A stretch of DNA of 64,000 nt from Deltaproteobacteria bacterium (GTDB lineage: Bacteria > Desulfobacterota > Desulfobacteria > Desulfobacterales > SpSt-501). Each line of letters begins with the position of its first letter. Position 1 is the stretch's first letter. Location of the stretch: positions 33,488-97,487 of the forward strand of contig JACRCN010000087.1 of the NCBI GenBank assembly GCA_016219005.1. The letters run 5' to 3'. Under the pieces are notes generated by a model. It searched no databases. It was not told the DNA's origin and was given only the letters and a program-made list of their open reading frames with translations. The position numbers and the translations under genes were made by a program. Shown in pieces: positions 1 to 64,000 of the stretch.

Positions 1-57
1 GATGCCCGAGCTCGCTCCCGTAATGAGCACCTTGCGTTCCGCGTGTTGAGTCGACAT
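1..57 (-). CDS. Short-chain dehydrogenase/reductase, N-terminal fragment running off the window
   Basis: Reverse complement from 57 reads MSTQHAERKVLITGASSGI, the SDR TGxxxGI nucleotide-binding motif, with an AAAGGAGAAAAAGG ribosome-binding site upstream (about 58-71). Confidence 0.75.
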   Translation of the reverse strand, partial: MSTQHAERKVLITGASSGI

Positions 58-322
58 CCTTTTTCTCCTTTCGCAAACCTGCGGCGGTATCTTCCGGAAT
101 ACCCGATAGCCTCAGCTGGCCAGCCAGTTGAAGCTCCTGGGTGATTTGAGCCGCAGCTCTTTTCTGGTGCTCACCCTACACCCGGAACATGACCTGAACC
201 TTTCTCCAGGATTACATTTTTGAAAGGATTGGGCCGAGAGGGGAGCATCTCCCGGAAATGAAAGCTGCGGCTGGGCAGGTCGGATCGGGGATGCCGCCGG
301 CGACGAGGAAGCTGATCTGAAT

Positions 323-1747
323 TCAGGCGGCGGGGCAATGCGGGGGGGCCGCTACCGGAAGAAGCACCTTGAACGTGGATCCCTGGCCGGGACTGCTTTC
401 GACCTCGATGCGCCCCCTGTGGGCGCGGATCACGGCTTGAACCATGCTCAATCCGAGGCCGAGGCCGCGCTGGGAGCGTCCCTTTTCCCCGCGGAAAAGG
501 CGGTCGAATATCCTTGGCAGGTCTTGAGCCGGAATGCCGATGCCGTTGTCTCTTACCAGGACCGCCACGTCGGTCTCGCCCATGACCGCTTCGATGACAA
601 TCGAACCGCCGCTGGAAGTGAATTTGACCGCATTGTCCACCAGATTGGCAACCACTTGCCGAATTCGGTTAGAGTCCACCCGGACATGAAGCGCCTCAGG
701 AAGTGCCGTGGACAGGGTCACGCCCTTATCCTCCGCCACGTACTGGTAGAGATCGGCCACGTCTCTTACCAGTGCAACGATATCCGTGCTTTCTGATTTC
801 AGGTTCATGATTCCCTTTTCAGCCTCGGAGATGTCCATGAGCGTGTCCAGTGTGTTGACGATGCGTTCCGACTCCTCGGCGCTGTCCATGAGGGCCTCTC
901 GCAGGGGCCCTGTCCCGGAATCCGATTGAAGGGCGGTCTCGATGCCGCTGCGCATTCGGGTGACCGGGGTGCGCAGATCGTGGGCGACGTTGTCCAGCGC
1001 CTCACGCATGCCTCCCACCAGGGCCTCGATCCTTCCGAGCATTCCATTGAAAAGCTGGACGAGCTCCTCAAGCTCGTCGTCCGATTGACGGGAGGGTACC
1101 CGCGCATTCAAATTGCCGCCGTCGATGCATCGCACGGTTTGAATCAGGCCACGAATGGGCCGCAGAGCCCTGAGGGCGAGAAACAAGCCGGTGGTGATGC
1201 CGACCAGAACCACCGGGATCATGATTCCTGCGAAAATGGCTCCGAAACCCTCCAGGAGGTGTCCCGGCTTTTGAGGCTTCTTGCCGATCTGCAGGATCGA
1301 ACCGTCTGAAAGACGGCGGCTGAAAACATCGAGCATGTCCCCGTGCTCATTCGAAACCGGAAATCGCCACTGCTCCTCCGACACGGGGATGGAGCTGTTT
1401 ACGATCTTTTTCAGATCAGGCTCTTTCCACCGGCTGGGAATGGTTTCCGTGAGCGTGCGGTTGTCGGAATCCGCCAGGCGAATGAGCAGACCGGATTCCA
1501 GGTTGTTCGCCTGCTCCAGGCGAATGCCCCGGATGAGCGCCGGCAAGCCGTCGGTCCGCTCCACGAGCGCGTATTCGCTGATCTTCGCTTGAACAACTTT
1601 CTGGTCATAGGCCCTGATCGTTGAGGAAACCAGATAATACGTGAGCGCGAAAAGGATCAGGGAGCTGAAAATGAAGATGGCCGCATACCAAATGGTCAAT
1701 CGGAAACCGAGAGTCTTCCTGAATTGCCTAAGATTTCTTAATAACAT
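323..1747 (-). CDS. Sensor histidine kinase (HAMP, HisKA, HATPase)
   Basis: Two TM segments, HAMP, H-box [16 protein letters not shown]-box [10 protein letters not shown]-boxes DNGIGIP and GLGLGLSMV. Confidence 0.92.
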
Positions 1748-2402
1748 ACCCGACTCCCCGGATGGTGTGGATCAATTTTTGATCAAAATCCCGGTCCACC
1801 TTGTTTCGCAGGCGGCACACCAGGACATCCACCACGTTGGTCTGCGGATCGAAGTTATAATTCCAGATGTGCTCCAGAATCATGGTCTTGGACACGACCC
1901 GGTTCTCATGCCGCATGAGATATTCGAGCAGGCTGAACTCGCGCGGCGGCAGCTCGACCTTCTGTCCGGACCGAACAACCTCGCGGGTGAGAAGATCCAT
2001 GGAAAGATCGCCGATCGCCAGACTGGCGGCTTCTGCAGTTCCCGTCGATCGGCGAATCAAGGCCTGCAGCCGCGCCAGCAACTCGGCGAAGACGAAAGGT
2101 TTTACCAGGTAATCGTCGCTGCCCGTCTGCAGCCCTTTGATCCGGTCCCCGACCGATCGCTTGGCGCTCAGAATGATCACCGGGGTATGGGCCTGCGCCT
2201 TCCGCATTTCAGCGATGAGCGACAACCCATCGAGGCCCGGCAGCATGACGTCGATGATGGCGGCATCGTAGGGTTCGGTTTGAGCGAGGAACAGACCATC
2301 TTCGCCATTGCCGCTATGGTCGACGGCAAAACCTGCCTGCTCCAGTCCTTTGATGATGAAGCAGGCAATTTTAATGTCATCTTCCACAACCAGAATACGC
2401 AT
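1728..2402 (-). CDS. OmpR-family response regulator
   Basis: [13 protein letters not shown] receiver domain plus winged helix ([13 protein letters not shown]...[11 protein letters not shown]); overlaps the kinase start. Confidence 0.93.
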
Positions 2403-2570
2403 GGGGGTATCCTTCGTGATTCTCAGTGAGCGCGGCGGTGTTGACGACACCGGCCAAGGGGCAGGAAAAGGGCAACACGTGAAAGCGGAACTACCGTAGG
2501 CAAGCGGCCATCCCGCCCGTCAAACGGGATGGCGTTCAGCGCTGAAGTCCGGCCCATGAAAAGAACCCGC

Positions 2571-4550
2571 TCAGTGCAGGGCGACAAGCGACGGGGCATT
2601 TTTTCTCAGCTTCTGCAGCACCACCACCACGGCCACGCAGACCGCTCCCGCCAAGCTGCCGATGTGCCAGGGCAGCACGAAGCCCAATGCTCCGACGATC
2701 GTTATCGCCCGTTCCAGTGAACTGGACCGCTTGAGAAGCCAGCCAGAGCAGCCCGAGGCCAAAAGGCCGATTCCCACGAACGCGGATAGGATAGTCCAAA
2801 CGCCGCTCATCACATCGATCCCTTCAAAATGCAGGAGAAGGGCTCTCCCCTCGGGGAGCACCGTGAAAATAAACGGCAGCAGGAAGGCCGGGAGCGTATA
2901 TTTCCAGGCCATCATGGTCGTCTTATAGGGGTTGCCGCCGGTGATAGCCGCGGCGGCGAACGGCGACAGTGCCGTGGGCGGTGAGACCTCGGAAAGCAGG
3001 GCGTAGTAGAAGATGAACATGTGGGCGGCGTAGTCCGGGACACCCAGCTTGGTCAGCGCCGGGGCCGCAATCACCGCGGCGATGATGTAGGTCGCCGTGA
3101 TGGGCACGGCGAGACCGATGATCCAAAGCAGGATGCCGGTATATACAGCCGTCATGAAGAGGCTGCCGCCGGCATAGTCGATGATGATGCTGGATAGCTT
3201 GAGCCCCAGCCCCGTGAGGCTTACGATGCCGACGATGATCCCGGCCGCGGCGCAGATGGCGCCCACGTTGAGCACGGTGAGAGATCCCTGTTTGAGGGCT
3301 TCCATCAGTTTAGGCGGCGTGAACCGGCTCTCTTTGCGAATGAACGAAACCAGAAAGCAGGTCACGATCGCTGCAAAAACGGCGATCTGGGCGGTGAAGC
3401 CGGCGACCAGAAAGCCAACAATGGCTGCCAGCGGAATGAAGTGGTAGCCATAGCGCTTGAACAACTGGGAGGCCGTGCCGGCCCGGGTGAGCGCGACCTC
3501 TTTCAGCCCGAATTTCCTGGCATCGAACTCCACCATCCACAGCAGCCCCCAATAATAAAGCGCGGCGGGAATGGTGGCGAGCAAGATGACATCCAGGTAG
3601 CTGATCCGCAGGAACTCCGCGATCAGAAAAGCCGCCGCCCCCATGACCGGCGGGGTGGTGATGGCCCCCATGCCGCCCGCAGCCAGAAACCCTCCGGCGT
3701 TGTTGCGGTCGTAGCCGGACTGGGACAGCATGGGGTAGGCCACGGACCCGATGGCCACGGTGTTGGCAACCCCCGAGCCGGAAACCATCGCTAAAAAATA
3801 GGAGGTGGCCACCACCGCCCGGCCGGCGGCCGTCGGCTTCTGCCCCATGCTGGCAAATGCGAAGTCCACGTAAAACTTGCCCGCGCCCGAGACGGTCAGA
3901 AAGGCGCCGAAGATGCAGAACCCGGCGATGATCGTGGAGCACACGTCAATGGGCACCCCGAAGACGCCTTCCAGCGTCATGTACATGTGGCCGATGATGC
4001 GCTCGATATCGTAGCCGCGGTGCGTCCAGGGGGCTGGCAGCCACGGCCCAAAATAGGCATACAGCAGAAAGAGAATGCAGGTGATTGGCATGATCCAGCC
4101 GGATGAACGTCGGGTGGCTTCCAGTATGAGCAGGATGAACAGGACCCCGAGGTTCAGATCCCATGTTTCGGGTGTCACCGCCCGGTAGATGAACTCCTCG
4201 AAGTCGAAGAGCATATAGCCGATGCACACCAGGCCCAGGGCCGACAGGGTGATGTCAATCAGGGTGATCTTGCCCTTGTACTTTGGGGTTATCGGATAAT
4301 AGAGAAACGACAGCGCCAGAAGAAATGCCACGAAGACGCTTCTGAGAATCTGGGTGGTGACGGGGACAATGGCCGTATAAAGTGCGAAGGCCGACAAAGC
4401 GACCGCCAGCCAGGTAATGACCTGATGCCAGAAGCCCACCACCTTGCGCGTGGCGCCCTCCTCCGCCTCCATCAATTGATCGAGCTTCTTTTGCTGCTCC
4501 TCGGTGAGATCCGCGCCGGAGGTCCCCATCGTCGTCTGCTTGTCAGTCAT
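2571..4550 (-). CDS. TRAP transporter fused 4TM/12TM permease (TAXI type)
   Basis: Multi-TM protein with DctM-like motifs (GSGVANTVAIGSVAYPML, AITTPPVMGAAAFLIAEF); start chosen at MTDKQTT, overlapping the upstream stop by 4 nt. Confidence 0.9.
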   Translation of the reverse strand: MTDKQTTMGTSGADLTEEQQKKLDQLMEAEEGATRKVVGFWHQVITWLAVALSAFALYTAIVPVTTQILRSVFVAFLLALSFLYYPITPKYKGKITLIDITLSALGLVCIGYMLFDFEEFIYRAVTPETWDLNLGVLFILLILEATRRSSGWIMPITCILFLLYAYFGPWLPAPWTHRGYDIERIIGHMYMTLEGVFGVPIDVCSTIIAGFCIFGAFLTVSGAGKFYVDFAFASMGQKPTAAGRAVVATSYFLAMVSGSGVANTVAIGSVAYPMLSQSGYDRNNAGGFLAAGGMGAITTPPVMGAAAFLIAEFLRISYLDVILLATIPAALYYWGLLWMVEFDARKFGLKEVALTRAGTASQLFKRYGYHFIPLAAIVGFLVAGFTAQIAVFAAIVTCFLVSFIRKESRFTPPKLMEALKQGSLTVLNVGAICAAAGIIVGIVSLTGLGLKLSSIIIDYAGGSLFMTAVYTGILLWIIGLAVPITATYIIAAVIAAPALTKLGVPDYAAHMFIFYYALLSEVSPPTALSPFAAAAITGGNPYKTTMMAWKYTLPAFLLPFIFTVLPEGRALLLHFEGIDVMSGVWTILSAFVGIGLLASGCSGWLLKRSSSLERAITIVGALGFVLPWHIGSLAGAVCVAVVVVLQKLRKNAPSLVALH

Positions 4551-5020
4551 CGCCAAAGCTCCCTGAGTTGGTGGATCAAATAGGTGCAAAGCGGCGGTCG
4601 CGCCAGCCGGATGAGGATTCGGCCTTCATCCGCCGGAACCGCTGCCAGCGGGATGCAGCGGTCGCCCACGCAGAGCACGTGGTTGCCAACGCTGTCCGCC
4701 GGGACGGAAAATTCCTGAAGCGTCCTGCTGGCATTGTGCGGGCCCCTGGTTTCAATGCCGAGGTACTCGAGGGCAGCCTCAGAGGAGACGACCTGGAAGA
4801 GCACCAGGCGCCCGGCCTCCACCCGGAGCCGCTCCTCCACCGGTACACCGTACATGGACTGGATGTAGTGCAGGGAGACCAGATCCCCCTCGCGAACCCA
4901 CACATGAGGCCCGGCCCGCCCGATCTCCAGCACTTGCGGCCGGATGCCGGCTACCAGGCAGGCCACCCCCAGCACGGCGAACGTCGCGATGCGCCGCGCC
5001 CGGGCACTTAGCCGGCTCAC
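4547..5020 (-). CDS. DUF1850 domain protein
   Basis: Small protein between TAXI and TRAP permease genes, with LHYIQSMYGVPVEERLRVEAGRLVL; GTG start overlaps the TAXI stop (GTGA). Confidence 0.75.
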   Translation of the reverse strand: MSRLSARARRIATFAVLGVACLVAGIRPQVLEIGRAGPHVWVREGDLVSLHYIQSMYGVPVEERLRVEAGRLVLFQVVSSEAALEYLGIETRGPHNASRTLQEFSVPADSVGNHVLCVGDRCIPLAAVPADEGRILIRLARPPLCTYLIHQLRELWR

Positions 5021-6027
5021 GCGGGTACGCTCACCCCCTTTTCCTTGAAGAATTTGGCAGCCCCCCTGTGATAGGGGATGGCCTTGTTGGAGGCGCCATT
5101 CTCCAGGGTAAAATTGGTGGCTTCCTTGTGAATGGCGGCGAGCTCGGGCTGGTGTTCGAAGATCACCTTGGTGATCTGATAGGCCAGGGCGTCGTCCATG
5201 GCTTCGTTGCAGATAATGATGTTGGCGACGCCGCACACGGGGGTGTCGTAACCGACACCGGTGTAAACGCCCTTGGGGATGATGGATTTATAGTAAACCG
5301 GTCCGTATTTAGCGCTCATGGGTGCAATCAGGTCCTCGTGGGGGATCAGGACCATCTTGATCCCGGGGGAGGCAGCGAGGTCCATGACGGAGGAAGTGGG
5401 AACACCGCCGTCCCAAAAGTAGGCATCGATCTTGCCGTCCTTCATGGCGCCGGCCGACTCGGCCGCGCCCAGGCGATCCTTCTTGACATCTTTTTCGTGG
5501 TTCAAACCGGCCGCCTCGAGCGTGCGCAGCGCCTTGACCTCGGTGCCGCTGCCGGGCGCGCCCGTGGACACGCGTTTGCCCTTGAGATCGGCCACTTTCT
5601 TGATTCCCGTGCCTTCGGTGGTTACCACGTGCATAATATTGGGGTAGGTGACGCAGAGGGTCCGGAGGGCAAGCGCATTCTTGAAGTTCCCCTGCCCCTT
5701 GAGCGCGTCATAGGCTACATCATTCATGCAGAACGCCAAATCGGACTTTTTGGCGCCGACGAGCTTGCAGTTATCGACCGAGGCGGCGGTCACCTCCGCC
5801 GTGGCTTCAACCCCTGCGTACTTGGTAAGCACGCTGGCAACCCCACCGCCCAAAACGAAATATACCCCGCCCATGCCGCCTGTCGCCACCGATATCCGTT
5901 TCTTGTCCTGGGCATGGAGGTTTGGCACCCCGCTCAGGAGGGCAGCACCACCCATGGCGGCACTGAGTTTCAGAAAGTCCCGGCGTACGATCCCATGACC
6001 CATGTCGAGCAGACGAACGATTCCCAT
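5017..6027 (-). CDS. TAXI family TRAP transporter solute-binding subunit (Tat-type signal)
   Basis: RRDFLKLSAAMGGAALLSG signal; ISVATGGMGGVYFVLGGGVASVL TAXI motif; linked to a TRAP permease. Confidence 0.9.
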   Translation of the reverse strand: MGIVRLLDMGHGIVRRDFLKLSAAMGGAALLSGVPNLHAQDKKRISVATGGMGGVYFVLGGGVASVLTKYAGVEATAEVTAASVDNCKLVGAKKSDLAFCMNDVAYDALKGQGNFKNALALRTLCVTYPNIMHVVTTEGTGIKKVADLKGKRVSTGAPGSGTEVKALRTLEAAGLNHEKDVKKDRLGAAESAGAMKDGKIDAYFWDGGVPTSSVMDLAASPGIKMVLIPHEDLIAPMSAKYGPVYYKSIIPKGVYTGVGYDTPVCGVANIIICNEAMDDALAYQITKVIFEHQPELAAIHKEATNFTLENGASNKAIPYHRGAAKFFKEKGVSVPA

Positions 6028-6358
6028 CACCTGATTCTCCTTATTCGGCTGTGAGGTTGCGAAGCGATGACCGGTCCGTATCGCCATGCAAGGCAATTGA
6101 ACGTCGACCATCGGGCAGAGGTCATCCCCTCGTGCGCGCTCAGGCATTACGCGCAATTCCGAGGAGGCAGCGTTCTGATGAATTGTGCCTGATCCGGGCA
6201 GAAGGAGCTGAAGGACCTTGGATGCCCTTAAGAACGCAAACGGCCTGAAATGTCAATAGGCTTGCCGGAGGAAAGCGGCTTTCGGCGGAGGCAAAAAAGG
6301 GCGGGACCGATGCCGCACCCGCGCCCCCGGGTCCGGAGGCCGGGTTGGCGCCGGTCGG

Positions 6359-6976
6359 CTACAGTTCCTCGCGGATGGCGATACCGCTCGCTTTCATTTC
6401 CTCCAACGCCTCGGCCGTGGTGTCGGGGGCCACGCCTCGGCTGAGCCCTGCCACCACGGTGGCCTTGTAGCCGGCCTTCGCCGCATCCAGGGCCGTCGCC
6501 TTCACGCAGTAATCCGTGGCGATACCGTAGACGATGAGATCCTGGATGCTTCTTTTTTTCAAGAGGCCATCCATCTCCGTCCTGGCCCCGCCGTCGTCCT
6601 GGAAACCCGAGTAGCTGTCGTAATTCCGATCTTTCCCCTTTTGCACAACGGCATCAAAAAACGTCTCATCGAGAAGCAGTTTGGCGTTTTCGGTGCCCTG
6701 GACGCAGTGCGGCGGCCAGAGCACCTGTTTTTTGTCTCGGACCGCGACCACGTCGAACGGCTTCCGGCCGGGATGGTTCGTGTAAAACGAAATGTGATCC
6801 GCCGGATGCCAGTCCTGGGTGGCGAGCACGGTGTAGCCTGACTGCTTCAGCGCCCCGGTGGCTTTCCTGAGTTTTTCGATGAATGCCGCATCCGTACCCT
6901 CGACGGCGAGTGCTCCCTTTTTCCAGGTGGTGAAATCCCCTTGCACGTCGACCACGATGACGCCCATGATTTTCAT
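6359..6976 (-). CDS. Nicotinamidase/isochorismatase-family cysteine hydrolase
   Basis: VVDVQGDF and VYGIATDYCVKATALDAAKAGY catalytic signatures. Confidence 0.85.
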   Translation of the reverse strand: MKIMGVIVVDVQGDFTTWKKGALAVEGTDAAFIEKLRKATGALKQSGYTVLATQDWHPADHISFYTNHPGRKPFDVVAVRDKKQVLWPPHCVQGTENAKLLLDETFFDAVVQKGKDRNYDSYSGFQDDGGARTEMDGLLKKRSIQDLIVYGIATDYCVKATALDAAKAGYKATVVAGLSRGVAPDTTAEALEEMKASGIAIREEL

Positions 6977-7256
6977 GACGACTCCCTTGGAAATGTTTGA
7001 AGTTTCCTGTCTGCAGAGCTGCGCAATAAACCGGGCTGTATTGAAAGCATACGTGAAAAGCCGTAATCCCGTCAATGGGCTCGCCGCGGAAGCGGTTGGC
7101 CGCAGATATGGATTTTCAATTGCTTTCGTCTCATTATTTCTCATATACTCACCGCATCCGGAAAGGTCCGAACGGAAACGATCGGAGGCCTCGCCAGCGG
7201 TAGGATTCGCCGGTTACCCTGCAACCTTACGGTGAGCTTGTTCAGGAGCCCGCGCC

Positions 7257-8612
7257 ATGACGTTTTCGTCCGTTCAAACCATCCGCTCGGCAATATCCCG
7301 CACCCGGCAATTCTTTTTGTCCGGGCTGTGGTCGACGCAGCTGGACGCGCTGCCGAAGTGGAAAGCCCTGCCGGTACGGTTCCTGCGCGCCTTGACGTTA
7401 GCGGTGGCGGATTTCTTCAAAGACGATTGCACGCTGCGCGCCTCCTCCCTGACGTTCTACACCCTGCTGTCGATCGTGCCGGTCTGCGCGGTCATGTTCG
7501 GCGTTGCCAAGGGGTTCGGTTTCGACAAGCTGCTGGAAAAGGAGCTGATGGAGCAACTGGCCGGGCAGGAGCAGGCGCTGGAGCGCATCCTCGCATTCTC
7601 CCGAAAGCTGCTCGAGAACACCCAGGGCGGCCTGATGGCCGGCGCCGGTGTAGTGATGATGTTCTGGGCGGCGATCAAGGTGCTCGGCAACATCGAAGTC
7701 GCCCTGAACGCCATGTGGGCTATCAAGAAGCAGAGGACGTGGTGGCGGCGCTTCAGCGATTACCTGGCGGTGATGATCTTCAGCCCGATCCTGCTGATCG
7801 TGGCCGGAGGCGCGACCGTCTTCATTCGCACCCAGGTCAGCGCCATCGCCGGGAAATTCGCCATCGCGGGCATGATGGGCCCGCTGGTTTTACAGGCCTT
7901 GAAGCTGAGCCCGCTCGTCCTGATCTGCGCCCTCTTCACCCTGATCTACATGGTCATGCCGAACACCCGGGTCCCGTTCAAGCCGGCCCTGGGCGGCGGC
8001 ATCATCGCAGGAATTCTTTTCCAGATCGTCCAGGTGGTTTACATCGAGTTTCAGGTCGGGGTGGCCAGCTACAACGCCATTTACGGGAGTTTTGCGGCCC
8101 TGCCGCTTTTCTTTGTCTGGGTGCAGACAAGCTGGACCCTGGTGCTGTTCGGCGCGAAACTGTGCTACGCGTTCCAGAGCGCGGATACGTATTGCAGCGC
8201 CACGGGGTGCCCCGGGCTGCGACCCCACGAGAAGAAACTGCTGGCGCTGCGCATTGCGCGGTTGGTGATCCAGGATTTTGCCGCCGGGCAGGCGCCGTCG
8301 ACGGTCCCGCAGATTTCACAGCGCCTGCGGGTTCCGGCCCGCCGGGTGCAGGAACTGGTGGACGAACTCAGGCAAAGCGGCATTTTCACCGAAACCCGCA
8401 TCGCTAAAGGCCGCAAGCCGGCTTTCCAGCCGGCTACCGACATCCGCCGGCTCGACGTGCAGCGGGTAATTGAAGCGCTGGAGTTTGCCGGTGCCCCGCA
8501 AGAAGAAGTGCTGCTCTCAACCGCAGACTCCGCAACTATCGAGGAAGCCCTCCGCGAACTCGACCGGGCCGCGGCCCAGTCCCCGGCCAACCGGCCCTTG
8601 AAGGACTTGTAG
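7257..8612 (+). CDS. YihY/BrkB family inner membrane protein with C-terminal extension
   Basis: LRASSLTFYTLLSIVPVCAVMFGVAKGFGF and the multi-TM YihY core (YNAIYGSFAALPLFFVWVQTSWTLVLFGA), then a roughly 130 aa tail resembling a winged helix. Confidence 0.9.
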   Translation: MTFSSVQTIRSAISRTRQFFLSGLWSTQLDALPKWKALPVRFLRALTLAVADFFKDDCTLRASSLTFYTLLSIVPVCAVMFGVAKGFGFDKLLEKELMEQLAGQEQALERILAFSRKLLENTQGGLMAGAGVVMMFWAAIKVLGNIEVALNAMWAIKKQRTWWRRFSDYLAVMIFSPILLIVAGGATVFIRTQVSAIAGKFAIAGMMGPLVLQALKLSPLVLICALFTLIYMVMPNTRVPFKPALGGGIIAGILFQIVQVVYIEFQVGVASYNAIYGSFAALPLFFVWVQTSWTLVLFGAKLCYAFQSADTYCSATGCPGLRPHEKKLLALRIARLVIQDFAAGQAPSTVPQISQRLRVPARRVQELVDELRQSGIFTETRIAKGRKPAFQPATDIRRLDVQRVIEALEFAGAPQEEVLLSTADSATIEEALRELDRAAAQSPANRPLKDL

Positions 8613-8884
8613 ACCCTCAACCGGCCTGTGCAGCGATCGGCCGCCCCTGCGGGGCTTTGAGCCGACGTTGAAAGATTAAGGCGGGCAAACCAACCGGTTT
8701 TTTACACGGAGACCTGCACCACGATCTCCATCCCTGGAACTCCTTGAATGCCATGCCGAACGCGTCAAACGGTTTGTCGCACCGGCATTTGACATGGCTG
8801 GGGCGGAGGGAGTAAAGTCGCCGGGTCGATTGAGTCTATTACGTCAGTAGAGTTTGTTGCGTTTATGCCTTAAGGAGATTTGCC

Positions 8885-10597
8885 ATGATCGGCGCCAAAG
8901 TTATCGTGGACATGTTGCGGCAGTACCAGGTGGAATTCATCTTCGGTGTCCCGGGGGACACCAGCATTGCCCTCTACGAGGCGCTCTACGACGCCGGGGA
9001 AGGCATCCGCCACGTGATGGCCCGCGACGAGCGCTCCGCCTCGTTCATGGCCGACGCCTACGCGCGCCTGTCGCACAAGCCCGGGATCTGCGAATGCCCC
9101 AGCGGCGCAGGTCCGCTCTATTCCGTCCCGGGGGTCGCCGAGGCCAACGCCTCCTCCGTCCCGGTCATCCTGATGACTTCCGACATCCCGCTCGGCGGCG
9201 AGGGCAAGCAGACCATCACCGAGCTCGACTGCCAGAAACTCTTCGAGTCCATCACCAAGTGGTCGAGTGTCCTCAAGGACGTGCGCAAGATTCCGGAAAC
9301 CTTCCGCCGCGCCTTCCGCATCGCCACCTCCGGCCGACCCGGCGCGGTGCACCTGGCCCTGCCCCAGGAGGCGCTCAAGGGCGAGTACACGGGCGAGCCG
9401 CACACGGTCTACGCCGAGCCGGACTGCTGCGAATACCCGGCCTTCCGCACCCGCGGCAGTCGCCAGGTGCTCGAGGAGCTGACCCGGCAGCTCAGCGGCG
9501 CACGCCGTCCCGTCGTTATCGCCGGCGGCGGCGCCAACCACTCGCAGGCCGGGCCCCAGGTCATCGCGCTGGCGGAGTGGCTCCGCGCGCCGGTGGTCAC
9601 CACTATTTCCGGCCAGGGCATCATGCCGGACGAGCACCCGCTGGCGCTGGGGGTCATCGGCGACAACGGCTTCCACCCCCACGCCCACCGCGCGGTCGAG
9701 GACGGCGACGTCCTGCTCTACGTGGGCTGCAAGATGGGTTCGGTGTCCACCATCAGCTGGACGCTGCCCTCCTACCGCCCCGACCGCAAGATCCTCCAAG
9801 TCGACCTCGATCCCAAGCTGCTGGGCAACAACTTCCCGAATACGCTCAGCGTCGCCGGCGACGCCCGCCTGGTGCTGGACGACCTGATGGTCCTGCTCAA
9901 GCATTCCACCCCGGCCCGGACATCCTCCCCGTGGGTGGACGAGCTGAACCGCCTGCGCCGCCGGTTCTGGGAGGAGGCGCAGGCGGCGCTGAATTCGGAC
10001 GCAACGCCGATCCGGCCGGAGCGCGTCATGACGGCGCTGAACCGCCACCTGACGCCACCCTCCATTGTCATTTCCGATGCCGGAACCCCGACGCCCTACA
10101 TCACGCGTTTCCTCAAGCTGGCCGGCAAGGGCTCGCGCTTCATCATCCCCCGCTCCTACGGCGGCCTGGGCTATGCCATCCCGGCGGTGGTCGGCGCGTT
10201 TTTCGCGCAGCCCGGCGCGCGGCTGGTGGGCCTGTTCGGCGACGGCAGCCTCGGCATGTCCGCCGGCGAACTCGAGACCATCGCCCGGCTCAAGATCCCG
10301 GCCGTGCTGATCCATTTCAACAACGCCACCTTCGGCTGGATCCGTTCGCTGCAGGCCCTGCACAGCCAGGGCAAGTTCTACTCCGTGGATTTCACCGCCG
10401 GCAACCCCTGCCTGGTCGCCCAGGGCTTCGGCCTCAAGGCCCATGCCGTGAAATCCATCACCGATTTAGAGGAGGGCCTGCAACAAGCGTTTGCATCGGA
10501 AGGGCCGGTGTTCCTGGATATTCCCACCGCACCCAACCCCGGCGAGCTTCCGCCGGTCTATTCCTGGCTGCGGGCGGCGGAACACTCAAAAAAATAG
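8885..10597 (+). CDS. ThDP-dependent enzyme, acetolactate-synthase-large-subunit-like
   Basis: FGVPGDTSIALYEAL, ARDERSASFMADAYAR and GDGSLGMSAGELETIARLKIPAVLIHFNN ThDP motif; AAGGAGA RBS. Confidence 0.88.
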   Translation: MIGAKVIVDMLRQYQVEFIFGVPGDTSIALYEALYDAGEGIRHVMARDERSASFMADAYARLSHKPGICECPSGAGPLYSVPGVAEANASSVPVILMTSDIPLGGEGKQTITELDCQKLFESITKWSSVLKDVRKIPETFRRAFRIATSGRPGAVHLALPQEALKGEYTGEPHTVYAEPDCCEYPAFRTRGSRQVLEELTRQLSGARRPVVIAGGGANHSQAGPQVIALAEWLRAPVVTTISGQGIMPDEHPLALGVIGDNGFHPHAHRAVEDGDVLLYVGCKMGSVSTISWTLPSYRPDRKILQVDLDPKLLGNNFPNTLSVAGDARLVLDDLMVLLKHSTPARTSSPWVDELNRLRRRFWEEAQAALNSDATPIRPERVMTALNRHLTPPSIVISDAGTPTPYITRFLKLAGKGSRFIIPRSYGGLGYAIPAVVGAFFAQPGARLVGLFGDGSLGMSAGELETIARLKIPAVLIHFNNATFGWIRSLQALHSQGKFYSVDFTAGNPCLVAQGFGLKAHAVKSITDLEEGLQQAFASEGPVFLDIPTAPNPGELPPVYSWLRAAEHSKK

Positions 10598-10646
10598 ACC
10601 CACGTGGACCCCTGCGGCAAACGGCCGATTACCCCAAGCGGGCCAT

Positions 10647-10680
10647 AAAAAACCCCGGTGCGAAAGCACCGGGGTTTTTT
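10647..10680 (+). terminator. Rho-independent terminator after the ThDP enzyme gene
   Basis: AAAAAACCCCGGTG-CGAAAG-CACCGGGGTTTTTT; potentially bidirectional. Confidence 0.92.
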
Positions 10681-10765
10681 ATGGTATGTTGGGAAGTTCG
10701 GGTTTGGTATGGGTGTGTTTAGAGTTGAAGATCGCGAACAACTATGGATTGTATCAGAACATTGT

Positions 10766-10794
10766 TTGACACACAACATAGAATGGTCTAAAAT
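10766..10794 (+). promoter_or_regulatory. Sigma70-type promoter upstream of the orphan membrane protein
   Basis: TTGACA-N17-TAAAAT. Confidence 0.6.
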
Positions 10795-10924
10795 TAAAAT
10801 GCAGGGGCATGGACCCCAGCAGTCATTCCCGCCTTTTTAAAAGCCCTGTTGTTTGGTTGAATGCATTCTTTTGTAATGAAGATAAAACAGTCGGTCGATC
10901 CGAATTTGCGATTGAGACAGGCGA

Positions 10925-11512
10925 ATGTATAAAAATAATACCGAACCGCATAACAGTTCTTCTGATCTTAGTATTCTCCTTTCGACTATCTTCCATATCG
11001 CCTCCATTGCCTGCGTACCTTTCCTGGCCAATGGAACTGTAAACGGAAACATTTATGCATGCGGGTTGCTGATGGTTTGGACCATTTATTATTCCATTCG
11101 GTTGTTCAAGTCCGGAAAAATGCTCGGGTTGGCTTTCTTTCTCATCACCTTATCTGCAGTTGTGTTTGGGATATACAAGTTTGGATTGATGTCACAATAT
11201 AAAAATGCGAAGATTTATCTAGAAGAGGAAAAAACATTTTGCAGAGAAACCACATACGAAACGCTTTTGTTGAAATATGAAGCACAAAAAAGCATGATCA
11301 GCGCAGCCTTTCGAGCATGCCTCGACAAGCAACACATTCCACCCGAATCCTGCATCAAGGAGGTAAATCACGGGACAAGCCTGAATGAAGTCATGCTGGG
11401 TAATCGTCTGTTGCGTTTGACCAACTGTGCAAATTCCTTGAGCACTAAGGAAAAGAGCGTGGATCGCCTCAAGAATAGACCCTGGGTCAAGTTCTGGATG
11501 GGTTTACTTTGA
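10925..11512 (+). CDS. Hypothetical low-GC membrane protein
   Basis: 195 aa ORF with about three hydrophobic segments then a soluble Cys-containing C-terminal part; preceded by a promoter match; no family recognised. Confidence 0.65.
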   Translation: MYKNNTEPHNSSSDLSILLSTIFHIASIACVPFLANGTVNGNIYACGLLMVWTIYYSIRLFKSGKMLGLAFFLITLSAVVFGIYKFGLMSQYKNAKIYLEEEKTFCRETTYETLLLKYEAQKSMISAAFRACLDKQHIPPESCIKEVNHGTSLNEVMLGNRLLRLTNCANSLSTKEKSVDRLKNRPWVKFWMGLL

Positions 11513-14023
11513 GCTTTTTTTCGTCCGGTGCGTCGGCTTTGCCTGAAGCGGATCATCGGGCCAGGGATGCTTCGGGTAGCGGCCCCTGAGATCTTTCTTC
11601 ACCTCGGAGTAGCCCCGGGCCCAGAACCCGGCCAGATCCGCGGTCACCTGCATGGGCCGGCCCGCCGGGGAAAGCAGGTGCAGCAGCACGGGTTGTTTGC
11701 CGCCGCCGACACGCGGGGTGTCGGTTCCGCCGAACATCTCCTGGATGCGCACCGCCAGCACCGGGATTTCACCGGAATAATCCAGGCGGATGCGCGAGCC
11801 GCTCGGCACCGTGAGATGGGTTGGAGCGAGTTCGTCGAGCGCCCGCCGCTGCCGCCAGTTGAGCATCCCGGCCAGTGCGGCTTCCAGGTCGACTTTCTTC
11901 AAATCCGGCAGCCGGGTGATGCCGGAGAGGTGAGCGCCCAGCCAATCCTCCAAAGAGCCGGCCAGCTTCGGGTCCGACACGTCCGGCCATTCCGGCCCGC
12001 CCGCGCCGACACGCCGCACGAACATCACGCGCTCCTGCCAGCGCCGCGCTTCCCGGGTCCAGGGCAGGCAGCCGATGCCTGCCAGCCGGATCCCCTTGAT
12101 CAGCGCCGACGCGATGACGGCGGGGTCCGGCGCGGAGAGCTGTTCTGATTTGAGAACAAGTGCCCCGAGCCTCAGTTCCCGTTCGGCAACCACCGCCTGC
12201 TTGCGGGGGTCCCAGTCGAGGATCTTGCGGGTGTGGACCTGCCCGGCATACTGGTCGAGCAGGGTCTCCAGATCGTAGGCCGCGGCGAGAAAGATGCGCG
12301 CCTCGCGGCGCTCACCGTCGAGATCGGCGGCAACGATGTAGTCCGAAGTGGAAAGCGGTTCCGGCGCGGCAAAAAAAGCGCCACGGCCGTTGGTCAACAG
12401 GAAGCGGCCCGGTGCGCCAGCCCGCCGCTGCCCAATGCGGTCGGGATAGGCCCAGGCGAGCAGCCGGCCGGCTTCGATCCGTGCTGCGCCTTGCGCTGCC
12501 AGGCCCAGGCGCTGGCGGAGCGCCTCCGCCAGTCGAATGACACGGCGGCAGGCCGCGCGGTCCACGACACGGCGCGAAGCATCGGACCGTTCGCCCACCC
12601 GCAGATCGTGAATGATCTCCAGCCGCAACCGCAGGTCCGAGTCCTGCGCTCCAGACGCAAACGGCACAAAATCCCGCTCGCTCAAAAGTGCCGCCATGTC
12701 GCAGGCCGCCCCGCCGGCCCCCGCGTCCATCGCCGCCAGCACCATGTGGGCCAGGCGGGGGTGCATGGGCAGCTCCGCCATCCGGCGCCCGTGGCGGGTA
12801 ACTGCCCCGGCGCCGTCCAGCGCGCCGACCTCGGACAGGAGCTGCCGCGCCTGGTCGAACGCCGCCGCGGGCGGCGGGTCGAGCCATCGCAGCCGGCCGG
12901 GGGAACCGACCCCCCACGCGGCCAACTCGAGCGCCAGCGCGGCGAGATCGGCCTGCAGGATCTCCGGAACGCTGCGCGGCGCAAGACGGCCGTGGGCCTC
13001 CTCGGACCACAGCCGGTAGCACACCCCCGGCGCCGTGCGGCCGGCCCGGCCGCGGCGCTGGTCAGCGGACTCGCGCGAGACCGGCAGGGTCACCAGTCGC
13101 GTCATGCCGCTGCGGACATCCAGCCGGGGAGCACGCGCCAACCCGCTGTCGACCACCACGCGGATACCTTCAATGGTCAGGCTGGTCTCGGCGATGTTGG
13201 TGGCCAGTACGATCTTGCGCCGACCCGCCGGCGCCGGGGCGATGGCCCGGTCCTGCTCCTCGCGGGTCAGGTTGCCGGAAAGCGGTGCCAGCATCCACTC
13301 CGGCCCTAAACGCGATGCCTGCAGCAGCGCCAGGACCCGGCGGATCTCCGGCGCCCCGGGCAGAAAAGCGAGAATGCTGCCGGTCTCGGCGGCGGCCGCG
13401 GCGAGCACCGCTGCCGCAACCTCCCGTTCCAGGGGCTGACCGCCGCCTCGGCCGCCCGCATAGCGCGTCTCCACCTCGAACTGCCGGCCTTCGCAGGCGA
13501 CGACTGGAGCGCCGCCGAGCAGCGCGGCGACGGGCTCCGTTTCCATGGTAGCGGACATCACTAAAAGCTTCAGGTCCGGGCTCAGCACTCCCTGCAGGTC
13601 CAGGCAGAGCGCCAGCCCCAGGTCGGCCTCCAGGTGGCGCTCATGGAACTCGTCAAAGATCACCAGCCCCGTCCCTGCCAGAGAGGCGTCGCGCTGCATC
13701 AGACGCGTCAGCACCCCTTCGGTCACCACCTCGATGCGGGTCTGGGGACCAACGCGCGTGTCCATGCGCACCCGGTAGCCCACGGTCCGGCCCACGGGCT
13801 CGCCCAGGAGCTGCGCCATGTAGGCCGCAGCGGCCCGCGCCGCCAGGCGCCGCGGCTCGAGCATGACGATGCGCCGACCCGCGAGCCAGGGTTCGCCCAG
13901 CAGGGCCAGAGGGGCCCGCGTGGTTTTCCCGGACCCGGGGGGCGCCTGGAGAATCGCACCGGCGCCCGAACCCAGGGCGGCCTTGAGATCCCCCAGCACG
14001 GCATCAATCGGAAGCGGCATCAT
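11504..14023 (-). CDS. hrpB: ATP-dependent helicase HrpB
   Basis: APPGSGKTTRAPLAL Walker A, DEFHER (DExH), MSATM, QRRGRAGRTAPGVCYRLW, and HrpB-type C-terminus (LLSPAGRPMQVTADLAGFWARGYSEVKKDLRGRYPKHPWPDDP). Confidence 0.96.
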   Translation of the reverse strand: MMPLPIDAVLGDLKAALGSGAGAILQAPPGSGKTTRAPLALLGEPWLAGRRIVMLEPRRLAARAAAAYMAQLLGEPVGRTVGYRVRMDTRVGPQTRIEVVTEGVLTRLMQRDASLAGTGLVIFDEFHERHLEADLGLALCLDLQGVLSPDLKLLVMSATMETEPVAALLGGAPVVACEGRQFEVETRYAGGRGGGQPLEREVAAAVLAAAAAETGSILAFLPGAPEIRRVLALLQASRLGPEWMLAPLSGNLTREEQDRAIAPAPAGRRKIVLATNIAETSLTIEGIRVVVDSGLARAPRLDVRSGMTRLVTLPVSRESADQRRGRAGRTAPGVCYRLWSEEAHGRLAPRSVPEILQADLAALALELAAWGVGSPGRLRWLDPPPAAAFDQARQLLSEVGALDGAGAVTRHGRRMAELPMHPRLAHMVLAAMDAGAGGAACDMAALLSERDFVPFASGAQDSDLRLRLEIIHDLRVGERSDASRRVVDRAACRRVIRLAEALRQRLGLAAQGAARIEAGRLLAWAYPDRIGQRRAGAPGRFLLTNGRGAFFAAPEPLSTSDYIVAADLDGERREARIFLAAAYDLETLLDQYAGQVHTRKILDWDPRKQAVVAERELRLGALVLKSEQLSAPDPAVIASALIKGIRLAGIGCLPWTREARRWQERVMFVRRVGAGGPEWPDVSDPKLAGSLEDWLGAHLSGITRLPDLKKVDLEAALAGMLNWRQRRALDELAPTHLTVPSGSRIRLDYSGEIPVLAVRIQEMFGGTDTPRVGGGKQPVLLHLLSPAGRPMQVTADLAGFWARGYSEVKKDLRGRYPKHPWPDDPLQAKPTHRTKKSSK

Positions 14024-14062
14024 GACAATCGGTTATAGTGGCGAACGGTCCGGCTCGGCAAC

Positions 14063-14102
14063 AAAAAAGCGCAGGCCGGCAGATGCGGGCCGGCCTGCGC
14101 TT
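14063..14102 (-). terminator. Terminator-like hairpin in the region upstream of hrpB
   Basis: 12 bp perfect stem GCGCAGGCCGGC/GCCGGCCTGCGC followed by a T6 run on the minus strand. Confidence 0.75.
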
Positions 14103-14116
14103 GGGGAAGGTTTGTG

Positions 14117-14145
14117 TTGACAAGAAAGCCATATCAGATTAAAAA
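14117..14145 (+). promoter_or_regulatory. Putative promoter of the universal stress protein gene
   Basis: TTGACA-N17-TAAAAA in AT-rich sequence upstream of 14202. Confidence 0.5.
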
Positions 14146-14201
14146 TTTAGCGTTTTATAGCGGGTTTCCTTATCCCGAAACTCTAAATTTTAGGGGGAAA
14201 A

Positions 14202-14738
14202 ATGAGCCTGCAACTTCCTCAAATAAAAAAAATCCTCTTCACGACGGACCTCTCACAGCAGACGAGACACGCGTTCAGCTACGCTGCAGGGTTGGCGCAC
14301 CAATACGGCGCCACGCTGACGATCCTTTATGTAATGGAGGATATATCAGGGTCTCAAAGCGCAAATCTGAAAGCATTCATCGGCAGCGAGCGCTGGAAGG
14401 AGCTGAAAACCTCCTATGAACAGCAAATCCAGCAGGTTCTCATCGGCAAAAAGCGGGAGGGCGCCATGATTCGGGAGGCCCTCGGGGCTATGTTCACTGC
14501 CGCGCAAAATGAGCTTCCGGAGAAGAACCTGCGGTCAGATGAAATTGTGGTCACCCAGGGCGACACGGTTGACTGCATCACCCAGGAAGCCGAGGCCCGG
14601 CAGGTCGATCTCATCGTCATGGGCTATCACCCGCAGGGGCGGCTGGGGGAGGCCATAATCGGCAGCGTCAGCCGCAACGTGGTGCGCCGGAGCAAGGTTC
14701 CGGTGCTCCTGGTGCGTCTGCCGGAGCTGGGGGTGTGA
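14202..14738 (+). CDS. Universal stress protein (UspA family)
   Basis: KKILFTTDLSQQTRHAFSYAAGLA start, DLIVMGYHPQGRLGEAIIGSVSRNVVRRSKVPVLLVR end. Confidence 0.93.
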   Translation: MSLQLPQIKKILFTTDLSQQTRHAFSYAAGLAHQYGATLTILYVMEDISGSQSANLKAFIGSERWKELKTSYEQQIQQVLIGKKREGAMIREALGAMFTAAQNELPEKNLRSDEIVVTQGDTVDCITQEAEARQVDLIVMGYHPQGRLGEAIIGSVSRNVVRRSKVPVLLVRLPELGV

Positions 14739-14780
14739 TTTTTTTCGTTCCGCCCGCCTGAAAGAACACCATCACAATAA

Positions 14781-14820
14781 TCAAAGGCCGTGGGGTCGAA
14801 GCCCACGGCCTTTGATTTTT
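14781..14820 (+). terminator. Rho-independent terminator after the usp gene
   Basis: TCAAAGGCCGTGGG(G)/CCCACGGCCTTTGA stem followed by TTTTT. Confidence 0.88.
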
Positions 14821-15302
14821 CCCCGAATACTCTCGGCATTGCATCATTTCCCCTGCCATCGGCGGAAATTCCGGTAGTCGTCCAGCATCCGCGGTTCCTT
14901 CAACGAGCCGAACGGGATATCACCCTACCCCGTCCGGCGGTAAAGGCGTCCTTTCCCTGCGAATTCCGAAAAGCTCATGAGTGCGGAGCAAGTCAGACGC
15001 GGTGCGATCCTCTCGCAAGGACTCGGTGTGGTCGAAACCCATACTGGAGATGGCGATGCAGGATAAACCCCCACCGTATAAGATTTGCGGCGGAAAGGTT
15101 TGAGTTGACAAAGAGCCCATGCCATAATAGAGATCAAACTTTAGAGTGTTTGCATAAATTGATAACCTTATAATATCTATAAAGCCCGGTTGGAAGCTGA
15201 AGAAGATTCAGCCCCGCCCCGCCTTTTATTCCGGCCGGCGTAACACGGTTCTTCGAAACAGCGGCACCGCGTTTCACCCATCATACTCGAAGGAGGAATA
15301 CG

Positions 15303-16349
15303 ATGTCAGGGAAAAGACCAGTTTACAGCTTTTCGGTATTCGTGGCAGCCCTTGTCGCCGTTTTTACTTTTTCGGCGATCGATCCGGCTAACGCGCAGGA
15401 GCGCAAGTCGATCCGCTGGGCCACCTCCAGCACCGGTTCATACGGGTATAAGGTCGCGGCCCAGATGGTCAAAGTGCTGGAGGACGCGCTGGGTGGCCAA
15501 TACACCGTCACCGTCAATCCGTATCCATCGACGACCGCCGCTATGAAGGCGACCATGGATGGCGATGCGGAGATCGGCTACACCGCCGACGTCGGGATGG
15601 CCGATGTCTACAAGGGCGAAGGCGCCTTCAAGGATTACAAGCCCGCCAAGTCGAGGATGGTCCACACCTGGTATGCGTACCCGATGGAGTCGTTCATGGC
15701 CGTGTATGCCCCGAAGGCCGACCAGTTCAAGTCCTGGGGCGACTTCAGCGGCAAGCCGGTGTTCTTCACCCCCGCCGGCTTCATGAACTGGCTGAATTTC
15801 CGGCGCATCTACAAGGCGCTGGGCTACAACTTCAAGCATGTCCAGATCGGCGAGGCGGCCCAGGGCGACGCGCTCCAGGCCGGCACCATCGTCGGCGCTG
15901 TCTGCTATACGACCGCCGGCAAGTCCCTTCCGTCCTACTGGCGCGAGACCGAGCTGCGCCTGGACATCAAGTTGATCAACCCGAGCCCGGATGAAGTCAA
16001 GAAGCTGACCGCGGCGAACCTCGCGCCCACGGAGATCGATGCGACGAAGGTATTCAGCAAGGATGTCGGCGTGAAGACGGTCCTGGGCGTGCCCCTCCTG
16101 TTCGCCTACAACATGCTGGCGGATATGCCCGAGGAGATCGTCTACAAGATGCTGAGCAAGTTCTATGCTGAACGCGATAACCTTGCCAAGGCCGACCCGG
16201 GTTTCGAACCCATGGCGCGCGACTTTATCGGCATGCAGGTGAAAGGCATCAACGGCGAGCCGGACGCTCCCGTACATGCGGGGCTGGCGAAGTTCCTCAA
16301 GGAGCACAAGGCCTGGAACGACAAGTGGAAGATCGCCGGCAGCAAGTGA
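15303..16349 (+). CDS. TAXI family TRAP transporter solute-binding subunit
   Basis: Sec-type signal peptide, RWATSSTGSYGYKVAAQMVKVLEDAL; followed by a TRAP permease. Confidence 0.88.
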   Translation: MSGKRPVYSFSVFVAALVAVFTFSAIDPANAQERKSIRWATSSTGSYGYKVAAQMVKVLEDALGGQYTVTVNPYPSTTAAMKATMDGDAEIGYTADVGMADVYKGEGAFKDYKPAKSRMVHTWYAYPMESFMAVYAPKADQFKSWGDFSGKPVFFTPAGFMNWLNFRRIYKALGYNFKHVQIGEAAQGDALQAGTIVGAVCYTTAGKSLPSYWRETELRLDIKLINPSPDEVKKLTAANLAPTEIDATKVFSKDVGVKTVLGVPLLFAYNMLADMPEEIVYKMLSKFYAERDNLAKADPGFEPMARDFIGMQVKGINGEPDAPVHAGLAKFLKEHKAWNDKWKIAGSK

Positions 16350-16531
16350 TCGCGCAATCGGACGCCCGGGGGTGAGGACCTGCGCCGCACAGGCGCCGGT
16401 CCTCGCCCGGCCCGCTTACCGCGGGGTTCGGCCGAGCACCGGACGTCCGATCCGTTGACCGCCCGCACCCGCCGTATCTGCGCCGCAGTTCGGCAGTCGA
16501 AAGGCCATCTGGATCGAAAGGAGAGAAAGCC

Positions 16532-18493
16532 GTGCTGAGTGAGCAACTCAAGCCGTACGCCAATGTCAAGAACCTGAGGTTTGTCTTATCGCTCGTTATG
16601 TTCGTCTGGCTGGGGTGGTACTTTTACACCGGCTTTGGAGGCCCGAGTGAACTCGTGGCGGCCCTTGTGCCGATCGCCATGATGCTGCAGATCCTGTGCA
16701 TGCATGAAAATGGTTATATTTACAAGCGACTGCCGCCCATCGCCAATCATGTCCTTGTCGCTATCTATCTTGCCGTCTGCCTTTTTGCCTTCTACCATTT
16801 CGTGACGGAGTACGAACAGATCGCGATCTGGCGACAGGGCTCCTACACCCGGATGGACTTCATCATGGGTTTGCTGGTTTTCCTCCTGGTGATGGAACTG
16901 TCGCGGATCGCCCATTCGGAGCTGTTTTGGATGAACGTGGTATTGGTTTTCTACACCCTGTGGGGCTATCTGAGTCCGATTGATTTCTTCTGGCACCCGG
17001 GGACCACGTTTTACCGGGTGATCACATCGAGCACGGTCGAGCTCGCGACCGGCATTTACGGGCAGTACTCCCAGATCGCGCTGACGACGATCGCGGCATT
17101 CCTGCTCTTGGCCGCGGCGGCGCGCGGGTTCGATGCCCAGGGGGCGATGGTCCATTTCATGCGGCGCATCGCCGGGAAGTCGCGGGCTACGATCCCTCAG
17201 ACGGCGGTGCTCGCCTCGTCCGCGGTCGGCATGATCAGCGGCAGCGGCGCGGCCAACGCCACGGTGGTCGGCGCTTTCACGATCCCGCTGATGAAACGCT
17301 ACGGCTTTCCGGGTGAGTTCGCCGGAGCGGTGGAGACCGCGGCTTCGATGGGCGGGCTCATTATGCCGCCGGTCATGGCGGTCGCCGGTTTCGTGATGGC
17401 GGAATTCCTCGGCGTGTCTTACTGGAGCGTAACGCTGCGCGGCTTCTCCCTCGCCTTCGTCTACTACGCCACGCTCGGCCTGTCCGTTTATCTGCTGAGC
17501 GTGAGACTGATGCCCGCCGATCCGATCGAGAAAACAACCATTCCGATGTACGAGCAGATCAAGACGGGGATCTTCTTCCTGGGGATCCTTTTTCTCACCC
17601 TCCTGATGGGGGGGCTCAACTACGGCGAGCAGCTCGCGGGGCTCTATACCGGTGCCTTCATGTTCGCGCTCCTCATCCTGCTCTATCTTTTTTTCAAGTA
17701 CGTGTTGAAGGACCCTGTGGCGGATAAGGATGCGCTTTTAAAGAACATCCGCATCATGATCGAGACGCATGCCGAGCTGACCTCCTATCTGACGCTGCTG
17801 CTGTGCACGCTCGGCATCATGGTCGGCCTGTTCACCGTGACCGGCTTCATCAACCGCATGGGGGGCATGATGCTGCGGGTCGGCGAGTTTAACATCATCG
17901 CACTGGTTTTGATGGCCTGGGTGTTCGGCTGGCTGGTCGGCGCCGGCCTGCCGCCGACGGCCACCTATATCGTGCTGGCGGTCATCATCGTGGACCCCTT
18001 GCGCAAGCTCGGCATCGATCCCTGGGTCGCGCATTTCTTCTGCTTTTTGATCGCGGTCTGGGGCGAATTGTCGCCGCCGACCTCGCTCGCGGCGGCGGTC
18101 TCGGCACGAATCGCGGAGGCGTCATTCGTAAAGACCATGTTTGAGGCGCTGAAACTCTGCCTCCCCGTCACCCTCATGACGTTTGCCATCTTCATCCGCT
18201 CCGAGCTTGTGACAAAGCCGGGCTGGGGGCAGATCGTGGATACGCTGCTCGTGGCAATCGCCTGCTGCGGCATCACCTTCGCCTTGTTCGGGCGGGTTGT
18301 CCGCAATCAGCGCTCGGACGTGATGCTGCGCGTGGTGCTGGCCATAGCCTCGTTCATGGTGATGTTCCATCCGGACGGCAACATAGCGCTTGGGGCGGCC
18401 ATCTGTGTGCTGCCGGCAACGATCTACAGCACTCTCTGCCACCGGCGGATCGCCCGGCCGAGGAGCGCGCTGGAGCAGGTGCCCGTCAGCTGA
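16532..18493 (+). CDS. TRAP transporter fused 4TM/12TM permease
   Basis: GTG start; SGSGAANATVVGAFTIPLMKRYGFPGEFAGAVETAASMGGLIMPPVMAVAGFVMAEFLG DctM signature. Confidence 0.93.
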   Translation: MLSEQLKPYANVKNLRFVLSLVMFVWLGWYFYTGFGGPSELVAALVPIAMMLQILCMHENGYIYKRLPPIANHVLVAIYLAVCLFAFYHFVTEYEQIAIWRQGSYTRMDFIMGLLVFLLVMELSRIAHSELFWMNVVLVFYTLWGYLSPIDFFWHPGTTFYRVITSSTVELATGIYGQYSQIALTTIAAFLLLAAAARGFDAQGAMVHFMRRIAGKSRATIPQTAVLASSAVGMISGSGAANATVVGAFTIPLMKRYGFPGEFAGAVETAASMGGLIMPPVMAVAGFVMAEFLGVSYWSVTLRGFSLAFVYYATLGLSVYLLSVRLMPADPIEKTTIPMYEQIKTGIFFLGILFLTLLMGGLNYGEQLAGLYTGAFMFALLILLYLFFKYVLKDPVADKDALLKNIRIMIETHAELTSYLTLLLCTLGIMVGLFTVTGFINRMGGMMLRVGEFNIIALVLMAWVFGWLVGAGLPPTATYIVLAVIIVDPLRKLGIDPWVAHFFCFLIAVWGELSPPTSLAAAVSARIAEASFVKTMFEALKLCLPVTLMTFAIFIRSELVTKPGWGQIVDTLLVAIACCGITFALFGRVVRNQRSDVMLRVVLAIASFMVMFHPDGNIALGAAICVLPATIYSTLCHRRIARPRSALEQVPVS

Positions 18494-18572
18494 CCGTTTT
18501 TCCGCACGCGCCGGACCGGAGAAGCGGCTGGAGGAGCCATCGTCGACAGGGCCAGCCGCAGCGTGCTGCATT

Positions 18573-18630
18573 AAAATCCGAAAGGCCGCAGGGTGTGCTT
18601 CCCTGCGGCCTTTCGGATTTTCTTTTTTCC
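18573..18630 (+). terminator. Strong terminator, 21 bp perfect stem
   Basis: AAAATCCGAAAGGCCGCAGGG-TGTGCTT-CCCTGCGGCCTTTCGGATTTT then CTTTTTT; between convergent TRAP and GRE genes. Confidence 0.93.
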
Positions 18631-18754
18631 GTCCGATCAAATCTTGGCAACCACAGTCCCGCGGGTCGAAGGCGGAGATGCCACGTCGGTACGTGAGCGT
18701 TTAACCCGCGAGGCAACGCAGCCATCGGGGCGCAGACGGGGTTTTAGGCCCGTT

Positions 18755-21187
18755 TCAAACCCCATGCTCGGCGCGCGATAATATTTCCTGCTGAATGTCT
18801 TTGCTCAATAGCACGAAGTAGTCGGAGTACCCGGCCACGCGGATCAGCAGGTTGCGGTGCTCCTCCGGCCGGTCCATGGCATCCAGCAGGATCTTCCGGT
18901 CGACGATGTTGAACTGCATGTGGAAGCCCCCCTGGGCAAAGTAGGTCCGGATGAGAGCGGCGAGCTTCTGCAGGTCACGGTCGCTCTTCACCGTCTGGGG
19001 GCTGATCTTGATGTTGAGCAGGGTTCCGTTGGTCCGGGCGTGGTCCAACTTGGACACCGAGCGCGTGGAGGCGGTGGGGCCCTTGCGGTCATGGCCCTGA
19101 ACCGGGCTCACCCCCTCGGACAGCCAGGCCCGGGCATGCCGGCCGTCCGGCGTCGCGCCGGTCGCTTCGCCGAGCGAGATGTGGCTCGTGGTGGGCAGCA
19201 GGTCCACCCAATATCTGGCGCCCTGGGTGTCGGAATGGCGTTCCACGGCCGAGCAGAAGATGTCCTGCACCCGCACGGCGAGCTCGTCCGCATACTCGTC
19301 GTCGTTTCCGTAGTGCGGGGTCTTGTTGACCAGCGTCAGGCGCAGGGCCTCCTGCCCCTCCCAGTTGCGGTCAAGCGCGTCAATCAGCTCGGGCATGCCG
19401 ACGGAGCGGTTGTCGAAAACGTGCTTGCGGATGCCGGAAAGCGCGTCGGCCACCGTGCCGACCGCAACCCCGCTCATCGTGGCGATCTTGTAGTGCGACC
19501 CGCCGGCGTGCCAGTCGACGGCCGCGGCGATGCAGTCGTCGACCACGGCCGAGGTGAACGGCACCGGGCAGTAGCGGGCATAAATATCGCGCACGGTGTT
19601 GTCGTAGCGGACCTTCAGCGCCACGAAGTGTTCGACCTGGGCCTCGAAAGCTGCGAGCACCTCATCGAAGCCGGCGAAGGCCCTGGGGTCGCCGGTCTGC
19701 GGCCCCAGGGGCTCGCCCGTCAAACGGTCGACCCCGTTGTTGAGGGCCAGTTCGAGAGCCTTGGCCAGGTTGAAGTAACCGGTGGAGGCCATGCGGTCCT
19801 TGCCGTCGCAGAACACGGCCACACAGCCGTTCAGGCTGCTCGCGCGCGCGTCGCTCAACGTCTTGCCGCGGTTGACCATGCCCAGCACCATGACGTCGGA
19901 GTTGAACATGGCCGGCATGCCGGTGCCCCGCCGCAGGACCTCGCAGCAGCGCATCAAAAATCTGGGCGGCGTGAGCGATGCGATCTGGGCCGAAAGCCCG
20001 GGCTGGGGCAGCAACGTGCGCTCCAAGGCCTCCAGGCACATGAAGGACACCTCGTTCACGGCGTCGCGGCCCTGGCGGGTGAGCCCGCCGATGTTCAGGT
20101 TCTGGAACTCGGGGTAGGAGCTCGAGGTCTGGACTTCGCCCGAGTCCTTGGCCAGGGTGATTTCGTCGAGCTTGACCCACAACAGGTCGAGCAATTCCTG
20201 GGCTTGCGCCTGGGTGATCTCGCCCGAATCGATGCTGTGGCGGTAGTAGGGATAGATGTACTGGTCGAAGCGGCCCGGCCCGAAGGCGTGGCCGTCGGTC
20301 TCGAGGTTGAGCATCAACTGCGTGATCCAAAAGGACTGCAACGCCTCCTGGAAGGTGACCGCCGGCTTGGCCGGAACCCGGTCCAGGATGGCGGCGGTCG
20401 CCAACAGCTCGGAGCGGCGAACGGGGTCGGACTGCAGAACGGCCAGGTGCCGCGCCTCGGCGGCGTAGCGGCCGGCTAAAAGCACCGCGGCCTCGCAGGC
20501 CATGATCACCGACTGCAGGAACTGGCGCTTGTGCACGCAATCCCGGTCGTGGGTGCCGAGCCGGGCCAGGGATTGCTCCACCTGGGCGACGATGCCCTCC
20601 ACGCCATGGGTGAGCACCTTCGCGTAGCCGGCGTTGATGTGGCCGATGGTGCGGGAGCGGAAGTAGTTGTAGATCAGGCCACACTCGTCGGCCCGCCAGA
20701 TGTCGGCCGGCACGGCTTCCATGATCCGGTCGCCGATCTGCCGGCCCTTCCAGTAGGGAAACACCTCCGCCCGCAGGATCTGCTTGGTTGGTTCGCTCAC
20801 ATGGAAAGGTGTGCTGCTGCGGGTGGCCAGCCGGTCGAGGTCGCGCTCCACCCAGTCGCAGCTGACCTCGGGGAACACGGGTGAGCCGCGCGGGGTCAGG
20901 GCCTTCATGCCGACGATGAGCTCGCCCTCCTGGATCTTCACCGGGTGCTCGGTCACGATGCGCAGGAGCATCCGGCCCCGGCGGGTGGTGAGCGGCTGCC
21001 CCTCGGTCTCCCGGTAGCTGCGCGTCACGGAAACGGCCCGCTCCGGGTGCAGCTCGGGCGGAGTCTTGCGGTTGCGTTCGATCCCTTGCTGCACACGGGC
21101 GCTGGGCCCGGTCTGGCCGACGCCCGATTTCCCGGTCGCAGCTTCGATGGGGATCGGCCTGTGGGTTTCAAGACGGACCGTCGTCAT
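18755..21187 (-). CDS. Glycyl radical enzyme (PFL-like/dehydratase-lyase superfamily), substrate unknown
   Basis: C-terminal IRVAGYSDYFVLLSKDIQQEI glycyl radical motif; internal SLNGCVAVFCDGKDRMASTGYFNLAKALELALNNG thiyl-loop region; EFQNLNIGGLTRQGRDAVNEVSFMCLEA. Confidence 0.95.
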   Translation of the reverse strand: MTTVRLETHRPIPIEAATGKSGVGQTGPSARVQQGIERNRKTPPELHPERAVSVTRSYRETEGQPLTTRRGRMLLRIVTEHPVKIQEGELIVGMKALTPRGSPVFPEVSCDWVERDLDRLATRSSTPFHVSEPTKQILRAEVFPYWKGRQIGDRIMEAVPADIWRADECGLIYNYFRSRTIGHINAGYAKVLTHGVEGIVAQVEQSLARLGTHDRDCVHKRQFLQSVIMACEAAVLLAGRYAAEARHLAVLQSDPVRRSELLATAAILDRVPAKPAVTFQEALQSFWITQLMLNLETDGHAFGPGRFDQYIYPYYRHSIDSGEITQAQAQELLDLLWVKLDEITLAKDSGEVQTSSSYPEFQNLNIGGLTRQGRDAVNEVSFMCLEALERTLLPQPGLSAQIASLTPPRFLMRCCEVLRRGTGMPAMFNSDVMVLGMVNRGKTLSDARASSLNGCVAVFCDGKDRMASTGYFNLAKALELALNNGVDRLTGEPLGPQTGDPRAFAGFDEVLAAFEAQVEHFVALKVRYDNTVRDIYARYCPVPFTSAVVDDCIAAAVDWHAGGSHYKIATMSGVAVGTVADALSGIRKHVFDNRSVGMPELIDALDRNWEGQEALRLTLVNKTPHYGNDDEYADELAVRVQDIFCSAVERHSDTQGARYWVDLLPTTSHISLGEATGATPDGRHARAWLSEGVSPVQGHDRKGPTASTRSVSKLDHARTNGTLLNIKISPQTVKSDRDLQKLAALIRTYFAQGGFHMQFNIVDRKILLDAMDRPEEHRNLLIRVAGYSDYFVLLSKDIQQEILSRAEHGV

Positions 21188-21217
21188 GGATGACCTCCTG
21201 TCCCGGATTTTCGCATT

Positions 21218-21994
21218 CTATGATGATGGTGCGCGATGCTTGACCGGCGCGCGGACCGCGGACCGCGCCCTGCCCCCGGCGGCCGATCTCTGCTGCATGA
21301 CCGTGGTGGCACGATGCACATGCCCCCGGGCGAGACTTTCGGCGCGCTCCGCATCACCCCGGGACACCGCCGTGACGATCTCTTTCAATTCCGCGAGAGT
21401 GGTCTGAATCGTTTCCTCATCCCGGGGCAAATACGCGCTGATGTGGTAACGATGGAAATTGCTGTGCACGGTTTCCAGAAAAAAATGGTGCAGGGGATTT
21501 CCGGCGATGCGCGCGAGAGCCAGGTGTATTTCCCTGTCCACCTGCATGAACTCATCCCATTTCGCAGCACCCGATTGAGCCAGATCCGCCGCCTGTTTCA
21601 GCAGCCGCTTGAGCTCGCCCATGTTTTTGGAGCCGGCCCGCAGGGCCGCCCGGCGGGTCAGCAACCCCTCGAGGTCCTGCCGGAACTCCGAAATCTCCTC
21701 CATCGTGATGCGCCGGGATCGAACGAAAAGCCCAAGGCTTTCGATCATGGAATCGGCGTTGATCTCCTTGACGAAGATTCCGCCGCGGTGGCCCTTGCGG
21801 ATCTCCACCAACCCCTTCTGCTCCAGCACCCGCAGGGATTCCCGCAGCGTGTTGCGGCTGACGTCCATCAGCACCTGCAGTTCGCGCTCGGAGGGCAGTC
21901 GATCGCCGGCGGAAAGGCGGCCTTGGAGGATGGCGGCCTCCATCTGATGGATGACGCTCTCGAAGGCGCGCACTTGTCGCACTTTAGTGAACAT
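21218..21994 (-). CDS. GntR-family (FadR/FCD) transcriptional regulator
   Basis: GRLSAGDRLPSERELQVLMDVSRNTLRESLRVLEQKGLVEIRKGHRGGIFV winged helix plus all-alpha FCD domain. Start chosen at MFTKVRQ. Confidence 0.93.
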   Translation of the reverse strand: MFTKVRQVRAFESVIHQMEAAILQGRLSAGDRLPSERELQVLMDVSRNTLRESLRVLEQKGLVEIRKGHRGGIFVKEINADSMIESLGLFVRSRRITMEEISEFRQDLEGLLTRRAALRAGSKNMGELKRLLKQAADLAQSGAAKWDEFMQVDREIHLALARIAGNPLHHFFLETVHSNFHRYHISAYLPRDEETIQTTLAELKEIVTAVSRGDAERAESLARGHVHRATTVMQQRSAAGGRARSAVRAPVKHRAPSS

Positions 21995-22077
21995 GGAAGG
22001 GGCCGGGTGTTCCGTCTTGGACGGTGGGTGTTGGCCGGGCTCCTGATGACCCAAACACCAGGTTGCCTGAAAAATCA

Positions 22078-22115
22078 ATGGTTCAACCATACTTTATTCT
22101 GAACGGTGCTGTCAA
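22078..22115 (-). promoter_or_regulatory. Promoter and FadR-type operator upstream of the GntR-GRE operon
   Basis: Palindrome ATGGTTCAACCAT (22078-22090) matches TGGTnnnACCA; minus-strand TTGACA (22110-22115)-N18-TATGGT (22086-22091), the -10 overlapping the palindrome. Confidence 0.6.
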
Positions 22116-22355
22116 GCCGAATATCGGGTTGAACGCGGAGGCCCAGCCGGTCCTCCAAAGCGTTTTTCTGATTGACTTGTCGACGGCATAGAACTAAAGC
22201 TTCAATCTTAACCGCCGGCCGGCAGGACTCTCCCTGGCGATGGCTGAACCGCGAGCCGCCACGGACTGTTCACATTCCGGCGCAGCGAAAACCCGGCAGG
22301 GCCTGCCGGAAATGGCCGGGGCGTGCGCCGCGGCTCGGGCGAAGGGCAAAGCACC

Positions 22356-23339
22356 ATGTTGAGACAGTGCTTTAAGATTGTCGACGGCCGGCTGCAGGAA
22401 TGCCCCCAGGAAGAGGGGCAAATCCATGTATACGTGAAGCCCGACGAGGCCGAGCAGCGACACCTGATCGACACGCTCAAACTCGACGAGCACACCCTGA
22501 TGTCCTCGCTCGATCCCGACGAGCTCGCCCGGCTCGAGTTCGAGCCCAAGCACACCGTGGCGATTTTCAAGCGGCCGCGCTACTACACGGCGGCCGACCA
22601 TTTTCTGTTCAAGGTGTCTTCGGTCGGCGCCTTCCTGTTCAAGGACAAACTGATCGTGACGCTTTCGGAGGAAATGGCCCTCTTCGACAGCGCCAAGGCC
22701 TACACGCGCATGCAGTCCCCGACCGACGTTTTCCTGCGCATGATCTACCGCTCGATCTACCACTTTCTGGAACACTTGCGCGTGATCCACACGCTTTCGG
22801 ACGAGGTGGAGCTCTCCATCAATGACGCCAGCGACAACACGAGCCTGCTGAATCTCTTCACGCTTGAGAAAAGCCTCGTGTACTTCCTGAGCGCCATCCA
22901 GTCGAACGGCATGCTGATCGGCCGCCTCAAGACCGCCCAGAGCCGCGTCGGGTTCACGAACGAACAGATCGAGTTCGTCGAGGACCTCCAGATCGAAAAC
23001 AACCAGTGCTTCAGCGAGTCCAAGATCTACTCGGACATTCTCTCCGGCATGATGGACGCGCGCGTGTCCATCGTCAGCAACAACCTCAACGTGTTGATGA
23101 AACGCCTGGCGATCCTGACGGTCATCTTCGGCGCGCTGAACATCCCGGCCAGTATGGGCGGCATGAGCGAGTTCAGCCGGTACGTCGTGGACGAGCTGAA
23201 AGTCGGGCCGGGTATCGCGTATCTGCTGTTCACGCTGGGGATGGGCCTGCTGGGCTGGCTGAGCTACCGTGTACTGGCGTTCTTCAGGGTGTTCTCCGTC
23301 GACCCCGCGCTGACCTGGCACCCCCGCCGGAGAAAGTAG
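22356..23339 (+). CDS. CorA-like divalent cation transporter
   Basis: Large cytosolic N-domain with long helices (MQSPTDVFLRMIYRSIYHFLEHL...), two C-terminal TMs; atypical GMS in place of GMN. Confidence 0.8.
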   Translation: MLRQCFKIVDGRLQECPQEEGQIHVYVKPDEAEQRHLIDTLKLDEHTLMSSLDPDELARLEFEPKHTVAIFKRPRYYTAADHFLFKVSSVGAFLFKDKLIVTLSEEMALFDSAKAYTRMQSPTDVFLRMIYRSIYHFLEHLRVIHTLSDEVELSINDASDNTSLLNLFTLEKSLVYFLSAIQSNGMLIGRLKTAQSRVGFTNEQIEFVEDLQIENNQCFSESKIYSDILSGMMDARVSIVSNNLNVLMKRLAILTVIFGALNIPASMGGMSEFSRYVVDELKVGPGIAYLLFTLGMGLLGWLSYRVLAFFRVFSVDPALTWHPRRRK

Positions 23340-23399
23340 CGCCCGCTGCCGGGACTCGCTGCTTCCCACTGAAGAAACCGTTAACAGGCTGAAGCCGTT

Positions 23400-23951
23400 T
23401 CATTCGGATTCTCTAAATATAACGGCGTCCTCTTGCGCGTCCTGCACCTGCTGCTGAGCGGCGGCGGCGTTCTGTTCGGCCTGTTTCACCTGGTCGGCCG
23501 CTTCCTGGGCCTTCGCTTCAGCCGCCTGAGCGGCATCCGCCGCCTGCTTCAATTCGTATGTGGACACCTGGCGCATGTACTGGTTGCTGTCGTGCGTGTC
23601 GATGTACTCCTCGGATTGCCGGATCGTCTGCTGCGCCTCCCGCTCCGCCTCCGCCGCCTTCTGTTTCGCCGCCTCCAACTGCTCCTGAGCCTGCCGGGCC
23701 TGCTGCTCCGCCTGCTGGACTTCCCAGTTCTCAATCGACTGCGGCTGGATGGGCTGGACTGCGGCCGGGGATTCGGGCGGGTTGCTCATCACGTCTTCCA
23801 CAGCAGCCCCGGGCGGCGGCGGGGTCTCGGTGATGTGAACCGCGCCGTTCTTGTCGGTCCAGGTATAGATGCTTCCGGCCCAGAGGCCGGACGCGGACTG
23901 GAAGATGCAGGTGACTACGCCCAGAAAAACGATGAACTTGATGGAATGCAT
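23400..23951 (-). CDS. DUF4124-domain protein with coiled-coil tail
   Basis: GSIYTWTDKNGAVHITETPPPPGA after a signal peptide, then a Gln/Ala/Glu-rich helical region. Confidence 0.75.
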   Translation of the reverse strand: MHSIKFIVFLGVVTCIFQSASGLWAGSIYTWTDKNGAVHITETPPPPGAAVEDVMSNPPESPAAVQPIQPQSIENWEVQQAEQQARQAQEQLEAAKQKAAEAEREAQQTIRQSEEYIDTHDSNQYMRQVSTYELKQAADAAQAAEAKAQEAADQVKQAEQNAAAAQQQVQDAQEDAVIFRESE

Positions 23952-24091
23952 AGGACCGCCCAAAAGGGTGAGCCACCCTCGGCGAGGGCGGCCCGGAAGA
24001 TAATGCCGCAGATTGAACCTTGCATAAAAAACGTGGCGCCGGCGGCCGGCATGCACCGGTCAGATGCCTTGGCGACGTGGCGGGACCCGGG

Positions 24092-24484
24092 CTACTTGCC
24101 CATGAACACCCTGAGTTCCCGCATGTCGATGAGGCCGTCCCGGTTCGTATCCGCCGTGAAGAAATCGATGTGCACGGCGTAGAGAAACTCAGCGAGCGAC
24201 AGCTTGCCGTTGCTGTTTCTGTCCGCGTTCTGGAACGCCTGGGGAGCCACCGGCTCCGCGGCTGCGAGCTCGACGATCGTCAGGTCCCCGTCCTTGTCCA
24301 CGTCGGCAAAGTAAAACACTTCCGTCATCCGCTGATTGTATTCTTCCCGATCCATTTTCTGGTCGCCGTTCTTGTCGGCCAGGCCCATCGTGCCCGTCGT
24401 GTCAAGCTTGGGGGCGCCGGCACCGAGCGCCGGGAAGGCCGAGATAACGCACAACGCTATGATCAGGGCACTCAGCGCTTTCAT
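24092..24484 (-). CDS. EF-hand domain secreted protein
   Basis: Signal peptide; DKNGDQKMDREE, DVDKDGDLTIVE, DRNSNGKLSLAE and DTNRDGLIDMRE calcium loops. Confidence 0.85.
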   Translation of the reverse strand: MKALSALIIALCVISAFPALGAGAPKLDTTGTMGLADKNGDQKMDREEYNQRMTEVFYFADVDKDGDLTIVELAAAEPVAPQAFQNADRNSNGKLSLAEFLYAVHIDFFTADTNRDGLIDMRELRVFMGK

Positions 24485-24568
24485 GTCGCTTCATCCTTTC
24501 ATTTCATTCGAAGAATTGCCGGCGGCATACTCGGCAGCAAGCGTTTACCGGTTGCCAGCCGGATTCGC

Positions 24569-25102
24569 TCAACTTACGATTTTCCAGCTGCCATCGGGCT
24601 GACGGCAGGCCGTGCCGTAGGCCTGGTGCTGTTGATTGCCGATGTTCACGGTTTGCTGGTATTCCCGGCAGTACTGGCCGTTGTCGTTCTGGTAGGTTCG
24701 AACCGGTGTTACCGTTCCGCTGTGCCCGCTGTCCGGGTTTTTCCAAGCCACGCTGCTTTTGGAAGGAGCCGTTTCCATGGCCCGGGAGGCCGCCTGCTGC
24801 TGCTGTTGCTTGTCTTTGCCGTCTAAAAAGTCGCCAATGGCTCCACCGGCCAGGCCGCCCGCAAGCGCTCCGCCGATGATGCCCAACGGCCCGCCATGCA
24901 GCGCTGCCCCGATCAGCCCGCCGGCGGTTGCACCCCCCAAGCCGCCGATGATGGCTTTGGTGTTCTGGGACGCCCAGTTCTCAGCACTCGACATGGAACT
25001 GCTGCCTCCCGAACTAGTGGCGCAGCCCGCTGCGGCCAGGGCGACCACCAGGACGGCTGCCCACGATTTGCGGTTTGAAAAAAACAGCTCAACCCTCTTC
25101 AT
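24569..25102 (-). CDS. Glycine-zipper lipoprotein (17 kDa surface antigen-like)
   Basis: Lipobox-like ALAAAGCATS, repeated GGxxGG segments, C-terminal NGQYCREYQQTVNIGNQQHQAYGTACRQPDGSWKIV. Confidence 0.85.
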   Translation of the reverse strand: MKRVELFFSNRKSWAAVLVVALAAAGCATSSGGSSSMSSAENWASQNTKAIIGGLGGATAGGLIGAALHGGPLGIIGGALAGGLAGGAIGDFLDGKDKQQQQQAASRAMETAPSKSSVAWKNPDSGHSGTVTPVRTYQNDNGQYCREYQQTVNIGNQQHQAYGTACRQPDGSWKIVS

Positions 25103-25254
25103 GACCGCACCTCCCGTCAGGATGCCATGGTGGGTAAAAAGGCAATGCAAGGTGATGAAACCGGGAAGAAACTAAACCCCGATTGAATGAAAGTCAAGTT
25201 GTGCACGCGCGGCCATGGCCGCCGGGGAAAGGTTTCAGAAGATATTCCTGCACG

Positions 25255-25776
25255 TCACTTTTTGAATATCACGGGCTTCGGCTCATAGTCCCCGGAAGCG
25301 ACCTGCTCCCAGAAGGTCTTTTCATTTTCCATCCATCTTGAGCCGAATCTGCTGTTGAAAAAACTGCCGAGCTTATTGAACATATGCATCAGACTGGATC
25401 GGTGCTCCAGGGATAGGACATCTTCCAGGAACTCGGTGATTTCCGACATTTTTTCCTTCGGAATGTAAGCACGAGCGCCCATCTCAATCGATTTTTTAAG
25501 GTAATCGGCGGACAGGGCATGGGCGGTGAGCATGATGGTCGGAAACCCCAAGTGGACCGCGGCATTAAGGAGATCGAATCCTCGCACACCCATGATGTCA
25601 AGAATAACGGCATCGTATGTCCAGGAGCGGAGCAGGTGAAAACCGGTCTCATAGTCCGTCGCCCGGTCCAGAATCAGCCCGGCGTGTTCCGTCAGAATAT
25701 CCTGCAGGGTATCGAGGACATCGGGTTCGTCGTCTACGGCCAGCAAGCGCTTGCCGCTTAAAATGCTGTCGGTCAT
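25255..25776 (-). CDS. Response regulator receiver protein with a short non-HTH C-terminal tail
   Basis: LLAVDDEPDVLDTL, AVILDIMGVRGFDLL, MLTAHA, PKEK; tail MFNKLGSFFNSRFGSRWMENEKTFWEQV. Confidence 0.88.
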   Translation of the reverse strand: MTDSILSGKRLLAVDDEPDVLDTLQDILTEHAGLILDRATDYETGFHLLRSWTYDAVILDIMGVRGFDLLNAAVHLGFPTIMLTAHALSADYLKKSIEMGARAYIPKEKMSEITEFLEDVLSLEHRSSLMHMFNKLGSFFNSRFGSRWMENEKTFWEQVASGDYEPKPVIFKK

Positions 25777-25817
25777 TTTATATGCTCCTTTGCCGTTTTC
25801 CGTAATTGGCGCAAGGC

Positions 25818-27509
25818 TCAATTTTTGGCTTCTTCATGACGCGCCCCCTTTTCCCCCTTCGAAATCCGCCTGCGTTCATCGTCACGGATCTCGCGCCGGA
25901 GCAGTTTGCCGACTTTTGATTTCGGAAGCATGTCCCTGAATTCGATGTAAGCCGGAACCTTATAGGGCGCCAGACGGTCCCGACACCACTTGATCAATTC
26001 GGTACCGCCCACACCGCGAGCATCCTCCTTCAAGACGACTATGGCTTTGATCCGCTCCCCCACCTTGGGATCCGGAACACCCACCACGCACGCACCGATC
26101 ACCGTTGGGTTGTCCTGGAGGGTGGCCTCCACTTCGGAGGCAGACACGCGGTACCCTTTGTGCTTGATGATGTCGGCGGACCTTTCGACATAAATCAGCT
26201 CACCCGTCGGTTTTGCACTGACGAAGTCCCCCATGCGGCACCACGTTTTTCCGTTGAGCTCGATAAATGCCTTGCGGGTTTCCTCGGGCTTTTGATAGTA
26301 CTCTTTTATCGTGAAAGGGGAAGTGACCAGAAGCTCTCCGCTCTGGTCCCCGACCACCGGTTCGAGGGTCTCTGGCTCCACAATCAGGCATTCCCGGCTT
26401 TTCAAGGGAAAGCCTATGGCCCTTGGACTGGGCTCTACGCCGATCTTGCTGTAGGCCACATGCCCCACTTCAGTGGAGCCGTAAACCTGGTAGATGGGGA
26501 TGCCGCAGCGCTCCCGCCACCGTTTCTTTACTTCCTCGGGGAGAACATCTCCACCACAGAAACAAAATTTCAGCGAACTCAGATCGTAGCGCTCGAGCCG
26601 GTCGTGTTCGAGTATCATCCGGTAAAGCGTCGGAACGCCAAGCATCCACCGAACACGGTTTCGTGCGATCGTCGCCAGAATTGCGTCTACCTGGGGGACC
26701 GGCATCAGCATAACGGTGTTGCCCTTGTTCAAGCCGACGGCCATGAACAGGCCCAACGCCATGATATGAAACAGCGGATTGATGGCAATATAGGTGTCTG
26801 CGCCTTCCATGAGATGATCGCCGCCCACGTCTTCGGTGACGTCGTTCACGTAGGAGGTCATGCCGATGTGCGTGCCCTGCACGCCCTTGGGGAACCCGGT
26901 GGTGCCGCCGGTGTAGAGAATGTAGGACAAATCCTTCCACGGATCAATCGCCGTCTTTCCCGCCAAGGGCGGGTGAGCCAACATCGATCGGAAGGAAATG
27001 ACCCGGTCGTTCTTTTCGATCTTTCCGGAAGGGATCTTGTCGAAAAGCACGCCCAGATATTTTTTCCAAGGAGGGAGAAGATCCGCCATGTTTGTCACAA
27101 TCACCCGTTTAAGGCCGGTTTTGGCGGATGCTTCTTTGACGTAGCAATAATTGGTGTCCATGCAGATGGCTGTTTCGACACCGGAGTTCTCGACCATATA
27201 GGCGATTTCGTGGGAGGTATATATCGGAGATACCGGCACGACCACGGCGCCGACCTTCTGGATGCCCAAAAAAGCGATGACCCACTGGATGGAGTTGGCG
27301 ATGTAAATCATCACCCGATCGCCCTTGCCGACGCCCAAGCCGGCCAAGGCACCGGCAAAACGCTCGCTCAATTCCTTCAGGCGGCGATATGAGAAGCGTT
27401 CCCCGAGATAGAAAATGGCGGTTTGGTCCGGATACCGCTCGCTCATCCTGTCGAACCGTGTGAACGTCAGTTCACTTTCGAGTGCATCGCCGTGGGCAGG
27501 CATCTCCAA
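25818..27509 (-). CDS. AMP-dependent acyl-CoA synthetase/ligase
   Basis: YILYTGGTTGFPKGVQGTH (P-loop), YQVYGSTEVG, KHKGYRVSASEVE, PKSKVGKLLRREIRD. Confidence 0.95.
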   Translation of the reverse strand: MEMPAHGDALESELTFTRFDRMSERYPDQTAIFYLGERFSYRRLKELSERFAGALAGLGVGKGDRVMIYIANSIQWVIAFLGIQKVGAVVVPVSPIYTSHEIAYMVENSGVETAICMDTNYCYVKEASAKTGLKRVIVTNMADLLPPWKKYLGVLFDKIPSGKIEKNDRVISFRSMLAHPPLAGKTAIDPWKDLSYILYTGGTTGFPKGVQGTHIGMTSYVNDVTEDVGGDHLMEGADTYIAINPLFHIMALGLFMAVGLNKGNTVMLMPVPQVDAILATIARNRVRWMLGVPTLYRMILEHDRLERYDLSSLKFCFCGGDVLPEEVKKRWRERCGIPIYQVYGSTEVGHVAYSKIGVEPSPRAIGFPLKSRECLIVEPETLEPVVGDQSGELLVTSPFTIKEYYQKPEETRKAFIELNGKTWCRMGDFVSAKPTGELIYVERSADIIKHKGYRVSASEVEATLQDNPTVIGACVVGVPDPKVGERIKAIVVLKEDARGVGGTELIKWCRDRLAPYKVPAYIEFRDMLPKSKVGKLLRREIRDDERRRISKGEKGARHEEAKN

Positions 27510-27560
27510 TCGGACTCCTTCTATCGGGTTCTGATCTCTGAAAAAAAAGAACGCTCTCGA

Positions 27561-28307
27561 TTAAATCCCGAAATAGGCTGAACGCACATCCGGGTTGTTC
27601 ATCAGCTCTTCCCGTGTGCCCTCCAGAACGGCTGAGCCGTTTTCCAGAATGAAGGCGTAGTTTATGATAGGAATGACCGGCCGCGCGTACTGTTCGGTAA
27701 TGATGATGGAGATTTTTCGCTCATCCCGGATTTCCCGCGTGGCATGCATCAGCATGGCCTGCATCAATGGGCTAAGGCCCAGCAAAGGCTCATCAAGGAG
27801 AAGTATTTTCGGCTGCGCCATAAGCGCCCGGCCAATGGCCAGCATCTGCTGCTCGCCGCCGCTCAAAAAGCCGCCCAGCCGGCTTTTGAGCTTTGTGAGG
27901 GCTGGAAAAACCTTGAATACATATTCCAGGGTTTCCTGCGCCTGGGCGGCCGTTGCCAGGTAACCCCCAATTTTCAGGTTTTCCAGGACGCTGCATTCCT
28001 TGAAGATACGGCGGCGCTCCGGACAAAGGACTATTCCAAGCCGTGCCCGGCGGCTGGATTTCGAGGCCATGATCTCCTGGTCCCGGTATCGGATGCTGCC
28101 GGTGAGGGTGATGCGCTCCCCTCCGGCCATTTCTTCCTTTTTGCGGATATCGAGCATGATGCCGGACAGCGCATACATAAGCGTGGACTTGCCGGCGCTG
28201 TTAGCACCAAACACCCCGACAATCTGGTTTTCACCGCATCGGATGCTCACATTGTTGAGGGCCAGCATGTTTTCGTAAAACACCATGAGACCGGTCGCCT
28301 CAAGCAT
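27561..28307 (-). CDS. livF: Branched-chain amino acid-type ABC transporter ATPase (LivF-like)
   Basis: GANSAGKSTLM Walker A, LSGGEQQMLAIGRALM signature, LLLDEPLLGLSP Walker B. Confidence 0.9.
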   Translation of the reverse strand: MLEATGLMVFYENMLALNNVSIRCGENQIVGVFGANSAGKSTLMYALSGIMLDIRKKEEMAGGERITLTGSIRYRDQEIMASKSSRRARLGIVLCPERRRIFKECSVLENLKIGGYLATAAQAQETLEYVFKVFPALTKLKSRLGGFLSGGEQQMLAIGRALMAQPKILLLDEPLLGLSPLMQAMLMHATREIRDERKISIIITEQYARPVIPIINYAFILENGSAVLEGTREELMNNPDVRSAYFGI

Positions 28308-29088
28308 GGCGCATCACCTCCTCGACCTTCTCCGAGCCGAAATAGGCTTCTCGGACCCGAGGGTCGGCCATCACCTCCGCGGCGGATCCCTCGACCAGTT
28401 TCTCACCAAAATTCAGCACCAGAACCCGGTCGGCAACCTTGAAAAGCTCCCGAAGGCGGTGTTCAATCATGATCAACGTGATGCCGCTCATCTGGAGCCG
28501 TTCGATCAAGGGCACCATGCTTGCGATTTCGCTCATGCTCAAGCCGGAGAAAACCTCATCGCAGATGATCAGCTCGGGTTTGAGCGCCAGGCAGCGGGCC
28601 AACTCCAGTCGCTTGAGATAGCCGGTCGGAAGGGTCGACGTCACCTTGAAGGGCACGTAGGAGTCCCGCTCGAAACCGATTTCCTCCAGGATATCGATGC
28701 CGACGGTGTTCCGGTCGCCGCGCCGGCCGCCGCCGCGCCAGCCGCCGGTGCGCCTGGCCCGGGGGGAAAAGAGCGGGATCACCAGATTCTTGTAGGCGGG
28801 CAAGCTGAAATAGGGGCGCATGATCTGGAAAGTCCGCGTCAGTCCCATATCGGCAATTTTGTGGGGAGGTTTTCCGGTGATGTTCTTGCCCCGGAACAGG
28901 ATGCGGCCGGAAGAAGGCTTAACAAAACCAGTGATGCAGTTGACGGTGGTTGTTTTTCCGGACCCGTTTGGACCGATGATGCCCAGAATTTCCCCCTCGC
29001 CGACCTCAAAACTTACCCGGTTGAGCGCGATGATGCCGCCGAAGGTTTTGGTTATCTCCTGGATTTGCAGGATCGGCCCCTCCTTCAT
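28300..29088 (-). CDS. livG: Branched-chain amino acid-type ABC transporter ATPase (LivG-like)
   Basis: GPNGSGKTTTVNCITGF Walker A; LivG-like body; start at MKEGPILQ, overlapping livM by 4 nt. The signature region reads LPTGYLKRLELARCLA. Confidence 0.88.
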   Translation of the reverse strand: MKEGPILQIQEITKTFGGIIALNRVSFEVGEGEILGIIGPNGSGKTTTVNCITGFVKPSSGRILFRGKNITGKPPHKIADMGLTRTFQIMRPYFSLPAYKNLVIPLFSPRARRTGGWRGGGRRGDRNTVGIDILEEIGFERDSYVPFKVTSTLPTGYLKRLELARCLALKPELIICDEVFSGLSMSEIASMVPLIERLQMSGITLIMIEHRLRELFKVADRVLVLNFGEKLVEGSAAEVMADPRVREAYFGSEKVEEVMRHA

Positions 29089-30023
29089 ATCTTTTTCCAC
29101 CTTTCGATCTGGTGATATTTCCGTTGGCCATACACCATCAGCCCCTCGCTGCGAAAGACAACGAAGGCCAGCAGGATGAGGGAATAAAAGACGATTCGAA
29201 GCGTGCCGAAATCCCGTAGCAACTCCGACACGGGGACCAGAATGAGGCAGCCGATCACCGGGCCCACCAGGGTCCCGCTGCCGCCGATGACGGTCGCGGC
29301 AATGGGCAGCACTGAAAAGTCGAGGGCAAATGTGGAGATCCCTGCCCACATGTAAATGTGCACCAGGCTGGCTCCGGCAAAACAACCGATGGCCGAAGCG
29401 ATGAACACGGCGAGCGCCTTGTAGGAGGTGATGTTCATTCCAGAGGCCCGCACCGCCTGATCGTTGTCCTTCACGGCGCGCAGCACCAACCCGAGGTCGG
29501 TATTGACCAGTCTGCGCATGCCGAAAAGGAACAGCAACAGCATGCCAATGATGAAATATTGCTCCATCCAGGCGCTCGGTAAGCTATCGATGCCCATGAT
29601 CCCGTCGGTTCCGCCCAGGATATCAAGCGCCTCAATGGCCCGGGCCATGAACAGAGGATACATCAACGTGACAATGGCAAAGTACACGCCACGCAGAGGC
29701 AGGCACGGCAACAGCAGCAGGGTGCAAACGATGCCGCCGATAAGTGTGGCGACGGCTATTGAAAGCAGAGCGGCAAAGCCAAATACGCTGTTTAGGACGG
29801 CCGACAAGTACCCGCCGACCCCCACAAAGAAAGCTCCGCCGAGTGAGACCAAGCCCACCTGGTGCGCCAAGAAGTCGAAACTCAGCGCCAGAAGGGCGTA
29901 TATGCATACGATCGAAATCACCCGCTGCCAGTACATGTCCGGAATCATCAGTGGCGCAACCAGCAGGCCAACGATGATGACGAACCGCGGCATGATCAGG
30001 TACACAAGTTCTCTCCAGGACAT
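29085..30023 (-). CDS. livM: Branched-chain amino acid-type ABC permease (LivM-like)
   Basis: Multi-TM LivM-like protein (FDFLAHQVGLVSLGGAFFVGVGGYLSAVL; LRAVKDNDQAVRASGMN). Start uncertain. Confidence 0.88.
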   Translation of the reverse strand: MSWRELVYLIMPRFVIIVGLLVAPLMIPDMYWQRVISIVCIYALLALSFDFLAHQVGLVSLGGAFFVGVGGYLSAVLNSVFGFAALLSIAVATLIGGIVCTLLLLPCLPLRGVYFAIVTLMYPLFMARAIEALDILGGTDGIMGIDSLPSAWMEQYFIIGMLLLFLFGMRRLVNTDLGLVLRAVKDNDQAVRASGMNITSYKALAVFIASAIGCFAGASLVHIYMWAGISTFALDFSVLPIAATVIGGSGTLVGPVIGCLILVPVSELLRDFGTLRIVFYSLILLAFVVFRSEGLMVYGQRKYHQIERWKKI

Positions 30024-30100
30024 CAACGCGTAAATCCCTTCCGTCCTGACTTTGATGCCCCGATCGATCCTTTCTTTGCGACGCTGGTGCGTTCCCGTGG

Positions 30101-30967
30101 TCAAACGCGCTCCTCCAGTTCCTTCTGCTGGCCGAAAATGCCGGACGGCTTGAAGATGAGTGTCAGAATGATGGCCAGCAGGGCAACGACCATCTGATAA
30201 TGCGACCCCAGATAGACGGCTGTCAGTATCTGTGCAAAACCGATGATAAAAGCAGCCAGAACCGCGCCGGCCCAACTGCCAAGCCCGCCGACGATGCAGA
30301 CGGCGATGGCCAAAATCAGCACATTGTAGCCGGATTCCACCACAATGTTCCCCAGCGGCAGAAGCAACATGGCGCTGAGAGCCGCCAGCGAAGACCCGAG
30401 ACCCATGGCCACAACCGCCATGACATCCGAATCAATCCCCAGCATGAGCGCCGCCCGCTCGTCCTGAGCCATACCCCTCAAAGCCAGGCCGATGCGGGTT
30501 TTGTGTGTAAACAGCCACAAGAAAGCCACCAGAGCCGCCCCGACGCCTACCGTCAGAAGCCGTTGGTAGTCGACCGAGATTCCGCCGATGGCCGCACTGC
30601 CCTCGATGAACGGCGGCAGGGTGTAAGTCATGCCTTTGAATCCGCCCCATCTCAGTCCCTCAAGAATGGCCAGTGCAATTGCATAGGTGGCGATGATTTC
30701 CGAAATCTCCATGCCCCTGATACGTATCAGAAAAAACTGGTAGATGACGGAACCGACAATGGCCGTGACGGCAATGGCCAAAAGGATGCTGAGCAGGTAG
30801 TTGATCCCCAGTATGTTCAGGGCGCTCCAGGCAACGAACCCGCTGAGCACGTACAGTGCGCCGTGGGCAAAATTGGGCAGGCGGCTGATGCCGTACACCA
30901 AGGCGAAACCCAGTGCATAAAGGGCCAGCGCCACACTGTTGATCGTACCGTAGATGATTATATCCAT
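30101..30967 (-). CDS. livH: Branched-chain amino acid-type ABC permease (LivH-like)
   Basis: INSVALALYALGFALVYGISRLPNFAHGALYVLSGF; LALRGMAQDERAALMLGID. Confidence 0.9.
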   Translation of the reverse strand: MDIIIYGTINSVALALYALGFALVYGISRLPNFAHGALYVLSGFVAWSALNILGINYLLSILLAIAVTAIVGSVIYQFFLIRIRGMEISEIIATYAIALAILEGLRWGGFKGMTYTLPPFIEGSAAIGGISVDYQRLLTVGVGAALVAFLWLFTHKTRIGLALRGMAQDERAALMLGIDSDVMAVVAMGLGSSLAALSAMLLLPLGNIVVESGYNVLILAIAVCIVGGLGSWAGAVLAAFIIGFAQILTAVYLGSHYQMVVALLAIILTLIFKPSGIFGQQKELEERV

Positions 30968-31069
30968 TCCGGTTAATCCGTTCAGCGATTGACGCTGATC
31001 CCGGGACCAGCGGGTGGGAAGTTTTTCTCCTGAGTTCGCGATCGCGGAGGCCGGGTGTGGCCCCTGCGT

Positions 31070-32341
31070 TTATTTTTTCATCCAGGGCGGCAGCAGAATT
31101 TCTCCCATGGCAATACTCTTGGGGTATACCACGATCCGTTTGCCGTCCTGCCATTGCAGGATGCTGCCGACAGCACCCTCTTTGGGATCGGTTGAAGGAA
31201 TGATCTGGTGGCTCTTGGGATCGAACCTGACTCTGCCGTATACTCCCACGATATCGGTTTTTTCTAGGGCATCCACAATCTTGCTGGAGTCGAGACTTCC
31301 GGCGCGCAGGATGGCGTCCTTCAAAACATAAACGGCCATATAGCTGCTGGATGTTCCCAGGCCTTCCGGTTCGACCCCCCACCGCTTGGTGTAGGCGTTG
31401 TAGAACTTCATCGTCCATGGAGTGGCGTTGGAAGGGGCATTGCCGGCATTGACCACGTTGCAGAGAGTGAATTCACCCTTGCCGTTGGTTGCTTTCCAGA
31501 AGCCGGGCTGCTCGGCGGCAGCAAGGGTGGAGCCAAAAGGAAGCGCTGGTATTTTCATGTCGTGCCACTGCTTGAGAAGTATGGCGCTTTCGGGCATGTC
31601 CATCCAGATGTTGATTATTTCCGCTTTTGTATCTTTGGCCTTCAGCAGCCCCATTGAAAAATCGGTTGCGCCGGTGGGGTAAATTTCCAGGCCGGTAACA
31701 TTCCATCCCTTTTTGGTAGCGATATCTTTGACGAGTTCGGCCGCGCCGCGGGCGTGGCTGACGTCCTGGGCGACAATGAATAGATTCTTAAACCCGTGCT
31801 TTTCTTTCAGTTCGGTAAAATTGGCGAAAATTTCACCGACCAGGTTCTTGGCTTCACCGTGGATACGGAAGCAGTACTTGAATTTGTCATACTGTTCGGC
31901 CACCAGGTCGGTGTATTTCGGGGTCAGCGCTCCGGTGGTCAGGATGGATACTTTTTTATATTTTGAAAGCAGCGGCATGGCCGCCAGAGCCGCTTCGGAG
32001 CGGACCGGCCCGCCAATAATGAAATCCGCTTTTTTATCCAGGATCAGCTTTTCCATGGCAAGCAGCGCTTCGCTCACCGGCACCCCGGGCTCGAGATCCC
32101 GGGTGTCGATGACTTCTATTTTGAACGGCCGCTTTTCTCCGCCGATCGCCACACCGCCATCGGCATTGATTTCTTCAACCGCGAGGGTAATGCCTCGCTC
32201 GGCGTCCCAGCCGTATAGGAAGGCCATCGAAAGCGGGCATCCAATGACGATCGGTTTTGCGGCTCGAGCGGCTGGTACAAACAGGAGCGACAATCCAATC
32301 AAGAAGAGAAATGTTGAGATCGCACGATGCCGGAGACTCAT
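31070..32341 (-). CDS. ABC transporter substrate-binding protein (LivK/peripla_BP_6 type)
   Basis: Signal peptide, PIVIGCPLSMAFLYGWDAERGITLAVEEINADGGVAIGG. Confidence 0.92.
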   Translation of the reverse strand: MSLRHRAISTFLFLIGLSLLFVPAARAAKPIVIGCPLSMAFLYGWDAERGITLAVEEINADGGVAIGGEKRPFKIEVIDTRDLEPGVPVSEALLAMEKLILDKKADFIIGGPVRSEAALAAMPLLSKYKKVSILTTGALTPKYTDLVAEQYDKFKYCFRIHGEAKNLVGEIFANFTELKEKHGFKNLFIVAQDVSHARGAAELVKDIATKKGWNVTGLEIYPTGATDFSMGLLKAKDTKAEIINIWMDMPESAILLKQWHDMKIPALPFGSTLAAAEQPGFWKATNGKGEFTLCNVVNAGNAPSNATPWTMKFYNAYTKRWGVEPEGLGTSSSYMAVYVLKDAILRAGSLDSSKIVDALEKTDIVGVYGRVRFDPKSHQIIPSTDPKEGAVGSILQWQDGKRIVVYPKSIAMGEILLPPWMKK

Positions 32342-32615
32342 ACTGCACCTCCTTTTCCATTGGAACAACTGGGGTTGGCTATCCGGACATGCACCCGTTC
32401 TCACCGGATTTAAATGCAAAATGGCGGTTATTGGAACAAGAAATTCAATCGAGTTTTTTTGTGGTGTTTTCAGCAATTGCATCGCATGGAACAAAATGAA
32501 TGGTGTTTTTTATTATTATATGTTTTCAGATATGTCAATCGGATTGCTGCGGGCCCAGCGTTCTGATAAACAGGTTATGCTGTTTTTTGAACCCACGTTA
32601 CAGCGGAGGAGCGTG

Positions 32616-33038
32616 ATGGATCAGAAGGTCAGGGAAGCGATCGTGAACGCCGCGCACCAGGAGCCATTTGCAAGACTCCTCGGCATCGAACTGCTCGAGT
32701 TGGAGGCCGGCTATTCCCGGGTGGGCATGGTCTACGACCCCTCGCGCCAGGACAACATCTATGCCCGGGCGCACGGCGGGGTCCTGTTCGGGTTGATCGA
32801 CGAAGCGTTTGAGACCGCGGGGCAGACGGACGGTTCGGTGGCGGTCGCGCTGAATGTCAACGTGACGTATATCGCCAGCCCCGAGCCCGGTGACCGCCTG
32901 CACGCCGAAGCCCGGCGCGTTGCCCAGACCAAAAGGACCGCGAACTACGACATCAAAGTCACCGACTCAGGCGGCCGCCTCATCGCCGTCTGTCAAGCGC
33001 TTGCCTACCGCACGGGCAAACCGATCCCTTTTCTTTGA
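32616..33038 (+). CDS. PaaI-like hotdog-fold thioesterase
   Basis: ARAHGGVLFGLIDEAFETA, NVNVTYIASPEPGDRLHAEARRVAQTKRT; GGAGGAG RBS. The longer ORF upstream is antisense to livK. Confidence 0.88.
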   Translation: MDQKVREAIVNAAHQEPFARLLGIELLELEAGYSRVGMVYDPSRQDNIYARAHGGVLFGLIDEAFETAGQTDGSVAVALNVNVTYIASPEPGDRLHAEARRVAQTKRTANYDIKVTDSGGRLIAVCQALAYRTGKPIPFL

Positions 33039-33119
33039 GCGCATCCATCCGGATGCGCTCAAAGACACTCCGAAATCCGGATATCGAAACCCGAAACAAA
33101 CCCGGATCCGGCAAAACCG

Positions 33120-33677
33120 TCATATGCCCTTGTCCAGGATCCTGGGATCGTGCTTGAGCCGTTCCTGGATGCCCTTGCCGATCTGGTAGGTGCGGCTGAA
33201 TTCCGACCAGAATTCCTGGTCCTTCGCCTTCCAATCCGGGCCGAAGCGCTTATCGAAATAGTCGCCCAGCTTCTCGAACAAAAGCTTCCAGGGAGGCTCA
33301 TCCCGCTCGAAGCATCCCAGCAGATTGTTCAACAGCACATCCAACTCGGCCAACGTCTCTTTGGGCAGATAGGAGATGGCGCCCTTGCGAATGGAGTCCA
33401 TGAGCGTTTCGGGGCTGATGGCATGCGCGGTCAGCATGACGGTCGGGATGCCCCGGGCGACGGCCTCCTCGAGGAGCTGCAATCCATTGACACCCATAAT
33501 GTCCAGGATGGCGAGGTCGTAGCGCTTCTCCTTTATTTTCCGGGAAGCGGTCGCATAATCGCGTGCCCCATCGACGCGGGCATCTTCCAGAATCTCTGCG
33601 ATCGTATCGAGGATGTCCTCCTCGTCGTCGACGGCCAGGATGTGCTTGCCCTTGATGTAGGATAGTGGAACTGTCAT
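33120..33677 (-). CDS. Response regulator receiver protein, paralog of 25255-25776
   Basis: ILAVDDEEDILDTI, AILDIMGVNGLQLL, MLTAHA, PKET; tail LFEKLGDYFDKRFGPDWKAKDQEFWSEF. Confidence 0.88.
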   Translation of the reverse strand: MTVPLSYIKGKHILAVDDEEDILDTIAEILEDARVDGARDYATASRKIKEKRYDLAILDIMGVNGLQLLEEAVARGIPTVMLTAHAISPETLMDSIRKGAISYLPKETLAELDVLLNNLLGCFERDEPPWKLLFEKLGDYFDKRFGPDWKAKDQEFWSEFSRTYQIGKGIQERLKHDPRILDKGI

Positions 33678-33745
33678 CGGTAACCTCCTGGTTTTGGGTC
33701 AGCTTGTATCGGCTGCTGTCCTCTGATCGGTCCCGTGCGTGCCGG

Positions 33746-34549
33746 TTAGGCCGCTTTCAACTGCAGGGGCAACGTCAGGCAGAACGTCGCACCCGCCCCC
33801 TTGCGGCTGGTGACGTGGATATCCCCCCCCAAAGATCGGGCCAGAATGAGAGCCCCGGCAAGCCCCAGCCCGTGTCCTTTGCGCTCGACGAACGCACACT
33901 CCGCAATCTGGGTGTAGCGTCTGAAGATGAGGTCGTGATGGTCCGGCGCGATCCCCGGGCCGTCGTCTTTGACCGCCAGCACGAACCGGTCGGCCTCAAC
34001 AGCCATCTGCACGTCCATGCGCTGTTTGCGATGATGCAGCGCGTTCTTGAACAGATTGCCGGCGATCTGGCGGAATTTGGTTTCATCCTGGAACATCTCC
34101 GCGGCCGCCGCGGCGGCGGGGGTGTCAACGAAGATGCCGTGGCTGATCAGCAGCTTGGTGAGTTCATCTTCGATCTGGTACTTGCCGATCGCCTCCGATG
34201 CCGGCCCGGTCATCGTCTCCAGAGCATCCTTGAGCGCCTGACGCACGGACGTTAGCGGAGAGAAGCGGGAGCAGGCCAGACACCCGGCCTCCGACCGGCC
34301 GATCTCCAGCAAGTCGTGCAGGAGCCCCCGGGCTTTGCGCGTGTTGCGCAGGCTGCGCATCAGCGTGTTGGCCTGCTTGGTGCTCAGCGGCCCGTATTGA
34401 TCCTGCTTCTCCAGCACCGTGCGCAGCCCGGTTTCGATGATCGCGATGGGGTCCTTGAGCTCGTGAATAAGGAACTCGATGCTGATTTCATGGAAAAACC
34501 GGGCCGGCGACACGCCCGTTCCCGGCGTTGTGTCTTTTTCACGCACCAT
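33746..34549 (-). CDS. Sensor histidine kinase (cytosolic)
   Basis: FLIHELKDPIAIIETG H-box, NLFKNALHH, KDDGPGIAP, GHGLGLAGALI. Confidence 0.88.
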   Translation of the reverse strand: MVREKDTTPGTGVSPARFFHEISIEFLIHELKDPIAIIETGLRTVLEKQDQYGPLSTKQANTLMRSLRNTRKARGLLHDLLEIGRSEAGCLACSRFSPLTSVRQALKDALETMTGPASEAIGKYQIEDELTKLLISHGIFVDTPAAAAAAEMFQDETKFRQIAGNLFKNALHHRKQRMDVQMAVEADRFVLAVKDDGPGIAPDHHDLIFRRYTQIAECAFVERKGHGLGLAGALILARSLGGDIHVTSRKGAGATFCLTLPLQLKAA

Positions 34550-34584
34550 GCCGATACGGCCTCCGCCATTCTTTGGTGAACCTG

Positions 34585-36618
34585 TTATGCAGCTTCCTTC
34601 ACCCCGGCCGTCGCCGGCCGGAACTGCACCGTGACCGTGGTGCCGCCCGTATCACGGCATTCATCCGCGTTGCGCAACTGCCCGCATTCGCTGGCGTCCC
34701 CCGGGCACTCCTCTTTCTCGGCAGGAAGGAAGCGGCAGCGCGTGGACTCCATTCGGATCTTGAACCCGTAGCGCTCGGCAAAGATCTGCATGCGCAGGAG
34801 GTCAAAGCCTTTTCCACCCGCCTTGAAATCATAGGGACTGCGGGTGGAATACTGCAACGGCTCATACGCCGTGAAGAAATTACCTAAAATCAACTGTTGG
34901 TTTTCTGCGGTGATTCCGATTCCGGTGTCCCGAATCTCGAGTTCCGGTCCGGCCTTCCCGGCTCGAACGGTCACCCGCACCTCGCCGCCGTCCGGCGTAT
35001 TTTCAACCGCGTTGCGGAGCAATCCCACGATGACCTTGCCCAGGACCTCCGCGGGGATGACGATAGACTCGGTCTCCGCCGGGTTGAACTCCACGGCGAC
35101 CCGGCGGTGCGCAAATTCGGGGCGCAGGATATTGAGGGTCTCGTCCGCGTACCGGGCCAGGTTGATTTTCTCCGATTTTGAATCCCGCGGCCCGAAAATC
35201 CAGTCGATTCTGCGGCGCAGTCTTTCGGTGGCGCTTTCTTCTCCGAATTCGTCGGCCGCCAGCGCCTCCAGTTCATCGGCGCACTGATCCAGCAGGACCG
35301 ACAGCATGCGATGGGGGGCCTCCTCCTTCTCCTGCAGCATATCCTCGATCTTGTACTGCATGTCCAGGATGCGCTGGAGATTGCGCTGGGCGCGGTCCAG
35401 TGTCTTTCCCCAGCGACGGTCGTCGTTCAGCTTGGCGAGCGGCTTGGCCAGAAGGTTCAGGGAGGCGGAGAGCACCGAAAGCGGTGTCTTGAGTTCATGG
35501 GACAGGTGATGGATCACACGATCCTTGGCGCGGTTGAGGCGGTTCACCTCCTGGAAGGAGCGCTCGAGCGCCTCCAGGATGCTGGCGTTCTCGATGGGCA
35601 GGGCCACGAGATTGGCCAGAGTGCTCAGCAGCGCTGTGTCGGCCTCGGTGAACGGCCCGCCCTTTTTGTTCACGGCGCACAGCACGCCGATCATGCGCTT
35701 CTGAGTCACCAGGGGCACGTCCAGCATGCTGCGCGTCCGGTGCCTGGCCTTTTCATCGACCTGGGCAAAAAAGAACGGACTCTGCGAGGTATCGTTGACC
35801 ATCAACGGCTTGCCGGTTCGAACCACCTCGCCTGCCACTCCCTTGTCGGACGGGAAACGGATCTCCTTCATCCGCTGGCCGGTGTCGATGTTATCGAAAA
35901 CGGCCTCGCGGAAGAAGAACTCTTTGTTTTCATCGTCCAGAAGGATGACCATCGCGCCCTCGACGTCCAGCAGCTGCCGGACCTCCCGGGTGATGAACTC
36001 CAGCCGTACATCCAGGGTCCGAAACTGATACAAGGCCTGGGCAATCCGAAACAGGGCCTGGTTGATGCGGGCGGTGCGCTTGTCCTGGGTCACATCCCGC
36101 AGGGTGATGACCTGGCCGGCCGGTTGGTTGTCTTCATCGTAAAAAATGGCGCCGTCGATGATGATGTCGAGCAGCCGGCCGTCTTTGGTCAAACGCTTGG
36201 TCTCGAAATTGTGAATGATCTTCTCCCGGTAGAGCCGGCTCAGCCCCTCGCGGGTCTGGGATTTGTACTCTTCCGGGACAAACGGGATGATTTTACCCTG
36301 CAGTTCCTCCAGCGTCCAGCCGAAGACGCTTTCAAAAGCGGGGTTCAGATAGGAGACTGTGCTGTCCAGGTTGAAGACGAAGACCGGATCCGGCAGGAAA
36401 TTGAGGAAGGCGCGGTAGCGCCGTTCCGCCCGGCGGCTGGTCTCGGAGAGCTCCAGGGCACACTCTTGAGATTCTCTCGGCGCGCGCTGGTTCAGATGTC
36501 TGCCGGCAGCTTTCTTTGCCGGATGGGCGGCAGAGCTTACAGCCGTCGGCGGAGGCCTGGAAGACGAAACCGCTTTTTTGTTTTTTCCGTAAACCATTGC
36601 GGCGCCTTCGGGCATCAA
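34585..36618 (-). CDS. PAS-GAF sensor histidine kinase
   Basis: PAS (FLNFLPDPVFVFNLDSTVSYLNPAFESVFGWT), GAF, VIHHLSHELKTPLSVLSAS H-box, RDTGIGIT N/G box; Cys-rich insert near the C-terminus. Confidence 0.92.
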   Translation of the reverse strand: MMPEGAAMVYGKNKKAVSSSRPPPTAVSSAAHPAKKAAGRHLNQRAPRESQECALELSETSRRAERRYRAFLNFLPDPVFVFNLDSTVSYLNPAFESVFGWTLEELQGKIIPFVPEEYKSQTREGLSRLYREKIIHNFETKRLTKDGRLLDIIIDGAIFYDEDNQPAGQVITLRDVTQDKRTARINQALFRIAQALYQFRTLDVRLEFITREVRQLLDVEGAMVILLDDENKEFFFREAVFDNIDTGQRMKEIRFPSDKGVAGEVVRTGKPLMVNDTSQSPFFFAQVDEKARHRTRSMLDVPLVTQKRMIGVLCAVNKKGGPFTEADTALLSTLANLVALPIENASILEALERSFQEVNRLNRAKDRVIHHLSHELKTPLSVLSASLNLLAKPLAKLNDDRRWGKTLDRAQRNLQRILDMQYKIEDMLQEKEEAPHRMLSVLLDQCADELEALAADEFGEESATERLRRRIDWIFGPRDSKSEKINLARYADETLNILRPEFAHRRVAVEFNPAETESIVIPAEVLGKVIVGLLRNAVENTPDGGEVRVTVRAGKAGPELEIRDTGIGITAENQQLILGNFFTAYEPLQYSTRSPYDFKAGGKGFDLLRMQIFAERYGFKIRMESTRCRFLPAEKEECPGDASECGQLRNADECRDTGGTTVTVQFRPATAGVKEAA

Positions 36619-37058
36619 TGTTCGGTCTCGAGAATCCCGAAATTATCGGCATCCAGCAGCTTCATCCCGTTGGCCTGGAGCACCTCGATCGCCTTGTCGT
36701 TGTCGCCGAAGCGGAAAATCATGACCGCGTTGCCCGAAGAAAAGTGGATATGGGCATACATGAACACGACATTGACGTTGGCCTCGGTGAGAGGCTTCAG
36801 CAGCCGGGCCAGGCTGCCGGGCTTGTCCTCGATTTCAACGGCCACAACATCATTCACGAACGCGGGGATGTGAAGCTCCATGAGGACGCGCCGCGCCTTG
36901 GCTACATCCGACACCAGAAGACGCAGTTGTCCGAACGCCCCCGTATCCACCAGGTTGAGGGCTCTCAGGTTGATCCCTGCCTTGCCCAGGGCTTCGGTCA
37001 CTTCATAAAGTCGCCCCGGTGCGTTTTCGATGGACACCACAATCTGTTTTAACTTCAT
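36615..37058 (-). CDS. Tandem ACT-domain amino acid-binding protein
   Basis: VVSIENAPGRLYEVTEALGKAGINLRAL and VEIEDKPGSLARLLKPLTEANVNVVFMYA; overlaps the downstream kinase start by 4 nt. Confidence 0.9.
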   Translation of the reverse strand: MKLKQIVVSIENAPGRLYEVTEALGKAGINLRALNLVDTGAFGQLRLLVSDVAKARRVLMELHIPAFVNDVVAVEIEDKPGSLARLLKPLTEANVNVVFMYAHIHFSSGNAVMIFRFGDNDKAIEVLQANGMKLLDADNFGILETEH

Positions 37059-37452
37059 ACCATTCTCTCCTTTTCGACATGACGGCCTCGGGCATCGTCG
37101 TACGCGTGTGAATCACCGGCGGGAATGCGCCGTCGCTGCAATTTCACGTCCCTGCAGAATATATGGAATCGGATTTTGGTGTCAAGCAGCCTGCGGGAGG
37201 GCCGTCCGGCGCAGTCCCCGGAGCCAAGGGGCAGAAACGGCACCCGCTCGCCCGCCGGCTCCCAACAGCCCGGTGAAAGCCGTTAGCGCACGGCGCGAGA
37301 TCCCGACGATCAGATATTCAATTCGAGATGGATCGTCTTCGCGGGACTGAAACCGGCTGCATTGAAAAACCGGATGGATTGCCGGTCGTCTTATCCACCC
37401 GGTCCGCGATCCTTTCAACCCCTGCCTTGCGCGGGTGCCCGACGAATTCACC

Positions 37453-38727
37453 TTAATTCCGTCGGATGGTTTCCCTGACAAAACAGCCGGCCCCAAGGGC
37501 AATCAGGGAGCACACGAACAGGGCGGAAAACGCCTGTTGGTAACCGGCCAGCGTGAAAGCTCCATCGACCCGGCCCTGGCCTTCGAGCAGATATCCCAGG
37601 ACCGGTTGGAAGACGGCTCCGCCGGCAAACGGAAAAAGGTTCACCAGACCGGTGGCGGTTCCGGCCATTTGAACCGGAAAAAGCTCCTTGTTGGCGGTAA
37701 ACCCGATCACCACGATGGCACTGGAGAAGAGCCCCAGCCCGAAACACATCGCCACGAGCACCCCCGGGGTCACCTGGGCCGTCCGGAAAGCCAGCAGGGC
37801 GGTAATCCCCGCCGTGATGAGGCTGGACAGAACCAGGACCGGTTTGCGCGCCCGGAAGATGCTGTTGGAAACATAGCTCAACAGCGGGCTTCCCACCATC
37901 ATCCCGACCGCCAGCATGGACAACACATTCGCGGCCTGGTCCTTGCTCAACTGGTGGACCTGAATGAGGTACGGGCCGCCCCACAGACCGCCAAAGGAAA
38001 AAAACACGGCGCAATTGAAAAAGAACCAGACCGCCAGCGGCCAGAACGCCTTGCAGCCGACCACCCTGCGCATGCCCTCCCGGAGGGCGATGGGTTCGAC
38101 TTTGGACTGGAGATGTTCGGCCGGAGACGGCCAGCCGAGATCCGCCGGTCGATCGCGCACCACCATCCAGACCAGTGCGGCCAGGACCAAGGTGCAGGCC
38201 CCCACCACAGCAAACGACAGACGCCAGCCGATCCAGACGCTGAGCCAAGCCAGGGGGGCGGCGGCAATCAAGGACCCCAGCCCGCCGACGGCCATGAGGA
38301 TCCCCGTCATGACGGCGAACTCGTTCACCCGAAACCACTCGGCCAGAATTTTCATCGTCGGCACGAAGAGCATGGCCACGCCGACCCCGACCAGGGCCCG
38401 GCCGGCCAGGGCCCAGGCGGCCGATGGCGCAATCCCCAGCAGAACCGAACCGATAGAAGCCACCAGAAAGAAAATGGTGATGGTCTTCCTCGGCCCCCAG
38501 GAATCGGAGAGCAGACCGGCCGGCAGTTGCATGACGGCATAAGGGTAGAAGTAGGCCGCGGACAGGAGCCCCGTGAGCGTGCCGCCGGTCTTCAGGTCTT
38601 GCATCATGTCGACCGCAACGACGGCAGGGCACAATCGATGAAAATAGACGAGGATGTACCCGCCGGAGAGAACCCAGAAAATGATCCAGCGGTAGCGGAG
38701 AAATTTCGGCAGCGCGGAGTTGCCCAT
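37453..38727 (-). CDS. MFS transporter
   Basis: 12-TM pattern; LPAGLLSDSWGPRKTITIFFLVASIG MFS loop motif. Start at MGNSALP preferred. Confidence 0.88.
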   Translation of the reverse strand: MGNSALPKFLRYRWIIFWVLSGGYILVYFHRLCPAVVAVDMMQDLKTGGTLTGLLSAAYFYPYAVMQLPAGLLSDSWGPRKTITIFFLVASIGSVLLGIAPSAAWALAGRALVGVGVAMLFVPTMKILAEWFRVNEFAVMTGILMAVGGLGSLIAAAPLAWLSVWIGWRLSFAVVGACTLVLAALVWMVVRDRPADLGWPSPAEHLQSKVEPIALREGMRRVVGCKAFWPLAVWFFFNCAVFFSFGGLWGGPYLIQVHQLSKDQAANVLSMLAVGMMVGSPLLSYVSNSIFRARKPVLVLSSLITAGITALLAFRTAQVTPGVLVAMCFGLGLFSSAIVVIGFTANKELFPVQMAGTATGLVNLFPFAGGAVFQPVLGYLLEGQGRVDGAFTLAGYQQAFSALFVCSLIALGAGCFVRETIRRN

Positions 38728-38760
38728 GTTCGGATTCCGTTTCCCGTAAAGGGTAAACTT

Positions 38761-38967
38761 CACCGGGACATCGTCAAGGAGGGCCTGGTGGTGGTGGCAC
38801 AGGCGATCGGCGAATTCGCCGACTTCATCGGGCTGTTCATGGCGGCCATGTGGCGCATGGACGCCATCCCTATCATGCGGCGGAACTGGCCCCTCATCGC
38901 CCGGATCGGCTCGATCTACCCCTGGACCACCTGTAAACGCGGAGAACGGATCAGACTAGAATCATGA
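38761..38967 (+). pseudogene. Possible gene remnant (coding-like frame without start)
   Basis: In-frame HRDIVKEGLVVVAQAIGEFADFIGLFMAAMWRMDAIPIMRRNWPLIARIGSIYPWTTCKRGERIRLES with coding-like third positions, in an otherwise non-coding gap, followed by a palindrome. Confidence 0.35.
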
Positions 38968-38995
38968 TAGCGTCGCTGACGCCATCATGATTCTA
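38957..38995. other. Long interrupted palindrome (hairpin)
   Basis: TAGAATCATGAT-A-GCGTC-GCT-GACGC-C-ATCATGATTCTA: 12 bp and 5 bp stems separated by one mismatch. Confidence 0.8.
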
Positions 38996-38998
38996 AAG

Positions 38999-39391
38999 TC
39001 ATCCCACGTGCCAGAGGCCCTTTTCGAGCAGCACCGCCTTCAGCGTTTTCAGGGCCTGGTTGGCCGAGGGGACACCGCCGTAGACGATCGTCTGAAAAAT
39101 GACCTCGGCGATTTCCGCCGGCGTGCAGCCGACATTCAGCGCCGCCTGGATGTGCAGCTTGAGCTCATCCGGCCGCGAAAGCACGGTCAGGCAGGCCACG
39201 GTGACAAGTTGCCGGGTCGGGTGGGGAATTTTTTCGCGGGCGTACATCTGACCGGTGATGAAGAGGGACAAATCCTTGGCGAGGTCCTTGTCAAAGGCCT
39301 TCCAGAGATCGAAGGGCCGCTCGTCCTTCACGCCTTTGAAATAGAGATCCGCCGTCTTCCGGGTCTTCTCGATGAGTTCTTTGTCCGCCAT
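38999..39391 (-). CDS. Carboxymuconolactone decarboxylase-family protein
   Basis: RQLVTVACLTVLSRPDELKLHIQAALNVGCTPAEIAEVIFQTIVYGGVPSANQAL. Confidence 0.88.
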   Translation of the reverse strand: MADKELIEKTRKTADLYFKGVKDERPFDLWKAFDKDLAKDLSLFITGQMYAREKIPHPTRQLVTVACLTVLSRPDELKLHIQAALNVGCTPAEIAEVIFQTIVYGGVPSANQALKTLKAVLLEKGLWHVG

Positions 39392-39415
39392 AACTTTCCC
39401 CCCGCAGCCGAGCAG

Positions 39416-41065
39416 CTAAACGATTGAATAATTGGGGCCCCCGCCCCCCTCCGGGCAGGTCCAGATGATATTATTGAAGGGGTCCTTGATCTCGCAGGTC
39501 TTGCAGTGCAGGCAGTTGGAGGGCGTGAGTTTCAGGCGCCGTCGGCCCCCTTCTTCCTGGATCATCTCGTAAACCTGCCCCGGGCAGAACCGGGTGCAGG
39601 GGCTGCGGAACGTCTCCCAGCAACGCGTCACGCACAATTCCTTGTCGGGGATGAGCAGATGGCAGGGTTGATCCTCCTCGTGCTTGGTGCCGGAAAGATA
39701 CACGCCGGTAAGCTTGTCCAGGTAGAGTTTGCCGTCGTGATCCTGAACCTGGGTGGACGGCCTAAAGCGGCCCGCCTGCAGGGTAGAGGCATCGTCGGTG
39801 ATGTTCATCGGATCGACGAATCCGCGGCCGCCGGTGACGAACTGGGCGCCCAGGGTGATGAATTTGGCAATCCCTTTCTGGGACAGGGCTTGACCGAAAT
39901 TGCGGGCGGCATAAAGCTCGTTTCTGATCCAGCTGCCCTCCACCTTGACGCGGTAGTCCCCGAGAGTTGCGGCGGAAACATCGCCTTTCCCAACGGCCGT
40001 CAGAATCGTCTCGGCTGCCAGCATGCCGGATTTCATGGCGGTGTGGATGCCTTTCAGCCGCTGTACGTTCAACATGGAGGCGCTGTCGCCGACGAACAGC
40101 GCCCCGTCGACGGCCAGTTGCGGCATGGTGTACAGCCCGCCGGCCGCCAGCGTCTTAGCGCCCTGCTGAAGCACCTTGCCGTGGCGGATGATATCTGCGA
40201 TCAGCGGATGCTTCTTGAACCTCAGAAATTCTTGGTAGGGCTCGAGCCCGGGGTCTTCATAATCCAGACCGACCACCAATCCCAGGGACACCCGGTTTTC
40301 CTTCATCCGGTAAAGGAACCCTCCGCCTTTGGTGTTCAGCCCCAGGGGATACCCGAAGGTGTGCAGCACCGTGAAGGGCGAGGCTAAAAAGGGGCTCGCG
40401 GCCGGAATTTCGATCACTTCCTTGACCGCGGTTTCGAAGACCTGGGGCATCCGGCCCGCAAAAATGCCGAGTTTCTTGCCGACCTCGCGGATCAGGCTCC
40501 CCTTGGGCCCCTCGCCGAAGACCGTCACCTTGCCCAGCAAGTCGACCCCCGGCTCGAAATTGGACTTCGGCTTGCCGTCCTTGTTGACGCCCTTGTCGCC
40601 TGTGCGCACGCCGATCACCCGTCGCCCGGCTTCGTCGTACAGGGCCTCCACGCCGGCAAACCCGGGAAAGATGTTCACCCCCAACTCCTCGGCGATGGTC
40701 CCGAGCCACGCGCAGAACCTGGAGAGGCTGATGATGAAACATCCCTCGTTATGCATGCTGGGGGGCGCGTAAGGCAGCCGCAACTGGCCGGTCGCTGTCA
40801 GATAGAACACGCCATCGCGCAAGTCCGTTTCCTCGATCGGGCAGCCCTTCTCGCGGAAATCCGGCATCAGATCTATCAGCGCCTTGGGGTCCAGCACGGC
40901 CCCGCTCAAGGAATGGGCGCCGATCGATTCGCCCTTTTCGATGATGCAGACCTCGATTTCACGGCCTTGCTGCTGAGCGAGTTTCTTCAGGTGGATGGCC
41001 CCAGCCAGGTTGGCCGGCCCCGCGCCCACAAAGAGAACGTCGAATTCCAGCTGTTCCCGTTCCAT
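39416..41065 (-). CDS. Electron transfer flavoprotein-ubiquinone oxidoreductase
   Basis: VLFVGAGPANLAGAIHL FAD motif, C-terminal CxxxxC-type 4Fe-4S cluster region (NCLHCKTCEIKDPFNNIIWTCPEGGGGPNY). Confidence 0.96.
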   Translation of the reverse strand: MEREQLEFDVLFVGAGPANLAGAIHLKKLAQQQGREIEVCIIEKGESIGAHSLSGAVLDPKALIDLMPDFREKGCPIEETDLRDGVFYLTATGQLRLPYAPPSMHNEGCFIISLSRFCAWLGTIAEELGVNIFPGFAGVEALYDEAGRRVIGVRTGDKGVNKDGKPKSNFEPGVDLLGKVTVFGEGPKGSLIREVGKKLGIFAGRMPQVFETAVKEVIEIPAASPFLASPFTVLHTFGYPLGLNTKGGGFLYRMKENRVSLGLVVGLDYEDPGLEPYQEFLRFKKHPLIADIIRHGKVLQQGAKTLAAGGLYTMPQLAVDGALFVGDSASMLNVQRLKGIHTAMKSGMLAAETILTAVGKGDVSAATLGDYRVKVEGSWIRNELYAARNFGQALSQKGIAKFITLGAQFVTGGRGFVDPMNITDDASTLQAGRFRPSTQVQDHDGKLYLDKLTGVYLSGTKHEEDQPCHLLIPDKELCVTRCWETFRSPCTRFCPGQVYEMIQEEGGRRRLKLTPSNCLHCKTCEIKDPFNNIIWTCPEGGGGPNYSIV

Positions 41066-41261
41066 GTTCACTTTCCTGCGCCGCTTCAATGCCAATGGCT
41101 GAATAAATCAATACATCGTCGCTTGCATGCGCAAATAAACGACTTCGTGCAAAGTCCCAAATCCAAGGCACGCAATCCCCGCGGTACGAGGCATACGATC
41201 GCTACGCCGCAGTGCCTGCGGGGTGCGGGGCAATGCCGGGGGCGGACTATCAGCGAAGTCG

Positions 41262-42233
41262 TCAAGATCTTATCTTTTTGACCGCTTCCGTCACCTCCGG
41301 CAGGATCTGGAAGATGTCGCCGACCACGCCGAAATCAGCCTTGGAAAATACAGGTGCTTCCGGATCCTTGTTGATCGCCACAATTACTTTGGCAGTCGAC
41401 ATGCCGGCCAGGTGCTGGATGGCGCCGGAGATGCCGCAGGCGATATAAAGCGCGGGCGAGACCACCTTGCCGGTCTGGCCCACTTGATCGGCGTGCTTGC
41501 GCCAGCCCTCATCCACGGCGGAACGCGAGGCCCCCACGGCGCCGTCCATGGCCGCGGCCAGGTCCTCGATCGGCTTGAAATTGCCGCCCGTGCCGCGGCC
41601 TCCGGAAACGATGACCTCGGCCTCGGTCAGTTCGACCTTGCCGCCGGAGTCCATCACCTTCTCAACCACCTCGGTCTTGACTTCCCCGAGCCGGACCGCC
41701 GGCTTCTCAACGGCCGACTCCCGCGCGATCTCGATGATGCTCATGACGTTGGGCCGCACGGCAATGATCTGGGGCGCGCCCTGGATCTGCACGTCGGCGA
41801 AGATCTTCCCGCCGAACATCGGCCGCGTGCAGGTGATGGCGCCGTTCTGAACCGACACGGCGGTGCAGTCCATGGCGAGCCCCGCGTCCAGCCGGGCAGC
41901 CAGGCGCGCGCACAGGTCCTTGCCCTGCGCCGAGGCCCCGGCGATCAGGACCGCCGGGGACAGGGACTTGACCAAATCGGCGACGACGTTCGTGTAAGCG
42001 TCGGTGCGGTAGTCCGCGAGACCTGGGTCGTCCAGCACGACGATCTTGTCCGGACCGTGCTTTTTAATCTCCGCGGCCAGAGCCTCGACGCCCGAGCCGA
42101 TGATGACGGCCGTCAGCGGGCAGGATAGCCCGTCGGCCAAACGCCGGCCAGCGCTCACCACTTCGTAAGACACCTTGCGGAACTTCCCGTCCCGCTGTTC
42201 GGTGATTGCAATCACACCCTGTGCCATATCCAT
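41262..42233 (-). CDS. etfA: Electron transfer flavoprotein alpha subunit
   Basis: VIVSGGRGTGG..., GQTGKVVSPALYIACGISGAIQHLAGM...IVAINKDPEAPVFSKADFGVVGD. Confidence 0.96.
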   Translation of the reverse strand: MDMAQGVIAITEQRDGKFRKVSYEVVSAGRRLADGLSCPLTAVIIGSGVEALAAEIKKHGPDKIVVLDDPGLADYRTDAYTNVVADLVKSLSPAVLIAGASAQGKDLCARLAARLDAGLAMDCTAVSVQNGAITCTRPMFGGKIFADVQIQGAPQIIAVRPNVMSIIEIARESAVEKPAVRLGEVKTEVVEKVMDSGGKVELTEAEVIVSGGRGTGGNFKPIEDLAAAMDGAVGASRSAVDEGWRKHADQVGQTGKVVSPALYIACGISGAIQHLAGMSTAKVIVAINKDPEAPVFSKADFGVVGDIFQILPEVTEAVKKIRS

Positions 42234-42252
42234 CTCCTTTCCGGGAACCCGG

Positions 42253-43041
42253 TCAGATCAGTTTCGCTTCTTCGTGCAGAATCCGGACCAGCTCCGCGGC
42301 GATCGCCTGAGGCGTCTCCGCCTGGATCATGCGCACGGCCTTGCGCTCCGGCGGCAGCCGCAGCGCCTTGACGACCACCTTGCGGTGAGCGGCGCCGACC
42401 GCGGCGGGGTCCAGGCCCAGGTCTGCGAGGGTCTTTGCCTCCAGGGGCTTCTTCTTGGCTTTCATGATGCCGGGAAGCGAAGCGTAGCGGGGTTCGTTCA
42501 AACCGCGCTGCGTCGTAAAAAGAGCCGGGAGCGTGGCTTCCACCACCACGGTGCCGCCCTCCACGGCGCGTTGACAGCGGATCTTGCCGTCGAGGATTTC
42601 GGCCTTGGCCACGAGCGACACGTGCGGGATGCCGAGCAACTCGGCCACGGCCGCGCCGACCTGGTAATTGTCCTCATCCACCGCCCGCTGTCCGGCGATG
42701 ATCAGGTGGAACGGGATGGCCTTGACGGCGGCGGCCAGGATCTTGGCGGTGGCCAGGGAATCGCTGCCTTCCGCCAGGGGGTCATTGATGTGGATACCCT
42801 TGTCCGCGCCCATGGCAAGTGCCGTGCGGATGGTCTCCTGGGTCTTCTGGGGCCCCACTGACACGATGGTGACACTGCCGCCCTTGGCCTCCTTGATGCG
42901 CAGGGCCTCTTCGACGGCGAGTTCGTCGTAGGGGTTCATGACCCACTTGATGTCATCCTTCTTGATGGAGGCGCCGTCGCCCGCGATCTGGACCAAAGAC
43001 TCCGTGTCTGGCACCTGTTTGACTAAAACAACGATATCCAT
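42253..43041 (-). CDS. etfB: Electron transfer flavoprotein beta subunit
   Basis: VVLVKQVPDTE, MNPYDELAVEEALRIKE, GQRAVDEDNYQVGAAVAELLGIPHV. Confidence 0.96.
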   Translation of the reverse strand: MDIVVLVKQVPDTESLVQIAGDGASIKKDDIKWVMNPYDELAVEEALRIKEAKGGSVTIVSVGPQKTQETIRTALAMGADKGIHINDPLAEGSDSLATAKILAAAVKAIPFHLIIAGQRAVDEDNYQVGAAVAELLGIPHVSLVAKAEILDGKIRCQRAVEGGTVVVEATLPALFTTQRGLNEPRYASLPGIMKAKKKPLEAKTLADLGLDPAAVGAAHRKVVVKALRLPPERKAVRMIQAETPQAIAAELVRILHEEAKLI

Positions 43042-43069
43042 GCTTGACTCCTTTCCCGATCAGGTGGAC

Positions 43070-44233
43070 TTATCGGTTCGCCTTGCGGATGCCGAGCTGG
43101 TCGAGGGCAATGATCCACTTGCAGATGTTGGCCGAGCCCTCGACCATGGTGTAGGTCGGCGCATCGCGGAAATAGCGCGCCACCGGGTACTCGGTCGAGT
43201 AGCCGTAGGCGCCCAGAATGCGCATGGCGTAGTTGGCGCACTTGCTGGCGACCTCGCCGGCGAAATATTTGGCCTGAGCGACGTCCAGGCCGTTGTCCAG
43301 CCGGCCCTGGTCCTTGGCCCAGGCGGCCCTGTAGACCAGCAGGCGGGCGGCCTCGATTTCGGCCGACATCTGCGCGATCAGGTCCTGGTTCATCTGGAAC
43401 TCGCCGATCCTTTTGCCGAACTGCTTGCGGTCGTTGCAGTATTTGATCGCGGCATCCAGGCAGGCCTGGGCCAGCCCCACGGCGCCGGCCGCCGCCGAAA
43501 GCCGGGTCTGGTTGAGCGAGCTGAACACGATCTTGGCCCCGTCGCCCGGCGCCCCCAGGAGGTTTTCCTTGGGCAGGCGGCAGTCCGTCAGAAAGACTTC
43601 GCCGGTGGGCGAGGAATGCGAGCCCATCTTGTCCAACTGGGAGGTCTTGACACCGTTGAAGTTCTTCGGTTCCAGCACGAAGGCCGAAAGCCCCCTGGAT
43701 TCCTTCGCGCGGTCCGTGTAGGCATAGTAGATGAGCACGTCGGCCACGTGGGCGTTGGAGATCCAGGTCTTGGAGCCGTTCAGCAGCCAGTGGTCGCCCT
43801 TGTCCTCGGCGTTGGACTGCATGGCCATGACGTCCGAGCCGGCGTCGGGCTCGGTGATGGCGAAGCCGCCCACGTACTCGGCGCTCACGAGCTTGGATAT
43901 GTATTTCTTCCGCAACGCCTCGCTGCCGTATTTGAAGATGGTGTAAGCGCAGCCGAGGGTCTGCATGTTGACCTGCACTCTCAGGGAGCTTGAGGCCCGG
44001 GCAATTTCCTCGGTGACGATCATGGCCGCCATGAACCCCATGCCCTCCCCGCCATATTCCTCGGGAATGACGGTCCCGAAAAAGCCGAGTTCCCCCATGG
44101 GCCTGAGGGCTTCCTTATACGGGAAGTGGTGTTTGCTGTCCCATTCATCGGCGTTGGGCGCAATCTTTTTTTCCGCGAATTCGCGGACGGCCTTGCGAAG
44201 CATTTCGAGTTCTTTAGATAGCGCAAAATCCAT
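43070..44233 (-). CDS. Acyl-CoA dehydrogenase (possibly glutaryl-CoA dehydrogenase-like)
   Basis: GFAITEPDAGSDV, DRKQFGKRIGEFQMNQ, ILGAYGYSTEYPVARYFRDAPTYTMVEGSANICKWIIALDQLG. Confidence 0.93.
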   Translation of the reverse strand: MDFALSKELEMLRKAVREFAEKKIAPNADEWDSKHHFPYKEALRPMGELGFFGTVIPEEYGGEGMGFMAAMIVTEEIARASSSLRVQVNMQTLGCAYTIFKYGSEALRKKYISKLVSAEYVGGFAITEPDAGSDVMAMQSNAEDKGDHWLLNGSKTWISNAHVADVLIYYAYTDRAKESRGLSAFVLEPKNFNGVKTSQLDKMGSHSSPTGEVFLTDCRLPKENLLGAPGDGAKIVFSSLNQTRLSAAAGAVGLAQACLDAAIKYCNDRKQFGKRIGEFQMNQDLIAQMSAEIEAARLLVYRAAWAKDQGRLDNGLDVAQAKYFAGEVASKCANYAMRILGAYGYSTEYPVARYFRDAPTYTMVEGSANICKWIIALDQLGIRKANR

Positions 44234-44451
44234 CGGTCGTTCTCCTCCCTCTGATTTGGCCGGTCACAGCCTGAGTGCGGCAACACATTGCGGGCGATCA
44301 TAGCGGGATGAACGGCTAAAATCAATAGTCAAACAGGCGTCCGCGCAGCACCGGCGGGCGGTCTCGATGCGGGGCGCCGCCGCTGCCGGCGGGGCCCGGA
44401 ATTCACTCCGGCCCCGCCCGAAAAGAACAGAATCGTCCAGCTCAGGCGGAG

Positions 44452-45777
44452 TCACAGGGCGGGAATGCTGCTGTCTATGGCCTCCCAGAAGCCCATGGCC
44501 TTGGGCAGCCACAGGACCACGTCCGGCAGATAGGTCATCATGAAGAGAACGGCGAGTTGAATGACCAGAAAGGGGATCACGGCTTTGGTAACGTAAATGA
44601 TGTCCTTGTTGGCCATGGCACCGGTGATGTACATACTGACTCCCACGGGCGGGGTGCAGTAGCCGATAGCCAGATTCACCGTCATGAGCAGCCCGAAATG
44701 CATGAAATCGATGTCGAAGGTGGGCAGCAGCGGGATGATCACCGGCCCGATGATCAGGGTGGCGGAGATCACGTCCATGAACATGCCCACCACCAGCAGA
44801 AAAAGGTTGATCACCATCAGGAATGTCCAACCGGAGTGAATGTGTGCGATCACCGCCTCGGCGATCTTGCCCGGAACGTTTTCAAAGGTCAGGTAGCGAC
44901 CGAAACAGGTGGCGCCGGCCACGATGATGAGCAACGTCGCCGAGGTCACGGCCGAGCCGACAATGACTTTCTTCACATCCCTGAACTTCATGGATTTGTG
45001 GATGATAAGTTCCACAAAGAAGGCGTACATGCACGCCACCACGGCGGCTTCGTTGGCCGTGAACACGCCGGAGAAAGTACCCACGAAAATGATCACCGGC
45101 AGCATGAGCGACCAGAACCCTTCCTTGAATACCGTCACCACCTCCCCGAAGCTCGGAACCGGCATGCGCACGATCGTCTGCGAGTCCTTGAACAGAAAAT
45201 AAGTGTAAATGCAAGTGAACCCCATGATGAAAATGCCCGGGATGAACCCGGTCAGAAACAGGCCCTGCAGCGAGACATTGGTGATCATGGCATAGAGGAT
45301 CATGCTGATGCTGGGAGGAATGATGATCCCCAGGTTGGGCGCGGTGGTCATCAACCCGACGCTGTATTTTTCAGAATAGCCGTTCTTGATCAAGGCCGGG
45401 ATCATGAACCCGCCCAGCGCCACGACCGTGGCCACCGTGGAACCGGAAATTGCGCCGAAAAGCCCGCATCCCAGACACCCGGCCATGCCCAGCCCGCCGG
45501 GCAGCCAGCTCACCAGGGTGTTGACCATTTTGATGAGCTTCTCCACGATGGTACCGGCAGTCATGATGTTGCCGCACAGGATGAAGAACAGCACGACCAC
45601 AAGGGCGAAGTTGTCCATGCTTTTGAAAAAGCTCTGCACGAGCATCAGGGTCTGGGTTTCCGGCGCGAAAAAGACAAACCCTAAAATGCCCGTGAAGAAA
45701 AGGCTCATGTAAACCGGAACGTAGGCCGCCATGGCCCCCATCAGCAGCAGCAGGATGATGATCACACTGGTGTCCAT
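44452..45777 (-). CDS. dctM: TRAP transporter large permease DctM
   Basis: GLFGAISGSTVATVVALGGFMIPALIKNGYSEKYSVGLMTTAPNLGIIIPPSI; VNLAIGYCTPPVGVSMY. Confidence 0.95.
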   Translation of the reverse strand: MDTSVIIILLLLMGAMAAYVPVYMSLFFTGILGFVFFAPETQTLMLVQSFFKSMDNFALVVVLFFILCGNIMTAGTIVEKLIKMVNTLVSWLPGGLGMAGCLGCGLFGAISGSTVATVVALGGFMIPALIKNGYSEKYSVGLMTTAPNLGIIIPPSISMILYAMITNVSLQGLFLTGFIPGIFIMGFTCIYTYFLFKDSQTIVRMPVPSFGEVVTVFKEGFWSLMLPVIIFVGTFSGVFTANEAAVVACMYAFFVELIIHKSMKFRDVKKVIVGSAVTSATLLIIVAGATCFGRYLTFENVPGKIAEAVIAHIHSGWTFLMVINLFLLVVGMFMDVISATLIIGPVIIPLLPTFDIDFMHFGLLMTVNLAIGYCTPPVGVSMYITGAMANKDIIYVTKAVIPFLVIQLAVLFMMTYLPDVVLWLPKAMGFWEAIDSSIPAL

Positions 45778-45826
45778 AACAAGGCGGTTCCTTTATCAGC
45801 CGGTAGGCTTCATTTTGCGCTCTGCA

Positions 45827-46330
45827 TCAGCGCTTGATTTGAGCACGCTGGTTGAGGATGATATCCTCGCGCATCACGATGAGCAGGCGCATGATCATCA
45901 GGACGCCCATCAAAGGCAAGGTTGCGTAAAGATAGACGGTGGGGATCTGCAGGATCAATGTGGACTGGTTGCTTTCCACCTGCATGGCACACATCTGATA
46001 GCCGAAATAAATCATCACGGCGGCAAACACCAGGTTGACCCCATAGCTCAGCATGGCAAACGGAAATTTGAGCACGGGCACCAGTTGCACGAGTGCGTCG
46101 ATACGGACGGTCGAACGGTTTTTGACGGCCACACTGCAGCCGATGAATGTCGTGTAGAGGATGACCTCCCGGACCAACTCCTCGGACCAGGCCAGGGAGT
46201 AGGAAAAGACGTAGCGCAGAATCACGTTGAAAAAAAGCGACACCATGGCTACCAGGACGGTGATGAACAACGTCCACTCCTCGAAAACCGTGAGCACCTT
46301 GTCCACAACTGCAATTAGCTTTGTCATCAT
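45827..46330 (-). CDS. dctQ: TRAP transporter small permease DctQ
   Basis: Four TM, VILRYVFSYSLAWSEELVREVILYTTFIGCSVAVKN. Confidence 0.93.
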   Translation of the reverse strand: MMTKLIAVVDKVLTVFEEWTLFITVLVAMVSLFFNVILRYVFSYSLAWSEELVREVILYTTFIGCSVAVKNRSTVRIDALVQLVPVLKFPFAMLSYGVNLVFAAVMIYFGYQMCAMQVESNQSTLILQIPTVYLYATLPLMGVLMIMRLLIVMREDIILNQRAQIKR

Positions 46331-46363
46331 CGTTCCTGAGCAAAAAAGGTGGCGGGCATGTAA

Positions 46364-46384
46364 AGGGGGGCTTTAAGCCCCCCT
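46364..46384 (-). other. dctP-dctQ intergenic hairpin
   Basis: AGGGGGGCTTTAAGCCCCCCT palindrome with no U-tract, between dctP and dctQ. Confidence 0.8.
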
Positions 46385-46408
46385 GTTGTCTCAGCGGTTC
46401 AGCATGGG

Positions 46409-47497
46409 TTAGGGTTTGTACCCCATGAAATCCTGCACTTCCTTGAGGTATTTCTCGGGCCGGTAGGTGTCGCTCGGGTAGAGCTGGTTGATCTCGGCCG
46501 CATACTTGTAGTGCACCGGGTCGCCCAGCTTCCTCAGAGTCGCCGTGTCGGCCGCGGAAAGGGTGAAGAACTGCACGCCGGCAGCCTTGGCCTTGGCGAT
46601 TTCTTCTTCTTCCTGGGCCTTGCCCTGCTTGCGGATGTCGGCGCACACATCATGGATCGTCGCGACAAACGTCTTCTGCAGGTCGGCCGGCAGGGTCTTG
46701 AACCAGGCCTTGTTGAAGATCCAGATGAACAGGCCCTGAGCATAATTCACCTGAGTGAAGAACTTGGCGTCTTCGAACTTCTTGGTGATGTTGCACACCA
46801 TAGGGGTGTGATCCAGACCGTCTATGGTGCCCGTCTTCATTGCCATAGGCACGTCCGGCCAGGGCATGACCACCGGGTTGATACCCCAGGCGTTGTATGT
46901 GAGCTTGTTGACCTCGGCCTCGGCGATGCGGAATTTGACCTTCCTGGCGTCCTCCAGGCTCTTGACCGGGGTCCGGGAGGCCCATCCGTAATTTCCGTAG
47001 CCGGTGATGTCCAGACCCATGATGCCCTGGTGTTCCATGGCATTCATGAAATGATCGAACATCTTCTTGTTGGCGACAAACTTGTCCAGTTTCTCGAATG
47101 AGTCGATCAGGTAAGGCAGGTTGACCACGCCGAAACGGGGGCCGAGATTGGTGGCGGCCACCGAGCTGACCGCCATGCCCTGAATGGCGCCCATCTTCAG
47201 CTGATTGAGAACTTCCACTTCGCCGCCCAGCATGGAGAAGGGTTTGTAGTCGAAGTAAATCTGGCCCTTGGTGCGTTTCCAGAGCTCGTCCCGGATGGCA
47301 AATCCGGCGAAGACCCCTTTAATGGCCGGCGAGGATACGTTGGATACGACCACTTTGTACTTGGCGCCGGACGGATCGAACGCCGGTTTCCAGGCATCCA
47401 TCGGCGATGCCTTTTGTTGGGCCAGAACCGGCCCGGCGAGCATGGTGAGAAGAACAAGACAAGCCAAAGTCAATAGCAACGCTTTGCTTACTTTCAT
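46409..47497 (-). CDS. dctP: TRAP transporter solute-binding protein DctP
   Basis: Signal peptide; KFRIAEAEVNKLTYNAWGINPVVMPWPDVPMAMKTGTIDGLDHT DctP motif. Confidence 0.94.
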   Translation of the reverse strand: MKVSKALLLTLACLVLLTMLAGPVLAQQKASPMDAWKPAFDPSGAKYKVVVSNVSSPAIKGVFAGFAIRDELWKRTKGQIYFDYKPFSMLGGEVEVLNQLKMGAIQGMAVSSVAATNLGPRFGVVNLPYLIDSFEKLDKFVANKKMFDHFMNAMEHQGIMGLDITGYGNYGWASRTPVKSLEDARKVKFRIAEAEVNKLTYNAWGINPVVMPWPDVPMAMKTGTIDGLDHTPMVCNITKKFEDAKFFTQVNYAQGLFIWIFNKAWFKTLPADLQKTFVATIHDVCADIRKQGKAQEEEEIAKAKAAGVQFFTLSAADTATLRKLGDPVHYKYAAEINQLYPSDTYRPEKYLKEVQDFMGYKP

Positions 47498-47562
47498 CGC
47501 TGTCTCCTTTTTTCTTCCCTAGTTAATAAACTACGTTCATTTGTCAAAGAATGTTTAAAAGC

Positions 47563-47591
47563 TATAAAACAGCTAACCCAATCTTTGTCAA
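47563..47591 (-). promoter_or_regulatory. Putative sigma70 promoter upstream of dctP
   Basis: Minus strand TTGACA-N17-TTTATA. Confidence 0.5.
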
Positions 47592-47638
47592 GGGAAAAAG
47601 TGGCTCCTTATCAGTCTCGCCACCCAGGCCCCGTGGGG

Positions 47639-48409
47639 TTATTCGTTTGCCCGGGTCCAGTAGCCGCTGGGATCGAACCGGGCGATCATGGCGAGTTCCC
47701 GGGCGGTGGGCGGTGGGGTTCGCACCAGATCCTGAGCGAGCCTGAGCGGCCAGCCGGTATGAGCCTGAACGTCTTCCACAGTGACGCCGGGGTGCAGAGA
47801 GGATAGAACCGTCTCGGAAGTTCCGGGGTCGAAGCGGAATATACCCAGGGTGGTAATGATGGCTGACGGGCCGCCGCGGGGAAGCCCCACCCGTTCGCGC
47901 CACCCGGGGCCGTCTCCGTACCCGGGCGATGTGATGTAATCCACGCGGGGCAGAAACCGGCGGCGTTCGTGCGCCATGATGATGATGTGGCGTCGGGCGA
48001 GGCTGGCCAGGTCGCAGGCGCCGCCGCTGCCCGGCAAGCGGGTCTGGACGTTCTCGACACCGCCGATGTAGCTGGTATTGAGGTTGCCGAAGCGGTCCAC
48101 TTGGGCCCCGCCGATGAAGCTCACGTCCACCGACCCGCTCTGGAGCAGCCCCATCATATCGGCCGTGTCGGCCAGCCACAGCGCCCGGTAGAGATTGGGC
48201 AGGTCGCCCATGGTCAAAATCGGCGCTGGCGCCATGTCATCGCGGACCACTCCCAGCTCGTAGACCCCCACGGCATGGGGGGCGTGCGTGCTCTTGGCGA
48301 GGAGAAAGCCCAGCAGCGGCAGCCGCATGCCGACGAATACGATCTCGCCGTCCGCAATTTCACGGGCCGCCGCGACGACCATGAGGTGGGAGGGGATATA
48401 ATCCGTCAC
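47639..48409 (-). CDS. Glutaconate-type CoA-transferase family, beta subunit
   Basis: VSFIGGAQVDRFGNLNTSYIGG...RLPGSGGACDLASLARR typical of GctB/IpdB-type proteins. Confidence 0.88.
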   Translation of the reverse strand: MTDYIPSHLMVVAAAREIADGEIVFVGMRLPLLGFLLAKSTHAPHAVGVYELGVVRDDMAPAPILTMGDLPNLYRALWLADTADMMGLLQSGSVDVSFIGGAQVDRFGNLNTSYIGGVENVQTRLPGSGGACDLASLARRHIIIMAHERRRFLPRVDYITSPGYGDGPGWRERVGLPRGGPSAIITTLGIFRFDPGTSETVLSSLHPGVTVEDVQAHTGWPLRLAQDLVRTPPPTARELAMIARFDPSGYWTRANE

Positions 48410-48415
48410 AAGACC

Positions 48416-49327
48416 CTAGTATCCATAATCCACCGGTGCGGGAAAAAGGTGGTTTCGCAGTACAAGTTCAGACATCCGTTCAGCGCCTAATAGCCTCAGA
48501 TAGTCATCGCGCGATTTCGGAGTGTCCACCCAGCGTTCCTGCCAGCGGACGAAGGCCTCGGGGGTCCGGCTGGCGTTGCGGTATTCGATGAACGCCCGGT
48601 GGTCCCGGTTGTAGCAGCCCGCAACCGGTGCGGGGTGGGCGCCCCAGGGGACATGGCACACGGCGCTGACCCGGAATCCGGGGATGATTACCCGGTTGGG
48701 ATCACTGACAATGACTGCGGCGGGGACAATCTCCTCCGCGGTGATGACCACGTGCCGGGCGGCCAGGCAGGCATCGCGCATGACGCCGAGGTTGCCCCAG
48801 ACATGGGCACTGCCGGACTCGTCGGCACGCTGGACGTGGATGAGGGCGACATCCGGTGCGATCGCCGCCACCGCGGCCAAAGGGGTGCCGGTGAAGGGAC
48901 AGGCGATCGGTTTGAGCCCGGGATGGGCAACGAAAAGGCCGCTGCCCAGGGCGGTGCGCACGGGCATGAAGGACACACCCATGGCGGCGGCCTTGAGGGC
49001 CATGGCGATGGTCAGGTTGGAGTGGTCCTCGACGCGCAGGGCGCCCGATTCAACCGCCCGGCGGAAATTGTAGCCGGAACCGGTGATCACATTGCCCACC
49101 CAGGCGGCCTGCACCCGGTGCACGCAGCCGGCGCCGATCATCTGGTCGAAGAGCATGTCGGAGATCGGGCCGATGAGGCCGAGCCCGCGCTTGCGCTGCC
49201 GCATGATCTCGTGGCCGGCGGCAAAGGGAATCGACGCCTCCAGGCCGAGACCTGCCGCTACAGAGCTTCCGTCCGGGACAAACCGCCCGATGGCTTCGGA
49301 AAGAGAGATCAGCTTGGATGTCGACAT
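48416..49327 (-). CDS. Glutaconate-type CoA-transferase family, alpha subunit
   Basis: KLISLSEAIGRFVPDGSSVAAGLG..., ACPFTGTPLAAVAAIAPDVALIHVQRADESGSAHVWG. Confidence 0.9.
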   Translation of the reverse strand: MSTSKLISLSEAIGRFVPDGSSVAAGLGLEASIPFAAGHEIMRQRKRGLGLIGPISDMLFDQMIGAGCVHRVQAAWVGNVITGSGYNFRRAVESGALRVEDHSNLTIAMALKAAAMGVSFMPVRTALGSGLFVAHPGLKPIACPFTGTPLAAVAAIAPDVALIHVQRADESGSAHVWGNLGVMRDACLAARHVVITAEEIVPAAVIVSDPNRVIIPGFRVSAVCHVPWGAHPAPVAGCYNRDHRAFIEYRNASRTPEAFVRWQERWVDTPKSRDDYLRLLGAERMSELVLRNHLFPAPVDYGY

Positions 49328-49342
49328 TCGCTCAACCGAAGT

Positions 49343-49372
49343 AAAAAAGCCCCGGCACATAGGTGCCGGGGC
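49343..49372 (-). terminator. Terminator of the ribosomal protein superoperon
   Basis: Minus strand AGCCCCGGCAC-CTAT-GTGCCGGGGCTTTTTTAC just after rplQ. Confidence 0.92.
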
Positions 49373-49391
49373 TGGTGCGTCACTGCACAAA

Positions 49392-49967
49392 TTACTCGGG
49401 TGTTTCAGCCGATCCTTTTTCGGGCTCCGGCGCTTCAGCCGGGGCCGCGGCCGGGGCTGCCTTTTTGCGTGGCGTCCGTTTGGGCGCCGCCGCGGCGGTT
49501 TCCGCCGCGGCTTTCGCCTTGGGTGCGCTGGCCGACGCGGCCTTCTTTTTTGCGGGTGCGTCCTTGGCCGGCGCCTTCTTCTTGGCCTTTTTCTTTGCCT
49601 TCGCTTCCGCTTCCGAGCCGACGAGTTCCACGAGGGTCATGTCGGCGGCATCGCCGGGTCGCGGCCCGATCTTGACCAGACGCGTGTACCCGCCGGCGGT
49701 GCTCCCGAAACGCTCGGTCGCCTTCTCAAAAAGCTTGTGAACCACCGCCTTCTCCTGGACGATGGCCAGCGCCTGTCGCCGCGCGTGCAAGTCGCCGCGC
49801 TTGGCCAGGGTGACAATGTGGTCCGCCCAGCGCCGCAGTTCCTTGGCCTTGGTGTCGGTGGTCCGGATGCGATCATGCTTGAACAACGAGGTCACCAGGT
49901 TGCGGAACATGGCGTTCAGATGACTCGTTTTGCGACTCAGTTTAAGCCCGGCCTTGCGATGTCTCAT
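49392..49967 (-). CDS. rplQ: 50S ribosomal protein L17 with long Lys/Ala/Pro tail
   Basis: MRHRKAGLKLSRKTSHLNAMFRNLVTSLFKHDRIRTTDTKAKELRR; about 74 aa low-complexity extension. Confidence 0.96.
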   Translation of the reverse strand: MRHRKAGLKLSRKTSHLNAMFRNLVTSLFKHDRIRTTDTKAKELRRWADHIVTLAKRGDLHARRQALAIVQEKAVVHKLFEKATERFGSTAGGYTRLVKIGPRPGDAADMTLVELVGSEAEAKAKKKAKKKAPAKDAPAKKKAASASAPKAKAAAETAAAAPKRTPRKKAAPAAAPAEAPEPEKGSAETPE

Positions 49968-49975
49968 AAAACCGA

Positions 49976-50995
49976 TTACGCTCCTTCCTCACTGTCTTCC
50001 TGCGGCGCCACGAACCCGTCCATCTTCATGCCCAGCGAAAGGCCCATTTCCGTCAGCACCTCCTTGATCTCGTTCAAGGATTTGCGCCCGAAATTCTTGG
50101 TCTTCAGCATCTCGGGTTCGGACTTGCTCACCAATTGCCAGATCTTGTGGATGTCCGCGTTCTTAAGGCAGTTGGCGCTGCGGACCGACAGCTCGAGCTC
50201 GTCAACGCTGCGCAGGAGGTTCTCATTGAACGTGGGTTTGTCCCTGGCATCGAGTTTGCGGTCGGGCTCCGGCTCGCGGCCCTCGTCGAAATTGATGAAA
50301 ATGCTCATCTGCTCTTTCAGGATCTTGGCGGCGTAGGCGACCGCATCTTCCGGCAGGATGCTGCCGTCCGTCCAGACTTCCATGGTGAGCTTGTCGTAGT
50401 CCGTGCGCTGTCCCACGCGGGCGTTGCCCACGACGTAGTTGACCCGCTTGATCGGGGCGTAGACGGCATCGATCGGTATCGTGCCGACCGGCGCTGCCTC
50501 GTCCTTGTTGGCCTCCGCGAGCGAATACCCTTTCCCGGCCCGGACCGTCATCGTCATCTGGAGACGGGCCTTTTCGGAAAGGGTGGCGATGTGCTGCTTC
50601 GGGTTGAGGACCGCGCACCGGCCGTCGTCGCAAACGATGTGGCCGGCGGTCACCTCGCCCGCGTCGGAAACATCGATGTGCACGGTCTTGGCTTTGGGAT
50701 CATCGACCTTGAGCCGCACTTCCTTCAGGTTCAGCAGGATTTCGGACACGTCCTCGAGCACCCCTGGAATCACGCTGAACTCATGCTTGACCCCCTCGAA
50801 CTTCACCGACGTAATGGCCGCCCCGTGCAGGGATGAGAGAATGACCCGTCGCAACGCGTTGCCAATGGTGATCCCGAACCCGCGCTCCAGCGGCTCGCAG
50901 ACAAACTTTCCGTAAGTCGGGTTGCTGGTGACCTGAATTTTGTCGGGCTTGATTATCTTCTGCCAGTTCATGTACATCAATGCATCAGACGGCAT
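49976..50995 (-). CDS. rpoA: RNA polymerase alpha subunit
   Basis: EPLERGFGITIGNALRRVILSSLHGAAIT; alpha-CTD SVDELELSVRSANCLKNADIHKIWQLV. Confidence 0.98.
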   Translation of the reverse strand: MPSDALMYMNWQKIIKPDKIQVTSNPTYGKFVCEPLERGFGITIGNALRRVILSSLHGAAITSVKFEGVKHEFSVIPGVLEDVSEILLNLKEVRLKVDDPKAKTVHIDVSDAGEVTAGHIVCDDGRCAVLNPKQHIATLSEKARLQMTMTVRAGKGYSLAEANKDEAAPVGTIPIDAVYAPIKRVNYVVGNARVGQRTDYDKLTMEVWTDGSILPEDAVAYAAKILKEQMSIFINFDEGREPEPDRKLDARDKPTFNENLLRSVDELELSVRSANCLKNADIHKIWQLVSKSEPEMLKTKNFGRKSLNEIKEVLTEMGLSLGMKMDGFVAPQEDSEEGA

Positions 50996-51048
50996 GGTGT
51001 AATCTCCTCGTTTCCTCGGGGTGCAGAAAAAGGTAGCGTCTCTCCCGG

Positions 51049-51678
51049 TTACTTCGAATACAGCTCGACGACGAGCTGTTCCTGCATCGGCATGGTCAGG
51101 TCTTCGCGCACGGGCAGGCTCTTGACGACACCCTTGAGATTGTCTTTGGCGAGGTCCAGCCACTGGGGGACCCCCCGTCGTACCACGGCGTCGAGCGAGT
51201 CCTGGATGAGCTGAATCTTCCGGCTGCGCTCGCGCACCTCGACCGCGTCCCCGATTTTGACCCGGTAGGAAGGGATGTTCACTTTTCGGCCGTTGACGAG
51301 AAAATGGTTATGCTGGACCATCTGCCGGGCCTGCGTGCGTGAGCTGGCAAACCCCAGGCGAAAGACAACGTTGTCGAGCCGGCATTCCAGCGCCACCAGC
51401 AGGTTGGTGCCGGTGATGCCCTTGTGGCGCTCGGCCCGCTCGAAAAAGAGATGGAACTGTTTTTCCGAAAGGCCGTAGATCCGCTTGATCTTCTGCTTCT
51501 CCCGCAGCTGGATGCCGTAGTCGGACATCTTGCGGCCGCGGCGCTCCCCGTGCTGGCCGGGGGGGTAGGACCGCCGGTCGAAGGCGCATTTAACGGAGTA
51601 ACAACGGTCTCCTTTGAGAAACAGCTTGACATTTTCGCGTCGGCAGATCCGACAGTCGGAACCGGAATACTTAGCCAA
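51049..51678 (-). CDS. rpsD: 30S ribosomal protein S4
   Basis: [27 protein letters not shown]4 RNA-binding core. Confidence 0.98.
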
Positions 51679-51730
51679 AATACCCTCCCTTTGAAACGAT
51701 TACATATATAGGAATACGTCCTTGCACACC

Positions 51731-52120
51731 CTACACGCGCCGGCGCTTGGGCGGCCGGCAGCCGTTGTGGGGAATGGGGGTGACGTCTTTGATGGAGGTG
51801 ACGTTGAAGCCGGTGTTCTGCAAGGCGCGCAGGGCGGACTCCCGGCCGGGTCCGGGGCCCTTGATGAACACCACGACGCTTTTCATTCCCGCCGCGATGG
51901 CTTTCTTGGCGGCATCTTCCGCGGCAACTTGGGCGGCGAAGGGAGTGCTCTTGCGCGACCCCTTGAATCCAAGCACCCCGGCGCTGGACCACGCCACCGT
52001 GTTGCCGATGCTATCGGTGATGGTCACGATGGTGTTGTTGAATGTCGACTGAATGTGTACGACGCCGCTGGCGACGCTCCGTTGAGCCTTTTTCTTGACC
52101 TGGGTAGACTTGGTTGCCAT
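51731..52120 (-). CDS. rpsK: 30S ribosomal protein S11
   Basis: [28 protein letters not shown]...[14 protein letters not shown]. Confidence 0.98.
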
Positions 52121-52176
52121 AGATTGTTTACCTGTTTAGTTGCGGAGGTGATGTTCAGAACAATATCTGGAATCCG

Positions 52177-52557
52177 CTATTTCTTGGTGAGCACCTTCTT
52201 TTTGACGGTGGACCGCCGCGGACCTTTCCGCGTGCGGGAGTTCGTGTGCGTGCGCTGGCCCCGCACGGGCAGCCCCTTGCGGTGACGCAGGCCGCGGTAG
52301 CAGCCGAGATCCATCAGACGCTTGATGCTCATGGAGACCTCGGTGCGCAGTTCTCCCTCCACCGTGTGATCGCTGTCAATGACCTTGCGGATGCCGTTGA
52401 CCTGGCCTTCCGTCAGATCGTCGCTCTTCATGTTCGGGTCAATGTTCAGTTGGTCGAGGATCTTGCGGGAAGTGGATCTGCCGATCCCGTAGATGTACGT
52501 CAACCCGATCTCAATCCGCTTGTTTCTGGGCAAATCGACGCCCGCTATACGTGCCAA
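52177..52557 (-). CDS. rpsM: 30S ribosomal protein S13
   Basis: [34 protein letters not shown]. Confidence 0.98.
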
Positions 52558-52571
52558 GGTTGAGACCCTCC

Positions 52572-52685
52572 TTATCCTTGTCGCTGTTTATGCCGCTTGT
52601 TTTCGCAAACCACGCGCACGACGCCCTTGCGCCGCACGATTTTGCATTTGGGGCATATCTTCTTCACAGAGGCCCTTACTTTCAT
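52572..52685 (-). CDS. rpmJ: 50S ribosomal protein L36
   Basis: Hand translation gives [37 protein letters not shown] (37 aa, zinc-type); absent from the ORF track. Confidence 0.97.
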
Positions 52686-52718
52686 GTGGATTCTCTCCCT
52701 CCGGCTGTCGCGTCGTCG

Positions 52719-52937
52719 TTATTTAGACCGGTAGACGATTCTGCCCCGGCTGAGGTCGTAGGGGGACAGCTCCAGGGTGACCTTGTCGCCCGGCAGAATC
52801 TTGATGAAATGCATGCGCATCTTGCCGGAGATGTGGGCCAGCACCTGGTGCTTGTTTTCGAGCTCTACCCTGAACATCGCATTGGGCAAGGTCTCGAGCA
52901 CCACCCCTTCGACCCGTATCGCTTCCTCTTTCGCCAT
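52719..52937 (-). CDS. infA: Translation initiation factor IF-1
   Basis: [53 protein letters not shown]. Confidence 0.98.
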
Positions 52938-52991
52938 CCAATCGCTCCCGCCCCGCACGAGGGGCCTGCCCCGGCTGCAGCGCCGCCTGCG

Positions 52992-54305
52992 TTACGAGCG
53001 GCCCCGCACCCGTCCGGCGCCCCCCTTCAGAAATCCCTCGTAGTGCCGAGTGAGCATGTGACTCTCGATCTGAGAGATGGTGTCGATCGCCACCCCCACC
53101 ACGATCAGCAGGGCCGTGCCGCCGAAGTAGAACGGCACGTTGAAATGACTGATTAGTATGGACGGCAACACGCAGATGGCCGACACGTAGAAAGCGCCGC
53201 CCAGGGTGATCCGGCTCAGCACCTTGTCGATGTACTCGGCCGTGCGCCGGCCGGGGCGGATCCCCGGTATGAACCCGCCGGCCTTTTTCATGTTGTCCGC
53301 CACATCCGTGGGGTTGAAGGTCACGGCAGTGTAGAAATAGCAGAAGAAAAAGATAAACCCCACGAAAAGCAGCTCGTAGAACAGCTGGCCCGGCCGTATG
53401 GCGTCGGAGATGGTCTGCACCCAGGGAATCTTGATGAAGCTCGCGATGGTGGCCGGAAACATGATGATCGACGATGCGAAAATCGGCGGAATCACCCCGG
53501 AGCTGTTGATCTTGAGCGGCAAATGGGTGCTCTGACCGCCATACATGCGCCGGCCCACCACGCGCTTGGCGTACTGGACCGGTATCCGGCGCTGCCCCTG
53601 TTCCACGAAGATGATGACCCCCACCACCACCACCATGAGCGCCAGCAGCGTGATCACCAGAAAGATGCCGATTTCACCCGTCGACAGCAGCTGGAAGGTC
53701 TGACCGATGGCGACCGGCATCCGGCAGACGATGCCGGAGAAGATGATGAGCGAAATCCCGTTACCGATCCCGCGCTCGGTGATCTGCTCCCCCAGCCACA
53801 TGATGAAGGCCGTGCCGGCGGTGAGGGTGATGACGGTCAACAGGCGGAAACTCCAGCCGGGGTGGAGCACCACCGCCGCCCCGCCGGGCGCGGTCATGGT
53901 CTCCAGGCCCACGGCGATGCCGAAGCCCTGGATGATGCTCAGCACGACCGTACCGTAGCGGGTGTACTGGGTGATCTTCTTGCGTCCCTGCTCGCCCTCC
54001 TTCTTCAGCTGCTCCAGATGCGGGACCACCGCGGTCAGCAGCTGCAGAATGATCGAGGAGCTGATGTAAGGCATGATCCCCAGCGCGAACACCGACAGCC
54101 GCTCCAGGGCTCCGCCCGAGAACATGTCGACCAGACCGAGCAGCGTGCCCTTGGCGGCGGCGAAAATGGAGGCCAGCGCGCTGCTGTCCACCCCCGGCAC
54201 CGGGATCTGCACCCCGATCCGGTAGACGATCAGCAGCCCCAGGCTGAAGAGGATCCGGCGCTTCAGCTCGGGGATCCGGAAAATGTTGGCAAACCCGGCG
54301 ATCAT
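52992..54305 (-). CDS. secY: Protein translocase subunit SecY
   Basis: 10-TM Sec[45 protein letters not shown]-like region. Confidence 0.98.
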
Positions 54306-54745
54306 GCCTCGACCTCGATCTTCCCGCCCGCCGCTTCAATTTTTTCCTTGGCCGACCGGCTGACAAGCGTCAGCTTCACGCTCAGGGGATACCCGATGTC
54401 GCCGTATCCGAGCAGCTTGACCCCGTCCCAGGCACCCTTGACCAGGCCCGCCTGAACGAGGGCCGCACGGTCCACGACGCTGCCGCTCTCGAACCGGGAC
54501 AAGTCGCGGATGTTGACGACGGCAATCCGCTTGCGGAAGATGTTGGTGAAGCCCCGCTTCGGCACGCGCCGCTGCAAGGGCATCTGCCCGCCTTCGAACC
54601 CCGGGTGAGTCTGGCCGCCGGAGCGCGCCTTGTGGCCCTTGTTGCCCCGCCCGGCGGTTTTGCCCCAACCCGATCCGACCCCGCGCCCCACACGCTTCTC
54701 GCCCTTGCGGGAGTTCTTCGCCGGTTTCAGTTCGTGCAGCTTCAT
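54302..54745 (-). CDS. rplO: 50S ribosomal protein L15
   Basis: [44 protein letters not shown]. Confidence 0.98.
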
Positions 54746-54930
54746 GCCTTCTTCTCCTCGGCCTTCACCAGGTGGGACACTTTGTGGATCATCCCCCGGA
54801 TGGCGGGCGTGTCTTCGAGTTCAACCGTCTTGTTGATCCGGGTCAGCCCCATGCCCCGCAACACCTGGCGGTGCTTCTCCGGCCGACCGATCATGCTTCT
54901 GACTAAGGTCACTTTCAACATTCCTGCCAT
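54742..54930 (-). CDS. rpmD: 50S ribosomal protein L30
   Basis: [51 protein letters not shown]. Confidence 0.96.
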
Positions 54931-54969
54931 CACTTCCGTCCTCTTAGACATTAGACCGCCGCCGGGGCG

Positions 54970-55467
54970 TCATGCCAACTGATCGGCGTTCATGCCCCGC
55001 CGCGCCGCCACCTCCTCACGACTTTCCAGTTGCTGCAGCCCCTGAACGGTGGCCCGAACCAGGTTGTGGGGGTTGTGGGATCCGATGCATTTGGTGAGGA
55101 TGTTCTGCACCCCCACGGCTTCCAGCACGGCGCGAACCGCACCGCCGGCAATCAGGCCGGTGCCCTGGGCGGCCGGCCGCAACATCACCTTCCCGGCGCC
55201 GAACCGGCCCATCACCTCGAAGGGGATGGTGCCCTTGATCAACGCCACAGTGACCATGTTCTTCTTGGCCTGCTCCACACCCTTGCGGATGGCCTCCGGA
55301 ACTTCATGGGCTTTCCCAAGCCCATACCCGACCGATCCCTTGCCGTCGCCGACGACAACGATCGCGCTGAACCCGAAACGGCGGCCACCCTTGACCACTT
55401 TGGCCACGCGGTTGATATGGACGACCTTGTCGATGAGTTGAAGTTCGTCGCGATTCTGCTTAAACAA
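54970..55467 (-). CDS. rpsE: 30S ribosomal protein S5
   Basis: [46 protein letters not shown] start supported by an AGGAGG RBS. Confidence 0.97.
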
Positions 55468-55526
55468 GAGCCTGCCTCCTTCACCTGGATGGGTCAACCG
55501 GAACGCCGGAGCGATCCACTACACGG

Positions 55527-55892
55527 TTAGAACTGCAACCCGGCTTCCCGGGCACCCTCCGAAACCGCCTTCACCCGGCCGTGGTACAAAAACCCGTTCC
55601 GGTCGAAGACCACCTTGTCGATGCCCTTGGCCTTCGCCCGCTCGGCCACCAGTTTGCCGACCAGCGTCGCGCGGTCCACCTTTTTATGATCGTCGGCAGC
55701 GGCCGTCACGGTCTTATCCAGACTGCAGGCGGACACCAGCGTATGGCCCTGGGTGTCGTCGATGATCTGAGCATAAATGTGCCGCGCGCTGCGAAAAACG
55801 GTGAGTCGCGGCCGCTGCTGGGTGCCCGTCACCCGCTTTCGGATCCGACTCTTGCGCCGCACCCGTTGATCGAATTTAGTTTTCGCGCCCAT
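55527..55892 (-). CDS. rplR: 50S ribosomal protein L18
   Basis: [29 protein letters not shown]...[26 protein letters not shown]. Confidence 0.98.
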
Positions 55893-55922
55893 GATTGATC
55901 TAACGCCCCCGTTTCTGTTCGG

Positions 55923-56462
55923 TTACTTCGTTCCGGTCTTGCCGGCCTTTTTCTGAATCCGTTCCTCGGCGTACTTGATGCCCTTGCCTTTGTAAGGCTC
56001 CGGCGGACGCAGCCGGCGGATGGCGGCGGCGGTTCGGCCGAGTTCCTCTTTGTCGATGCCGGAGAGCTTGACGGTTGTGTTCTTTTCGACGGCCGCGTTG
56101 ATCCCCGCCGGCAGTTGGAACTCCTTGGGGGAGGAGAACCCCAGCTGAAACACCAGAATCTTGCCCTTCAACTCGGCCCGGTAGCCAATCCCGTTAATTT
56201 CCAGGACCCGCTCGAACCCCTGCGAGACGCCGGTCAGCATGTTGGCCACGAGGCTCCGGGTGAGCCCCTGCAGGGCGCGGCTGTTTTTCGTCTCCAGGGT
56301 CAGCTGAACATTGACGACACCCTTATCGATCTTCAGGTCGACGTCGGGGTGGATGGTCCGGCTCAGCTTGCCGTTCTTGCCTTCGACGACGAGCGACCGA
56401 TCTTTATAGACGATCTTGGTGTTGGCCGGGATCGGAATCGGTTTTTTGCCTACTCGCGACAT
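55923..56462 (-). CDS. rplF: 50S ribosomal protein L6
   Basis: MSRVGKKPIPIPANTKI...PEPYKGKGIKYAEERIQKKAGKT. Confidence 0.98.
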   Translation of the reverse strand: MSRVGKKPIPIPANTKIVYKDRSLVVEGKNGKLSRTIHPDVDLKIDKGVVNVQLTLETKNSRALQGLTRSLVANMLTGVSQGFERVLEINGIGYRAELKGKILVFQLGFSSPKEFQLPAGINAAVEKNTTVKLSGIDKEELGRTAAAIRRLRPPEPYKGKGIKYAEERIQKKAGKTGTK

Positions 56463-56507
56463 AAATTACTCCCTCACTCGGTGGGATGCCCACTTGAAGG
56501 CACCCGA

Positions 56508-56906
56508 TCAGCTGACGGTGCAGAGCAGCTCGCCGCCGATATTTTCTTTGCGCGCCTGCTTGTCGGTCATCAGGCCCTTGGACGTGGACAGGATCGAAAT
56601 CCCCATTCCGCTCAGGACGGGCTTGAGGTCCTTGCTCTTCGCGTAGGACCGGCGACCGGGCTTGCTCATGCGTTTGATCTGGTGGAAGGCGCTGGCTTGC
56701 CCCGAGCCGTATTTAAGATAGATGCGCAGGACCCCCTGCTTTCCGTCCTTGAGAAACTTGTAGTTCTTGACGAAGCCCTCATCTTTCAGGATGCGGGCCA
56801 CTTCCACCTTCAACTTGGACCCCGGCACATCCACGCTGCTGAACTTGGCCTTGGCGCCATTGCGGATGCGGGTCAACATGTCGGCTACTGGGTCGGTGAC
56901 TGCCAT
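56508..56906 (-). CDS. rpsH: 30S ribosomal protein S8
   Basis: VTDPVADMLTRIRNGAKAKFSSVDVPGSKLK; GISILSTSKGLMTDKQARKENIGGELLC. Confidence 0.98.
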   Translation of the reverse strand: MAVTDPVADMLTRIRNGAKAKFSSVDVPGSKLKVEVARILKDEGFVKNYKFLKDGKQGVLRIYLKYGSGQASAFHQIKRMSKPGRRSYAKSKDLKPVLSGMGISILSTSKGLMTDKQARKENIGGELLCTVS

Positions 56907-57002
56907 GAGATTCTCCTATCGTATACCGAATACCGGGGTGGAGTGTTGCGCCGTCCGGCGGGTCTGCCCACCGCTTCGCGCCGCCCCGGTTGGGATTGCC
57001 TT

Positions 57003-57188
57003 TCACCAGCTGGACTTGATCACCCCCGGCAGTTTACCCTGCGACGCCATGTTCCGGAAACAAATGCGGCAGAGGCCGAATCTGCGCAGGAAGGCCCGGG
57101 GCCGACCGCAGATCGGGCACCGGTTATAGGTCCGAACCTTGAACTTGGGGGTTTGCTTTGACTTCAGTTTGAGCGCCTTCTTTGCCAA
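57003..57188 (-). CDS. rpsN: 30S ribosomal protein S14 (zinc type)
   Basis: 61 aa, [39 protein letters not shown]. Confidence 0.97.
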
Positions 57189-57274
57189 ATCTTCCTCCTT
57201 GCGATCCTGCCTCTAAGCCGGACCTTGCCCGGCCGCCAGCCTCGGCGGCCCGCTCCGGGCCCCGGCGTCGATGC

Positions 57275-57814
57275 CTAGTTGCGGAACGGCATCCCCATCA
57301 GCCGGAGAAGTTCCTTGCCTTCCTCGTCGGTTCGGGCGGTGGTTACGATGCTGACGTTCAGTCCCTTGATCGCATCGATTTTATCGTAGTCGATCTCGGG
57401 GAAAATGATGTGCTCCTTGATGCCGAGGGAGTAGTTTCCCCGGCCGTCAAAGGCCTTTGCGGAAACGCCCCGGAAGTCGCGGACGCGCGGCAGGGCCACG
57501 TTCACAAGCTTCTGCAGGAAGTCGAACATCCGCGTGTGACGCAAGGTCACCATGCAGCCGATGGGCATACCTTCCCGCAGCTTGAAGGCCGCGATCGACT
57601 TCTTGGCCCGCGTGATCACCGGATGCTGTCCGGCGATGGCCTTCAGTTCCTCGGTCGCGGTCTCCAAGATCTTGACGTTTTGAATGGCTTCGCCCAAGCC
57701 CATGTTGAGCACGACCTTGCGGAACTTCGGGACCTCCATGACGTTCTTGTACTTAAAGGTCTCGATCAGCTTGGGCACAACCTCTTTTTCGTATAAGTCT
57801 TTCATTCGAGACAT
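57275..57814 (-). CDS. rplE: 50S ribosomal protein L5
   Basis: [21 protein letters not shown]...[34 protein letters not shown]. Confidence 0.98.
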
Positions 57815-57836
57815 GCAGTTCCTCCGCCGGCCGCCA

Positions 57837-58166
57837 TCAGGATTCTATGGCTTCGCCGCATTTGACGCAAGTCCGGATCTTTTTGCCGTCATCGAGCGTC
57901 TTGTGCGCCACCCGGGTGGCAGCCATGCACTTGTTGCACATCAGCATGACGTTTTCCCAGGGTATCGGCGCCTCGCTTTCCAGAATGCCCCCCTGCCGCG
58001 TGCGTGCATTCGGCCGGGTGTGGCGCTTCATGATGTTCACCTTTTCGACCACAATGCGGTCCTTTTTCCGGAGCACTTTGAGCACTTTGCCGATCTTGCC
58101 CTTGTCCTTGCCGGTGAGGACCTTCACCTTGTCGTTCTTTTTGATGGCACACTTTTCAAACTTCAT
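57837..58166 (-). CDS. rplX: 50S ribosomal protein L24
   Basis: [44 protein letters not shown]. Confidence 0.97.
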
Positions 58167-58209
58167 ACGCCGCCTCTCCAACCGGGCGTGTGCGACCGCC
58201 CGGGCACGC

Positions 58210-58578
58210 CTATAGCACCTCGGGTGCCAGGGAAATGATTTTCATGAACCGCTTGGTGCGAAGCTCGCGCGCCACCGGCCCGAAGATGCGCGTCCCGATC
58301 GGCTCCTTGGCCTGGTTGATCAGGACCGCCGAGTTCTCGTCGAAGCGGATGTAAGAGCCGTCCGACCGTCGGACCCCCTTCTTGGTCCGCACCACCACGG
58401 CCTTGAGCACATCGCCCTTCTTCACCTTGGCGTTCGGGATGGCTTCCTTCACCGAGACCACGATAATGTCGCCCACCGTGGCGTACCGCCGCCGCGTACC
58501 GCCGAGCACCTTGATGCAGTAGAGCACCTTCGCCCCGGAATTGTCAGCCGCCTTCAACCGTGTTTCAACCTGTATCAT
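58210..58578 (-). CDS. rplN: 50S ribosomal protein L14
   Basis: [33 protein letters not shown]. Confidence 0.98.
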
Positions 58579-58598
58579 GGCTCAGTTTCCTTTGTGCG

Positions 58599-58865
58599 TT
58601 ACGCCGCTTTCTCGACGATCTTGCTGACGCGCCAGTGCTTGCTACGGCTGATCGGCCGGGATTCGGTGATGATCACCTTGTCCCCGATCTGACAGCTGTT
58701 TTGCTCGTCGTGGGCGGCAAACTTGGTCCGGCGCTTGATATACTTGTGGTACATCGCGTGTTTGACCGTGCGCTCGACCGCCACGACCACGGTTTTGTCC
58801 ATTTTGTTGCTGACGACGACGCCAACGACCTGCCGTTTCATCTCGCGTGCTTTCATGTCCACCAC
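58599..58865 (-). CDS. rpsQ: 30S ribosomal protein S17
   Basis: [45 protein letters not shown]. Confidence 0.97.
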
Positions 58866-59075
58866 TTATGCTTTGGCGTTCTGGGAGTTCAAGGCCGCCT
58901 CCCGAATGACTGTCTGCAACCGGGCGACGTCCTGTTTGGTCTGCTGGATCTTGCGCGGGTTTTCCAGTTGGCCGATTTCATGCTGAAACCGCAGGTTGAA
59001 CAACTCCTGCTTCAGGTCGACCAGCTTGCGCTGCAACTCATCGACCGTCAACTCGCGGATCTCGCTCGCGTTCAT
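58866..59075 (-). CDS. rpmC: 50S ribosomal protein L29
   Basis: [36 protein letters not shown]. Confidence 0.97.
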
Positions 59076-59488
59076 AACGATTCGCTCCTCTCAACAAATT
59101 TCGTCTGAATCGAAAGCTTGTGCGCCGCCAGTCGAAAAGCTTCGATGGCCTGCTCCCGGGGGACCCCCTGCATTTCATAGAGGATGCGGCCGGGCCGGAC
59201 CACCGCCACCCAGCCCTCGGGGGCGCCCTTGCCCTTGCCCATGCGAACTTCCGCCGGCTTCTTGGTGATCGGCTTGTCCGGGAAGACGCGGATCCATATC
59301 CGGCCGCCGCGCTTGACGTAGCGGGTCATCGCAATACGGGCCGCCTCGATCTCCTTGGCGTTGACCCAACCGTTGCCGGTCGCCTGCAGCCCGAATTCGC
59401 CGAACGTCAGGCTGCTCCCGCGCCACGCCATGCCCCTGCGGCGGCCTTTCATCTGTTTGCGGAATTTGACCTTCTTGGGACTCAGCAT
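59072..59488 (-). CDS. rplP: 50S ribosomal protein L16
   Basis: [36 protein letters not shown]. Confidence 0.98.
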
Positions 59489-59506
59489 CTTCTTGTCTCC
59501 TGTGCG

Positions 59507-60160
59507 TTAACTCGGCTCGGCGATGGGCGGTTCCTTGCGCAGGACCTCTCCCTTGAAAATCATGACCTTGACCCCGACGACCCCGTATGTCGTGCGCGCC
59601 TCGGCAGTGCCGTAGTCGATGTCCGCCCGCAGAGTGTGCAGGGGCACCCGCCCCTCACGGTACCACTCGGTGCGGGCGATTTCCGCCCCGCCGAGACGGC
59701 CGGCGCAGATCACTTTGATGCCGAGCGCGCCGAACCTCAGCGACGACTGCACCGCGCGCTTCATGGCGCGCCGGAATGCCACCCTGCGTTCGAGCTGGTT
59801 AGCCACGTTTTCCGCCACCAGCTGGGCGTCAATCTCGGGCTTGCGGACCTCCTGGATGTCGATCAGCACCTCGTGGACGGTCAACTGCTCGACCTCTTTC
59901 TTGAGCTGAGCGATCTCGGCACCCTTCTTGCCGATAACGATGCCCGGTCGGGCGGTGTAGATGCGCAGGCGGATGCGCTTGGCCGATCGTTCGATCTCGA
60001 TGCGGGACACTCCGGCGTGGTAGAGCTTCTGCTTGATGAACTTACGCAGATTGTAATCCTCGAAGATGTAATCGGCGTAGTTCTTGCCGCCGAACCACCG
60101 GGACTCCCACGTCTTGATGATCCCAAGCCTCAAACCGACCGGGTTGACTTTCTGGCCCAA
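59507..60160 (-). CDS. rpsC: 30S ribosomal protein S3
   Basis: [23 protein letters not shown]...[11 protein letters not shown]. Confidence 0.98.
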
Positions 60161-60176
60161 GCTCTATCCTCCTTTA

Positions 60177-60518
60177 TTAAACCGAAGACTTTTCCGACAA
60201 CACCACGGTGATGTGGCAGGTCGGCTTCAAAATGCGCGTGCCTCTTCCGCGGGCCTTGGTACCCCAGCGTTTTAGCACCGGGCCCTCGTCGGCCGTGATA
60301 TTGCGCACGACCAGCCGGTCGACATCCACGTCCGGTTTCTGGTCGGCGTTCGCCACGGCGGAACGCAGGGCCTTCTCCAGCGTCTTGGCCGCTTTCTGGG
60401 GCATGAACTTCAGAATGCTCAGCGCGGCCCCCACCGGCTTTCCCTTCACCGCTGAGGACACCTTCAGCACCTTGAGCGATGACACGCGCACATATCTCGA
60501 AACGGCTTTAGCCTGCAT
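60177..60518 (-). CDS. rplV: 50S ribosomal protein L22
   Basis: [58 protein letters not shown]. Confidence 0.98.
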
Positions 60519-60563
60519 GGCGGATCGTTCCTCTTCTTTCCGGGTTCTTCAGGGCCGGCCTAA

Positions 60564-60842
60564 TCAGGCAGCCTTGGTCTTCTTGTCGCCCGAGTGGCCG
60601 TGGAAGGTTCGGGTCGGTGAAAACTCCCCCAGCTTGTGTCCGACCATGTTCTCGGAGACGAACACGGGGATGAACTTGCGGCCGTTATGAACGGCCAGCG
60701 TCAGCCCCACCATCTCCGGCACGATGATCGAACGCCGGGACCAGGTTTTGATGACTCTGCTGGTGCGTGTTTCCTGGGCAACCTGTACTTTTTTCAAAAG
60801 CGCCGCTTCGATGAACGGACCTTTTTTCAACGACCTTGCCAT
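60564..60842 (-). CDS. rpsS: 30S ribosomal protein S19
   Basis: [19 protein letters not shown]...[48 protein letters not shown]. Confidence 0.98.
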
Positions 60843-60918
60843 AGCATCTCCAGACGAGTCGGTTCCAACGGAAACCGGTGACTGTGTTTATGGACTCCCG
60901 CGCCAACCGGCAGCAGCG

Positions 60919-61740
60919 CTAGCTGCGCCGCTTTACGATCAGCCGGTCGCTCGGTTTCTTCTTGCGCGTCTTGTACCCCTTGGTCGGCATGCCCCACGGG
61001 CTGCAGGGGTGCCGGCCGCCGGAGGATTTGCCTTCGCCGCCGCCCATGGGGTGGTCGACCGGATTCATGGCCACCCCGCGCGTATGCGGCCGTTTTCCCA
61101 GCCAGCGCTTGCGCCCGGCCTTGCCGTACGAGACTTTTTCGTGCTGCAGATTGCCCACCTGTCCGACGGTGGCGCGGCAGTCAAGCAGCACCTTTCGCAC
61201 CTCGCCGGAAGGCAGCTTGATCAGGGCGTAGTTGCCCTCTTTGGCCATCAACTGCGCGAAGCCGCCGGCGCTGCGCACGATCTGCCCGCCCCGGCCGACC
61301 CGCAATTCGATATTGTGCACCTGGGTACCGAGCGGCATGTTCCGCAACGGCAGGCTGTTGCCCGGCTTGATGTCCGCCGCGGGCCCGGCCTCCACCATAT
61401 CGTTCACCTTGAGGTCCTGGGGCGCCAGGATGTAGCGCTTCTCGCCGTCCACGTAGTGCAGCAGGGCGATGCGGGCGGACCGGTTCGGGTCGTATTCGAT
61501 GGAGGCCACCCGGGCCGGAATGCCGATTTTGTCGCGCTTGAAGTCGATGATCCGGTAGTGCCGCTTGTGCCCCCCGCCCCGCTGCCAGGCCGTCACCCGA
61601 CCGTAGACGTTGCGGCCGCCGCTCTTGTTGAGCGACTGCAGCAGGCTTTTCTCCGGCGTTGTTTTCGTGATCTCTTCAAACGTGTCGTAGGTCTGAAAGC
61701 GCCGCCCCGGAGAGGTCGGCTTGACTTTTTTGATTCCCAT
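60919..61740 (-). CDS. rplB: 50S ribosomal protein L2
   Basis: [25 protein letters not shown]...[41 protein letters not shown]. Confidence 0.99.
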
Positions 61741-61757
61741 CGTCTGCTCCTCGGATC

Positions 61758-62045
61758 TTACGCCCCTTCAAAAAATTCGATGCGCTCGCCCGGCATCAGC
61801 CGTACGATCGCCTTCTTCCAGTCCCGGCGCTTGCCTGCAATCCGGCCGCGCTGGGTTGTTTTGCCCAGCATCTGCATGGTGCGCACGGAGGTCACCCGGA
61901 CCTTAAACGCCTGCTCCACGGCCCGCCGGATTTCGATACGGTTCGCCCGGCGGTCGACCTCGAAGGACACCTGGTTGCTCAGTTCCTTCTGAATGTTGGT
62001 TTTTTCCGTGATCAGGGGCCGGATGATGATATCGTAATGTTTCAT
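61758..62045 (-). CDS. rplW: 50S ribosomal protein L23
   Basis: [54 protein letters not shown]. Confidence 0.98.
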
Positions 62046-62665
62046 GAGATCAGCCTCCCCTCGATAACCTTGATCGCCGGCTGCAGCAGCACGAGCGTAT
62101 CGTACTTGAGCACGTCGTAGACGTTCAGCCCCTCGCTGCGCAACACCTTGACCTTCGGCACGTTGCGCGAGGAACGCTCCAGGTGGTCGTTCTTCGCCTC
62201 CGTGATGATGAGTGCGCTCTTGAGGTTCAGGGCCTTCAAGGCGTTCACGAAGCGCCGGGTCTTGATCTCGGACAGGTCGAACCCGTCGAGCACGATCAGC
62301 GCGTTCTCCTGGAACTTGCTGCTCAAGGCCATTTTGAGGGCGAGCCGGCGGACCTTCTTCGGGACCTGATAGTCATAGGTCCGGCCGTCCGGCCCGAAAA
62401 TAACGCCGCCGCCTCTCAGCAACGGCGACTTGATGTCGCCGCGCCGCGCCCGGCCGGTGCCCTTCTGCTTGTAGAGCTTGCGGGTGCTGCCGGCGACGTC
62501 CCCGCGGTGCTTTACCTGGGGATGGGCATTGCGCCGGTTGGCGAGTTGCATGGTCACGACCTCATGCAGCACATGCGACTTGACCGGAACGTTGAACACC
62601 GCGTCCGGCAGGTCGGCCTGCGCCACCTGCTGGCCTTCGATATTGAGGACATCTATGACAGCCAT
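62042..62665 (-). CDS. rplD: 50S ribosomal protein L4
   Basis: [61 protein letters not shown]. Confidence 0.98.
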
Positions 62666-62695
62666 GGTTCCACCATTTTCCGTTGCAACGTCACG

Positions 62696-63334
62696 CTATT
62701 TTTTCCTGACGATCTTTTGTTTCTTGACGGCCACCAGACCTGTTGCGGGGCCCGGCACGGCGCCCTTCACCATGAGGATGTTTTCCTCCGGCCGGATGTC
62801 GACGATCTCGATGTTCTGCATGGTCTGGTGATCCACCCCGTAGTGCCCCGGCATGCCCCTGCCCTTGAACACGCGGGAGGGCCAGGCACTCGTACCGATC
62901 GAGCCGGGAATCCGGTGGCACTTGCTGCCGTGGGTCTTGGGGCCGCCGCTGAAGCCTTCCTTCTTCATGACGCCGGCGAAACCCCGCCCCTTGGTGGTCC
63001 CGCAGACGTCCACCCGTTCCCCCACTGCGAAAATCTCGATCGTGATCTTCTGCCCGAGGCTGTAGGCCTCCGGGTTGTCCACTGCGAACTCCTGCACGTG
63101 GCGGAAGAACGTCTCCCCGCTCTTGCGGAAGTGTCCCTGGCGGGGCTTGGTCACGCGCTTGGCCTTGACTTCACTGAACCCCAGCTGCAAGGCGTTGTAT
63201 CCGTCCGTCGCCGTGGTCTTGATCTGGGTCACGACGCAGGGGCCGGCCTCGATGACGGTCACCGGAACGTAGCGGCCGTCCGGGGCGAAAAGCCCCGTCA
63301 TCCCCAGTTTTTTCCCCATTAGTCCTTTGCTCAT
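62696..63334 (-). CDS. rplC: 50S ribosomal protein L3
   Basis: MSKGLMGKKLGMTGLFAPDGRYVPVTVIEAGPCVVTQIKT. Confidence 0.98.
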   Translation of the reverse strand: MSKGLMGKKLGMTGLFAPDGRYVPVTVIEAGPCVVTQIKTTATDGYNALQLGFSEVKAKRVTKPRQGHFRKSGETFFRHVQEFAVDNPEAYSLGQKITIEIFAVGERVDVCGTTKGRGFAGVMKKEGFSGGPKTHGSKCHRIPGSIGTSAWPSRVFKGRGMPGHYGVDHQTMQNIEIVDIRPEENILMVKGAVPGPATGLVAVKKQKIVRKK

Positions 63335-63380
63335 ATTCGCAACTCGCCTTCCTGCTTGCCCGTTCCGCCGCTGGCCCGGA

Positions 63381-63692
63381 CTAGAGTTTGATTTCGACGT
63401 CGACCCCCGGGGAGAGATCCAGCTTCATCAGGGCGTCCACGGTCTGCTGCGTCGGCTCGAGAATGTCCAGCAGGCGCTTGTGAGTCCGCATTTCGAACTG
63501 CTCCCGGGACTTTTTGTCCACGTGGGGCGACCGCAGCACGGTGTACTTGTTGATCCGTGTCGGCAACGGTATCGGGCCGACGACCTTGGCCCCGGTCTTG
63601 GAGGCCGTGTCCACGATGTCGGTGGCGGACTGGTCCAGCAGTTTGTGATCGTAGGCCTTGAGTCGGATCCGTATTTTCGTGTTCGTAATCAT
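63381..63692 (-). CDS. rpsJ: 30S ribosomal protein S10
   Basis: [72 protein letters not shown]. Confidence 0.99.
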
Positions 63693-63710
63693 GATTCACT
63701 CGTTCCTTTG

Positions 63711-64000
<290 letters not shown>

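Follow-up and report, generated by a model that had tools for sequence, protein, structure and literature searches.

The 64,000-nucleotide stretch of DNA that was analyzed (the window) contained a glycyl radical enzyme (GRE) gene (P0001; 18755..21187; 810 aa; coordinates marked (-), as here (-), lie on the reverse strand) with a GCVA thiyl loop. With its orthologs, the encoded GRE formed a clade (clade A) that was sister to the trans-4-hydroxy-L-proline dehydratase HypD and a second group, clade B. We judge it about an even chance that clade A makes up a subfamily of its own among the glycyl radical eliminases, one that would act on a proline-like substrate with relocated acid-base residues. 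The substrate class is most likely a hydroxyproline stereoisomer or derivative that is not taken by HypD.

The strand and limits originally given for the open reading frame were correct, and the reading frame was intact. The protein matched the Pfam PFL-like (665 bits) and Gly_radical (118 bits) families. Membership of the GRE superfamily was borne out by a C-terminal glycyl radical motif and a buried Cys loop in a PFL-like barrel (Gly786, Cys455, TM ~0.9). The glycyl radical motif, IRVAGYSDYFV, was intact as first described, with the codon of the radical Gly786 (HypD Gly765) at 18830..18832 (-). The thiyl loop read ASSLNGCVAVFCDGKDRMAS (NGCVA): the codons of Gly454-Cys455-Val456-Ala457 spanned exactly 19817..19828 (-), where the original prediction had placed GCVA, with that of Cys455 at 19825-19823. 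Here Ala457 replaces the CXE glutamate, equivalent to Glu436 of HypD. An AlphaFold model of the protein (30 sequences in the alignment) had a mean pLDDT of 89.2 and a pTM of 0.90. Its closest solved folds were glycerol/propanediol dehydratases and HypD (rmsd 1.6-2.1 A; TM 0.93-0.94), with glycerol dehydratase on top and the benzylsuccinate synthases far behind. In total, four GREs were found in the window's genome: the clade A gene, a genuine HypD on C20 that scored 1167.8 bits (cut-off 1100), a sulfopropanediol dehydratase of the HpsG type on C18 with 1532.7 bits (cut-off 1000), and a clade B GRE on C79.

The CXE glutamate has been described as a conserved feature of GRE eliminases, and IslA cannot work without it. 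Whether the loss of this residue was fixed in orthologs was the check proposed originally, and GCVA was present in all nine distinct clade A sequences with a readable loop (the window, L005, L006, L114-L118, and the partial L119). The eight readable relatives among these were 63-85% identical to the window GRE; L007 and L114 are the same entry, as are L008 and L119. Carriers were MAGs named Holophagaceae and Acidobacteria (L005, L006) and MAGs of the Desulfobacterales or of the window's genus or order (L007/L114, L008/L119, L115-L118). Among 131 aligned GRE rows, which include the window's own copy twice, 109 read GC.E and two read GC.D, while clade A was the only group to combine GC with a non-acidic residue at that final position. 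The remaining loop exceptions (ACVY, ACMR, SCMK, and CCVS) were remote GREs without the GC pair. Relatives used either GCC or GCG as the Ala codon, and pairwise dN/dS among clade A orthologs was 0.12-0.40, indicating purifying selection. A sequencing error, one of two findings named at the outset as fatal to novelty, or a decaying gene or pseudogene is therefore excluded as the source of GCVA.

Protein searches of the order, the class, and a sample of the Acidobacteriota phylum recovered clade A only from the order and the two Acidobacteriota MAGs; the clade A sample comprised nine sequences, mostly of one genus. A search of the available literature for GCVA GREs and for N-methyl-hydroxyproline GREs gave no relevant match. 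L006 (9001-11354) departed from the clade near residue 775, out of frame, and its Gly loop was unreadable in the same frame; the break before the loop is either an assembly frameshift or a real one. L006 matched the composition of its own genome (0.97), and its clade A gene looks like a true transfer. L005 may be a mis-binned contig.

In a tree of 63 GREs, support was 100 for clade A, 99 for clades A and B together, and 100 for these two with HypD. A second tree set of 31 rows gave the same ((A,B),HypD) order with support of 96-100. The orthologs thus made up a separate clade outside any characterized GRE family (SH-aLRT 100), as had been suspected, and nesting in a known family with GCVA, the second finding named as fatal, was not seen. 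What the original prediction had missed is that clade A does not stand alone: HypD and clade B are its sister groups, and it retains the proline-binding residues of HypD. Since clade B and HypD both have GCVE, the tree order puts the Glu to Ala replacement, and with it the loss of the CXE glutamate, on clade A's own branch.

Clade B GREs (C79 of the window's own genome; L120-L123) were 45-47% identical to clade A and had the same carboxylate and ring set, but kept GCVE and had Tyr at the Asp278 position, where clade A has GCVA and His. The clade B loci, which are uncharacterized, were L134/L175 (C79), L120-L123, and L176-L179. Neighbors of clade B GREs included an activase, an SDR (L176, L177), and a TRAP transporter (L175), and differed from those of clade A. 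At L178 (9008-13616; G371), the clade B GRE was directly followed by another GRE, which differed in type and had Asn at the His160 position, and two activases lay just 3' of the pair. Another tandem pair of GRE genes, with GCSE loops, was seen at L014 (6357-11346) in a MAG labelled Sulfolobales archaeon; either the GREs are archaeal or the contig was binned wrongly.

The best NCBIfam model for the window GRE was HypD (NF043068), but the score of 747.8 bits was below the curated cut-off of 1100, placing the protein outside HypD itself. Among PDB sequences, phmmer scores were 631 bits for HypD (6vxc/6vxe), 622 for glycerol dehydratase, and 522 and 488 for the N-methyl-cis-4-hydroxyproline dehydratases 8id1 and 8iof. 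HypD and clade A were ~39-40% identical and had in common Ser334, Phe340, Cys434, Tyr450, Thr645, His160, and Gly765 (HypD numbering), as well as a similar type of regulator and an activase. The N-methyl-cis-4-hydroxyproline dehydratases, which are GREs for hydroxyproline derivatives, differed from clade A in keeping GCVE and in having GE rather than GH (without His160); in 8id1, Tyr450 and Thr645 were also replaced. BssA and MasD gave only 254 and 267 bits, and their fold matches were low among GREs, so benzylsuccinate or alkylsuccinate synthase was rejected.

The original prediction had also drawn on a Gly at an Asp position in GHINAGYAKVL. That reading of the segment was right, but the argument built on it is weak because the position after GHxxx is either Gly or Ala within clade A (NAGY, QAGY, QAAY, NVAY) and 8id1 also has Gly there, before the Tyr (TTAGYE, in GETTAGYEMV). 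The mutations made in the HypD study did not include this position.

More can be read from the pocket residues. Mutagenesis of HypD found His160, Asp278, Asp339, Glu436, Ser334, and Phe340 to be essential and Tyr450 and Thr645 to be important; E436Q and D278N were both inactive (PMC7077986). Ser334, Tyr450, and Thr645 hold the substrate carboxylate and Phe340 packs on the ring, while the hydroxyl is contacted by Glu436 and Asp278, the latter of which contacts the amine as well (PMC7077986). In the alignment, every clade A member that covered the columns of Ser334, Phe340, Tyr450, and Thr645 had the HypD residues there. In the window GRE, the carboxylate and ring contacts Ser334 and Phe340, with Asp339 (here Glu360), fell within the codons of Ser355 to Phe361 (20105..20125 (-)), and the other two carboxylate contacts were Tyr471 (HypD Tyr450; 19775..19777 (-)) and Thr666 (HypD Thr645, in LPTT; 19190..19192 (-)). 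His160 was retained as His183 (20639..20641 (-)), and Asp339 was Asp or Glu across the clade. Two residues were changed: Glu436 to Ala457 and Asp278 to His300 (20288..20290 (-)), the latter at the position of the glycerol dehydratase His (GHSISP). The pairing of Asp278 with His300 was clear in the search of PDB sequences and in the 31-row set; the larger alignment has a gap there. Clade A therefore lacks the HypD acid-base set of His160, Asp278, Asp339, and Glu436, of which only the His was kept unchanged, and the altered acid-base chemistry suggested at the outset was upheld insofar as the residue set differs from that of HypD (E436A, D278H). With the anchors kept and the acid-base residues changed, recognition of a proline-like carboxylate and ring was probably preserved, and the surroundings of the amine and hydroxyl would have been rebuilt.

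On this basis, the clade A pocket would bind a proline-like cyclic amino acid, and an activase would put the radical on Gly786. Cys455 would then abstract a hydrogen from the position adjacent to the nitrogen, after which a leaving group beta to the radical, such as a hydroxyl, would depart with proton help from His300, His183, and Asp/Glu360 in place of Glu436 and Asp278. E436Q and D278N inactivate HypD, which counts against this mechanism, since the replacement residues in clade A would have to do real work. An eliminase that dispenses with the CXE glutamate, uses histidines instead, and degrades a hydroxyproline isomer or derivative lacking a known anaerobic enzyme is a reading we hold with somewhat less than even confidence. 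Cis-4-hydroxyproline or a derivative formed from 3,4-dihydroxyproline would be examples of such a substrate, though these are speculation.

The inactive HypD variants also bear on whether clade A could be a second trans-4-hydroxy-L-proline dehydratase that tolerates the loss of Glu436. Such an isozyme would agree with HypD being the best curated profile and with the carboxylate contacts, but it sits poorly with E436Q and D278N, with the gap between 747.8 bits and the cut-off, and with the genomes themselves, since every one of the eight clade A carriers already has a HypD; we consider it quite improbable. Across genomes, HypD was found in 8 of 8 with clade A and in 13 of 52 without it, which fits the hydroxyproline reading, although this co-occurrence is not independent evidence because seven of the eight carriers are of one genus. 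Five of the eight HypD proteins were above the curated cut-off and three were just below it (1055-1090 bits), one of the three being truncated.

A proline-like substrate might also be processed without 1,2-elimination of water, by C-N ring opening or by another glutamate-free cleavage. The missing base alongside retained substrate anchors would suit such a reaction, and HplG (PDB 7vua), which according to the title of its PDB entry is a GRE that breaks a C-N bond to open the hydroxyproline ring, offers a precedent. An alanine-dehydrogenase-like gene in the L005 operon would likewise fit a pathway that releases alanine. However, HplG was one of the less similar of the solved GREs (339.7 bits, where HypD scored 631) and was not among the top PDB matches of any query used, and no aminoketopentanoate thiolase was recognized near clade A GREs; this alternative is unlikely. 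The window GRE is not HplG itself: the two were 28% identical in the fold match with no clade relation seen, and 339.7 bits is below the 438-444 bits that unrelated GREs give HplG.

Hydroxyproline-type neighbors were found in only three of the nine clade A loci: L005, L114, and L118+L174. At L005, genes for LivGF, the alanine-dehydrogenase-like protein, a trans-3-hydroxyproline dehydratase-like protein, the GRE, and the activase lay in a row on one strand. L114 contained a trans-3-hydroxyproline dehydratase-like gene, a complete Liv transporter, the GRE, and GntR. L118+L174 (G010), the richest cluster, contained Liv, activase, GRE, GntR, and aconitase X (AcnX) subunits, together with HypD and its activase, a pyrroline-2-carboxylate-reductase-like OCD protein, and a trans-3-hydroxyproline dehydratase-like protein. 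The Cys/Thr pair is the mark of trans-3-hydroxyproline dehydratases (eLife 2014;3:e03275), and the trans-3-hydroxyproline dehydratase-like proteins had this pair (MCGH, DRSPTG) but scored below the curated family cut-off. The window's genome contained no proline-racemase-family gene. Taken together, the kept proline-binding residues and the three loci among hydroxyproline genes make a proline-like amino acid the probable substrate. Clade A may have a new reaction or substrate, as proposed at the outset.

In G010, enzymes were predicted for trans-4-hydroxyproline (HypD), trans-3-hydroxyproline (the racemase-family dehydratase), and cis-3-hydroxyproline (aconitase X), which leaves cis-4-hydroxyproline as the gap. 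Cis-4-hydroxyproline as the clade A substrate is, by this elimination, a guess that is rather more likely to be wrong than right by a wide measure. Aconitase X and a reductase slowly turn a 3,4-dihydroxyproline into cis-4-hydroxy-L-proline (PMC5144071); the G010 AcnX is of the split type, which is outside the types characterized in that study.

An activase adjoined the clade A GRE in L005, L115, L116, L117, and L118, and none was adjacent in the window or L114, where another activase would have to act. Three activases were detected in the window's genome, each beside another GRE; therefore the clade A GRE must borrow an activase or its own activase gene is missing from the assembly. If the clade A GRE were an inactive paralog retained for some other function, the absence of an adjacent activase in the window genome and G001 would be expected, as would the loss of a glutamate that HypD and IslA both require. 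Against this, the Gly, Cys, His, and all substrate contacts were conserved, dN/dS was 0.12-0.40, and five loci did pair the GRE with an activase, leaving a dead enzyme very improbable.

The first gene of the operon encoded a GntR/FCD regulator (21218..21994 (-); Pfam GntR and FCD), with its start redefined to MFTKVRQVRAF. The start of the 290-aa GntR open reading frame at 22090 falls inside a palindromic operator-like site, and the true start is probably 21994. In L114-L118, the GRE was preceded by a regulator ortholog 49-76% identical to the window's, and several of these loci showed start-stop overlap. The operator-like site, TATGGTTGAACCATT (22077..22091 (-)), overlaps the presumed -10 element; a presumed -35 element, TTGACA (22110..22115 (-)), is 18 bp from TATGGT. 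In six of six aligned upstream regions, the site was identical or had one mismatch, the mismatch being in L118. Exact TATGGTTGAACCATT was found once per genome in G000-G005, at the GntR-GRE locus only; the regulon search of these genomes gave no other exact sites and no extra substrate genes. Near matches (one or two mismatches) in the window's genome were at about the background of the reversed pattern. Exact sites at the locus only, with near matches at background, suggest that GntR is probably a dedicated local regulator.

Convergent with the GRE in the window was a TAXI-TRAP transporter, consisting of a substrate-binding protein and a fused permease (15303..18493 (+)). As a clue to substrate it was set aside: it was not syntenic in relatives, and the TRAP permease close to the L116 and L117 GREs matched it at ~25% identity. 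A different TRAP was seen near the GRE in G002 and G003. Further along the window (25818-32494 (-)) lay an operon for an ABC transporter of the branched-chain amino-acid type, which also included an acyl-CoA-ligase-like gene; the Liv transporters next to relatives' clade A GREs were only 26-40% identical to it.

With a TAXI-TRAP transporter and no hydroxyproline gene as its own neighbor, the window GRE might instead act on an unrelated amino acid or carboxylate (diol, hydroxy acid), using His300 and His183 as in glycerol dehydratase. The His at the HypD Asp278 position and the top fold match point the same way, and the glycerol/1,2-propanediol dehydratases (1r8w, 5i2g, 9rco) had a fold TM of ~0.93 to clade A. 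However, these enzymes have GCVE and lack the contacts that clade A and HypD have in common, with Phe, Phe, and Ser or Val at Ser334, Tyr450, and Thr645. In the 63-GRE tree, they lay elsewhere, and clade A joined HypD. We regard an unrelated substrate as improbable, and the window GRE was not assigned as a glycerol or propanediol dehydratase given its separate branch, its GCVA loop, and RMAS in place of the Trp-His-Asp (WHD) segment.

Overall, a monophyletic sister of HypD that is under selection and has Ala for the CXE Glu is a natural experiment on acid-base residues. It suggests that sulfate-reducer relatives and Acidobacteriota have a further anaerobic route for hydroxyproline-type compounds, one that would stand beyond HypD, HplG, and the N-methyl-hydroxyproline dehydratases.
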